A model generated the notes under the pieces. It saw nothing but the letters and a program-made list of their open reading frames with translations, was not told where the DNA came from and did not search any database. Below, one piece after another: positions 1 through 43,170 of a DNA stretch of 43,170 bases. The first letter of the stretch is position 1, and the number at the start of each line of letters is the position of its first letter. The position numbers were made by a program, and so were the translations under genes. Source of the DNA: Nitrospirota bacterium (GTDB lineage Bacteria > Nitrospirota > Thermodesulfovibrionia > Thermodesulfovibrionales > UBA6898); the NCBI GenBank assembly GCA_021811105.1, contig JAJZPM010000029.1, positions 1-43,170 on the forward strand. The letters are read 5' to 3'.

Positions 1-120
1 TCAAAAGAAGAGGAGAGGCGCAAGTTCCTTGAATTGGCTGATCGGCTAAGCAAAACAACTGACGCGAAAGAACAGCAGGAATTGAAAGAACAACTCGCCC
101 GAATGACCTTCGGAGAATGA
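1..120 (+). CDS. C-terminal fragment of a small charged protein
   Basis: Frame 1 is open from the window edge to the TGA at 118-120 and encodes 39 residues, very rich in Lys, Glu, Arg and Leu and probably helical, ending in RMTFGE. The start lies outside the window. I do not recognise a named family. Small proteins with this kind of charged helical tail are often found beside toxin-antitoxin genes, and the next reading frame looks like a decayed XRE antitoxin, which fits. The overlap of its stop with the following frame suggests the two were once translationally coupled. That coupling is inference. Confidence 0.45.
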   Translation, partial: SKEEERRKFLELADRLSKTTDAKEQQELKEQLARMTFGE

Positions 121-265
121 GTGCCAAGAATTCAGTGGTCCACGAATCGAAGGTCTTACTCACGGATTGCCGAGACTTTCAACGTTAAAGAAGATCGCCA
201 AAAGCCCTCGGCGCGGAGATCGTCATTAGACTTCAGGCAAAAGATGGCAAGAGCGAGAGACTTCA
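119..265 (+). pseudogene. Decayed XRE/HTH antitoxin-like remnant, frameshifted
   Basis: Reading from 119, the frame gives a segment ending GLPRLSTLKKIAK, then needs a one-base shift near 208 to continue as ALGAEIVIRLQAKDG. Joined, this resembles the end of a Cro/C1-type helix-turn-helix antitoxin (pattern: Pro-x-Leu-x-Thr-Leu-x-x-Ile-Ala-x-Ala-Leu-Gly, then a beta strand). The frameshift and the lack of a clear start make it a remnant. No toxin partner is visible. An unbroken 66-residue reading in another frame at 121-321 looks like a chance ORF. Confidence 0.35.
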
Positions 266-799
266 TTTATACTCTAACACGATTGGCGGCTGTAGTCTTA
301 TTTCAGCGTTTGGTTTTGTAGATTTCCATTTCTCTTTCGATGCAGTTGTAATTAAACTATTTAATTGTTCTCCTGTAAGTCCTTCATTGATCACCTTTTC
401 AAAATACTGCATAGGAATTTCCATATAAATAGGGGGATTTCCGGTATCATAGTGCGCTTGTGTTTGAGGCGCTGCTATTTCAGCCCTAAACATAAAAGAG
501 TTAGATTGCAAGTTTTTTTCAAGCCTTAACTGTATGAAATACTTTGGATGATTCTTGATAGGATAGGTAACAATGATGCCTCTCACATCCTTCCCCTCCG
601 TAGATGCAAAAGTATGATCATTTTTGTATTTCTTAAGTAACTCCCTAAAGTCATCGTCCAACAAAAAAGTTAAGCCGTTGTGCACGTAAAAATGCCAGTA
701 TTTGTATCTTAGAGTTCTTGCCGCGTAATATGTGCCACCGAATAGCAATAAGACTGCAATGACCATGAGATATGCTATCTTAAGTCTATGCTTATTCAT
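263..799 (-). CDS. Membrane-anchored hypothetical protein, candidate immunity or partner of the RHS protein
   Basis: This 178-residue protein starts with ATG at 797-799, overlapping the stop of the large RHS gene by four bases (ATGA). The two genes are therefore almost certainly co-transcribed and translationally coupled. Residues about 8-27 form one hydrophobic segment after a short basic N-terminus, so it is a membrane-anchored or uncleaved-signal protein with a soluble C-terminal domain of about 150 residues on the far side. No cysteines are visible and no known family is recognised. A small unique gene directly behind an RHS gene with a variable C-terminal tail is the usual place for an immunity protein. 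Immunity function is inferred from position only; it could also be an assembly or anchoring partner. Confidence 0.7.
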   Translation of the reverse strand: MNKHRLKIAYLMVIAVLLLFGGTYYAARTLRYKYWHFYVHNGLTFLLDDDFRELLKKYKNDHTFASTEGKDVRGIIVTYPIKNHPKYFIQLRLEKNLQSNSFMFRAEIAAPQTQAHYDTGNPPIYMEIPMQYFEKVINEGLTGEQLNSLITTASKEKWKSTKPNAEIRLQPPIVLEYK

Positions 800-3700
800 A
801 AATCTGTCCTTATATCGCCAACAGAGCCGCAGCTACAAGTATCAAAGGCACCGGCTGTAGTTCCTTGTAAATTTATAGTTATACCGGTCGGGACGTAAGC
901 ATATTGGATCTCATCTTCAACTCTTTCGGTTTCATTTTGGATGATATATTTGCACCCACATTTGTATGTAACCTTATATGCAATATATCTTGCGTAAAAT
1001 TGTTCTTGCGTTGTATTTTTTTCATAAGTACAAATGCAAGTTGCGGAATCTTCGATCACGAGATGAGTGCATTTCCATGAATTTCCAGCGTCAGTTGTTT
1101 TATATGGATCGCCAGAAGAAACAACTGGTTGCAATTCTCTATTGATTTCTTGGCAATCCATGCCGCTGATCATTTTTAGACCAAGTGGATCACGGTTTAA
1201 AATTGGATTCATTCCCATTGCAGCGTAAAGGTTAATCCCTCCCTTAAATCCGATAGGATCTCTTGTGATAAAGCGCCCCGATTGCGCATCATAATACCTC
1301 GCCCGATAGTAATACAATCCTGCTTCTTTGTCCCATTCCCTGCCAGTGAAAGTGTATGGCTGTTTTATGCGATTCATCTGATCTTTCAGATTTCCAAATG
1401 AATCGTATTGATAAGTCTGGACGGTATTCCCTGCGTTGTCAGTTAAGACGATGACAGAGCCGAGGCCATCGGCATGATAATAATATATGTCCTTTCCGTT
1501 GATGATCGCCAAATGCTCGTCTATGCCGAGTCCTTGAACGTATCGATTTCCGGCATTGCCATTTGCATCATATTCAAGGATGATGGCGTAATTGTCATAA
1601 ACATACTTCGTTGTCGTAGTGGTACCGGCTTCTGTTACGTCCTTCTCTATGCGCCTCCCTAAGGGGTCGTAATTGAAGGCGGATGTCGTTATCGCGCCAT
1701 TTTCATTCTTTACCACTTTCGTCAGGCGATTTTCATAATCGTAGAAATAAGTAAACGACGTCGTCCCGTCTACCTTGAAAATAAGATTTCCGTCCTTATC
1801 AAACATATAATTACCGCCGTTAGAAAGAAGCTGGTTCGCCTGATTGTACGCGTATGACGAATGCTTGTCGGACGAAAGCCTGTTCCCCACCGGGTCATAA
1901 ATGTAAAACTCCTTCTGCTGCTGGGTGGCGTTGGGAATGCCCTGGCCTTTTCCGGAAGTATTCCCGCTGTAGCCTGGCGCGGATGAAAGCGCCTGCGTCA
2001 GTCTGTAAATCGCATCATATGAATAAGCATAGGTTGTGTCCACTGTTGTCTTTGTCAGCCTGTTTCCGACGTTGTCAAGGGTGTACGAATAACTCCCGAT
2101 GATTGAGCTGTTCGAATCCTTATGGATAAGGCTCATAAGCCTTCCTGACGAATCGTAGGCGTAATTTGCGGTCGCCCCATTAGGATAGGTAAGCATTGTT
2201 CTTTTCCCCATATTGTCGTACTGATAGGCAAAGGTGTTAGCGCCGTCTACCAGCGCTTTTAGACGCCCCGCCCTGTCGTAAGAATAGTTCACGACTGAGC
2301 CATCAGGATAGAACAATTGCGTCTTCCTGCCCGAAGGGTCATAAGTGTAGCTTGTCTTGTGCCCCTGCGAGTCTGTAACAGTCGTCACTCTCCCGGCGGC
2401 GTCACGACTAAAGGTATATGAGATAAACTGATTTGCTGCGGTCACAATATTGCCTTTGGCATCATAACTAAAGCTTTCAGCTGTCCCATCGGGATAAAGC
2501 TTCGTAAGCAGTCTTCCCACGGCATCGTAAGCATAAGAGATTTTGTTTCCATTTGCGTCAGTCCTAGACGTAAGGTTTCCTTTTACGTCGTAGGAATAAG
2601 TTATCGTATTGCCGAGGGGGTCTGTTTCCCTTGCCAACCTTCCCAAAGTGTCATATGTATATGCCGTAGTATTGCCGTTGGCATCGGTTATAGATGTGAG
2701 CTTATCTGCCCCACCTCCGCACGAAGGACATCCGGTACCTCCATAGGCATAGGTCGTCACATCGCCGAGGGCATCGATCACTTTTATAACCTGCCCCTTA
2801 TAGTTGTATGCATAGTTGGTGGTATTGCCGTTAGCGTCCGTTTGCGAAATTCTGTTCCCGGTTTTATCGAAAGCATAGGTCGTGACATTTCCGGAAGGAT
2901 CGGTGACCTTTATGAGGTGATTTTGACTGTCGTATGCAAACGTCGTGGTATTTCCGTTGGCATCGGTCTGGCTTGTCATGTTGCCGATTGCGTCATAGGT
3001 AAATCTCATTGTCGCGCCTGTGGGGTCCGTAATAGAGGCGATATTATTGTTTTGATCGTAGGTGAAAAAAGTCGTCTGGCCCGTGGCATTGATTACGCTT
3101 GTGATATTGCCTTTGGCGTTGTACTGGCTGCTCGTGGTTGCGCCTGTTGGGTCCGTGGTGGAAATGAGATTTCCTTTGGCATCGTAAGTGTACGAGGTGA
3201 TATTGCCTTGCGGATCGGTTACGGACGTCACCTGTCCGAAGCTGTTATAAGTGTAACTTGTTGTTTGCCCGAGGGCATCCGTCATGGAAATCATATTGCC
3301 GTTTGCATCATAGGAATAGCTGGTGGTGCTGCCGTCGGGCGCAGTCTGTGATAGCATGTTCTTGTTCTGGTCGTAAGTATAGCTGACTATATTCCCCTGA
3401 GGATCGGTCTTTTGAAGCACTACGCCCAGATGTGTATCATAGTTGTACGTCCAGACGCCGCCGTCGGTCTCCGTCATCTGCGAGGTCTTGCTTCCGGGAG
3501 TATAAGTCATGGTCTTGGTTTGCCCGTCGGGGCTGATAGCCGATATTTCCCGCCCGTTATTGTCATAAGTATAACTTGTAACACTGTTGTTCGGATCTGT
3601 CTTCGTGAGCATGAAGCCGCCATTATCATACGTGTAGCTCCAGCGTCCGCCGTCCGGATTCGTAACAGAAGTAAGCATGGAGTTGGCGTAGGCCAAAGCA

Positions 3701-4965
3701 TACGCAGCCCCCGCAGGATCGACGATGCCTATAATGCGGTTGCTCGCGTCATAGCTGAACGTAATGATCCGGCCTGACGGATCGATTACCGTAGATAAGT
3801 TGCCGCCTGCGTATGAAAAGGTCATAGTGTTGCCGTTACGGTCTACAACGGATGTGACCTTGCCGTTTTGGTCGAAATTATACCTGAGGCCATTTTTTTC
3901 TGTAATAACATAAGTGCCGTCAGCATTCTTCAAGAGAGTGGAGTAATCCCCTGCCTGGGGTGCATAGCCGCTAGCTGTTTTGGTATAGAATCGGCCTTTG
4001 CCGTCACCTTCGTTAAGAATAATGGAGCCGTCGTAAATCTTAACAAGGTTAATATTATATGTATGGGTCCATTTCTTGCCGACTGGCCCGGAGTAGTTAT
4101 TAAGGCTGCGATAATATAGCGTCATGCCTGTCAAAGGTCCCGTACTTTTCACCGAGAACAGGTCCTGACTGTGTGAAAGATTGCCGCTTGCTGCGTTTAC
4201 TGCCGAATAATTATTAAGGTCGGTCGAGCATTGGCAGTCTTGTTCGTCATCAATTATACCGTCGCAATTATTGTCTTGACCATTACACAGCAAGGCTCCC
4301 GGAAGGACTTCTCCCTGACAAGCGCCCCATTGGCCTCCGGAGCAAGTTTGAGTCCCTGCCTGGCATATGCCGACACCCTGGGTCCCGGCAGGCCCATCGT
4401 AACAGGACTTTGTATCACCTTCGGCGCATACGCTGCAGGCGGGGCCAGGCTCGCAGGAGCCCCATTGGTCGCCGCTACAAGTCTGAGTTCCCTGACATTG
4501 GTTCCCCGCAGGCCCAGTCGTAGTGCACGCCTGCATCTGGCCGTCTTGGCAACCTTTGCAAGTGCAAGTAACTGGGTCCAGCTGTAAAGGAGGCTCGCAT
4601 GTCAGAGTTGGGCATTTGCACATGCAATCGGCGTTGTCGAGTTGTAATGGCGGATTGCACGCATTTTCACAAATCCATTTATATGTCCGTACTTCTTTAT
4701 GACCGCATGATTCATCAATCAGCCCGGCGGGAGCACAATTTTTCTGCGGTGCCAGTGTTCCCAGGTTATATCTATAGAGATATCGTCCGTCTGCGTTAGT
4801 CACTTCAATAGAGCCACTGCCGCATAAGCTTCCGCATCCGACGCATTCGTCGCAATACGCTGTCTGTTGCCAATATGCATCCGCCACGGACAAAGGAAAA
4901 GACAATAACACAAGAATAAACGAAATGAGCACCATCTGAATCTTCTTTCCATGCTGGGATCTCAT
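796..4965 (-). CDS. Secreted Cys-rich RHS/YD-repeat protein with metal-binding motif and variable C-terminal tail
   Basis: The protein has 1389 residues; its ATG lies behind a strong AAGAGGAGGG ribosome site. Residues 1-30 form a signal peptide. Residues about 38-245 are very Cys-rich and contain duplicated segments (Gly-Thr-Gln-Thr-Cys-Ser-Gly), followed at 227-244 by a CNGQDNNCDGIIDDEQDC motif like the calcium/metal-binding repeats of MopE and myxobacterial surface proteins. From about 260 to 1215 it is built of YD (RHS) repeats, many reading TDxxGNxTSYTYD, which in this family form a closed beta shell. The RHS core ends with YYRARYYDAQSGRFITRDPIG and a DPLGL motif near 1260, after which a unique Cys-rich tail of about 125 residues follows. 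In RHS proteins such tails are often toxins, but I recognise no catalytic motif here. Composition is more AT-rich than the central window. A GEMM-like riboswitch and terminator lie upstream. Confidence 0.92.
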   Translation of the reverse strand: MRSQHGKKIQMVLISFILVLLSFPLSVADAYWQQTAYCDECVGCGSLCGSGSIEVTNADGRYLYRYNLGTLAPQKNCAPAGLIDESCGHKEVRTYKWICENACNPPLQLDNADCMCKCPTLTCEPPLQLDPVTCTCKGCQDGQMQACTTTGPAGNQCQGTQTCSGDQWGSCEPGPACSVCAEGDTKSCYDGPAGTQGVGICQAGTQTCSGGQWGACQGEVLPGALLCNGQDNNCDGIIDDEQDCQCSTDLNNYSAVNAASGNLSHSQDLFSVKSTGPLTGMTLYYRSLNNYSGPVGKKWTHTYNINLVKIYDGSIILNEGDGKGRFYTKTASGYAPQAGDYSTLLKNADGTYVITEKNGLRYNFDQNGKVTSVVDRNGNTMTFSYAGGNLSTVIDPSGRIITFSYDASNRIIGIVDPAGAAYALAYANSMLTSVTNPDGGRWSYTYDNGGFMLTKTDPNNSVTSYTYDNNGREISAISPDGQTKTMTYTPGSKTSQMTETDGGVWTYNYDTHLGVVLQKTDPQGNIVSYTYDQNKNMLSQTAPDGSTTSYSYDANGNMISMTDALGQTTSYTYNSFGQVTSVTDPQGNITSYTYDAKGNLISTTDPTGATTSSQYNAKGNITSVINATGQTTFFTYDQNNNIASITDPTGATMRFTYDAIGNMTSQTDANGNTTTFAYDSQNHLIKVTDPSGNVTTYAFDKTGNRISQTDANGNTTNYAYNYKGQVIKVIDALGDVTTYAYGGTGCPSCGGGADKLTSITDANGNTTAYTYDTLGRLARETDPLGNTITYSYDVKGNLTSRTDANGNKISYAYDAVGRLLTKLYPDGTAESFSYDAKGNIVTAANQFISYTFSRDAAGRVTTVTDSQGHKTSYTYDPSGRKTQLFYPDGSVVNYSYDRAGRLKALVDGANTFAYQYDNMGKRTMLTYPNGATANYAYDSSGRLMSLIHKDSNSSIIGSYSYTLDNVGNRLTKTTVDTTYAYSYDAIYRLTQALSSAPGYSGNTSGKGQGIPNATQQQKEFYIYDPVGNRLSSDKHSSYAYNQANQLLSNGGNYMFDKDGNLIFKVDGTTSFTYFYDYENRLTKVVKNENGAITTSAFNYDPLGRRIEKDVTEAGTTTTTKYVYDNYAIILEYDANGNAGNRYVQGLGIDEHLAIINGKDIYYYHADGLGSVIVLTDNAGNTVQTYQYDSFGNLKDQMNRIKQPYTFTGREWDKEAGLYYYRARYYDAQSGRFITRDPIGFKGGINLYAAMGMNPILNRDPLGLKMISGMDCQEINRELQPVVSSGDPYKTTDAGNSWKCTHLVIEDSATCICTYEKNTTQEQFYARYIAYKVTYKCGCKYIIQNETERVEDEIQYAYVPTGITINLQGTTAGAFDTCSCGSVGDIRTDL

Positions 4966-5133
4966 CGAATAATCCCTCCTCTTCTTAAATTACGCCCTTC
5001 CATCCTTGCGGCAACATACACCCCGTCAAATGTCCAAAGAAAGAATGCAAGAACTGCAGAAGGTATGGTTCTTAAGGTGCGGCTGAATTGAAGATATTCC
5101 ATGTCCCCATTGCCCTCCCGAAATTTTATCCCA

Positions 5134-5166
5134 AATAAAAAAGCCTACCTTCGAAAAGGTAAGCTT
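5134..5166 (-). terminator. Intrinsic terminator in the RHS leader
   Basis: On the minus strand a hairpin with arms AAGCtTACCTT and AAGGTAgGCTT closes on a TTCG tetraloop and runs straight into a T-tract. It sits about 12 bases after the GEMM-like aptamer and about 170 bases before the RHS start codon. This is the usual arrangement for an expression platform that stops or permits transcription into the gene. Confidence 0.75.
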
Positions 5167-5178
5167 AAATCCTCCATC

Positions 5179-5270
5179 GCTTCGACAGCCCTCCTATCCT
5201 GATATCTCTCAGGACGAGTAGCTTTGTGCCGCCCCAATTACTCGGGGGTTACCTTTTCGGCGTCTACGGC
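5179..5270 (-). promoter_or_regulatory. GEMM-type cyclic-dinucleotide riboswitch candidate (c-di-GMP-I or cGAMP class)
   Basis: The minus strand carries the landmarks of the GEMM fold. There is an AAAAGGTAACC entry strand, a short hairpin with CCCC/GGGG arms, GGCACAAAGCTAC matching the conserved CGCAAAGC junction, a second hairpin TCCTGAGAGATATCAGGA, and a closing strand ATAGGAGGGCTGTCGAAGC similar to the 3' strand of Geobacter-type members. A sigma70-like promoter lies immediately upstream and an intrinsic terminator immediately downstream. Some conserved positions differ from the textbook c-di-GMP-I aptamer, so ligand choice (c-di-GMP or cGAMP) is not assigned. Identification is from memory of the consensus. 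Confidence 0.62.
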
Positions 5271-5274
5271 TCTA

Positions 5275-5303
5275 AGTAGAACACTTTTTATTCAATAAGT
5301 CAA
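5275..5303 (-). promoter_or_regulatory. Sigma70-like promoter of the RHS unit
   Basis: On the minus strand TTGACT (5298-5303) and TCTACT (5275-5280) are separated by exactly 17 bases. The predicted start of transcription is about six or seven bases further on, right at the beginning of the riboswitch candidate. The flanking DNA is AT-rich, as expected for a promoter. Confidence 0.6.
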
Positions 5304-5344
5304 TTTTATTTTAATCATGAATTAATAAGAACTATTTATGATAG

Positions 5345-5458
5345 CTATTGATGCTCAAGGAAAGAAGTCATAATTTCCATGACTTTTGCAAATTCACCGG
5401 CATCATTTCCAGAGACGCTATTTCTAACGTCTTTTGGAAGTTAACTACTTGCTCCTAA
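5345..5458 (-). pseudogene. Response-regulator receiver-domain tail, remnant
   Basis: On the minus strand one frame reads LGASS, then an in-frame TAA where the family normally has Tyr, then LPKDVRNSV followed by a helical tail ending FLEHQ and a stop. The pattern Gly-Ala-x-Ser-Tyr-Leu-x-Lys followed by a last helix is the end of a CheY-like receiver domain. It has no start, no phospho-acceptor region and an internal stop, so it is a scrap of a gene. It lies directly 3' of a tRNA-Leu gene. Confidence 0.4.
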
Positions 5459-5469
5459 ACAAAAAAAGA

Positions 5470-5554
5470 TGGTGCCGAAGGCGGGACTCGAACCCGCATG
5501 GATTGCTCCACACGCCCCTCAAACGTGCGTGTCTACCAGTTCCACCACTTCGGC
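5470..5554 (-). tRNA. tRNA-Leu (anticodon GAG)
   Basis: On the minus strand the acceptor arms GCCGAAG and CTTCGGC pair and are followed by A and an encoded CCA. The D-arm, the anticodon arm CACGT-TTGAGGG-GCGTG giving anticodon GAG, a long variable arm typical of leucine tRNAs, and the GGTTCGAGTCC T-arm are all present. The sequence is closely related in its arms to the tRNA-Leu(CAG) at 19.1 kb. Confidence 0.95.
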
Positions 5555-5568
5555 AGAGTTAAAATTTT

Positions 5569-5597
5569 ACTATAACCATGCCGCCCTTTTCAAGCAA
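5569..5597 (-). promoter_or_regulatory. Promoter of tRNA-Leu(GAG)
   Basis: On the minus strand TTGCTT (5592-5597) and TATAGT (5569-5574) are 17 bases apart, and the tRNA 5' end lies 14 bases beyond the -10 box. The -10 is strong and the -35 is weak. Confidence 0.4.
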
Positions 5598-5652
5598 AGA
5601 CCGGAGAAGTTGATTTTCGGCGCTGTTTCCTGCAAACTATCCCTATAGAGTA

Positions 5653-5818
5653 CAGGTGTAAAGCTTAATAGGGAATCCTGTGGAATTCAGGAGCGGTCCC
5701 GCCGCTGTAATCCCGATTCCGGTCATCCGGAATAAGCGCCTTTGCCGGTAACATGCCACTGTTCATATCTGGATGGGAAGGCTGGCAACAGGTCGGGAGA
5801 GCCAGAAGACCTGCCTGT
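5653..5818 (+). promoter_or_regulatory. Cobalamin riboswitch upstream of btuF
   Basis: The conserved blocks appear in the right order: ACAGGTG, AATAGGGAATCCTGTGGAATTCAGGAGCGGTCCCGCC (in parts), CGCTGTAATCCC, ATGCCACTG, GGGAAGGC, and the closing B12 box AGCCAGAAGACCTGCCTG. It lies in the leader of btuF and the genes behind it take up and finish cobalamin, so repression by bound cobalamin is the expected mode. An extra half-aptamer and a terminator follow before the start codon. Confidence 0.92.
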
Positions 5819-5890
5819 AAATTGAAGGGATTAGTTATTAGGGATTAGGGGTTAGTGCAAATCCCCAACCCCTAACGGCTAAACCCCGAT

Positions 5891-5952
5891 TTGGTGCCTT
5901 TCCGCGGAGGAAGGCGAGGATGAAGGAAACCAGGGTGCAATCCTCAGGGCCT
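5891..5952 (+). promoter_or_regulatory. Truncated second cobalamin aptamer (5' half) forming part of the expression platform
   Basis: After the complete aptamer the sequence restarts with TTGGTGCC, a GCCTTTCC/GGAAGGC hairpin, GAAGGAAACCAGGGTGCAA and TCCTCAGGGCCTG. This reproduces the order and wording of the first half of a cobalamin aptamer (GGTGCC ... AAGGGAAxCCGGTGCAAATCC ... GGxCTG) and then stops. GAGGAT at 5916-5921 can pair with ATCCTC at 5940-5945, which would block the terminator stem. The half-aptamer therefore appears to have been turned into an antiterminator. This is inference from pairing and similarity. Confidence 0.45.
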
Positions 5953-5980
5953 GTTTTTTGGCTTCTGAGGTTTTTTTTTT
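5942..5980 (+). terminator. Intrinsic terminator of the btuF riboswitch
   Basis: CCTCAGGGCC pairs with GGCTTCTGAGG across a T-rich loop and is followed by ten consecutive T residues at 5971-5980. It ends directly before the btuF ribosome site (GAGGAG) and shares CCTC with the alternative upstream pairing, which is the layout of a transcription-attenuating riboswitch. Confidence 0.8.
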
Positions 5981-5994
5981 GAGGAGATGATACG

Positions 5995-6852
5995 GTGAGA
6001 GGTTATCAGTTGAGAAGATTATCGTATTTACTTTTTTTACTTTTCACTTTTTACTTTTCACTTTTCACAGTCTCTTACGCCGCAGAACCCCCGAAGCGGA
6101 TCATCTCGCTCGCCCCTAACATGACCGAGATACTCTTTGCCCTCGGACTCGGGGACCGCATCGTCGGAGTGACCAGCTTCTGCGACTACCCTGAGGAGGC
6201 GAAGAAAAAGCCGAAGGTCGGCGGCATGTCGAACCCGTCATTGGAAGCTGTCGTCACACTGAAACCAGATATCGTCGTCATGACGACAGACGGCAACCCG
6301 AAAGAATTCGAGGCGAGGCTGCGCTCTATGGGGATAAGAACGTACGTATTTACCTCCCGGAGGCTTTCTGAACTGCCGCGTGGAATAAGAGAACTCGGCG
6401 CAGCCCTCGGCATCAAGGCAAGGGCGAACGAATTCGCCGATCACTTCGAGGCGGCTCTTCGCAAATTCAGGATGGAACATGTCCGCGCGGCCCGCAACGC
6501 CAAAAAGGTCCTCTTCATCGTCTGGCCCGAACCCCTGATTGTGGCCGGTCCGGGTACGGTCATCGACGACGCACTCAGGATCATCGGCGTGGAAAATATC
6601 GCGTCCGGCGCAAAGGCGGAGTATCCGAAATACTCTATCGAGGAAGTCATAAGAAAATCGCCCGACACAATTTTCATCGGAAAAGGCAATGGGATGGAAA
6701 GTGCTTCGGAAGGGCTCTTCAAGATGCTGCGAAAGGTTCCGGCGGTAAAGGAAAAGAGGGTCTTTTACGTGAGCGACGACCTTTTCCGGCTTGGTCCGAG
6801 GACACTGAGGGGGATTGAGGAAATCTCCGCCCTGACGGACGGCAAGCCATGA
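5995..6852 (+). CDS. btuF: Periplasmic cobalamin-binding protein BtuF
   Basis: The 285-residue protein is the substrate-binding component of the vitamin B12 ABC importer. GTG is the start, eight bases after GAGGAG. Residues about 9-29 form a signal peptide whose DNA is an unusual run of TTTTCACTTTTTAC-like repeats. The mature part has the helical-backbone fold signature of class III binding proteins, with RIISLAPNMTEILFALG near the start, VGVTSFCDYPEEA, and VTLKPDIVV. It is the first gene behind the cobalamin riboswitch and overlaps btuC by four bases. A siderophore-binding homologue is possible by family, but the riboswitch and cob genes make cobalamin by far the likeliest substrate. Confidence 0.92.
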   Translation: MRGYQLRRLSYLLFLLFTFYFSLFTVSYAAEPPKRIISLAPNMTEILFALGLGDRIVGVTSFCDYPEEAKKKPKVGGMSNPSLEAVVTLKPDIVVMTTDGNPKEFEARLRSMGIRTYVFTSRRLSELPRGIRELGAALGIKARANEFADHFEAALRKFRMEHVRAARNAKKVLFIVWPEPLIVAGPGTVIDDALRIIGVENIASGAKAEYPKYSIEEVIRKSPDTIFIGKGNGMESASEGLFKMLRKVPAVKEKRVFYVSDDLFRLGPRTLRGIEEISALTDGKP

Positions 6853-7811
6853 AGAACAATTTTTTCCTGATCGTCCTTATATTCCTTGCGGTACTTGCGA
6901 TATCTCTTTTTCTCGGTCCCACGCCTATCAATCCTCTGGCCCTGGACGGGACGACGCGGGAAATACTCGTCAACATCAGGGCCCCTCGCATCGCGGTTGC
7001 CGTGCTCATGGGCATGGCCCTCGGCGCCTCGGGCGCGGTCCTGCAGGGGATCCTCAGGAACCCCCTCGCCGACCCTTATATCCTCGGCATATCGAGCGGC
7101 GCCTCTCTCGCGGCTGCGATCGGCATTATCGGCGGGGTGACCATATTCGGGACTTTTTCGATCCCCGTGTTTGCCTTTGCAGGGGCGGTCCTCACGGGAG
7201 GGATCGTCGGGGTCATGGGGTGGAAACGCGGCGGCCTCTGGCCGGAACGGCTCCTTCTCGCGGGCGTCGGGCTCAGCTTTCTCTTCTCCGCCCTCCTCAT
7301 GCTGATCATGAGCGTTTCGAGGGATGAAGGGATCCGGCGGGCGATGCTCTGGATATTCGGGGACCTCTCCATGTCCGACTGGGAAAGGGTCCCATACGGA
7401 GTCCTCTTCGTATTCGGCGGCGTCGCGATATCGCTATGGAGGGCGAAGGCGCTGAACGCGCTCATCCTCGGCGATGAGTTCGCGCACAGTCTGGGGTTTG
7501 CGCCCCAGACGGAGAGGGTACTGCTCTTCATCTCGGTAGGCCTCATGACCGCAGCCTCCGTCTCCCTTGGAGGCATGATAGGCTTCATCGGACTCCTCAT
7601 GCCCCATATCGCAAGGTTCTTCATCGGCTCGGACAACAGGCTCCTGGTCCCTGCATCCGCCCTCGGGGGAGGCGCGCTCCTCTGTGCGGCAGACCTGATC
7701 GCGCGGTCTGTGCTCCCGCCGATGGAGCTCCCTGCGGGCATCATCACTGCGATAATAGGCTCGCCCTATTTCCTCTATCTCCTGAGGAGGAAAAATGTCC
7801 TCAGCGTCTAA
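6849..7811 (+). CDS. btuC: Cobalamin ABC transporter permease BtuC (FecCD family)
   Basis: The 320-residue polytopic inner-membrane protein has about ten hydrophobic segments. Typical FecCD motifs are visible: RAPRIAVAVLMGMALGASGAVLQG near the N-terminus, NPLADPYILGISSGA, and GMIGFIGLLMPHIAR towards the end, which carries the coupling helix that contacts the ATPase. It starts with an ATGA overlap with btuF and ends 17 bases inside btuD, so the three transporter genes are translated as a unit. It moves the corrinoid handed over by BtuF across the membrane. Confidence 0.94.
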   Translation: MKNNFFLIVLIFLAVLAISLFLGPTPINPLALDGTTREILVNIRAPRIAVAVLMGMALGASGAVLQGILRNPLADPYILGISSGASLAAAIGIIGGVTIFGTFSIPVFAFAGAVLTGGIVGVMGWKRGGLWPERLLLAGVGLSFLFSALLMLIMSVSRDEGIRRAMLWIFGDLSMSDWERVPYGVLFVFGGVAISLWRAKALNALILGDEFAHSLGFAPQTERVLLFISVGLMTAASVSLGGMIGFIGLLMPHIARFFIGSDNRLLVPASALGGGALLCAADLIARSVLPPMELPAGIITAIIGSPYFLYLLRRKNVLSV

Positions 7812-8601
7812 ACCGATGATACTGGAACTAAGCGGGACCTGTTTTTCATATGGGAAAAACGGGCATGTCGTCGATAACCTCTCGTTTTCTGTCGGCGAAG
7901 GAGAATTCATAGGACTCCTGGGCGCAAATGGTTCCGGGAAGTCGACCATTCTGAAGCTCGGGAGCGGCATATTGAGACCCTCTGCGGGGAAGATTGTGCT
8001 CTGGGGCAAGCAGCTTCAGTCTTACCGCAACAAAGACAGGGCGAAACTGATAAGCTATCTGCCCCAGACACTGGATATCAGCGTGCCCTTCACGATCAGG
8101 GAACTGGTGGGCATGGGGCTTTATCCTTACGACATCCCCCCCGCGATCACGCCGGATGAAGCGCTCGACATGGTCGGCCTGACAGATAAGGCTGATGCGC
8201 ATATCACCGATCTCAGCGGCGGCGAGAAGAGGAGGACCTTCATCGCCATGACCCTGCTTCAGGGAGCAGGACTTCTCCTTCTCGATGAACCTCTTGCCAA
8301 CCTCGACATCAAATACCAGATAGAGCTGGTGCGGCTCCTCAGGACCCTCAGGGAGCAGAGGAACATTTCGGTAGTAATGGCGCTCCATGATATCAATATC
8401 GGGTTGCAGTTCGACAAGGTGATGCTGATCAAAAATGGCGGCATACTCGGGCTCGGAAGGCCGGAAGAGGTGCTTACCGAATCCAGCATCATGGACGCAT
8501 TCGACATCGAAGTGAAGATCCTGAGGCAAACAGACGGAAAGGCATATGTAAGCTATCAGGAGAATTACCGGAAATGGCAAGGGATGCAGAATGAGCAGTA
8601 A
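7795..8601 (+). CDS. btuD: Cobalamin ABC transporter ATP-binding protein BtuD
   Basis: The 268-residue ATPase is complete. It has Walker A GANGSGKST at about 42-50, Q-loop SYLPQ, signature LSGGEKRR at about 140-147, Walker B LLLLDEPLANLD and the H-loop His in MALHDI. It powers BtuC. The gene overlaps btuC and cobU, which places transport and assembly genes in one transcript. Confidence 0.94.
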   Translation: MSSASKPMILELSGTCFSYGKNGHVVDNLSFSVGEGEFIGLLGANGSGKSTILKLGSGILRPSAGKIVLWGKQLQSYRNKDRAKLISYLPQTLDISVPFTIRELVGMGLYPYDIPPAITPDEALDMVGLTDKADAHITDLSGGEKRRTFIAMTLLQGAGLLLLDEPLANLDIKYQIELVRLLRTLREQRNISVVMALHDINIGLQFDKVMLIKNGGILGLGRPEEVLTESSIMDAFDIEVKILRQTDGKAYVSYQENYRKWQGMQNEQ

Positions 8602-9130
8602 GATCGTCTTCATCACCGGAGGCGCCAGGAGCGGGAAAAGCGGCTTTGCCCTAAACACGGCCTCTGCGCTTCCCGGCAGGAAAGGGTTTATCGCCACCGC
8701 AACCGCGGTCGACGAAGAGATGAGGGAGAGGATAGCGAGACATCGCGCGGACCGCGGTGCCGCATGGGACACGATCGAAGAGCCGCTGCAACTGGCCAAA
8801 GCCATCGAAGAAGCAGCCGGGGCATTCGACGTCCTTGTCGTCGACTGCCTCACCGTATGGCTTTCGAACGTGATGTGGTCGGGGCTGGACGTAATGAAAG
8901 AGGTGGAAACACTCGTTCGCGCATGCGAAAAAATTCGTGACAGGCGGCGCATTTCACTCTACAGCGTCTCGAATGAGGTCGGAACGGGGATCGTCCCGGC
9001 AAATGAGATCGCCAGAAAGTTCCGCGACATCGCCGGAATTCTCAACCAGAAAATTGCAGCCGTATCGGACGAAGTGTATCTCGTGACGGCGGGGATACCG
9101 ATACAAATTAAAGGCAAAGGAGAATCATGA
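8591..9130 (+). CDS. cobU: Bifunctional adenosylcobinamide kinase / GTP guanylyltransferase
   Basis: The 179-residue protein is a full-length CobU/CobP. It phosphorylates adenosylcobinamide and then transfers GMP to give adenosyl-GDP-cobinamide. The P-loop GGARSGKS is at 10-17. The motif IARHRADRG contains the His that carries the guanylyl group in the family, followed by TIEEP and the [11 protein letters not shown] strand, and [10 protein letters not shown] lies near the end. It overlaps btuD by 11 bases and cobT by four. Confidence 0.94.
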
Positions 9131-10128
9131 TGCTGAGGACGCTGGAGATGATCAGGCCGGCACAGGCAGAATTCGCCGAAGAGGCGCAGAGGCGACTCGA
9201 CAACCTCACAAAGCCGCCCGGAAGCCTCGGAAGGCTCGAAGAGTTCGCAAGAAAGATCGCAGCGATCACCGGGACGGCGATGCCCGCGCCCGGCAGAAAG
9301 GTAATCTTCACCTTCGCAGGCGACCATGGGGTTGCGGACGAAGGGGTCTCGGCATACCCCCGGGAAGTGACGAGACAGATGGTCTTCAACTTCCTTGACG
9401 GAGGCGCCGGGATCAATGTACTGGCACGGCATACCGTGCCCCTACGGATAAAGAAGGTCGTCAGGGGCACGAAGAATATGATAAGAGGGCCGGCCATGTC
9501 GCGGAAGGAGGCTGAGCAGTACATAGAGACCGGTATCGAGTTTGCGCGGGAATACGCAGCCAAAGGATATACGATGTTCGGCACCGGTGAAATGGGCATC
9601 GCAAATACTACCCCGTCTTCCGCAATCGCGGCGGTGCTCACGGGCAGGGACGTTCCGGATCTGACGGGGAGAGGCACGGGTATCAATGACGATGCACTTC
9701 AAAACAAGATACGGGTCATAGAAGAAGCAATTGCGCGAAATCAACCCGATCCAAACGACCCGATCGACGTCCTTTCCAAGGTGGGCGGGGCCGAGATCGG
9801 CGGTATCGCGGGGCTGATCATCGGCGCAGCAGCCAACCGCATACCCGTTGTCGTCGACGGATTCATCTCGACCGCGGGGGCGCTGATCGCCCACAGCCTT
9901 GAACCCATGACAAAGGACTACATGTTCGCAGCGCACCACTCTGTAGAGATCGGACACAAGGTGATGCTCGAAAAGATCGGCCTTATACCGATCCTCGACC
10001 TCGGCATGCGGCTTGGCGAGGGAACGGGCGCTGCCCTGGCAATGCAGGTGATTGAGGCCGGTCTGAAGATCTACCGGGAGATGGCGACCTTCGGCGAGGC
10101 GGGAATATCAGCAGGAGGGCCGGAGTGA
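9127..10128 (+). CDS. cobT: Nicotinate-nucleotide:dimethylbenzimidazole phosphoribosyltransferase CobT, with internal deletion
   Basis: CobT makes alpha-ribazole phosphate, the lower-ligand half of cobalamin. The protein has 333 residues against about 350 in relatives. Family landmarks are present: [66 protein letters not shown], and [12 protein letters not shown] containing the catalytic Glu. Between INVLARH and VVRGTKN only about eight residues remain where Salmonella CobT has about 24, so the beta strand normally reading V-I/V-D-V-G is absent. The reading frame is intact. The gap coincides with a 7-bp-arm palindrome at 9423-9440. Whether the enzyme is active is uncertain. Confidence 0.9.
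9423..9440. repeat. REP-like palindrome inside cobT
   Basis: GGCACGG and CCGTGCC flank a CATA spacer, and the wider sequence from GTACTGG to CCCCTAC differs at only three of 28 positions from a palindrome I remember as a common intergenic repeat, GTAGGGGCACGG followed by its complement. It falls exactly where CobT lacks about 16 residues. Confidence 0.5.
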
Positions 10129-10937
10129 AACAGCTTCTCCTGGCATTTCAATTTCTCACTATCCTCCCGTTCAACGTAAGCGGACATATTTCCGAGGAGG
10201 AGATAGGGCATTCCGCCGTCTTCTTCCCCGCGGTTGGGGTCTTTCAGGGATTGCTTGCGGTTGCGACGGCCTACATCTCGGCAAAATTCCTGGGCGGAGA
10301 GGTCGCACCTGCAGTCATCGTGCTGGTGCTGTCGCTGAGCAACGGCGGATTCCACGTCGACGGTCTCGCTGACACCTTCGACGCGCTGGCGATCAAGTCC
10401 GTCGGTGACAGGGAGTCTGATATAAAGAAAAGGCTTTCGGCGATGAAGGACAGCGCCACAGGGCCGATCGGTACGGCGGCGATTGTGTTCGTCCTTCTCC
10501 TGAAGTTCCTCCTGGTCAAAGGGCTTTTCTTCGGTGTCCCGAGGGCGGCGTTTTATTCCTTTCTTTTCCTGATGCCCATCTATTCGAGGTGGGCGATGGT
10601 GCCGCCGATGTATCACGGCAGGTCCGCAAGGGAAGACGGCCTCGGGAAGATATTTACGGATAATGCCGTGCCGGCCGTACTTATGTTTTCGTCTTTACTC
10701 GCATTCGCAATTAGCATGCTCGTATACATGGTGTGGATCCGCAGGGCCTTCGCCATGAAGGGGCTAATTGTCCTCCTGTTCCTCTTTGCGCTGCTTTACC
10801 TCTTCGGAGTCGCCTCGGAAAGATACTGCCGGCGGCGGTTCGGAGGGCTGACCGGGGACATATTCGGGGCAATAGGCGAACTATCGGAAATCATTTTCCT
10901 TACGGGAGTGACGGTATGGTTACTACGCTTTACTTAG
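10125..10937 (+). CDS. cobS: Adenosylcobinamide-GDP ribazoletransferase (cobalamin synthase)
   Basis: The 270-residue integral membrane enzyme joins adenosyl-GDP-cobinamide and alpha-ribazole (phosphate) to finish cobalamin. It starts with GTG overlapping the cobT stop (GTGA). FQFLTILP near the N-terminus, the metal-binding [15 protein letters not shown] motif at about 70-85, KDSATGPIG and YSRWAMV are all family signatures, set among six or seven hydrophobic segments. [18 protein letters not shown] near the end is also conserved. It overlaps the next gene by 22 bases. Confidence 0.94.
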
Positions 10938-11653
10938 TCAGACACGGCGCCCTCGAAGGAGGGGGCCAGAAACGGTACAACGGGAGTATCGACATACCGA
11001 TGTCGGAGCGGGGAGTCGTGCAGATAAAGGCGGCCTCCTCCTTTATCGCCGATCATATGCGGAGTGCCGACTGCGCAAAGTATCTTTCCTATTTGAGGGA
11101 CGTCCACGGCTCTGCCGGGGCGGGGGACTGCCGGGATGACAGGGCCCATGCAAAAATGCAGGCGGTCTATTGTTCCGATCTGACGAGGGCCGTTACAAGC
11201 GCCGAAATCATTGCCGGCTCATACGGACTCACGCCGGTCAAAATCCCCGGCCTGAGGGAGCAGTCTTTCGGCGCGTGGGAGGGCATGACCTTCACCGAGA
11301 TCAAGGAAAGATTTCCTGCCGAATTCGAGGCATGGGCCCGTAATCCGCTCAGGCACAGTCCGGTGGGGGGAGAGACCACGGAGGAGGTAAAAGAGCGTGT
11401 CGTGCAGGCACTCGGCACGATATTGCGGGACCATGAGGGAGGCAATATCGCGGTAGTCGCCCACGGCGGCGTAAACCGGATCATCCTCTGTCATATCCTC
11501 GGCATGCCGCTCGAAAATATCTTCAGGATCGAGCAGGATTATGCTGCCGTGAACGTGATCGAATTCTGGGAGAAATATCCCGTAGTCAAGCTTATCAACG
11601 GAATGAGAAATGCCGCCCTTGGCGGCAATGAGGAGGTGTCTGAGGGGAAGTGA
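10916..11653 (+). CDS. cobC: Alpha-ribazole phosphatase CobC (histidine phosphatase family), with insertion
   Basis: The ATG at 10916 begins [11 protein letters not shown], giving 245 residues; the catalytic His is in LVRHG. YCSDLTRAVTSA, LREQSFGAWEG and VVAHGGVNR complete the histidine-phosphatase active site. It removes the phosphate from alpha-ribazole phosphate or from cobalamin 5'-phosphate. Compared with usual CobC proteins of about 200 residues, there is an insertion of about 30 residues (after IADHM) between the first and second motifs, containing two Cys. The last codons overlap the start of the second cobalamin riboswitch. A general phosphoglycerate-mutase-like role is possible, but the operon context argues for CobC. 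Confidence 0.88.
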   Translation: MVTTLYLVRHGALEGGGQKRYNGSIDIPMSERGVVQIKAASSFIADHMRSADCAKYLSYLRDVHGSAGAGDCRDDRAHAKMQAVYCSDLTRAVTSAEIIAGSYGLTPVKIPGLREQSFGAWEGMTFTEIKERFPAEFEAWARNPLRHSPVGGETTEEVKERVVQALGTILRDHEGGNIAVVAHGGVNRIILCHILGMPLENIFRIEQDYAAVNVIEFWEKYPVVKLINGMRNAALGGNEEVSEGK

Positions 11654-11852
11654 GGTGAAAACCCTCCGCTGCCCCGCAACTGTGAAGGGAACGAAAACCA
11701 AAAAAAAAACAGTGAAGCGTAAATAGTGAAAAGTGACGAGCAAAAAAACTCCCTCGTAATTATCCACTAAGAACGAATCACCGTTTTTAAGCCACTTGAC
11801 CCAGCAGGTCAGGGAAGGCAGGCGAGTAGGATGCCCTGAGTCAGGAGACCCC
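11630..11852 (+). promoter_or_regulatory. Second cobalamin riboswitch, upstream of btuB
   Basis: GAGGTG, AGGGGAAGTGAGGTGAAAA, CCCTCCGCTGCCCCGCAACTGTGA, GCCACTTGACC, GTCAGGGAAGGC and GAGTCAGGAGACC follow the cobalamin aptamer order. The arm between the ACTGT box and GCCACT is long, about 115 bases, and A-rich. The 5' end overlaps the last codons of cobC. No strong terminator follows; a CCCTTCGAGGG hairpin just before the AAAGGAG ribosome site of btuB suggests control of translation, which is inference. Confidence 0.88.
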
Positions 11853-11898
11853 GGACACTTTACAATTCAGTACCCTTCGAGGGAAAGGAGAATTATTT

Positions 11899-13905
11899 GT
11901 GAAGAGGAAAAAAGGAGAAGGATCGTCAAAGGGAAGGATATTCACAGTCCTGTGTCTGTTGCTTATTATCCTGCCTATCCGCCCGGCGAACGCAGAGAAA
12001 AAGATTTCGGTCGGAGAGGTGGTTGTCACCGCAACGCGCTATGAAGAGCAGGCTACGGACGTCCCGGCGAGCGTCTCGGTGATTACCGGTGAAGATATCA
12101 AGAAATCCAATGCACAGAATATCCCCGATCTTCTGAAAACCGAGGCGGGCGTTCAGGTCACCGATATCACGGGAAACCGCCGTTCTTACACCGTGGACCT
12201 TCGTGGTTTTGGAGAAACCGCTGCGCTGAACACCCTTGTGCTGGTGGACGGCAGACGCATCAACGAGGCCGACCTAAGCGGCGTCGACTGGATGGATATT
12301 CCGCTGGAGCAGGTCAGCAGGATCGAAATCATAAGGGGGGGAAGGGGAAGCGTCCTTTACGGGGATAATGCCACAGGCGGAGTCATCAATATCATCACGA
12401 AAGAAGGGACCGGGCAACTAAAGGCCGGAGTCGATCTCGCGGGCGGAAGCTACAACACCTTTAAGGCGGATTCCCATGCCGGGGGGAGCCTGAAAGACCT
12501 TTCGATCCACCTTTCGGGAAACTATCTCGCGTCGGACGGCTACCGGGACAACAGCAAGATCAATTCTAAAGATCTGGGAATAAACACGGCCTATTACGTG
12601 AAGGACTTCATGAAAATCGGCTTAAGCGGCGGGTATCACAAGGACCGTACGGGACTTCCCGGGGCGCTGAAAGAGAGTGACTTTGCTGCGGGCCTGTCGA
12701 GGACAGACTCCAAATTCCCGAACGATTTTGCTGATACCAAGGATTATTACATTTCACTCGTTCCTGAGATCTACTTCTATGGGGACAACATCCTGAGGCT
12801 CGATACCTCTTACCGGAAGAGGGACTTTTCGTCATTCAGTTCGGGCGACTGGGGAAATTTCCTGGGAGAAAGCAAGATTAAGACAACGGGGTTGTCTCCA
12901 CAGGTCATCCTCAAGCAGAACTTCGGCTCCGTGAAAAACACTCTGACTGGTGGCCTGGATTATCAGAAGACGGATGAAGATGTCGTGAACGATTCGCTCT
13001 TCTTCGGCTCCCGTTCCTTAGGGATATTCAATCTGAAGAAAGAGGATCTCGGGTATTACGCGCACGATGAAGCGGCGGTAACCGATACACTGCGCCTTTC
13101 GGCAGGATACAGACATGACCGCGCGCAATTCAGCTTTGCACCGAGCACTCCGGAAAACATTTCGATGTCGAAAGACGTATACACCGCCGGCGTCAATTAT
13201 ACCTTCTTCAGGAAGTCCTACGCCTACGCAAGCTATTCGAGGAGCTTCAGGTATCCGGTTCTCGACGAACTTTATAGTTTCTTCACCAACACGATAAATA
13301 CGGCCCTCGTTCCGCAGACATCGGATGATTACGAGGCCGGGGTAAGGCACTATTTCAACGACGACGTCTATGCTCACGTAAACGTCTTCAGACTCGATAC
13401 CGACGATGAGATCATCTTCAATCCAGTCACCTATGAAAATGAAAACCTTGACGGGAAGACCCGCAGGGATGGCGTTGAGGTCTCGTTCAGTGCAAACGCG
13501 ACAAGCCGCCTGACCGTTAGGGGAAGCTATACGTTCATGAACGCAAAGATCAGAGGGGGTACCTTCGAGGGAAAGAAGGTCCCCAATGTTCCGGCACATA
13601 AGGCGACCATAGATGTGCTGTACCGTGTCACAAAAGAGGCGGCTGCTATTCTCAACGGCGTATACATCGGGGAAAGACCCTTTATCAGCGATTTCGCTAA
13701 TGACTTCAGCAATCAACAGGGGTATTTGATTCTGAACGCGAAGTTTACCTATCAGTGGAAGTCCCTGAAGGCATTTCTCGGTATCAATAACCTGACCAAC
13801 AAGGAGTACTCTGAATACGGGGTCATCGGAGGTTTTCCTCTCGAAAAGGCTTTCTACCCCTCGCCGAAGAGGAACTTTCTTGTAGGATTTTCAATTGCTA
13901 TCTGA
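11899..13905 (+). CDS. btuB: TonB-dependent outer-membrane cobalamin receptor BtuB
   Basis: The 668-residue protein starts at GTG eight bases after AAAGGAG. Residues about 14-33 form a signal peptide. The TonB box is probably in VGEVVVTATRYEE. A plug domain follows (VSVITGEDIKKSNAQNIPDLL, LNTLVLVDGRRIN, IEIIRGGRGSVLYGDNATGGVINIIT) and then a 22-strand-type barrel ending in a Phe-containing C-terminal strand (KRNFLVGFSIAI). It imports cobalamin or other corrinoids with energy from TonB, feeding BtuF. Position behind the riboswitch supports the substrate; the family alone would also allow siderophores. Confidence 0.93.
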   Translation: MKRKKGEGSSKGRIFTVLCLLLIILPIRPANAEKKISVGEVVVTATRYEEQATDVPASVSVITGEDIKKSNAQNIPDLLKTEAGVQVTDITGNRRSYTVDLRGFGETAALNTLVLVDGRRINEADLSGVDWMDIPLEQVSRIEIIRGGRGSVLYGDNATGGVINIITKEGTGQLKAGVDLAGGSYNTFKADSHAGGSLKDLSIHLSGNYLASDGYRDNSKINSKDLGINTAYYVKDFMKIGLSGGYHKDRTGLPGALKESDFAAGLSRTDSKFPNDFADTKDYYISLVPEIYFYGDNILRLDTSYRKRDFSSFSSGDWGNFLGESKIKTTGLSPQVILKQNFGSVKNTLTGGLDYQKTDEDVVNDSLFFGSRSLGIFNLKKEDLGYYAHDEAAVTDTLRLSAGYRHDRAQFSFAPSTPENISMSKDVYTAGVNYTFFRKSYAYASYSRSFRYPVLDELYSFFTNTINTALVPQTSDDYEAGVRHYFNDDVYAHVNVFRLDTDDEIIFNPVTYENENLDGKTRRDGVEVSFSANATSRLTVRGSYTFMNAKIRGGTFEGKKVPNVPAHKATIDVLYRVTKEAAAILNGVYIGERPFISDFANDFSNQQGYLILNAKFTYQWKSLKAFLGINNLTNKEYSEYGVIGGFPLEKAFYPSPKRNFLVGFSIAI

Positions 13906-13961
13906 CACGGGTCGCCGGTTAATGCAGTAGTAGATCCGGGAAGGGCGGACTGACAGAGGAA

Positions 13962-14681
13962 ATGATGGAATTCAACGGCAACATAGTACTTTCCGCCGTC
14001 ATACATGCGACGATCTTCGTGATGGCGCTGACCATGGCGGGCAGAGACGCCGTGTCCCGCGTCCCGGAGAAATATACTGCAGTCACGTTGTTCGAAGAGG
14101 CCGCCGGCCGGAAACCGGCGACGGGGACCGATAAAAAGAAGGACCTCCACAGGAGAACAGTAAAAACAGATCCAGGACTTCGGGAGCCGGTACAAAAAGA
14201 GGCCGCCGTCTCGCGGCAGAAGAGCAGTCTGCCGCGGGATGTTGCGGGCCCCGCAGAAGCGGGTCCCGTTGGAGAGAGAGGGTCGTCCGCTTCAGATAAG
14301 CGCGAGGGAGGGGAAAGTCCTGGAACATCCCCGGGGGCGATGCAGCTTGCAGTTCCCGGCAAAACTTTCACGCAAGCGGGCTTGGAAGGCGGAAAAAGCA
14401 AGACAGTCTCAGGAGACCCCGGTGCGGTCAATACGATAAGGGCCGCAATCGAAAAGGCAAAAAGCTATCCCCCCCTTGCGAGGAAAAGGGGACTAGAGGG
14501 GACCGTCACAGCGGAATTCACGATCAGCGCGAAGGGATATCCTGAAAACATCAGGATCGTGCGAAGTTCCGGGCATGAAATTCTGGACAGCGCCGCAAAG
14601 AAGACGATTCTCCGCGCATCTCCTTTCCCCTCGGTAAAGGGGAGCCTGGAAGTGCCGATAACATTCAGGATCGCCAAATAG
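13962..14681 (+). CDS. tonB: TonB-family energy transducer
   Basis: The 239-residue protein has one N-terminal membrane segment (about 8-26), a long Lys/Pro/Gly/Glu-rich periplasmic linker, and a C-terminal TonB domain with YPPLARKRGLEGTVTAEFTIS and VRSSGHEILDSAAKKTI. It links the proton-motive force to the receptor encoded just upstream. No exbB or exbD gene is nearby, so it must borrow those from elsewhere in the genome. The start is the first of two ATGs behind AGAGGAA. It converges on, and directly abuts, the DUF4139 gene. Confidence 0.9.
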   Translation: MMEFNGNIVLSAVIHATIFVMALTMAGRDAVSRVPEKYTAVTLFEEAAGRKPATGTDKKKDLHRRTVKTDPGLREPVQKEAAVSRQKSSLPRDVAGPAEAGPVGERGSSASDKREGGESPGTSPGAMQLAVPGKTFTQAGLEGGKSKTVSGDPGAVNTIRAAIEKAKSYPPLARKRGLEGTVTAEFTISAKGYPENIRIVRSSGHEILDSAAKKTILRASPFPSVKGSLEVPITFRIAK

Positions 14682-16139
14682 CTAAAACCTCATTCTGACC
14701 CTGTACCTGAGTATCGTCTCTTTGTCCTTCGCCACAGGGATAATGAATTCGGCGGTATGTGCCTCTGTCTTCTTGTACTGATGGGAAGAGCTGAGCATCG
14801 TCCAGTCTCCGGGGATGGGCTCCACCACCTTCACGGTCACGTCCTCTTTCTTATGGTTCCTGAGGGAGACATCGAAGGCGGCCTCGTAGGTATCATACGC
14901 GATCTTCTTCCAGTCGGTCTGCTTCCTGGTCCCGACCACATCGAATGCGTCGCCCAGCTTGATCCTCACCTTCTCGTCCTTTGGAGTGTGGTCGATGGAA
15001 TCTTCTCCGATAAACTGGAGACTCCCCTCGCTGTCCCGCTTGTATACCCGGACCGTCCCCTTGGGAAGGGGGATCCCGAGGTTGTCTTCCTTCCTGTTTC
15101 GGATCTCGACGTAGACACCAACCTTCTGGTTCGTCATGACTTCGCCGTATTGGCTGCGGTAATAGTACTGCGCTCCGTAGTAGAGCAGCTCCTTTTTCAC
15201 CGGTATGTTGTCGGCAGTCACGAGGCTGATCTGCTTCGTCTGATTGTCCTTGATCGTAGAAGGCCTCTGGAGCGTGTAGATATGGTATTCGAAGAAGGAC
15301 TCTTCCCTGAACTGCGGTGCGGCAGGCCTTGCTGCTGCCTCTGCAAGGGCCGTCATCTTCCCCAGGTATTGTCTTTCGTCTTTCACCCTGTTGACGTCGC
15401 CTGCGACAAGTTTGATCTTTGCATCGCGATAGGCGGCGCCGCTTTTATTGTCGATAGTTACCCAGCCCGCGAGGTCGGCCCTTTCGTCTTTTTCGTTCAG
15501 TGTCGCCACATAATCCGCACGCCAGTTGATACCGTTTGTGAGGTACGAAGCTTCAACCTCCTGCCTCTCTGCAAGGTCGTTTTCGATAAGCCAGACGAGT
15601 GTAGGTTTAGAGATGAGGTCCTCGGGTACGCCGGGGAAGACGATCCTGCCCGGATGGCCGAAGGTGATCCCGTCGCCGATCCTGAAGATAGGTCCTCCGT
15701 TGTTCGACAGGAGCGTTGCGGTCACCACCTCTTCCCGCTCCGTATAGGGGTTCTTCTGGTAGAGCTTCACCTCTTTTCCCACATACTTGTCGAGAAGCTT
15801 CTGCGGGGAGAGGAGGTCGTACTCATAGTTCTGCTCTAGCACCCTCAGACCGTCGGCCTCGGCAAGGGACCTGATATACACGCTGGCGGGGATGATCTGC
15901 GACGCCACGTCCATGAACCTCAGGTCACCCCTGCCCCTCAGGAGTTTTATATTCCTCCTGTCCTTGACCAGACCGAGGTTCACGTTATAGATCGTCACCG
16001 CAACTCCTGTCTGGTCCTCGACACCGGTGGAAACCGTCGTCTCCCGCGGTTTTTCTTCCGCTGCCGGTGCAGATGCTACAACGATAATCAGCGCCAGCAC
16101 CATGATAATGACGATAGGGGAAAGTCCTTTCCTCTTCAT
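14682..16139 (-). CDS. Secreted DUF4139-domain protein
   Basis: The start ATG at 16137-16139 is preceded by AAGGAGG, giving 485 residues; a longer frame upstream has no ribosome site. Residues about 8-26 are a signal peptide. The mature protein is a beta-rich, Lys/Asp-rich domain of the DUF4139 kind, with YNVNLGLVKDRRNIKL early, YLTNGINWRADYVATL mid-protein and EVMTNQKVGVYVEIRN later. Function is unknown in the family; it is probably an envelope protein. It stands alone and an imperfect palindrome GATGCA-8-TGCATC (16200-16219) lies in its promoter region. Confidence 0.85.
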   Translation of the reverse strand: MKRKGLSPIVIIMVLALIIVVASAPAAEEKPRETTVSTGVEDQTGVAVTIYNVNLGLVKDRRNIKLLRGRGDLRFMDVASQIIPASVYIRSLAEADGLRVLEQNYEYDLLSPQKLLDKYVGKEVKLYQKNPYTEREEVVTATLLSNNGGPIFRIGDGITFGHPGRIVFPGVPEDLISKPTLVWLIENDLAERQEVEASYLTNGINWRADYVATLNEKDERADLAGWVTIDNKSGAAYRDAKIKLVAGDVNRVKDERQYLGKMTALAEAAARPAAPQFREESFFEYHIYTLQRPSTIKDNQTKQISLVTADNIPVKKELLYYGAQYYYRSQYGEVMTNQKVGVYVEIRNRKEDNLGIPLPKGTVRVYKRDSEGSLQFIGEDSIDHTPKDEKVRIKLGDAFDVVGTRKQTDWKKIAYDTYEAAFDVSLRNHKKEDVTVKVVEPIPGDWTMLSSSHQYKKTEAHTAEFIIPVAKDKETILRYRVRMRF

Positions 16140-16354
16140 TTCAGACCTCCTTGGATAATATTTTCTTCTATTCAGCCTTTTAGAAACAACCATATTCGTG
16201 ATGCAATATAGTCTGCATCGTTTTACTATCATATACTTTCGCAGGGACATGGGCAATATTTTGCAGGAATGGATTTTTCGACACTTAAATACGTTTTGTG
16301 GTGCCGCAGCAGGCAGGGAAAAAGAGGGGACTGCAACGATCTGAGATGGGCGCC

Positions 16355-16384
16355 TAAAAAAAGGGCGGCTTGCGCCGCCCTTTT
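16355..16384 (-). terminator. Intrinsic terminator after the tusA operon
   Basis: AAGGGCGGC and GCCGCCCTT pair around TTGC. On the minus strand the hairpin is followed by a T-run, 19 bases after the tusA stop. The plus-strand reading also has Ts, so it may work in both directions. Confidence 0.85.
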
Positions 16385-16402
16385 ACTGTCAGTCTGTCCG
16401 AC

Positions 16403-16654
16403 TTACGACTTCTGGATATAGAGTTCCCAGGAGTCCGACCCTGCCACTTTGACAGACTCGAACTTGTAGCCCTGCTTCTCAGCCCACTTGGGAAGGGAGT
16501 CTTCAGCCGATGCGGGGGCATCGCAGAGGACCTTCAGAAGCTGCCCGCTGGACATCTTTTCGATCGCCTTCTTCGAAAGGACGAGCGGGTAGGGGCACAC
16601 CCTACCGAGGACGTCGAGAGTCTGGTCCGGTGTTTTGCTGCTCAGTTCACCCAT
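16403..16654 (-). CDS. tusA: TusA-family sulfurtransferase
   Basis: The 83-residue protein has the TusA core: DQTLDVLGRVCPYPLVLSKKAI, in which Cys of the CPxP motif carries the persulfide. It passes sulfur between carrier proteins for tRNA thiolation or for dissimilatory sulfur metabolism. The ATG follows AAGGAGG. It is the last gene of a four-gene minus-strand unit with DsrE-type proteins and is followed by a terminator. This context favours sulfur trafficking in energy metabolism, but the dsr genes themselves are not in the window. Confidence 0.92.
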   Translation of the reverse strand: MGELSSKTPDQTLDVLGRVCPYPLVLSKKAIEKMSSGQLLKVLCDAPASAEDSLPKWAEKQGYKFESVKVAGSDSWELYIQKS

Positions 16655-16699
16655 GTGTATTTACCTCCTTGCCACAGGTCATAGACCTTGTTATTAAAA

Positions 16700-17110
16700 T
16701 TAGAAGAAAAGAACGTGCTTTGCTTCTTCTACCGCCTTCTGTATTTCCGTAAAAGGGACTATCTGTATCGATTTATCTGCCCCCATTTCTTCGGCATTCG
16801 GCATTGCATCTTCGGGGATGCCGTATTTAGCAAGATCTTCCTTGCAGACGAGCACATCGAGGTCAACGAGGAGCGCGTTTTTCATATGAGACTCGGTGCT
16901 GGTGATGCCGTATAAATCCATCGCGTTCTGGCCTTTCTGCAACCCGAGCACACCTTCACCGATAAAACAGAGCTTCGGGGTCACGGTCTGACCGTCTTCG
17001 AGCAGGATCTCGACCGTCTGGTAGGCGATCGCGTGGGTTATTGCAAGCCTTGATGTTTCACCTTTGTACTGCGGTTTCTGGACGACAAATGCAAGTTTTA
17101 CGTCACTCAT
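16700..17110 (-). CDS. DsrE/DsrF-like sulfur-relay protein
   Basis: The 136-residue soluble protein has the DsrE/F-like alpha/beta fold pattern: an N-terminal strand VKLAFVVQKPQYKGE, a helix with THAIAYQTVEILLEDG, then PKLCFIGEGV and MKNALLVDLDVLVCKEDL. Two cysteines (in LCFIG and LVCKED) are candidates for sulfur binding, of which the second sits where TusC/DsrF proteins place theirs. The gene begins one base after the preceding gene ends, so they are co-translated. It is more divergent than the next gene and the assignment is at family level only. Confidence 0.75.
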   Translation of the reverse strand: MSDVKLAFVVQKPQYKGETSRLAITHAIAYQTVEILLEDGQTVTPKLCFIGEGVLGLQKGQNAMDLYGITSTESHMKNALLVDLDVLVCKEDLAKYGIPEDAMPNAEEMGADKSIQIVPFTEIQKAVEEAKHVLFF

Positions 17111-17111
17111 C

Positions 17112-17471
17112 TTATTCGCCTCCTATCAGAAGGACCCTGTCCGCGCTGTATATCTTGGCGAGGTACCAGTGCATTGCGTTCCACTGTATACCGGGTATGC
17201 CTTCATCTTTTTTGACGCCCCTTGCCACGGTGCAGGCCTCGCAGGTGCAGATCTCGACGCCTTTTTCGAGAAGGGCCTTGAGGTATTTTTCGCCGGTCGA
17301 ATAATCCTTAAGGTGTTTCTGGTTCGCCTTCACCGAACCGGTTGCATTCCCTGAAAACCAGATGCTCACCTTGTGTCCTTTGGTCGCCGCCGCATCTGCA
17401 AGCTTCAGGGCAAAATCATAAGTCATGCTGCCTACAAGCCCCGGATAACATCCTATCGTTAAATTTCCCAT
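17112..17471 (-). CDS. DsrE-family sulfur-relay protein
   Basis: The 119-residue protein starts with a strand LTIGCYPGLVGSMTYDFALKLADAA and has KVSIWFSGNATGSV, then GVEICTCEACTVARGV containing three closely placed Cys; DsrE and TusD carry their active Cys in this position. It ends with a RVLLIGGE strand. It should form mixed oligomers with the neighbouring DsrF-like and DsrH-like proteins and exchange persulfide with TusA. It sits third from the end of the minus-strand operon. Confidence 0.82.
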   Translation of the reverse strand: MGNLTIGCYPGLVGSMTYDFALKLADAAATKGHKVSIWFSGNATGSVKANQKHLKDYSTGEKYLKALLEKGVEICTCEACTVARGVKKDEGIPGIQWNAMHWYLAKIYSADRVLLIGGE

Positions 17472-17480
17472 AGCGTCCTC

Positions 17481-17777
17481 CTACAGCCACGCGATTTTGT
17501 CGTATTCATTAAAGATAAGGTCAACTACGTCACCGTAATTGACGACCTTGACGCGCTTGTCCACGTCCGCGTCTTTCATGCCCCGTATCTGTATGTCCTC
17601 GGACAGTGCATAAAGATTCGGCGTTTTATCCAAAAGCGAGGAGGCCTTTCCGTTCTCCTTTGTCGTGGCGTGGTACACGCCGTTCTGGACAAGGATGATA
17701 CCCAGCTTGTCGGCCTTAAATCTCTCAAGGGTATCCGTTGTCAGCGTAAAGTCACTAACAAATACACCTAGTTTCAT
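17481..17777 (-). CDS. DsrH/TusB-like sulfur-relay protein
   Basis: The start at 17775-17777 (MKLGVFVSDF), behind a GGGGGAAGG ribosome site, gives 98 residues; a longer frame upstream is not supported. The length, the LGIILVQNGVYHAT segment and the tail VKVVNYGDVVDLIFNEYDKIAWL resemble DsrH/TusB, where the end reads like xxDYxxFVxLxxxxxxxxxW. No cysteine is present in this version, unlike catalytic DsrH. It is the first gene of the tusA operon. Confidence 0.75.
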   Translation of the reverse strand: MKLGVFVSDFTLTTDTLERFKADKLGIILVQNGVYHATTKENGKASSLLDKTPNLYALSEDIQIRGMKDADVDKRVKVVNYGDVVDLIFNEYDKIAWL

Positions 17778-17907
17778 ACCTTCCCCCTTCGTAAAATTTT
17801 TGCTACCAGCAAGGTTAATTTTATAACAAGTTATTCCTTCTTTTGTCAATATGAAATTAATAACACGCATATTAACCCTAACGTTGCATAAAGTGTGTGT
17901 ATTTAGG

Positions 17908-17982
17908 CCGTCCCGCAGTCTTTAGGCGGGAATCCATTCTTAAGAAAACATGGATGCCCGACTGAGAACCTCGGGCATGACG
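17908..17982. repeat. Dispersed palindromic repeat, copy 1
   Basis: A stem TCCCGCAGTCTTTAGGCGGGA is followed by AATCCA, a short variable spacer, and TGGATGCCCGACTGAGAACC leading into TCGGGCATGACG. The same wording recurs at 41268-41346. It is in a 480-base gene-free stretch and resembles REP/MITE-type repeats that start GTCATTCCCGC. The remainder of that stretch (17983-18245) contains no supported gene; a 30-codon ORF at 18136-18228 is not convincing. Confidence 0.75.
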
Positions 17983-18245
17983 GAAAAAGAACTATGACCT
18001 GGAGGTAACATTCGGTGAACTCCAGCATAAGGAGTGTCATCAGGCTCAAGAGCCCGTCAATCAAGCTTTTGTGGCTGTTAATTTACAATCTTTATGCAAC
18101 TGGAAGGTTAATCCTAAGATCAAATATCGCGGGGGATGAACATCAGGGAGATTGCCGGGAAGAAGAGAGCCGTGAAAGGATATGACCTGCGTCTAAAAAA
18201 AATTTTCTACTCAGGCGATTTCATATGATTTCCTCACGAGGTTTG

Positions 18246-18254
18246 TGCTATAAT
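18246..18254 (+). promoter_or_regulatory. Extended -10 promoter of the selenoprotein gene
   Basis: TGCTATAAT is a perfect extended -10 element; no good -35 lies 16-18 bases upstream. The predicted start point, about seven bases on, coincides with the GTG at 18261, so the message may have no leader. Confidence 0.45.
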
Positions 18255-18260
18255 CTTTTC

Positions 18261-19037
18261 GTGCGAAAAATTCTATTGATAGCTGCCGTCCTCTCGCTTG
18301 CGGTTATTATTGGACGCGGGAATGCACAGGCCTTTCCAAAAGGAGAGGAGAAGAAATGCAGCGAATGTCACACCCTCACCGCTGACCAGGCCCAGGAGGT
18401 GCTGAAGCCTTTCGCACCGGACGTCAAGGTCCTCTATATCAAACCGTCCCCTCTGATAGGCATCTGGCAGATCGCGATAGAATCCGGCGGCAGGAAAAAC
18501 ATCGTGTATCTCGATTACTCGAAAAAAATGCTGGTCCTCGGCAATCTCATCGATGCTAAAACGAAGGTCAACTATTCCAGGGAAAGCTTCGAAGAATTAA
18601 ATAAAGTTGACGTCTCGCAGATACCGCTCGGCAACGCGCTTGTGATGGGAGACAAAGAGGCTAAGCACAAGATCATCGTCTTCGACGACCCTGAGTGACC
18701 GTTCTGCGCACGACTTCATCAGGAGATGAAGAAGGTTCTGGAAAAGAGGAAGGACATCGCCTTTTATATATTGCTGTACCCCCTCCCGATGCATGCGGAC
18801 GCTGCCCGGATAGCAAAGGCCATACAATGCAAAAAGTCCCTCTCGCTCCTTGAAGAGGCATTTGAGAAAAAGAAGATCCCTGATGCAACGTGCGAGACCT
18901 CTGCAATCGACGACAATATTAAGCTCGGCCAGAAACTCGGGATCAACGGTACGCCTGCCCTCATCTTTCCTGACGGCACGAATGTCGCAGGAGCCATGAC
19001 GGCCGACGATATCATCAAGAAGATAGACAAGAAATAA
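18261..19037 (+). CDS. DsbC-like thioredoxin-fold selenoprotein with in-frame UGA (Sec) in the active site
   Basis: Two same-frame halves meet at the TGA at 18696-18698. Read through, they form one 258-residue protein. Residues 1-24 are a signal peptide. CSECH at 33-37 is a CxxCH motif. Residues about 45-135 resemble the N-terminal part of periplasmic DsbC-like proteins. The thioredoxin domain starts HKIIVFDDPE, then the UGA (residue 146), then PFCARLHQEM; relatives have Cys at the UGA position, so the active site is Sec-Pro-Phe-Cys instead of Cys-x-x-Cys. The cis-Pro loop GINGTPALIFPDG lies near the end. A perfect 7-bp hairpin lies 15 bases after the UGA. It should act as a disulfide reductase or isomerase in the periplasm. 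An upstream ATG at 18225 would add 12 residues but overlaps a TATAAT box. A TGC-to-TGA nonsense mutation is the alternative. Confidence 0.8.
18714..18731 (+). promoter_or_regulatory. Bacterial SECIS-like hairpin downstream of UGA
   Basis: CTTCATC and GATGAAG form a perfect seven-pair stem with loop AGGA. The loop begins 22 bases after the UGA and has a G within its first two positions, both of which agree with the general bacterial SECIS consensus. It lies inside the coding sequence, as bacterial SECIS elements do. It lacks the exact loop of the E. coli fdhF element. Confidence 0.6.
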
Positions 19038-19072
19038 TTTCTTCCTTGCCGGCCCAAAGTCCTTTTTTCATA

Positions 19073-19106
19073 TTGACAGGGATTTTTGTACGCAGATAAT
19101 ATAGTA
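19073..19106 (+). promoter_or_regulatory. Promoter of tRNA-Leu(CAG)
   Basis: TTGACA at 19073-19078 is a consensus -35. AT-rich -10 candidates TAATAT and TATAGT lie 18 to 21 bases on, immediately upstream of the tRNA. Confidence 0.5.
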
Positions 19107-19110
19107 GATT

Positions 19111-19197
19111 GCCGAAGTGGCGGAACTGGCAGACGCGCTAGGTTCAGGGTCTAGTGGTGGAAACGCCGTGGGGGTTCGAGTCCCCCCTTCGGCACCA
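19111..19197 (+). tRNA. tRNA-Leu (anticodon CAG)
   Basis: GCCGAAG pairs with CTTCGGC, followed by A and an encoded CCA. The anticodon arm CTAGG-TTCAGGG-TCTAG gives CAG, and there is a long variable arm and a GGGTTCGAGTCCC T-arm. Confidence 0.95.
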
Positions 19198-19263
19198 AGG
19201 TTGAACTCCTCAGATATTCGCAAAACGCGATATCCTATTTTTTCCACGGAACCGGGAAGGTTC

Positions 19264-19446
19264 TCAGCGGTCGAGGGCTTCACGCACCTTTTTCGCCAGC
19301 GTCCTGAGTGAAAGAGGCTTCTGGAGGAACTGCCCTGTTTCAATCTCCCTGCCGCCTGGCTGAAGAAGATTGTCCGCATTTCCCGACATATGCGTCCTCT
19401 CCGGCGTGTCCCCCTTACCCGCTGGTACGTTTTCCGTATTCGACAT
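19264..19446 (-). pseudogene. Receiver-domain tail of a hybrid sensor kinase, remnant
   Basis: On the minus strand a 60-residue frame reads TPERTHMSGNADN, then GQFLQKPLSLRTLAKKVREALDR and stops. The pattern Met-Ser-Gly-x-Ala, Phe-Leu-x-Lys-Pro-x-Ser and Leu-x-x-Lys-Val-Arg-Glu is the last third of a receiver domain from a hybrid histidine kinase. The phospho-acceptor Asp and everything before it are missing, so it is a gene scrap. It lies just 3' of tRNA-Leu(CAG). The stretch 19447-19809 holds no other supported gene except one doubtful small frame. Confidence 0.5.
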
Positions 19447-19587
19447 GGTCCTGATTATAGTTTACCCTCTTTTTCTCAGCCGGACTACATGAGCTGTACA
19501 GCAAGGGGCACTTACCCGCGTTTGACAGCGAAGTCATTCATTGATAAAAGGAATATGATAGTTTATTGCTGCGTCGAATAAACCTTA

Positions 19588-19734
19588 ATGATGCATAACC
19601 TAGAAGCGGACATGCTGAAAAAAGCCATAAAAGCGGCAGGAATTGACTGTGATTCACGTAAACGCGGATATCACGTGAGTGACTTTCCGAAGAAGGTTGG
19701 CCGGTCACACACGGGGACCTTGAGGAGCCGCTGA
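19588..19734 (+). CDS. Doubtful 48-residue open frame
   Basis: Two tandem ATGs open a 48-residue basic frame (start MMHNLEADMLKKAIKAAG) in the otherwise gene-free stretch before the GH43 gene. It has no visible ribosome site and no recognised family. It may be a small protein or the remains of a larger gene. Confidence 0.15.
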   Translation: MMHNLEADMLKKAIKAAGIDCDSRKRGYHVSDFPKKVGRSHTGTLRSR

Positions 19735-19824
19735 TTATGGACTTTTTTCACCACATCCGCCTTCTTTGTTGCGGTTACTTTTGCAACTGCAAGGTAAATA
19801 CTCGGTGAGGTGCTGGCTGACGAA

Positions 19825-20784
19825 ATGATCTTTAGAACAATCGCAGCTTTTGTCCTCTTTCTCCAAGCGACAGCTGTATTTTCTCCGGAAGAGGCATGTG
19901 CCGAGAAGGCTTACACAAACCCCGTGCTCGTCGATACCCTTTCAAGCCCGCATATGGGAACCATGGGCATCGGGGACCCGGCCGTAATATTTTTTGAAGG
20001 TAAATACTATCTCTACCCCACAGGAGACAATCATGGCTATGACGTTTATATTTCATCGGACCTCGTCCACTGGAAGAAAGGGCCGAGGGTTTTCATTTCG
20101 GCTGAACCGGGGGTCTGGGCGCCGCATGTCCTCTATAATCCCCCCGACCGGAAGTTCTATCTCTATTACACGGTCAACAGACGTGTGGGGGTTGCGGTGG
20201 CGGACAAGCCGGACGGGACCTTCAGAGATCTCGGCGCTCTGGTCGAGCACGCGATAGATGCGGACATGTTCCTAGATGAAGACGGCAGATATTACCTTTA
20301 CTACGCCGCGTATCCGAAATTCGGGATATATGTGCAGCCGATGGAAAGCCCGGTAACAATAAAGGGCGAATCCATCCTACTCATCCGGCCCGATGAGGCA
20401 TGGGAAAAAGAAGGCGAGCCGGTCACCGAGGCCCCGTGGATGCTGAAACATCAGGGAACGTATTATCTTCTCTATTCGGGCGGAGGCGCCAATACGCGCT
20501 ATTATGCTATCGGATATGCAACCGCGAAGGGCCCCCTCGGGCCGTTTACCAAGTACCCGGGCAATCCGATGATGAAAGAGGGCTGCGGTGTTTACGGTCC
20601 AGGGCATTGCAGCGTGATCGAAACGCCTGGAGGGAAATTATGGATTATCTACCATCAAAAAAAAGACGGCTTGAAAGACTGGGACCGCATGATCTGCATA
20701 GACCCTCTCTGGTTCGATGACCAGGGGGTCCTGCATGGAAGGGCCACCCGCGGGACACCGGAGCCTGCACCTGTGACGAACTGA
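19825..20784 (+). CDS. Secreted GH43-family glycoside hydrolase
   Basis: The ATG at 19825 is directly followed by a signal peptide (MIFRTIAAFVLFLQATAV...); a GTG 15 bases upstream is an alternative. The protein of 319 residues is a single five-bladed propeller domain. The three GH43 acids are in place: the base Asp51 in GIGDPAVIF, the second Asp145 in HAIDADMFLDEDG, and the general acid Glu202 in PVTEAPWML. Blades repeat Tyr-Tyr-Leu-Tyr-Tyr motifs. The family cuts arabinose- or xylose-containing glycans. No other carbohydrate genes are adjacent, so the substrate is open. Confidence 0.88.
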   Translation: MIFRTIAAFVLFLQATAVFSPEEACAEKAYTNPVLVDTLSSPHMGTMGIGDPAVIFFEGKYYLYPTGDNHGYDVYISSDLVHWKKGPRVFISAEPGVWAPHVLYNPPDRKFYLYYTVNRRVGVAVADKPDGTFRDLGALVEHAIDADMFLDEDGRYYLYYAAYPKFGIYVQPMESPVTIKGESILLIRPDEAWEKEGEPVTEAPWMLKHQGTYYLLYSGGGANTRYYAIGYATAKGPLGPFTKYPGNPMMKEGCGVYGPGHCSVIETPGGKLWIIYHQKKDGLKDWDRMICIDPLWFDDQGVLHGRATRGTPEPAPVTN

Positions 20785-20818
20785 CTCCCGCGTCCATTTT
20801 CAGCCGACAATTTCTTTA

Positions 20819-20846
20819 TTGACATTTCTTATCGGATTAGGATAGT
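20819..20846 (+). promoter_or_regulatory. Sigma70-like promoter of the DUF302 gene
   Basis: TTGACA (20819-20824) is followed 16 bases later by GATAGT (20841-20846). A second TATAAT-like box lies further downstream. The next gene begins at 20892 behind AAAGGGGGG. Confidence 0.5.
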
Positions 20847-20891
20847 TTAGCAATAAATATAATAGTAAACCTTGCAACAAAGGGGGGCAAC

Positions 20892-21854
20892 ATGAAGAGG
20901 AAAGTTTTCTATTTTATCATGGCCGTCGTACTGGTTTTTGCATCAAAAGTATACGCCGAGGATTTAGGCATGTATGTGAAGGTCTTGGACAAGGCACAGG
21001 GAACATTCGACGAAGTGGTAAAGAATACCGAACAGGCGCTTGCAAAGAACGGCTGGCAGGTACTCGCCTCTTATAATGCCGCGGTCCCCGGGGGATGCGG
21101 CCATAAGGCGCACACTCTGGTCATCCATTCTCCGTCATACGCCGAAAAGATAATCTCCCACGGCGTCAGATCAGCATTCGCCCTGCCGTTGAGGGTCGGT
21201 ATCTACACCGACGAAAACGGCATCGCTATTTCGTATCTGAACCCTGCATCGCTCAACAGGACGGTGCTCGGGGACAATGTCGAAAAAGCCCTCTCGATCA
21301 ACACCGCGAAGGAATTGTCCTCCATCCTCGCCTCGGCAGCCAGGGGAAGGGTGATAAACCAGCAGATGGGTGAGATCAGAGGCGAAGGCTACGTCGGCGG
21401 AATGGGCGGCGGGGCGTTCCTGGAAAAAATCGGAGACATCTACAAGAGGGAAGACGCGGGGAACGCATTCAAGGAAACTGCGGCAAAGGTCAAAGAAGGA
21501 ATCACCTCGAACACGAAGGGATGGAGGCTCGTCTATGCGCTCGACCTGGGCAGCAACATCGTCGTATACGGCGTCGACAAGGCCCAGACAGAGGCCCGCG
21601 CATTCGAGATCGCCGGCGAAAAGAGGGCATCAAAAGTGAATGCCTGCCCCGGAGTCGACCATGCCTCTGCTTTCCCGATCGAGGTGATAGTTTACAGGGA
21701 ACGGGGCATGGTGAAAGTCGTGCTTCTCGACGAGATGTACAGGATGAAGTTATATTTCGAAGATGCTGGGAAGTGGGCCTTCATGAAAAACATGGGCATG
21801 CCCGGCAGCATAGAAAAAGAGATCATCGCAATTTCGACCGCGAGGCTGAAATAG
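20892..21854 (+). CDS. Secreted protein with two DUF302 domains
   Basis: The 320-residue protein has a signal peptide (1-22) and two successive copies of a DUF302-like domain, about 25-165 and 190-318. Each has a strand-helix start (TFDEVVKNTEQALAKNGW; AFKETAAKVKEGITSNTKGW), a Cys/His-containing middle (GGCGHKAHTLVIHSP; NACPGVDHASAFPIEV) and a glycolytic-like GxYxDENGIAISYLNP segment in the first copy. A Gly-rich linker (GEGYVGGMGGGAF) joins them. The role of the family is unknown. The conserved Cys-His in both copies hints at metal or haem binding, which is inference. Confidence 0.82.
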   Translation: MKRKVFYFIMAVVLVFASKVYAEDLGMYVKVLDKAQGTFDEVVKNTEQALAKNGWQVLASYNAAVPGGCGHKAHTLVIHSPSYAEKIISHGVRSAFALPLRVGIYTDENGIAISYLNPASLNRTVLGDNVEKALSINTAKELSSILASAARGRVINQQMGEIRGEGYVGGMGGGAFLEKIGDIYKREDAGNAFKETAAKVKEGITSNTKGWRLVYALDLGSNIVVYGVDKAQTEARAFEIAGEKRASKVNACPGVDHASAFPIEVIVYRERGMVKVVLLDEMYRMKLYFEDAGKWAFMKNMGMPGSIEKEIIAISTARLK

Positions 21855-21944
21855 CCGAGAGACACTTACATAATAATATCCTTTACTGACCACCGGGGAA
21901 ACACCGCGGGCTTGTTGCCCTTGCCTGTACCACAATAACGGGGA

Positions 21945-24206
21945 CTAGCTCGAGCCCACCGGTGTTTCTTCCTCTTTCTTTGCCTCGGACTTGTAACCGC
22001 ACTCCTTATTGAGACAGATCAGGGTGGCTTCTCCGGCCTTGTTCCTCTTTTCTCCAAGGAAGGCAGCGCCGCACTGCGGGCATTTTTCGGGGACCGGCCT
22101 GTACCACGTTGCAAACTTGCATTTCGGATAATTGCTGCAACTCCAGAAGGGCTTGCCCTTTCTCGACCTCCTCTCGACGATGTCCCCGCCGTCTTCGGGA
22201 CATTTGACGCCGGTCGCCACAGGTTTGGTCGTCTTGCACTCGGGGTACTTCGAACAGGCGAAGAACTTCCCGAACCTCCCGGATTTGAGGACCATCGGCG
22301 AACCGCACTTCGGGCATTTTTCGTCGGTCTCAATACTTGCGGCCGCCTGCTTTTCCCCTTCGAGGGGCTTTGCGTTTTTGCATTCCGGAAAACCGGAACA
22401 CGCGAGGAAACGGCCGTGCCTGCCCCACCGGACCACCATCGGAAGACCGCATTTTTCACAGACCTCTTCGGTCGGGATATCCTGAGGCTTCACCTTTCCC
22501 GGTATCGCGAGCGCCTCGGCAAGCTTCTTATGGAACGGGCCATAGAAGTCCTTCACCACCTTGACCCACTTCATCTTTCCATCTTCAATCCGGTCGAGCC
22601 TCTCTTCCATCGAAGCGGTAAACCCTATCTCCATCAGTTCGGTAAAGCGCTCGACCAGGAGGTCGTTGACCACCGAGCCCAGTTCGGTCGGCGAAAACCT
22701 CCCGTCGGCCTTGTGAACGTACTTCCTTTCCTGTATGGTCGAAAGAATCGCGGCATAGGTACTCGGCCGGCCGATACCTTTTTCCTCAAGCACCTTTACG
22801 AGCGAGGCCTCGGTATAGCGCGGAGGAGGCTGGGTAAAGTGCTGTTTCGGCAGCAGGTTCAGGAGCTTCAGCTCCTCGCCCTCTTTCAGATCGGGAAGAA
22901 GCGCCTCGTTTTCTTCGAGCATTTCGTCCGTGCTCTCGGTATAGAGCGCCATAAACCCCTGGAATTTGATGACGCTGCCGGATGCGCGGAACACCGTCTC
23001 TCCTTTGCATCTGTCGCAGGTGATCTCGAAGGTGGTCTGCTCGAGCTGCGCGGGGGCCATCTGGCTTGCGACAAACCGGTTCCAGATGAGCTTGTAGAGC
23101 GCGGCCTGCTCTTTGCTCAGATATTTCTTTATCGCCTCGGGAGCATTGGTCATGTAGGTGGGCCGTATGGCCTCGTGGGCCTCCTGGGCGGTTTCTTTGC
23201 TCTTATAAAAGGGAGGTTTTTCGGGCAGGAAGTCCTTCCCGTAAGTGTTCTGTATAAAGTCTCTCGCCGCCTGCTGCGCTTCGGCGGCAACCCTGAGCGA
23301 ATCGGTCCTCATATACGTGATGAGACCGACCGCCCCTTCCTCCCCGAGTTCGATCCCTTCGTAAAGCTGCTGGGCGACCGCCATCGTCTTCTTTGCAGTG
23401 AAACGGAGTTTTCTCGCCGCTTCCTGCTGGAGGGTGCTCGTGATGAAAGGAGGAGAGGGCATCCTCTTCCTCATCTTCCGCTCGATCCTGGCGAGGATGA
23501 ACCTGCCTCCCCTGACGTCGCCCAGGACCGCATCAGCAGAGGCCGCATTCTTTATGTCGGCCTTTTCACCGCCATACCTGAAGAGCTTCGCCCAGAACCG
23601 GGGCTTCGACGAGCCCTCGAATTCGGCGTTGATCGACCAGTATTCCTCGGGTTTGAAGGCCTCGATCTCGCGCTCCCTTTCGACCACGAGCCTCACTGCA
23701 ACCGACTGGACCCTTCCGGCGCTGAGTCCCCTTCTCACCTTTCTCCAGAGCAGCGGGCTCAGTTCATAGCCGACGAGTCTGTCGAGTATCCTGCGCGCCT
23801 GCTGCGCGTCGACCTTCTGCATATCGACCTCGCCGGGGTGTTTGATTGAGTCGAGGACCGCGCTTTTCGTGATCTCGTTGAATTTTATGCGATAGATCTG
23901 TTTGGATTTTCCCTTCACCTCTTCGGCGATATGCCAGGCGATCGCCTCACCTTCCCTGTCCGGGTCGGGCGCGATGTAGATGACGTCCGCCTCTTTCGAC
24001 GCCTTCTTCAGTTCCCTGATCACCTTCTCCTTGCCCGGGATTACGATATAGTTGGGCGTAAAATTATTTTCGATATCGATGCCCATCTCCTTGACGGGCA
24101 GGTCTTTTATGTGGCCGACCGATGCCTTGACCTCGTACGATTTCCCGAGAATCTTGCTGATCGTCTTTGCCTTCGCAGGAGATTCAACTATGACGAGAGA
24201 CTTCAT
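21945..24206 (-). CDS. topA: DNA topoisomerase I
   Basis: The 753-residue type IA topoisomerase relaxes negative supercoils. The Toprim domain has Glu9 (IVESPAKAKTI) and the acidic triad DPDREGE (81-87). The catalytic Tyr298 is in GLITYMRTDS. Four C-terminal zinc-ribbon segments follow from about residue 580, of which at least the first three have the C-x-x-C or similar, then C-x4/5-C spacing; the last is CPQCG...CLNKEC. ATG sits behind AGGAGG. It lies downstream of dprA in the common dprA-topA order, with one small gene between. Confidence 0.96.
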   Translation of the reverse strand: MKSLVIVESPAKAKTISKILGKSYEVKASVGHIKDLPVKEMGIDIENNFTPNYIVIPGKEKVIRELKKASKEADVIYIAPDPDREGEAIAWHIAEEVKGKSKQIYRIKFNEITKSAVLDSIKHPGEVDMQKVDAQQARRILDRLVGYELSPLLWRKVRRGLSAGRVQSVAVRLVVEREREIEAFKPEEYWSINAEFEGSSKPRFWAKLFRYGGEKADIKNAASADAVLGDVRGGRFILARIERKMRKRMPSPPFITSTLQQEAARKLRFTAKKTMAVAQQLYEGIELGEEGAVGLITYMRTDSLRVAAEAQQAARDFIQNTYGKDFLPEKPPFYKSKETAQEAHEAIRPTYMTNAPEAIKKYLSKEQAALYKLIWNRFVASQMAPAQLEQTTFEITCDRCKGETVFRASGSVIKFQGFMALYTESTDEMLEENEALLPDLKEGEELKLLNLLPKQHFTQPPPRYTEASLVKVLEEKGIGRPSTYAAILSTIQERKYVHKADGRFSPTELGSVVNDLLVERFTELMEIGFTASMEERLDRIEDGKMKWVKVVKDFYGPFHKKLAEALAIPGKVKPQDIPTEEVCEKCGLPMVVRWGRHGRFLACSGFPECKNAKPLEGEKQAAASIETDEKCPKCGSPMVLKSGRFGKFFACSKYPECKTTKPVATGVKCPEDGGDIVERRSRKGKPFWSCSNYPKCKFATWYRPVPEKCPQCGAAFLGEKRNKAGEATLICLNKECGYKSEAKKEEETPVGSS

Positions 24207-24233
24207 TGCCGGCCTCCTGACTGCAGCGTTTTA

Positions 24234-24518
24234 TCAATTCCATACGACCCTCTTTCCTCCGCCGAATACCAGAGAATAGATCTCTTCTTTTTCGAACGAA
24301 CTTTTCTTCAACAATATATAGACCAGAAGCGACTTCAGGATGTCGAGCTCGTCCTCGTCGAGACTTTCGGAGGACTCCAGCGCCGCGAGTTCCTCACTGA
24401 TATCGACAAGGTCCGGCTCATCATAATTGATATTATCAAGGATCTCTTCGGAATAGAACTCCGCATCCTTCAGATCTCTCGTGATCATCTTCAGCATTTT
24501 TATCAGTTTCTTGGACAA
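24234..24518 (-). CDS. Small acidic conserved-looking protein between dprA and topA
   Basis: A TTG start with a GAGGTG ribosome site gives 94 residues, rich in Glu, Asp, Leu and Ser, probably all helical; it ends with a basic VFGGGKRVVWN tail. The gaps to dprA (8 bases) and topA (27 bases) are short and on the same strand, so it belongs to their transcript. No family recognised. Confidence 0.7.
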   Translation of the reverse strand: MSKKLIKMLKMITRDLKDAEFYSEEILDNINYDEPDLVDISEELAALESSESLDEDELDILKSLLVYILLKKSSFEKEEIYSLVFGGGKRVVWN

Positions 24519-24526
24519 CGTTCACC

Positions 24527-25615
24527 TCATGAAAGAAAAAATCTCTTGCCGCCGGACTGCCGGACAACGTCCTTGAGTTCCAGTGCGAGCAGGAGGTCAA
24601 GAATTTTGTGGACCGGCAGCCCGCTCTCCCTCGACAGCAGGTCTATATGCTTCGGCTCCCTTGTCAGGAAGCGGCAGACCGCGCGCTCCTCCTCCGAAAG
24701 TTCCACCGTCACCTGTCCGCCCCTTCTCATTATAAAGCCCCTCAGCACAGGGGCGAGTTCCTCTACAATATCCGATGCGCCGAGCACCATCCTGGCACCC
24801 TGCTTTATCAGTGCATTCGTCCCCTCTGAATTTTGCGACGTGATATTGCCCGGGACCGCAAAGACTTCTTTGTTCTGCTCGAGCGCGTAATTTGCGGTGA
24901 TGAGCGACCCGCTGTCTGCTGTAGCCTCGACTACCAGCACGCCGAGTGAAAGCCCGCTGATCAGCCTGTTCCTTCGCGGGAAGTTTTCCTTCAGGGGCAT
25001 GGTGCCCGGCGGGAATTCGCTCAGCACACACCCGGAAGCCGCAATCTTCTCCATGAGCCCCCTGTTTTCCGGGGGATAGAAGACGTCGAGTCCCGAGCCG
25101 AGGACCGCAATCGTTCTGCCGCCGGCATGAAGCGCACTTTTATGCGAGAGCGTATCGATCCCCCTCGCCATGCCGCTGATGATCGTAAAGCCCGAAGAGG
25201 CAAGCTCCCAGGAAATCCGCTGTGTGACTGCTTCGCCGTAGCCCGTGTGTTTCCGGGAGCCGACGACGCCGATCCCGTACCTGTCCTCCGGAGTATAATC
25301 GCCCTTCGTATAGAGCACGATCGGCGCGCCATCCACCTCCTTCAGAACTTCAGGATAAGACGGGTCCTGATAGCGGACGACCTTGGTGCCGCTTTTTTCG
25401 GTCATCTTCACTATCTTTTCGACGCTGTCCCAGAGCGAGAAATTCCTTATGTTCCCGGCCTTCTCCCTGCTGAGGCCCTTCACCGCCTGAAGGTCTTTCA
25501 GCCCGGCCCTGAAGATATTTTCGGGGCTTCCCATCTCCGACAGCAGTTTCCTCGAAATGACCGGGCCTACTTCGGGGACAAGGGAAAGACCGACCCAGTA
25601 ACGTATGTCAGACAT
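24527..25615 (-). CDS. dprA: DNA-processing protein DprA (DprA/Smf)
   Basis: The start at 25613-25615 ([18 protein letters not shown]) gives 362 residues; it overlaps the end of argG by eight bases. An N-terminal helix-hairpin-helix/SAM-like region is followed by the Rossmann domain with [48 protein letters not shown] and [15 protein letters not shown]-like motifs. A winged-helix DprA C-terminal domain occupies about 295-362. It loads RecA on incoming single-stranded DNA during transformation; its presence alone does not show competence. Confidence 0.95.
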
Positions 25616-26810
25616 GCCTCTTCCTGAGTGACTTGTTCGCCTTAAGCCTGAGGGCATGCAGCTTGATAAACCCCTCTGCGTCTTTCTGATTATACACGTC
25701 CTCCTCCTCGAACGTGGCAAGCCTGGCATCGTAAAGAGAGTCCGGCGACCTCCTGCCGACGGTCAGGCAGTTGCCCTTGAAGAGCTTCAGGCGCGCGGTG
25801 CCGCTGACCGCCTTCTGCACCCCGTCGATCATCTTTTGAAGGGCGATGCGTTCCGGAGAAAACCAGAACCCGTTGTAGATCAGTTCCGCGTACTTCGGCA
25901 TCAGGGCCTCCAAAAGGTGCTTCACTTCCCTGTCGAGAGTGATCGACTCGACCGCCCTTCTGGCAATATGCAGAATGGTACCGCCGGGCGTTTCATACAC
26001 CCCCCTCGACTTTATGCCGACAAACCTGTTTTCGACGATGTCCACCCGCCCTATGCCGTGTCTGCCGCCGGCCTCGTTCAGTTTCCCGAGAAGTCTTGCG
26101 GGCGACATCCTCTTTCCGTTGACCGCGACAGGGTCCCCTTTTTCAAATGTCACCTCGATGTACACCGGCCTTGCAGGGGTCTTCTCCAGCGGGACGGTCA
26201 TGGTGTACATGTCCGGCGGGGCCTCTTTCCAGGGGTCCTCCAGTATCCCGCCTTCGTAACTGATGTGGAATATGTTCCTGTCCGTGCTGAAGGGTTTTGC
26301 CTTTGTTGCGGTCACCGGTATGCCGTGCGCAGCGGCATAATCGATAAGGGACTTCCTGGAGTCGAACGACCATTCGCGCCATGGAGCAATCACCTTTATT
26401 TCCGGTTTGAGCGCATAGCTCGTCAGTTCGAATCTGATCTGGTCGTTCCCCTTTCCGGTCGCTCCGTGGGCGACCGCCCCGGCGCCTTCCTTTGCCGCTA
26501 TCTCGACCTGCCTCTTTGCGATGAGAGGCCTGGCGATGGACGTGCCGAGGAGGTAAAAACCCTCATATACCGCGTTGCCCCGGAGCATAGGGAAGATATA
26601 GTCTTTGACGAACTCCTCCCTCAGGTCCTCGACGTATACCTTCGAGGCACCGGTCTTCAATGCCTTCTGCTTTACCTTCTTAAGATCCTCACCCTGCCCG
26701 AGATCGGCACAAAAGGCGATCACCTCAGCGCGATATTTCTCCTTGAGCCATTTTATCGCGACCGAGGTGTCGAGACCCCCGGAATATGCAAGCACTATTT
26801 TATTGACCAT
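25608..26810 (-). CDS. argG: Argininosuccinate synthase
   Basis: The ATG at 26808-26810 begins [22 protein letters not shown], giving 400 residues, the normal length. The AYSGGLDTS pyrophosphatase loop binds [13 protein letters not shown] and [22 protein letters not shown] are typical substrate-binding segments. It condenses citrulline and aspartate in arginine synthesis. It heads the argG-dprA-topA run. Confidence 0.96.
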
Positions 26811-27100
26811 TCGTCGTAAGCCTCCGAAGGAAAAGTATTCGATACGGAATCCGCCACAGAGCGGTGGCCTGGCCGGGCCGCAATTTCTAACCATAGCATA
26901 AAACCAAAAAAATGTAAAATCATGGATCGGCCGGCTAATTCAACGGCCAACTTAGCGCGAGGCAGGCCTTTGAGAGGCATAGTCAGCGCCTTTTTCCGCC
27001 CCCGGGGACGACACGGCGACGGGCTCCGGCGTCAAAAATGTTATCCACTTTATAAACAGTTAAATTGCAATTCAATCTCAGTTTCAGTTAGAATGGTGTG

Positions 27101-27532
27101 ATGGAAACTAAGATCTTCCGGAATTTTCTTGGAGAAAAGGGGCTCAAACCCACCAAAGAGCGGATAGCGGTCCTTAGCGAGGTTTTTTCATTTCACGGTC
27201 ATTTCGATCCCGAATATCTCTATTTACGGATAAAAGATGCGGGCTCGAAAGCCTCTCGCGCTTCCGTCTACAGGACGCTTAGCCTTCTCGTGGAGTGCGG
27301 ACTGGTCAAAAAAGTCACCAGGACGGAGAAGGGCAATATCTATGAACATACCTACGGCCACTCCCACCACGACCACATGATATGCGACGCCTGCGGGGAG
27401 ATCATAGAATTCTACTCCGAAAAACTTGAAAACCTCCAGGACGAGATCTGCGCGGAGAACAGCTTTGCCGGATCCACTCATACACTTGAGATAAGGGGCC
27501 ACTGCAAAAAATGCAGGACAAAACAGTCTTAA
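27101..27532 (+). CDS. fur: Fur-family metal-dependent repressor
   Basis: The 143-residue protein (ATG at 27101; GTG three bases earlier is possible) has the winged helix with RIAVLSEVFSFHGHFDPEYLY and SRASVYRTLSLLVECGLV. The metal site HSHHDHMICDACGEIIEF and a second CxxC pair (HCKKCRT) match zinc-binding Fur proteins. It overlaps feoB by 22 bases, so iron-dependent control of ferrous-iron uptake, including its own gene, is likely. The upstream AT-rich stretch TTGCAATTCAATCTCAGTTTC may be an operator. The preceding 287 bases (26811-27097) hold no other gene. Confidence 0.9.
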   Translation: METKIFRNFLGEKGLKPTKERIAVLSEVFSFHGHFDPEYLYLRIKDAGSKASRASVYRTLSLLVECGLVKKVTRTEKGNIYEHTYGHSHHDHMICDACGEIIEFYSEKLENLQDEICAENSFAGSTHTLEIRGHCKKCRTKQS

Positions 27533-29481
27533 AAGAAGAAAAAAGAAAACAGAAATATGGGAGGATAGTACTTGTCGGCAACCCCAATGTAGGCAAGAGC
27601 GTCATCTTCGGCCTGCTGACCGGCAAGTACGTAACGGTATCAAATTACCCCGGCACGACTGTCGAAGTTTCCCACGGCAACCTCATTCTCGACGGCAAGA
27701 AGTTCCTTCTCGTCGACTCCCCCGGGGTAAACAGTTTCATCCCCATGAGCGAAGACGAGCGCGTCACCCGGGACATTCTGCTGGCTGAAAGACCCGAGAA
27801 CGTGGTGCTCGTCGCCGACTCGAAAAACCTGAAGCGTGCCCTCATGCTGCTGCTGCAGCTGGCGGAGATGGGCCTTCCCTGCCTCCTCACGCTCAACATG
27901 GAGGACGAAGCGGCCGCCCGCGGCATTGACATAGACTACGGTAAGCTCGCAGAAATCCTCGGCATCAGGGTGGTCGGCACGGTCGCGCCCCAGAGAAAAG
28001 GGATTTCCGACCTCAAAGAGGCCCTCCTGTCGCCGAGAAAACCGAAGGTCGAAACGGATTACGGCGAGCTTTTAGAGGCATACGCGTCCCGCATCTCCGG
28101 CTTGCTGCCCGATGCGAACATCTCGAAACGCGCCCTGGCGTTGATGCTCCTTTCCGGCGATGACAGCATGACCGGCTGGGTCGTCGCCAACCTCGATGCC
28201 GGGAAGATCAAGGAGATCGAAGATCTCAGGGACGAGGCACAGGCAAAGCAGAAAGAACCGCTCGCGAATATCATCGCGAGGAAGCGGATAGAGATGTCGG
28301 AGGCGATTGTCGGGACCGTTGTGAAACAGACTGATAAAGAGGCCGGGCAGATCGCACAGTGGCTGGGGAAGTGGACGATGCACCCTTTCTGGGGCATTTT
28401 TGGGCTCGTCTTTGTACTCTTTTGTTTTTACGAGTTCGTCGGAAAGTTCGGCGCCGGAACGCTGGTAAACTTTTTCGAACAGGTGATATTCGGAAGATAC
28501 CTCAGCCCGGGAATAGAGAAAGTCGTCAGATACCTCATCCCCTTTCCGTTTTTGCAGGACTTCTTTGTCGGACAGTACGGGATGTTCACGATGGCGGTCA
28601 CATACGCCGTAGCAATCATCCTCCCGATCACCGCCACATTCTTCATCGCCTTCGGCTTCCTGGAAGACAGCGGGTACCTCCCTAGGATCGCGGTCCTTAC
28701 CAACAGCGCCTTTTCGAAGGTGGGACTAAACGGCAAGGCGGTCCTCCCGATGGTACTCGGGCTCGGGTGCGGAACGATGGCCGCAATGACGACAAGGATA
28801 CTTGAGACAAAGCGGGAACGGATAATCGCGACGTTTCTGATAGCCCTTGCCATCCCCTGCTCGGCGCAGCTCGGCGTCATCCTGGGGATGCTCGGACCCT
28901 ATCCGATCAAGGTCACGCTCTGGTGGGTCGGTACCCTCTTTCTGGTCCTGGTCCTTACCGGGTATATCGCCGCCAGAGTCGTGCCCGGTGAAAAGGCCGA
29001 CTTTTTTCTCGAACTGCCGCCGATCAGGCTGCCCAGGCTCGGGAACATACTCATGAAGACCCTCGGCAGGATCGAATGGTACCTTAAGGAAGCGGTGCCG
29101 CTCTTCATTCTCGGCACCTTCGTCCTTTTTCTGCTCGATAAACTGAAGGTCCTGGGATGGGTCGAGCGGGCAGCGTCGCCGGTCGTTGTCGGTCTTCTCG
29201 GCCTGCCTGAGAAGACCGCAAGCGTCTTCATACTCGGGTTCCTCAGGAGGGACTACGGGGCCGCGGGTCTCTTTGCACTCTCGAAACAGGGGCTCCTCAC
29301 GCCCGACCAGATTATCGTGAGCATCATTACGCTGACGCTCTTCGTCCCCTGTCTGGCGAGCTTCTTCATGATCGTCAAGGAGCGGGGGACGAAAACAGCC
29401 CTGCTCATGTTCTTCCTTATCACGATCTTCGCGCTCCTGGTCGGCGGGGTGGTCAATCTCCTCCTGCATATACTGGGCTGA
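27511..29481 (+). CDS. feoB: Ferrous iron transporter FeoB
   Basis: The 656-residue protein has an N-terminal G domain (GNPNVGKS at about 23-30, switch NYPGTTVEVS, VDSPG, and LNMED for guanine), a helical spacer, and a C-terminal membrane domain with about eight to ten segments and the two Gate motifs (LPRIAVLTNSAFSKVGLNGKAVLP...; LRRDYGAAGLF). It imports Fe(II). No feoA lies beside it. The start codon has little ribosome-site signal and probably relies on coupling with fur. Confidence 0.95.
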   Translation: MQDKTVLKEEKRKQKYGRIVLVGNPNVGKSVIFGLLTGKYVTVSNYPGTTVEVSHGNLILDGKKFLLVDSPGVNSFIPMSEDERVTRDILLAERPENVVLVADSKNLKRALMLLLQLAEMGLPCLLTLNMEDEAAARGIDIDYGKLAEILGIRVVGTVAPQRKGISDLKEALLSPRKPKVETDYGELLEAYASRISGLLPDANISKRALALMLLSGDDSMTGWVVANLDAGKIKEIEDLRDEAQAKQKEPLANIIARKRIEMSEAIVGTVVKQTDKEAGQIAQWLGKWTMHPFWGIFGLVFVLFCFYEFVGKFGAGTLVNFFEQVIFGRYLSPGIEKVVRYLIPFPFLQDFFVGQYGMFTMAVTYAVAIILPITATFFIAFGFLEDSGYLPRIAVLTNSAFSKVGLNGKAVLPMVLGLGCGTMAAMTTRILETKRERIIATFLIALAIPCSAQLGVILGMLGPYPIKVTLWWVGTLFLVLVLTGYIAARVVPGEKADFFLELPPIRLPRLGNILMKTLGRIEWYLKEAVPLFILGTFVLFLLDKLKVLGWVERAASPVVVGLLGLPEKTASVFILGFLRRDYGAAGLFALSKQGLLTPDQIIVSIITLTLFVPCLASFFMIVKERGTKTALLMFFLITIFALLVGGVVNLLLHILG

Positions 29482-29532
29482 CCTTGTGTCTTTTGACAGT
29501 CTTTCGAGGGCAGGTTTATAATTAAAGTTGGC

Positions 29533-31833
29533 ATGAAAATGAAGTTTGTCCTCATATTCTTACTCGCCTCCCTTGTCGTCGGAAGCATCGCCGGGAGCTA
29601 TGTGGCTGTCGCAAAGGGGATACCGTCGATTAACGAGCTGAAACAGTATAAGCCGACCGTCGGTACAAGGATCTATTCCGACGACGACGTGCTGATCGGC
29701 GAGTTGAAGGTGGAGAAGGGGATATTCGTCCCTATCGACAGCATGCCTAAGAACATGATTAACGCGATCATCGCAGTCGAGGACTCGAGGTTCTGGAAGC
29801 ACAAGGGGATAGATTATATCGCAATCGCCAGGGCGGTCGTCACGGACGTGCTGCACGCAAGCCTCAAGGAAGGCGGCAGCACGCTCACCCAGCAGCTTGC
29901 AAAGGTGGTTTTTCTCAGCCCTGAAAAGACCCTCCGGAGAAAGTTGATGGAGGCGTCGCTCGCGGTGAAGATCGAAAAGAACCTGACCAAGAAAGAGATT
30001 CTCGAACTCTATCTTAATAAGGTCTATTTCGGCCACGGCGCATACGGCGTCGAGATGGCCTCTCGTGTGTACTTCGGCAAGTCGGTCAGACACCTGAGCC
30101 TCGGCGAGGCAGCCATGATCGCGGGGCTCGTAAAGGCGCCCACTCTCTATTCCCCCTTTAACAACCTTTCGAAGGCCAAAGAACGGCAGGCGACCGTCCT
30201 GGCCCGCATGGAGGAGGAAGGGTACATAAATAAGTCTGCAAGGGAGGCGGCCAATAAACAGCCGCTCTATCTGACGAGTCCGAAAAAAGGGATGGAGGCG
30301 GACAGTTACTTCGTCGAATACATAAGGAAATACCTCGAGGCAAAATACGGCGAGGATACCGTGTATAAAAGCGGTCTGAAGGTCTACACAACCCTCGACA
30401 GGGGGATGCAGGTCGCGGCCGTAAACGCGGTACAGTCCGGACTGAAAGAGGTGGACAAGCGCAGGGGATGGCGCGGCGCAATAGAGCACAGGAACGACGT
30501 TGATTTTGACAAAGAACTGAAGGCGAAAGAACTCTCTACCACGGTCGCGGTAAATCCGGGCGATATCTATTCAGGACTTGTCCTTCGCGTCTCAGACAAG
30601 GAGGCGCTGATAAAAACGAGAGGAGTTATCGGGAAACTTTCGCTCAAGGACGCTGCCTGGGCATCGAAGATCCTGAACAGGGACGGCAGAGTGAGGAATA
30701 TCACGAATTTCGGCCTAACGAAGATATTGAGACCCGGTGACGTGGTGAAGGTCAGCATCAAGAGCATACGTAACAGGGACGTCCGCTTGACGCTCGAACA
30801 GGACCCGCAGGTGGAAGGCGCCCTGGTCGCCGTAGAACCGTATTCCGGCTTCATCCGGGCAATGGTCGGGGGTTATGACTTTGCCAAGAGCGACTACAAC
30901 AGGGCGTTGTACGCAAAAAGGCAACCGGGGTCTGCGTTCAAACCCGTCATCTATGCATCGGCAATGGACAACGGCTTCACCCCCGCAAGCGTCATCAACG
31001 ACGAGCCGGTTACCTATGCCGGCGGGGCAAAAGGCGAGTGGAGCCCCGAGAACTACGACCATAAGTTTTACGGTCCCACCCGCCTCAGGGAGGCGCTGAC
31101 GTATTCCAGAAATGTCGTCACGGTCAAACTCGTCGAGGCGATGGGTATCGACAACCTCATCAACTTTGCAAGGACGGTCGGCGTCGACGAGGACGTGCCG
31201 AGGAACCTCAGCATAGCCCTGGGTTCGTTCAATATAACGCCGCTGGAACTCGCGCTGGTGTATGACCTCTTCGCGAGCAACGGCATGAAGGTCAAGCCGA
31301 TCTCGATAAAATATATCACCGACAGGAAGGGCAGGATACTCGAAAGCAATGAACCCCAGCCGGAACAGGCGGTGAGCCCCCAGACCGCTTTCCTTATCAC
31401 GTCTATGATGGAGGATGTCGTAAAATACGGAACAGGCTGGCGTGCAAAATCGCTCGGCCTGCCGGTAGCGGGGAAGACGGGAACAACCAATGACTATAAG
31501 GACGCCTGGTTTGTAGGGTACGCTTCCAACCTTGTAGCCTGTGCGTGGGTAGGGTTCGACAACTTCACGACGCTCGGGCCGCTGGAGACCGGTGCCAGGG
31601 CGGCTTCTCCGATCTGGGTGTCGTTCATGCGGAATTCGATTAAGGGAGGAGCGGAGGATTTCACGCCGCCGGAGGGCATCACCACCGCCTTCATTGATCC
31701 GAAGACAGGGCTTCTTTCGGGCGACACTTCAGGGATAAAAGAGTATTTCAAGGACGGGACCCAGCCAAAGCAACTCACTCCATACCGCTCCATGTGGGAG
31801 CTGAAGGACCCTTCAGGGGCCGACTTCGATTAG
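29533..31833 (+). CDS. Penicillin-binding protein 1A
   Basis: The 766-residue bifunctional peptidoglycan synthase has a membrane anchor (4-26), a GT51 glycosyltransferase domain with Glu83 in AVEDSRFWKHKG and EGGSTLTQQLAK, an OB-like insert around 320-420, and a transpeptidase domain with Ser467 and Lys470 in RQPGSAFKP, TYSRN and KTGTTND. It polymerises and cross-links the cell wall in the periplasm. It lies 51 bases after feoB, possibly by readthrough, and converges on the merR-like gene. Confidence 0.95.
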   Translation: MKMKFVLIFLLASLVVGSIAGSYVAVAKGIPSINELKQYKPTVGTRIYSDDDVLIGELKVEKGIFVPIDSMPKNMINAIIAVEDSRFWKHKGIDYIAIARAVVTDVLHASLKEGGSTLTQQLAKVVFLSPEKTLRRKLMEASLAVKIEKNLTKKEILELYLNKVYFGHGAYGVEMASRVYFGKSVRHLSLGEAAMIAGLVKAPTLYSPFNNLSKAKERQATVLARMEEEGYINKSAREAANKQPLYLTSPKKGMEADSYFVEYIRKYLEAKYGEDTVYKSGLKVYTTLDRGMQVAAVNAVQSGLKEVDKRRGWRGAIEHRNDVDFDKELKAKELSTTVAVNPGDIYSGLVLRVSDKEALIKTRGVIGKLSLKDAAWASKILNRDGRVRNITNFGLTKILRPGDVVKVSIKSIRNRDVRLTLEQDPQVEGALVAVEPYSGFIRAMVGGYDFAKSDYNRALYAKRQPGSAFKPVIYASAMDNGFTPASVINDEPVTYAGGAKGEWSPENYDHKFYGPTRLREALTYSRNVVTVKLVEAMGIDNLINFARTVGVDEDVPRNLSIALGSFNITPLELALVYDLFASNGMKVKPISIKYITDRKGRILESNEPQPEQAVSPQTAFLITSMMEDVVKYGTGWRAKSLGLPVAGKTGTTNDYKDAWFVGYASNLVACAWVGFDNFTTLGPLETGARAASPIWVSFMRNSIKGGAEDFTPPEGITTAFIDPKTGLLSGDTSGIKEYFKDGTQPKQLTPYRSMWELKDPSGADFD

Positions 31834-31850
31834 CCCGCGAGGGACCCCGA

Positions 31851-32270
31851 CTACTTCTTGGTCTTCTTGGAGATATAGACGATACAGTCTTCGCAGATCC
31901 GGCCGGACTGAGTATTGCAGATCATCCTGTTCAGTTCCCAGCAGGGCTTCGTCCTGTCGATATAGGCGGAACATTTGTCTTTTCTCTCTTCGGAACAGGC
32001 CGTGATCTCCCAGCAGGGAGCGTAGTCGAGGAGTTTCTTGATCCCCTCAATGCTGATCTTCTTGTTGTGGATCAACTCCCGCAGGCACCTGAGCCACTTT
32101 ATGTCGTTCTCCGAGTAGAACCTGTTTTTGTTTCTCCTCGCAGGCTTTATCAATCCGTGCTTTTCATAGAGTCTCAGGGTCTGGTCCGTGGTACCGATGA
32201 GTTCCGCGACGATCCCGATCGGATAAAGCGGCATCTCCTTTTTTTCTTCTTCACTCAGGTCTTTTCTCAT
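31851..32270 (-). CDS. MerR-family regulator with Cys-rich C-terminal domain
   Basis: The ATG at 32268-32270 lies behind AAGGGG, giving 139 residues; an upstream ATG (32285) would add five. The first part has the MerR helix-turn-helix and wing: YPIGIVAELIGTTDQTLRLYEKHGLIKPARRNKNRFYSENDIKW (in pieces). The last 55 residues carry seven cysteines (CWEITAC, DKCSAY, KPCWEL, MICN, ICEDC), far more than ordinary MerR dimer helices. A metal ion or iron-sulfur cluster ligand set is likely but unproven. It is divergent from atpB-atpE; the shared 150-base region has an inverted repeat overlapping the atpB promoter. Confidence 0.88.
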   Translation of the reverse strand: MRKDLSEEEKKEMPLYPIGIVAELIGTTDQTLRLYEKHGLIKPARRNKNRFYSENDIKWLRCLRELIHNKKISIEGIKKLLDYAPCWEITACSEERKDKCSAYIDRTKPCWELNRMICNTQSGRICEDCIVYISKKTKK

Positions 32271-32349
32271 TTTTCCCCTTGCCATGCTTTCTATGATTTC
32301 TGATCAGTTCGCATATTAATTTTAATTATTAATACATTTTCAAATTAAA

Positions 32350-32404
32350 AAATGCAAGTTTTTTATCTTTCTTATTGACATCTTGCATTTGGCTTATGTT
32401 ATAT
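32350..32404 (+). promoter_or_regulatory. atpB promoter with flanking inverted repeat
   Basis: TTGACA at 32375-32380 and TTATAT at 32399-32404 are 18 bases apart, a good sigma70 promoter. The nine-base arms AAATGCAAG (32350-32358) and CTTGCATTT (32382-32390) flank the -35 and enter the spacer. The second arm between -35 and -10 is where a bound regulator would act. Confidence 0.55.
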
Positions 32405-32434
32405 TACTCCGATTTTTCGTTAAGGAGGCCACTT

Positions 32435-33121
32435 ATGCACGAATCAAAACTTCTTATGGATATATTTTTCAATCCTGAGGTGATCCCGCATTATGTTACC
32501 TATGCCTTCCTCGCCTCGCTCCTGCTGATCGTCCTCGCACTCATTGTGAGAAGTTCGCTCAAACTAGTGCCGACGGGTACGCAGAACGTGGTGGAGACGA
32601 TTATCGAGGCGCTCCTGAACCTGGCCGAGGAGAACATCGGACATCACTGGGCAAGGCCGTTATTCCCGCTCCTGGCGACGCTTGCGCTTTTCATTGCCGT
32701 CTGCAATTTCATGGGCCTCATACCCGGCTTCGTCTCACCGACAGCCAATATCAACACCAACGCTGCGATGGCCATCCCGGTATTTCTGGCGACCCATGTA
32801 TACGGCATCAGGGTGCACGGGTTCGGCTACATCAAGCATTTCCTGGGACCGATCCGTTCGATCTTCGCTCTGCCCCTTATGATCCTCATGTTCGTCATAG
32901 AATTCATAGGCCATATCGCCAGACCTCTTACGCTTTCGGTCAGGCTTTTCGGGAATATGAGCGCCAAGCATTACATCATCGGGGTCCTCGGGATCCTCTC
33001 GCCGGCAATCGTGCCGGTGGCGATACTGGTGCTCGGCGTGCTCGTAAGTGTTATACAGGCGTTTGTCTTCACCTTGCTGACAGCGCTTTATCTTGCTGGT
33101 GCCGTTGAAGAGGCACATTAA
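32435..33121 (+). CDS. atpB: F0F1 ATP synthase subunit a
   Basis: The ATG at 32435 follows AAGGAGG and gives 228 residues with five or six membrane segments. The essential Arg is in PLTLSVRLFGNMSA, and LFPLLATLALFIAVCNFMGLIPG is typical. It forms the half-channels next to the c-ring. The gene forms a short unit with atpE and is not attached to the remaining F0F1 genes. Confidence 0.95.
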   Translation: MHESKLLMDIFFNPEVIPHYVTYAFLASLLLIVLALIVRSSLKLVPTGTQNVVETIIEALLNLAEENIGHHWARPLFPLLATLALFIAVCNFMGLIPGFVSPTANINTNAAMAIPVFLATHVYGIRVHGFGYIKHFLGPIRSIFALPLMILMFVIEFIGHIARPLTLSVRLFGNMSAKHYIIGVLGILSPAIVPVAILVLGVLVSVIQAFVFTLLTALYLAGAVEEAH

Positions 33122-33151
33122 TCCAAGTTCCTTGAGAAAGGAGGAAAAAGT

Positions 33152-33514
33152 ATGAAGAAAACCATTGCAATGATCCTTCTGGTCCTCTCGCTGGTAGTGC
33201 TGCTCGCACCCGTTGTATTCGCCGAAGAAGCGGCAACTGCTGCAGCAACCACTGCTCCGGCAGACGCTAAGCTCAAGTATTACGGGGTAGCGGCGCTTGC
33301 CTGCGGTCTGGCGATAGGGATTGCGGCCTTCGGAGCGAGTATCGGCCAGGGCATGGGCTTAAAGGGCGCCACTGAGGGTATCGCAAGAAACCCCGGCGCA
33401 TCCGGCAAGATCACGACGACCCTGATCATCGGTCTCGCCATGATCGAGTCTCTCGCGATTTACGCGCTCGTCGTAGCGCTGATACTGCTATTCGTGAATC
33501 CTTTCAAGGTTTAG
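33152..33514 (+). CDS. atpE: F0F1 ATP synthase subunit c with signal-like N-terminal extension
   Basis: The 120-residue protein exceeds the usual 75-80. An extra N-terminal hydrophobic segment with a possible cleavage site (PVVFAEEAA) and an Ala/Thr-rich stretch precede the two-helix hairpin. The loop RNPGASGK and the ion-binding helix [21 protein letters not shown] are present, with the carboxylate Glu followed by Ser, and Tyr five positions later; helix 1 has GQG. These resemble part of the sodium-coordinating set. It follows atpB by 30 bases and precedes a terminator. Confidence 0.93.
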
Positions 33515-33529
33515 CAGTCCTTTTCATAA

Positions 33530-33567
33530 CAACAAAAAAGGCCGTGGCAACACGGCCTTTTTTGTTG
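33530..33567 (+). terminator. Intrinsic terminator after atpE
   Basis: GGCCGTG and CACGGCC pair around GCAA, with A-run before and T-run after; it can act in either direction but fits the plus-strand atpBE unit. Confidence 0.9.
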
Positions 33568-33723
33568 CCCATTTGCCTCCCGCCCGCTTAGGTAATGCGC
33601 TATGCTTACCTCAACCCTTCAGCAAGCTTCCGTCCCTTGTGCGTGCCCCTATTCCCCTGTATACTTTTATCTATGAAAGACAGCCGGGAAGGACGAATTC
33701 TGAGAAGACGGTTGAGGGAATAG

Positions 33724-36183
33724 ATGGAGCGCTCGATCTGCATCCATGGCCATTTTTATCAGCCGCCAAGGGAAAACCCCTGGCTCGAGGCTATAGAGAT
33801 ACAGGACTCCGCCTCGCCATACCACGACTGGAACGAGCGGGTCACGGCAGAATGCTACGCACCGAATTCCGCTTCACGCCTCCTGGACGGCAATGGCCTC
33901 ATAATCGATATTGTTACCAACTACGCAAACATAAGCTTCAACTTCGGCCCCACCCTGCTTTCCTGGATGGAGAAACATTCTGCCGAAGTTTACGCCTCTA
34001 TTCTCGCCGCCGACAAACAAAGCATGGGGAGCCGGGGAGGACATGGAAATGCGATTGCTCAGGTTTATAACCATGCCATCATGCCGCTTGCCAATTCCCG
34101 CGACAAGCGCACGCAAGTGCGATGGGGGATATCGGATTTTTCATCCCGCTTTAAGAGGTTTCCCGAGGGCATGTGGCTCGCTGAAACGGCCGTTGATATG
34201 GAGACCCTCGACATCCTCGCAGAAGAAGGGCTGAAGTTCACCATACTGGCGCCCCATCAGGCCTCAAAGGTGAGGAAGACAGGCTCCGGCAGATGGAAAG
34301 ATGTAGGCGGAGGGCGCATCGACCCGACAAGGGCCTATCTCTGCCCACTCCCCTCCGGCCGCAGGATAGCGATTTTCTTCTATGACGCGCCCATATCCAG
34401 GGCTGTTGCCTTTGAGGGACTGCTAAACAAGGGAGAAGATTTTGCCGATCGGCTCATTTCGGGTTTCTCGGACATGAGGGAGTGGGAGCAGGTCCTTAGC
34501 GTTGCGACTGACGGCGAATCCTACGGCCATCACCATAAGTTCGGCGACATGGCCTTGGCGCATGTCTTAAACCACATAGAAAAAAATGCCCTCGCGAGAC
34601 TCACCAATTACGGGGAATTTCTCGAAAAAAATCCGCCCCTTCACGAAGTGCAGATACTCGAAAACACCTCGTGGAGTTGCAGCCATGGCGTCGAACGGTG
34701 GAGGAACGACTGCGGGTGCAACACGGGAGGACACCCCGGATGGAACCAGGGGTGGCGGGCACCCCTCAAAGAGGCCCTCGACTGGCTGAGGGACGAGCTA
34801 TCCCCGCTGTTTGAAAAGAAGGTGGGAGAATATCTCAAAGACCCATGGGCCGCAAGGGATGACTACATCGATGTAATCCTGGACAGGTCTCAGGGGTCTG
34901 TCACCGTATTTTTCAAGAAACACTCCCTCCGTGATATCACCGACGCCGAAAGGACCGTTTTACTTGAGGCGATGGAGTTCCAGAGGCATGCCCTGCTCAT
35001 GTATACGAGTTGCGGATGGTTCTTCGACGACCTTTCAGGGATCGAGACACTTCAGATAATCCAGTATGCCGGCAGGGCGATCCAGCTTGCGGAAAAGCTC
35101 TTCGGCACAGACCTCGAAAGTCCCTTCAAGGAGAGACTTTCAGGGGCAAAGTCGAATATCCCGGAATATGGAAACGGGGCGCTCATTTATGAAAGGTCCG
35201 TCAAGCCCGCGGTCGTGGACCTGAAGAAGGTGGCGGCCCACTATGCCGTAAGCTCCCTCATCAGCGATTACGGCGAGACAGCGAAGATTTTCTGTTTCAC
35301 GGTGAAGAGGGAAGACTATCAGGGACGACAGACCGGAGAGGCAAGACTTGCCGCAGGCCGGATTATGGTCGCCTCGGACATCGTCCTGGATTCCGAGACA
35401 GTTATTTTCTCCGTTCTCCATTTGGGCGGCCATATATTCAACGGCGGCTTAATGGCTTATAAAGACGAAGCTTCATATCAGTCGATGAAAGAGGAAATAC
35501 TCGCCGCCTTCGATAAAGGGGAGGTTTCCGACATCCTCAGGCTGATCGGCACCGACTTCGGCATGAATACCTATTCTCTCATCAATCTGTTCAGGGATGA
35601 ACAGCGCAACGTCCTTGACCTCGTCATCACAAAGACCATGGAGGATTTCGAGCATGCCTTTCGTCTCATCTATGAAAATAATCGCACCCTCATGGGTTTC
35701 CTTCAGGAGGCCGGGATACCCGTGCCGAGAGGGTTTATTACCGCGGCGGAGTTTGCGCTCACCTCCGATTTTAAGAAGGCGTTTTCCGAGGACAAGATCG
35801 ATGAGCAGCGGATAAAGGCGATAATCGCCGACAGCAAAAAGTGGGACCTGCCGCTCGATTCCGCCGGCCTGGAATATATGGTTAGGCGCAAGGGCGAAGA
35901 GCTGATCGGGAACCTCCTTAGGGCGCCATCAGATATTCCAACCCTCTTGAATTTCCTGGCCATGGTGGAGATTCTGCGGGCACTCCCCCTTGAAATAAAC
36001 TATTGGCAGATCCAAAACACTTACCTCTCCATCGCAAAGACAGTCTACAAAGAATTCCTGAAAGAGGCAGATGGCGGCGGTGAAACGCCTGTAAAATGGG
36101 TTGAAACTTTCAGGCGTATAGGGGAGTTGCTCTCCTTCAATGTCTCTTCCGTGCTATCAGGAGACCGTCAGGACGGACCATGA
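33724..36183 (+). CDS. GH57-family protein with DUF3536
   Basis: The 819-residue protein begins ICIHGHFYQPPRENPW, the GH57 first motif with the His-x-His pair. FPEGMWLAETA holds the probable nucleophile Glu154 and SVATDGESYGHHH the probable acid/base Asp263. The C-terminal two-thirds are the helical DUF3536 region. Relatives are large cytoplasmic alpha-glucan-type enzymes of unproven specificity. No signal peptide is seen. The C-terminus of the preceding 200 bases holds no other gene. Confidence 0.88.
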   Translation: MERSICIHGHFYQPPRENPWLEAIEIQDSASPYHDWNERVTAECYAPNSASRLLDGNGLIIDIVTNYANISFNFGPTLLSWMEKHSAEVYASILAADKQSMGSRGGHGNAIAQVYNHAIMPLANSRDKRTQVRWGISDFSSRFKRFPEGMWLAETAVDMETLDILAEEGLKFTILAPHQASKVRKTGSGRWKDVGGGRIDPTRAYLCPLPSGRRIAIFFYDAPISRAVAFEGLLNKGEDFADRLISGFSDMREWEQVLSVATDGESYGHHHKFGDMALAHVLNHIEKNALARLTNYGEFLEKNPPLHEVQILENTSWSCSHGVERWRNDCGCNTGGHPGWNQGWRAPLKEALDWLRDELSPLFEKKVGEYLKDPWAARDDYIDVILDRSQGSVTVFFKKHSLRDITDAERTVLLEAMEFQRHALLMYTSCGWFFDDLSGIETLQIIQYAGRAIQLAEKLFGTDLESPFKERLSGAKSNIPEYGNGALIYERSVKPAVVDLKKVAAHYAVSSLISDYGETAKIFCFTVKREDYQGRQTGEARLAAGRIMVASDIVLDSETVIFSVLHLGGHIFNGGLMAYKDEASYQSMKEEILAAFDKGEVSDILRLIGTDFGMNTYSLINLFRDEQRNVLDLVITKTMEDFEHAFRLIYENNRTLMGFLQEAGIPVPRGFITAAEFALTSDFKKAFSEDKIDEQRIKAIIADSKKWDLPLDSAGLEYMVRRKGEELIGNLLRAPSDIPTLLNFLAMVEILRALPLEINYWQIQNTYLSIAKTVYKEFLKEADGGGETPVKWVETFRRIGELLSFNVSSVLSGDRQDGP

Positions 36184-36296
36184 CGACTCGCAGCCTCATT
36201 CTGATGTAAACTTATCCAGCACCTTAGTTTGACATCTCCACAGGCATTGATAAATTTGAAATATGACGGCATGTGGAATAATAGTTAAGGGTTGTC

Positions 36297-36530
36297 ATGC
36301 ACTGGCTATGGTTTCTGATTATAGGGGTGGTGGCAGGCTGGATTTCGGGAAAGCTGACGCGTGGCCACGGTTTCGGTCTGGTCGGAGACCTCGTAGTCGG
36401 AATCCTGGGAGCTCTCGTCGGAGGTTTTCTCTTCCGGCTTCTTGGTGTTGTTTCCGCCGGAGTGATCGGTTCGCTTGTATCGGCTACAGTAGGAGCGATT
36501 GTGCTTCTATGGCTCATCCGGCGTCTATGA
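36297..36530 (+). CDS. GlsB/YeaQ/YmgE-family small membrane protein
   Basis: The 77-residue protein has three hydrophobic segments with Gly-rich turns: WLWFLIIGVVAGWISGKLTRG, GLVGDLVVGILGALVGGFLF and a last helix before LIRRL. This matches the transglycosylase-associated/stress-response membrane family. The function is not established. Its stop overlaps the start of the following lipoprotein-like pseudogene by four bases. Confidence 0.88.
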   Translation: MHWLWFLIIGVVAGWISGKLTRGHGFGLVGDLVVGILGALVGGFLFRLLGVVSAGVIGSLVSATVGAIVLLWLIRRL

Positions 36531-37210
36531 GGACCATTAACACTTATTGTTTGATTATTGTAATAGTATCCGCAATCATCTTCTGCGGGGGATGCGCGAC
36601 CCTCCCGAATGTCACCGAAGTTATCAACGAGACCGCGGCAGATCAGGAATCTCCCCAGATCCTTGCAGCGAAGGGTTTTTTGTCTCCCGCGCAAAGTAAG
36701 GCTGTCATGGAACGACTGAAACAGCAGGTTAACCCCACGGACATTCTGGAGCGGGAGACCGCCTTGATGGAGGCCGTCAGCGGAACTCCTCTGATTAAGG
36801 GTAATAAGGTAAGCCTCCTCGTCGACGGACCTGCGACCTACGCCGCCATGTTCAAGGCGGTGGAGAACGCCAAAGACCATATCAACGTTGAGACGTTTAT
36901 TTTCGAGGGAGATGAGACGGGCAGTAAATTCGCCGATCTGCTCCTTCAAAAGCAATCCGAGGGCGTTCAGGTCAACATCATTTATGACAGCGTGGGAAGT
37001 TTAGGTACTCCCGGGTCGTTTTTCGATCGCCTGAAAGATGGGGGCATTCATGTTGTCGAATTCAACCCGGTGAATCCGGCAAAGTTTTTCTGGAGACGGC
37101 TTCTGAGATGGCAGCCGACCCATCGCGATCACAGGAAGATTTTATGGGATGGGGCAGCTTTTCCGATGATGTGCATATCCATGTGGTTCCAGGTACCCAC
37201 ACCAGCATAA
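36527..37210 (+). pseudogene. Truncated phospholipase D/cardiolipin-synthase-like lipoprotein
   Basis: Starting at the ATG overlapping the previous stop, a lipoprotein-like signal (IIVIVSAIIFCGGCA) leads into a PLD-family N-terminal half: VSLLVDGPATYAAMFKAVENAKDHINVETFIFEGDETG and EGVQVNIIYDSVGSLGTP (in pieces). The first HxKxxxxD motif begins THRDHRKIL but continues WDG, one residue short of the Asp spacing, and the frame then drifts into unrelated residues and stops. The second HKD half is missing. The break point coincides with the start of a thioesterase-like tail in another frame, so this is a recombinant remnant. Confidence 0.7.
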
Positions 37211-37287
37211 TCAAAGAACCGCAGATCAGAGTTTTTGCAGAGAAGATTAACAAGGAACTCCGGAGGGTCTTGCCGACGATGCCCTGA
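37145..37287 (+). pseudogene. Thioesterase (alpha/beta-hydrolase) C-terminal remnant
   Basis: In a different frame from the upstream PLD-like part, the sequence reads GWGSFSDDVHIHVVPGTHTSIIKEP, then a helix ending LRRVLPTMP and stop. The pattern His-x-Val-Pro-Gly-x-His followed by a Glu-Pro and a final helix is the end of the thioesterase domain of nonribosomal peptide or polyketide synthetases, with the catalytic His. There is no start or nucleophile Ser, so it is a scrap. Confidence 0.45.
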
Positions 37288-37373
37288 CGTTCCACCCGGT
37301 GCATTTCTCCCTGACTGCCTGTGATGTAGTCGGTGAAAAAGGTATCCCTCGCTGAGGACCAGCCGCCCTCATT

Positions 37374-39437
37374 TCATCTCTTCAGCTTCTCGTACATCTT
37401 AGCGTTTTCGATCGCGATGCCGCCCTGCTCCGCAAGGGCGACGGCAAAATCTATCTCATCCCGAGCGAACTCACGGAACTCGTCGGTGAGCAGCCGCATG
37501 ATGCCGATGATCTTTTTGCGGACCACGATCGGCACGACGAGAATGCTCTTGATGCCTTCCTCTTTCGCCTCGTCCCGGTAGAATATTCTCGGATCGGTCG
37601 TGGCGTCGTAGATGACGAGCGGTCTGCCCTCCAGCGCAAGGGACATGCTCTCCTCCGCGTCCACCGGCCCGCGGTTCAGGTATTTATCGCTGAGGCCGTA
37701 TGCCGCAGCCAGTTCGAGTCTGCTCCCCGACTCGTCGAGGAGCCGTATCGTCGCGGCCTTTGTCCTCATGATCTCCGGTATCTTCCTGACGATCATGGCG
37801 AGGACTTCTTTGATGTCGAGCGTCGAACTGATCGCTTTCGACACCGCCTGTATCGCCTTAAGGTACTGCATCTCGCGGGACTGCCTTTCATACATGCGGG
37901 CGTTTTCTATCGCGGTGCCGCATTGTTCCGCGAGCGAGGCCGCAAAGGCGATCTCCTCTTCGGAAAAATGCCTCGGCCAGCCGGTCAGGAGCCGCAGCAC
38001 ACCGATCACTTTCCCGTGGGCCATGATCGGGAGCGTCAGCATGCTCTTGATGCCCTCTTCTTCCGCCTCCTTGCGATACCGTATCCGGCTGTCGGTAGAT
38101 ACGTCATAGATCGCGACCGGCTTTTCATTGAGCGCCTCGATCACGTTCTCCTCGGCGTCGACCGGCCCCCGGTTCAGATACCGTTCGCTGAGACCCCATG
38201 CTGCCGCAAGCTGAAGCTTCTTGCCGGTGCCGTCGAGGAACCTGATCGTCGCCGCCTTGAGGTTCATCACCTCGGGAATTTTCCTCACGATGAGGGCGAG
38301 CACCTCATTGACATTGAGCGTGGAACTGACCGCTCTGGTCACTGCCTGGAATACGTTCAGATATTCCCTCTCCCTCGATAAGGTCTTCTCGAACATACGC
38401 GCGTTCATGATCGCAATCGCCGCCTGCTCCGCGATCGCGGAGACGAACTTCAGGTCCTCGTCCGAATATTCCACCGGCTCGGCGGTATACATCCTGAGCA
38501 CGCCGATCACCTCGGCGTTGAACCTCAGGGGGATCGAAAGGATGCTCCTGATACCTTCTCGTTCGGCCTCCTTCCGGTATTTCGCATTTTTGTCGGCAGT
38601 TATGTCGTAGACCGAGACCGGCTTGCCGGCGAGCGCGTCATCGATGCTTGCGTCGTATTCGACCGGTCCCTTGTTCGCGTAACTCTTGCTGAGGCCGTGG
38701 TAGGCTGCAAGCTCGAGTTGGTTGCTCTCCTTGTTCAAAAGCCTCAGCAGGCTGGCCTTGACGTTCATGACTTTCACGACATTCGTGACGATGAGCTTCA
38801 GCACCTCGTCGAGCGAGAGGCTTGTGCTGATCGCCTTGCAGATGTTCTGATAATTCTCCAGATAGATCTTCTTGGAGAATATCTTCTCGGCGCAGACCGG
38901 GCACATCGAATGCGTAAATTCGCCGAACCCTTCATCGGTCAGGAACGCCTCCAGCTGCTCCCAGGTATCGGACACTTTCCTGATCTTCTTGCACCATCCG
39001 CAGATCGGTATGAGGCGATCAAGTTTTTCGGTCCTCAGCTGAAAGGGCCTGAGCCCTTTGAAGGCGGAGACGTCCCTGAACGTGATGATCACCCCGGCAA
39101 GTTTCTTCCCGGTGAAAAGGGGAGAGATGTGCTCCTCCACAAGGACCTTCCGCCCGTCCTTCGTCCGGAGAAAGAGGTTCCGCAGCAATGGCCCCTCTTC
39201 CATACTCGTCGTCAGCGGGCAGCCGGAGTCGCAGAGGGTATGACCCTTCTCGTCCTCGTGATTGAGCGGGTCCGAATAACAGTTTTGCCCGACCATCTCT
39301 CCGGCAGCATAGCCGGTGATCGCGGCCGCCCCTTTGTTCCAGTACAATATCTTCCTGTCGCTGCCTACCACGTATACGCCGTCGGCGACATTGTCGAGGA
39401 CCTCGGCGCAGAATTTCGTTTTCTTGTCGAACACCAT
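37374..39437 (-). CDS. PAS and triple-GAF sensory protein without an output domain
   Basis: Taking the ATG at 39435-39437 (behind GAGG) gives 687 residues; a TTG six codons upstream is an alternative. A PAS domain occupies about 10-125 (NVADGVYVVGSDRKILYWNKG; a Cys pair in LCDSGCPL). Next comes a short Cys module, CGWCKKIRKV ... CPVCAEK (about 145-180), often seen between PAS and histidine-kinase parts. Three GAF domains follow, each with an LxLAAxxGLSxxY and LNRGPVDAEE or related motif and IPxxxxxxVIGVLR. GAF2 and GAF3 are close copies. There is no kinase, GGDEF or other output domain, so it must work through partners or is the sensory remainder of a longer protein. Confidence 0.85.
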   Translation of the reverse strand: MVFDKKTKFCAEVLDNVADGVYVVGSDRKILYWNKGAAAITGYAAGEMVGQNCYSDPLNHEDEKGHTLCDSGCPLTTSMEEGPLLRNLFLRTKDGRKVLVEEHISPLFTGKKLAGVIITFRDVSAFKGLRPFQLRTEKLDRLIPICGWCKKIRKVSDTWEQLEAFLTDEGFGEFTHSMCPVCAEKIFSKKIYLENYQNICKAISTSLSLDEVLKLIVTNVVKVMNVKASLLRLLNKESNQLELAAYHGLSKSYANKGPVEYDASIDDALAGKPVSVYDITADKNAKYRKEAEREGIRSILSIPLRFNAEVIGVLRMYTAEPVEYSDEDLKFVSAIAEQAAIAIMNARMFEKTLSREREYLNVFQAVTRAVSSTLNVNEVLALIVRKIPEVMNLKAATIRFLDGTGKKLQLAAAWGLSERYLNRGPVDAEENVIEALNEKPVAIYDVSTDSRIRYRKEAEEEGIKSMLTLPIMAHGKVIGVLRLLTGWPRHFSEEEIAFAASLAEQCGTAIENARMYERQSREMQYLKAIQAVSKAISSTLDIKEVLAMIVRKIPEIMRTKAATIRLLDESGSRLELAAAYGLSDKYLNRGPVDAEESMSLALEGRPLVIYDATTDPRIFYRDEAKEEGIKSILVVPIVVRKKIIGIMRLLTDEFREFARDEIDFAVALAEQGGIAIENAKMYEKLKR

Positions 39438-39526
39438 AAACCTCGGGCCTTTCAAAAAATTCAGGCAAACAATACCGGAAAATTATTATAATTATATATT
39501 AAATCTGGTGCGTTCAGAGTTTTTTA

Positions 39527-40285
39527 TTGAAAAGTCCAATTTATCCCGCATTGAAAGAAAAGGCGGCAAAGGCCGCCCGACGGATCGGACCGCCCTCTTT
39601 TTACCGCGTCCACAAGAGAGAGCTCGACCGCTCCCATAAGTCTTTTTCCGAAAGCGGGCTGCTCATGAAATGCAGGTCCTATCTCGATGAATCTAAGATG
39701 CATCCTGCCCACGGCATAAGGCATTGCGAGAAAGTGGCGATCGAGGCCGGCGCAATCATCCAGATCGAGAACGCCCGGATACGGCCGCCTGCAGCCGCTT
39801 CCGACGACCTCATGCTCTGTGCCCAGATCGCCGGTATCTTTCACGATATAAAGCGAAGCGAGGACAATCATACGATAAAGGGAAGCATCGAGGCCGAAAG
39901 GATACTCGGGGATTTCCGGATAGAGGAGAGGTATAAACGTTACATCACCGCCGCGATCAGGAACCACGAGGCGTTCAGGGAAGTGCTCGCCTCCGAGGAT
40001 GACGAGGCAAAGCTCGTCAGCGACTCCCTCTACGATGCCGACAAGTTCCGGTGGGGGCCGGACAACTTCACCACTACGCTCTGGCTGATCGTGGAATCCG
40101 CGGACACCCCGGCCGAGAAGCTCCATGCAACCTTCCTGGAAAAAATGGAGGGCATCAGGCGGATAAAGGAGACATTCAGGACCGGCACGGGCAGGAGGTA
40201 CGGCCCGGAATTCATAGACTTCGGAATAGAGATAGGCCAGGAGATCTTTCACGAAATGGAGAATCTGATGAGGGGCAGGAAATGA
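39527..40285 (+). CDS. HD-domain phosphohydrolase-like protein
   Basis: The 252-residue protein has the HD pattern: His in HPAHGIRHCEKV (about 59-70), the HD pair in IAGIFHDIKRSED (His106-Asp107) and a later Asp in LYDADKFRWG. Fold family members hydrolyse phosphoesters, often of nucleotides. The start is uncertain: TTG at 39527 is the first in frame and no good ribosome site is seen; an internal ATG (LLMKCRSYL) would shorten it by 46 residues. It overlaps ribF by four bases and runs divergently from the GAF protein. Confidence 0.78.
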   Translation: MKSPIYPALKEKAAKAARRIGPPSFYRVHKRELDRSHKSFSESGLLMKCRSYLDESKMHPAHGIRHCEKVAIEAGAIIQIENARIRPPAAASDDLMLCAQIAGIFHDIKRSEDNHTIKGSIEAERILGDFRIEERYKRYITAAIRNHEAFREVLASEDDEAKLVSDSLYDADKFRWGPDNFTTTLWLIVESADTPAEKLHATFLEKMEGIRRIKETFRTGTGRRYGPEFIDFGIEIGQEIFHEMENLMRGRK

Positions 40286-41232
40286 TCTTAATCACCGATC
40301 TGGGTCACATCGATAAAAAATTCGACAGGAGCGTCATCACACTAGGCAACTTCGACGGCGTTCACCTCGGCCACCAGGAACTGGTCAGGATGGTCATCCG
40401 CAGGGCAAGGGAAACAGGGGCCGCCAGCATGGTCGTGACCTTCAGGCCTCATCCCCTTAAGATTCTCGCGCCTGAAAAATGTCCTCCTCTCATCAGCATC
40501 TACGAAGAGAAGATAAAACTCTTCGAGCGTCTCGGCATAGACGTCCTTGTGAAGATACCCTTTACGGTCGAGTTCTCGGCCATGACGCCGGAGGACTTTG
40601 TGAAAAACATCCTGTGCGACACCCTCGGGGCCCAGGAGATATTCGTCGGATGCAACTACCGTTTCGGGAGGGCAAGGAAGGGAGACGTGCAGACGCTGAG
40701 GAGGCTCGGAGAACAATACGGTTTCACCGTCAGGGAGGTCGAACAGGTATCGCTCGGCGGCGAGGTTATCAGCAGCACTAAGATCAGGACCCTGCTCAGA
40801 GAAGGGGAGGTCGAGCATGCGGCGAGGCTCCTCGGAAGGATCTATGCGATCACCGGCATTGTCGTCAAAGGCGACGGCAGGGGCAAGGGGCTCGGGTTTC
40901 CCACCGCTAACATCGCCCCCAAGCATGCCATCATCCCATCCGATGGGGTATATGCGGTCCGGCTTTCCGTGAGAGACCGGCTCTATGACGGCATCGCCAA
41001 TATCGGCATGCGGCCGACGTTCAATAAAAAGGTCCTTGCGATCGAAGTCCACGTCTTCGATTTTGACGAGGACATCTACGGCGAGGACATATCGCTCTAT
41101 TTCATCAGGAAGATACGTGAGGAAAAAAAGTTCAAAAACGTCGATGCCCTGGTGGACCAGATACGGTCCGATATCGAAATAGCGAAGGATATCCTGGCTT
41201 CCCGGCCTTCGGATGAAGCGGTTCCCATCTGA
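40282..41232 (+). CDS. ribF: Bifunctional riboflavin kinase / FAD synthetase
   Basis: The ATG at 40282 overlaps the HD gene stop (ATGA), giving 316 residues. The FAD synthetase half has VITLGNFDGVHLGHQELV, FRPHPLKIL, ISSTKIRTLLREG and the riboflavin-kinase half GRIYAITGIVVKGDGRGKGLGFPTANI with ANIGMRPTF. It makes FMN and FAD from riboflavin. It ends the gene-dense central part of the window. Confidence 0.95.
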   Translation: MILITDLGHIDKKFDRSVITLGNFDGVHLGHQELVRMVIRRARETGAASMVVTFRPHPLKILAPEKCPPLISIYEEKIKLFERLGIDVLVKIPFTVEFSAMTPEDFVKNILCDTLGAQEIFVGCNYRFGRARKGDVQTLRRLGEQYGFTVREVEQVSLGGEVISSTKIRTLLREGEVEHAARLLGRIYAITGIVVKGDGRGKGLGFPTANIAPKHAIIPSDGVYAVRLSVRDRLYDGIANIGMRPTFNKKVLAIEVHVFDFDEDIYGEDISLYFIRKIREEKKFKNVDALVDQIRSDIEIAKDILASRPSDEAVPI

Positions 41233-41267
41233 GTTATTATTACTCCGGCAACAAAATTCCGCAATTT

Positions 41268-41346
41268 GTCATTCCCGCAGTCTGTAGGCGGGAATCCAGA
41301 AGAAACAATGACTCTGGATGCCCGACTGAGAACCTCGGGCATGACG
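41268..41346. repeat. Dispersed palindromic repeat, copy 2
   Basis: GTCATTCCCGCAGTCTGTAGGCGGGAATCCAG and CTGGATGCCCGACTGAG leading to CTCGGGCATGACG repeat the element at 17908-17982. The terminal GTCAT and ATGAC are inverted, so the whole unit is a short palindromic element of REP/MITE type. Confidence 0.75.
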
Positions 41347-41400
41347 ATATTTAGCTGCCGGGTTCATAAGTGTCTCATAATTAAATGCGCATCCTGAACG

Positions 41401-41511
41401 AAAAATCTCCCCTCGCCCCTGCCTTCGGCACCCCCTCTTAAGATAAGAGGGGGAAGGGGGAGTTATGATCCCGAAGAGGGGTGCGGTCTACGACTCGCAG
41501 AGGGAGATTTT
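41401..41511. repeat. MITE-like palindromic element
   Basis: Outer arms AAAATCTCCC and GGGAGATTTT are about 90 bases apart and enclose an inner perfect hairpin CCCCCTCTTA/TAAGAGGGGG. This form of repeat, with AATCTCCCC ends and an AAGAGGGG-type inner stem, recurs in many genomes from memory. There is no coding frame in it. The stretch 41233-41597 contains only this and the preceding repeat. Confidence 0.55.
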
Positions 41512-41597
41512 ATATCCAATGTTCTTCTGCCTATGCACCTATTACTGACTGATTCCCCCCCCTTGCTATTCATGCCTGTAACGGATAAGCTTTCTCT

Positions 41598-42137
41598 ATG
41601 GGCGGGCTCGCCATCTGGATAACCGGTCTTCCCGGAAGCGGAAAGAGCACGATAGCAGATGCGCTCAGGAAGAGACATCCGGAGTTCATGATTCTTCGCA
41701 TGGACGATATTAGGAAGATCGTCACCCCCGAGCCTTCTTACTCCGATGAAGAACGCGATATTGTCTATCGTTGTCTTGTTTTCGTTGCGCAAGAGCTGAC
41801 GGGCCTCGGCCATAGCGTGATAATCGATGCAACCGGCAATCTGAGAAAATGGCGCGAACTCGCCAGGGATCTCATTCCCGGCTACATCGAGGTGTATCTG
41901 AAATGCGGCATCGAGACGTGCAAAGAACGGGAGACGCAAAGGCGCGACACCCGCGGCGCGCCGAAGGATATCTATGCAAAAGGGGAGAAAGGATGGCCCG
42001 TGCCGGGGGTAAACGCGCCTTATGAGGCGCCGCTGAGACCGGAAATCGTCATCGACGCTGAGCGCACATCGGTCGAAGAAGCAGCGGGAAATATCAGCGG
42101 TTATTTGTTGAAAATCCAGGAGAAGAAGCCGTTGTGA
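41598..42137 (+). CDS. Adenylyl-sulfate-kinase-like P-loop protein
   Basis: The 179-residue protein has the P-loop GLPGSGKST (10-18), SVIIDATGNLRKWRELAR and VYLKCGIETCKERETQRRDTRGAPKDIY, similar in order to CysC (APS kinase). It is somewhat shorter than typical CysC and has no sulfate-activation genes nearby, so sugar-nucleotide or other small kinase roles are possible. The start has no strong ribosome site. Confidence 0.8.
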   Translation: MGGLAIWITGLPGSGKSTIADALRKRHPEFMILRMDDIRKIVTPEPSYSDEERDIVYRCLVFVAQELTGLGHSVIIDATGNLRKWRELARDLIPGYIEVYLKCGIETCKERETQRRDTRGAPKDIYAKGEKGWPVPGVNAPYEAPLRPEIVIDAERTSVEEAAGNISGYLLKIQEKKPL

Positions 42138-42198
42138 TCACATTGCATTGTTTCGTTGAATTCTCCTGTCGCTCACCCATTTTCCGGACTGTTTATTG

Positions 42199-42396
42199 TT
42201 ATGCCCAGTATTCGGGCCACTCGCTCAAATCCTGGGTTAGTCCTTCATCCGCTATTGCCTCTTCAAAGGTCGGGGCAATTTTCGCACATTCTTTTGCCAA
42301 ACGGGTACGTTGTATCCGAGCAAGTTTCTCCTTTACAGCCCCTTGAATAGCCTGGCTACAATTCTGAAAAATAAGTTTACTCACAAAAGTGTCCAA
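42199..42396 (-). pseudogene. N-terminally truncated ribbon-helix-helix antitoxin
   Basis: The minus-strand frame reads IDQLDTFVSKLIFQNCSQAIQGAV then RLAKECAKIAP and ends LTQDLSEWPEYWA. This matches the RHH family (CopG-like, often paired with MazF), in which the helix normally has Asn-Arg-Ser-Gln-Ala-Ile; here Arg is Cys. The N-terminal DNA-contacting strand is missing, because a stop lies just upstream and no ATG is available (TTG at 42396 is the only start). No toxin follows. Confidence 0.55.
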
Positions 42397-42420
42397 CTGA
42401 TCAATGTATTACCCGGCTGT

Positions 42421-42636
42421 TTATTTTTTGAGAATATCTTCAGCTGTGAAGAAGGAGGCTTTCCCCTTTTTCTCCTTGGCCTCAAATTTCTTAATTTCAT
42501 CAAGATCCATGACATTTTCATAGAGTTCAATTAACGATTTCTTGACGAGCGCCGATTTGTCCTCATGAAAATGCTCAGACAGTTTCTTCAATATCTTTTC
42601 TTCGTCTTTATTTAACCTGATGGATATCACTCCCAT
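42421..42636 (-). CDS. RelB/RHH-type antitoxin
   Basis: The 71-residue protein begins MGVISIRLNKDEEKILKKLSEH, an RHH strand-helix start, and has a Lys/Glu-rich C-terminal half that would wrap the toxin. It overlaps the end of the toxin gene by ten bases on the same strand, toxin first. It should neutralise the toxin and bind the shared promoter. Confidence 0.82.
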   Translation of the reverse strand: MGVISIRLNKDEEKILKKLSEHFHEDKSALVKKSLIELYENVMDLDEIKKFEAKEKKGKASFFTAEDILKK

Positions 42637-42896
42637 TTGTCGTAGACCTCCTCTCTTTTAGCAATTGAGATAACGAAGTAATTGCTTTCCTGGATATAGA
42701 AGATAGCTCTATATTTGCCCTTCCTGACGCGATAGTATGTTCTCTTTTCAGATGATTTCAGTTTCTTGATATCAAACAGACTGAGATCATGTGTTGTATC
42801 GAGCGATATGAATACATTATTAAACCTGCTAAAAATGTCTTTCGGCAGAGAGCCCTTGAGGACTGCCTTTTTTACATTGGCCTCATAAACTACCAT
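42627..42896 (-). CDS. RelE/ParE-family toxin
   Basis: The 89-residue protein has the RelE-like pattern: helices with an FSRFNNVFISLDTTHDLSLFDIKKLK segment, then YYRVRKGKYRAIFYIQESNYFVISIAKREEVYDKW with the basic Arg-x-Gly-x-Tyr-Arg-Ala stretch. Members cleave ribosome-bound mRNA or inhibit gyrase; which one is not clear. Start is the ATG at 42894-42896. It is transcribed before its antitoxin. The gene-free part 42897-43045 is AT-rich. Confidence 0.85.
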   Translation of the reverse strand: MVVYEANVKKAVLKGSLPKDIFSRFNNVFISLDTTHDLSLFDIKKLKSSEKRTYYRVRKGKYRAIFYIQESNYFVISIAKREEVYDKWE

Positions 42897-43045
42897 GGTA
42901 TATGTTTACAATGTATGACACTATTTGTCAAGTTTGGCTGTCATATATATTTCTATTTTAGGTTCAACGCCGATGCTAACCAGCGAGCGCAGGGGCAAAA
43001 AATGAAAATCAAACAGCGTTTATCGCGAGTCTGGTTGAGCATTTT

Positions 43046-43170
43046 GTGTACGCCCGGCACGGGCGTGAACTTATGGGGTGCAAGTCCCCTGTGCGAGAAC
43101 CCGGAGTGTTCATAGTAATGGATACTACCAAAAGTACTAGCCGAAGGCAAGGGCGTCTCCGTGAGGAGGG
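43046..43170 (+). mobile_element. 5' end of a group II intron
   Basis: From GTGTACGCCCGGCACGGGCG the sequence continues GGGGTGCAAGTCCCCTGTGCGAG, then AGCCGAAGGCAAGGGCGTCTCCGTGAGGAG. The GTGYG-type intron start and the phrase GCCGAAGGCAAGGGTGTCCGTGG are typical of domain I of bacterial group II introns. The rest, including any reverse-transcriptase ORF, lies beyond the window, so completeness and class are unknown. Confidence 0.6.

Follow-up and report, generated by a model that had tools for sequence, protein, structure and literature searches.

Does the TGA codon that divides a DsbC-like reading frame in a Nitrospirota bacterium end the gene, or is it read as selenocysteine (Sec)? The frame lies on a stretch of 43,170 nucleotides, hereafter called the window, whose source genome comprises 3.94 Mb in 93 contigs and has Nitrospirae MAGs as its closest named relatives. 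As the best explanation, to which we assign a probability of roughly 0.92, we propose one selenoprotein in which UGA is read as Sec via SelB and an adjacent hairpin, and whose product is an exported disulfide reductase or isomerase of the DsbC fold.

Reading frame and conservation of the UGA codon

Frame translation yielded 258 codons from GTG 18261 to TAA 19035-19037, with TGA 18696-18698 as the sole interruption (Table 1). Once this TGA is read as a residue, translation of 18261-19037 gives a protein of 258 amino acids with U146 placed within DPE-U-PFC. Both coordinates and frame are thereby in line with the preliminary description, which had reported two same-frame halves parted only by a TGA at the first active-site Cys. 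It had further expected a gene caller to split the gene, and the mechanical list of open reading frames does contain it as two pieces of 157 (18225-18698) and 103 amino acids (18726-19037). The start at GTG 18261 is favored over ATG 18225 by the relatives.

Table 1. Coordinates of the Sec-containing gene and its features in the window.
Feature	Position	Strand	Remarks
Extended -10 element TGC-TATAAT, probable leaderless promoter	18246..18254	+	6 nt before GTG start; like arrangement in relatives
Sec-containing DsbC-like gene	18261..19037	+	GTG start, TAA stop; Pfam Thioredoxin_2, Thioredoxin_4 and DsbC_N above cut-off; dN/dS ~0.1 either side of TGA
Hydrophobic N-terminal segment, probable signal peptide	18261..18335	+	sequence; helix 2-17 in model
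C33-S-E-C36-H37, heme-c-like CxxCH motif	18357..18371	+	C33, C36, H37 at least 90% conserved in alignment A1
UGA codon, Sec146, first residue of U-P-F-C active site	18696..18698	+	column: TGA 72, Cys codons 54
Cys149, resolving Cys of U-x-x-C	18705..18707	+	at least 90% conserved
SECIS-type hairpin CTTCATC-AGGA-GATGAAG	18714..18731	+	15 nt past UGA; G at loop position 2; perfect in 71/72 TGA vs 1/54 Cys copies
cis-Pro232 of thioredoxin fold (Thr-Pro)	18954..18956	+	invariant, 64-row alignment

The protein was found in 173 out of 296 genomes of the phylum, with many matches containing exactly one TGA. From the fetched Nitrospirota loci, 126 distinct homologous domains were extracted. Their column at residue 146, where an alignment of homologues had been proposed to look for Cys or Sec, contains TGA in 72 domains, TGT or TGC in 54 and no other codon; the in-frame UGA is thus aligned with the Cys of homologues. 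The TGA is kept in near-identical MAG copies (97% and 94%) and in a genome of the same genus (76%). Compared with close copies, dN/dS ranges from 0.11 to 0.13 in the part preceding the TGA and from 0.07 to 0.13 in the part following it; purifying selection thus acts equally on both halves. Further disabling mutations, named beforehand as a sign against a functional gene, were not found in comparison with these close copies, which retain TGA and open frame under purifying selection.

These data bear on the reading of the TGA as a recent nonsense mutation in a pseudogene or as a Cys codon (TGT or TGC) miscalled by sequencing error. Such an origin would require only one substitution in a TGC or TGT codon and is compatible with the presence of two Cys paralogues in the same genome, but it is contradicted by a TGA common to 72 distinct sequences, which come from dozens of genomes with independent assemblies, by the purifying selection past the TGA and by a hairpin that is preserved only together with the TGA. 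We rejected it as refuted by TGA conservation and regard its probability as practically nil.

Invariant residues of a 64-row alignment include the Sec/Cys site, C190, C211, and cis-Pro232. A protein-pattern scan, the one reaching beyond the Nitrospirota, yielded one remote match besides two nearly identical MAG copies, and nothing further. One Sec copy of the set is devoid of the resolving Cys (U-P-F-S; L135:1777-1788). Gene neighbors within ~1.5 kb are not conserved, the commonest cluster occurring at 24 of 126 loci, and therefore synteny gave no partner. In the window, a divergent cluster of small genes, judged by eye to be TusA/DsrE-like sulfur-relay genes, lies beside the Sec gene (16403-17870, minus strand); its nearest gene is common to six loci, all of them with a Sec copy.

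The downstream hairpin and the selenocysteine machinery

The preliminary description had pointed out a perfect 7-bp hairpin with an AGGA loop 15 bases past the TGA, and this matches exactly: a spacer of 15 bases (18699-18713) is followed by CTTCATC (18714-18720), the loop (18721-18724) and GATGAAG (18725-18731). Folding energy of the window sequence alone is ordinary compared with shuffles (z = -1.07), so that a hairpin in a single sequence could be chance and its energy was not used as evidence. Its conservation is not chance. All seven Watson-Crick pairs are formed in 71 of the 72 TGA copies vs only 1 of the 54 Cys copies. On codon level, the Leu codon of the stem is CTT in every TGA copy (72/72) vs 14/54 Cys copies, and the Lys codon is AAG in 72/72 vs 23/54, whereas in the remainder of these TGA genes Lys is encoded by AAG in 58% and Leu by CTT in 29% of cases. 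One pair is variable, changing from T-A to C-G on both sides in three TGA copies; this is compensatory, the covariation itself being limited because six of seven pairs never vary. The loop codon follows the pattern CNG in 71 of 72 TGA copies (9/54 Cys copies), leaving loop position 1 free and G fixed at loop position 2. Since CNG is kept in the TGA copies despite encoding Gln, Leu, Arg, or Pro, selection acts on the RNA and not on the protein.

Thus, a hairpin with a loop G lies directly past the UGA and is under selection, as found for bacterial SECIS elements, which share the position just past the UGA and a conserved guanosine in the apical loop (PMC2398784). In comparison to these known elements, the stem of the Nitrospirota DsbC-like family is very uniform and short (7 bp) with a 4-nt loop, and it does not match Rfam SECIS_1, also in a local Rfam scan. 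This null result is uninformative because control genomes gave no match either. A scan of the source genome with a model of the hairpin returned only the Sec gene and, weaker, its two Cys paralogues.

In respect to the decoding machinery, for which a genome search had been suggested, all components were found. SelA (521 bits with PF03841, also above the cut-off with TIGR00474) is adjoined by SelB (373 bits), and SelD (343 bits) as well as a tRNA-Sec with anticodon UCA are present in the genome, as expected for a bacterial selenoprotein. The catalytic position of SelD is itself encoded by an in-frame TGA (SSCAG-U-AAKFSP; L049, G000:C19:38459-39376, minus strand), and therefore this genome appears to recode UGA in another gene as well. 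A standard gene caller would split selD, too.

A second tRNA of this genome fits the tRNA-Sec model (62 bits) with the Cys anticodon GCA (L036:1497-1591, minus strand; G000:C10:25953-26043, minus strand). By its sequence it agrees with the selC* tRNA-Cys described from Nitrospirae, some of which have a UCA anticodon (PMC7609411). This raises the question whether Cys or Trp could be inserted at UGA instead, either by a selC*-type tRNA-Cys or by reassignment of the stop codon. The GCA tRNA was rejected as UGA reader on account of its anticodon, although it scores above the tRNA-Sec cut-off; it reads Cys codons and not UGA, and the UCA tRNA is tRNA-Sec. Likewise, SelA and SelD are present, and a reassigned UGA would need no hairpin, nor would it stay confined to the site of residue 146. 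Stop reassignment was rejected on these grounds, and reading as Cys or Trp is considered highly improbable. Sec insertion at UGA 18696, in contrast, is strongly supported by the comparative sequence data: SelB bound to the adjacent hairpin would deliver Sec-tRNA(Sec) to this codon, and Sec would take the place of the attacking Cys in a Cys-x-x-Cys site of the DsbC type.

Predicted product and its N-terminus

Pfam profiles recognized DsbC_N (PF10411, 33.4 bits, cut-off 25) and Thioredoxin_2 (PF13098, 77.4 bits, cut-off 27), with Thioredoxin_4 also exceeding its cut-off; the protein thus combines the dimerization domain and the thioredoxin domain of the DsbC family. An AlphaFold2 monomer computed with 64 relatives reached a mean pLDDT of 93. 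The best Foldseek match of this predicted model was E. coli DsbC (1eej, E 4.9e-15), and both domains aligned to it by VIA-align over model residues 39-258 (Z 18.4). The two-domain alignments had a high rmsd, suggesting a domain arrangement that differs from that of DsbC. Further differences to the E. coli protein are the low identity (24-26%), Sec for the first Cys and an N-terminal extension with CxxCH. The sequence scores higher with DsbC (75.9 bits) than with DsbG (46 bits), both below the equivalog cut-offs; for the NCBIfam DsbC equivalog NF008129 this cut-off is 215 bits. On sequence criteria, the protein is therefore DsbC-like without being an equivalog of the E. coli protein.

The assignment as periplasmic reductase or isomerase, already made in the preliminary description, is supported by the predicted fold and the family. 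We infer that it acts on disulfides in the periplasm as a reductase or isomerase, its activity, substrate, and partner all being predictions. After export, the product is predicted to fold as DsbC with an N-terminal dimerization domain and a thioredoxin domain, and most likely it would reduce or isomerize wrongly paired disulfides, perhaps of many c-type apocytochromes. It may be re-reduced through a membrane protein of the DsbD/CcdA type; three DsbD_TM proteins above the cut-off are encoded in the genome as possible reductants. Sec should raise the nucleophilicity of the attacking residue and ease its recycling.

The N-terminal CxxCH motif (CSECH, residues 33-37), a hallmark sought for c-type cytochromes, lies in a protein predicted to be exported. 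It is present in 57/72 Sec copies and 48/54 Cys copies and absent from a mostly Sec clade. As five cytochrome c assembly proteins are encoded in the genome, heme may be attached at this site after export. We tentatively consider a heme-c-bearing selenoenzyme, in which CxxCH would bind heme covalently and couple or sense electron flow to Sec-x-x-Cys, yet deem it rather unlikely; alternatively, the CxxC could serve as a redox relay or mimic an apocytochrome. To our knowledge, a combination of covalent heme c with a Sec-x-x-Cys site is without precedent in a DsbC-type enzyme.

The UGA lies close to where the thioredoxin domain begins and could therefore also be taken for a selenium-dependent switch, with low selenium leading to a deliberate N-terminal half of 145 residues that would consist of CxxCH and the dimerization domain. 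In thioredoxin folds, the catalytic Cys is the usual site of Sec, and the UGA is located exactly there, which argues against such a switch. A use of the short product found no support, and the Cys relatives exist without any such switch, making this as the main role of the UGA exceedingly improbable. A single full-length selenoprotein remains our preferred reading.

Upstream of the gene, the spacing of the TGC-TATAAT element recurs at L002, L003, L006, L007, L008, and many other copies. Hexamers resembling a -10 element were located 4-9 nt before a candidate start in 57 of 126 copies vs 1.9% of all ATG/GTG/TTG triplets, a loose comparison because copies have several candidate starts. Judging from these sequences, the mRNA is probably leaderless in the clade of the source genome; other copies have Shine-Dalgarno-like sequences.

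Known selenoproteins and exchange of Sec and Cys within the phylum

Selenoproteins with a UxxC motif in a PF13098 domain are on record: a "Thiol:disulfide interchange protein" (Thioredoxin_2, WP_011366075.1) is listed as such in the tables of PMC9312934 and PMC13188914. The protein described here likewise has a PF13098 domain and UxxC, and shares with WP_011366075.1 the status of a predicted selenoprotein, a likeness by listed description and not by sequence. A DsbG-like selenoprotein with UxxC has been reported as well (COG1651 in PMC2398784, NF041057 in PMC13188914), alike in the disulfide isomerase superfamily and in Sec at the first motif position. NF041057 was not among the matches of our protein at E 0.1 or better, and DsbC outscores DsbG as given above. 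A paper describing a DsbC-type Sec family in Nitrospirota was not found by a literature search with most subscription journals outside its scope. Hence, the DsbC-like Nitrospirota gene is a real selenoprotein gene of a kind with already known UxxC members of PF13098, while its N-terminal CxxCH, at least nine Sec/Cys switches and the likely leaderless mRNA are its less ordinary features, none of which the preliminary description had mentioned.

These switches were counted on a protein tree built with the site column left out. Parsimony requires 22 changes of the Sec/Cys label, at least 9 of them being forced by well-supported branches, vs ~41 for shuffled labels. By these sequence data, the Nitrospirota relatives switch repeatedly between Sec and Cys at the active site. 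At least one copy was present in 83 sampled genomes and a Sec copy in 56 of them. Among the latter, SelA was detected above the cut-off in 53, was fragmentary in G276 and was not found in two others (G142 and G217). Both genomes also gave no SelB above the cut-off but kept tRNA-Sec with UCA alongside their Sec copies, and the missing genes are probably assembly gaps. Two Cys-only genomes have no SelA (G211, G244). G246 combines a Cys copy with fragmented SelA and SelB, an apparent snapshot of the loss of the Sec machinery. The single Cys copy with a perfect hairpin (L019) looks like a recent exchange from Sec to Cys. The source genome itself hosts one Sec copy next to two Cys paralogues, and Sec and Cys paralogues are found side by side in ~20 genomes.

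As a consequence, a gene cut in two by annotation is recovered as one intact gene, and at least 56 sampled Nitrospirota genomes hold such Sec genes. The family represents a natural test bed for the questions why and when Sec is traded for Cys and how strongly a SECIS element constrains the protein sequence.
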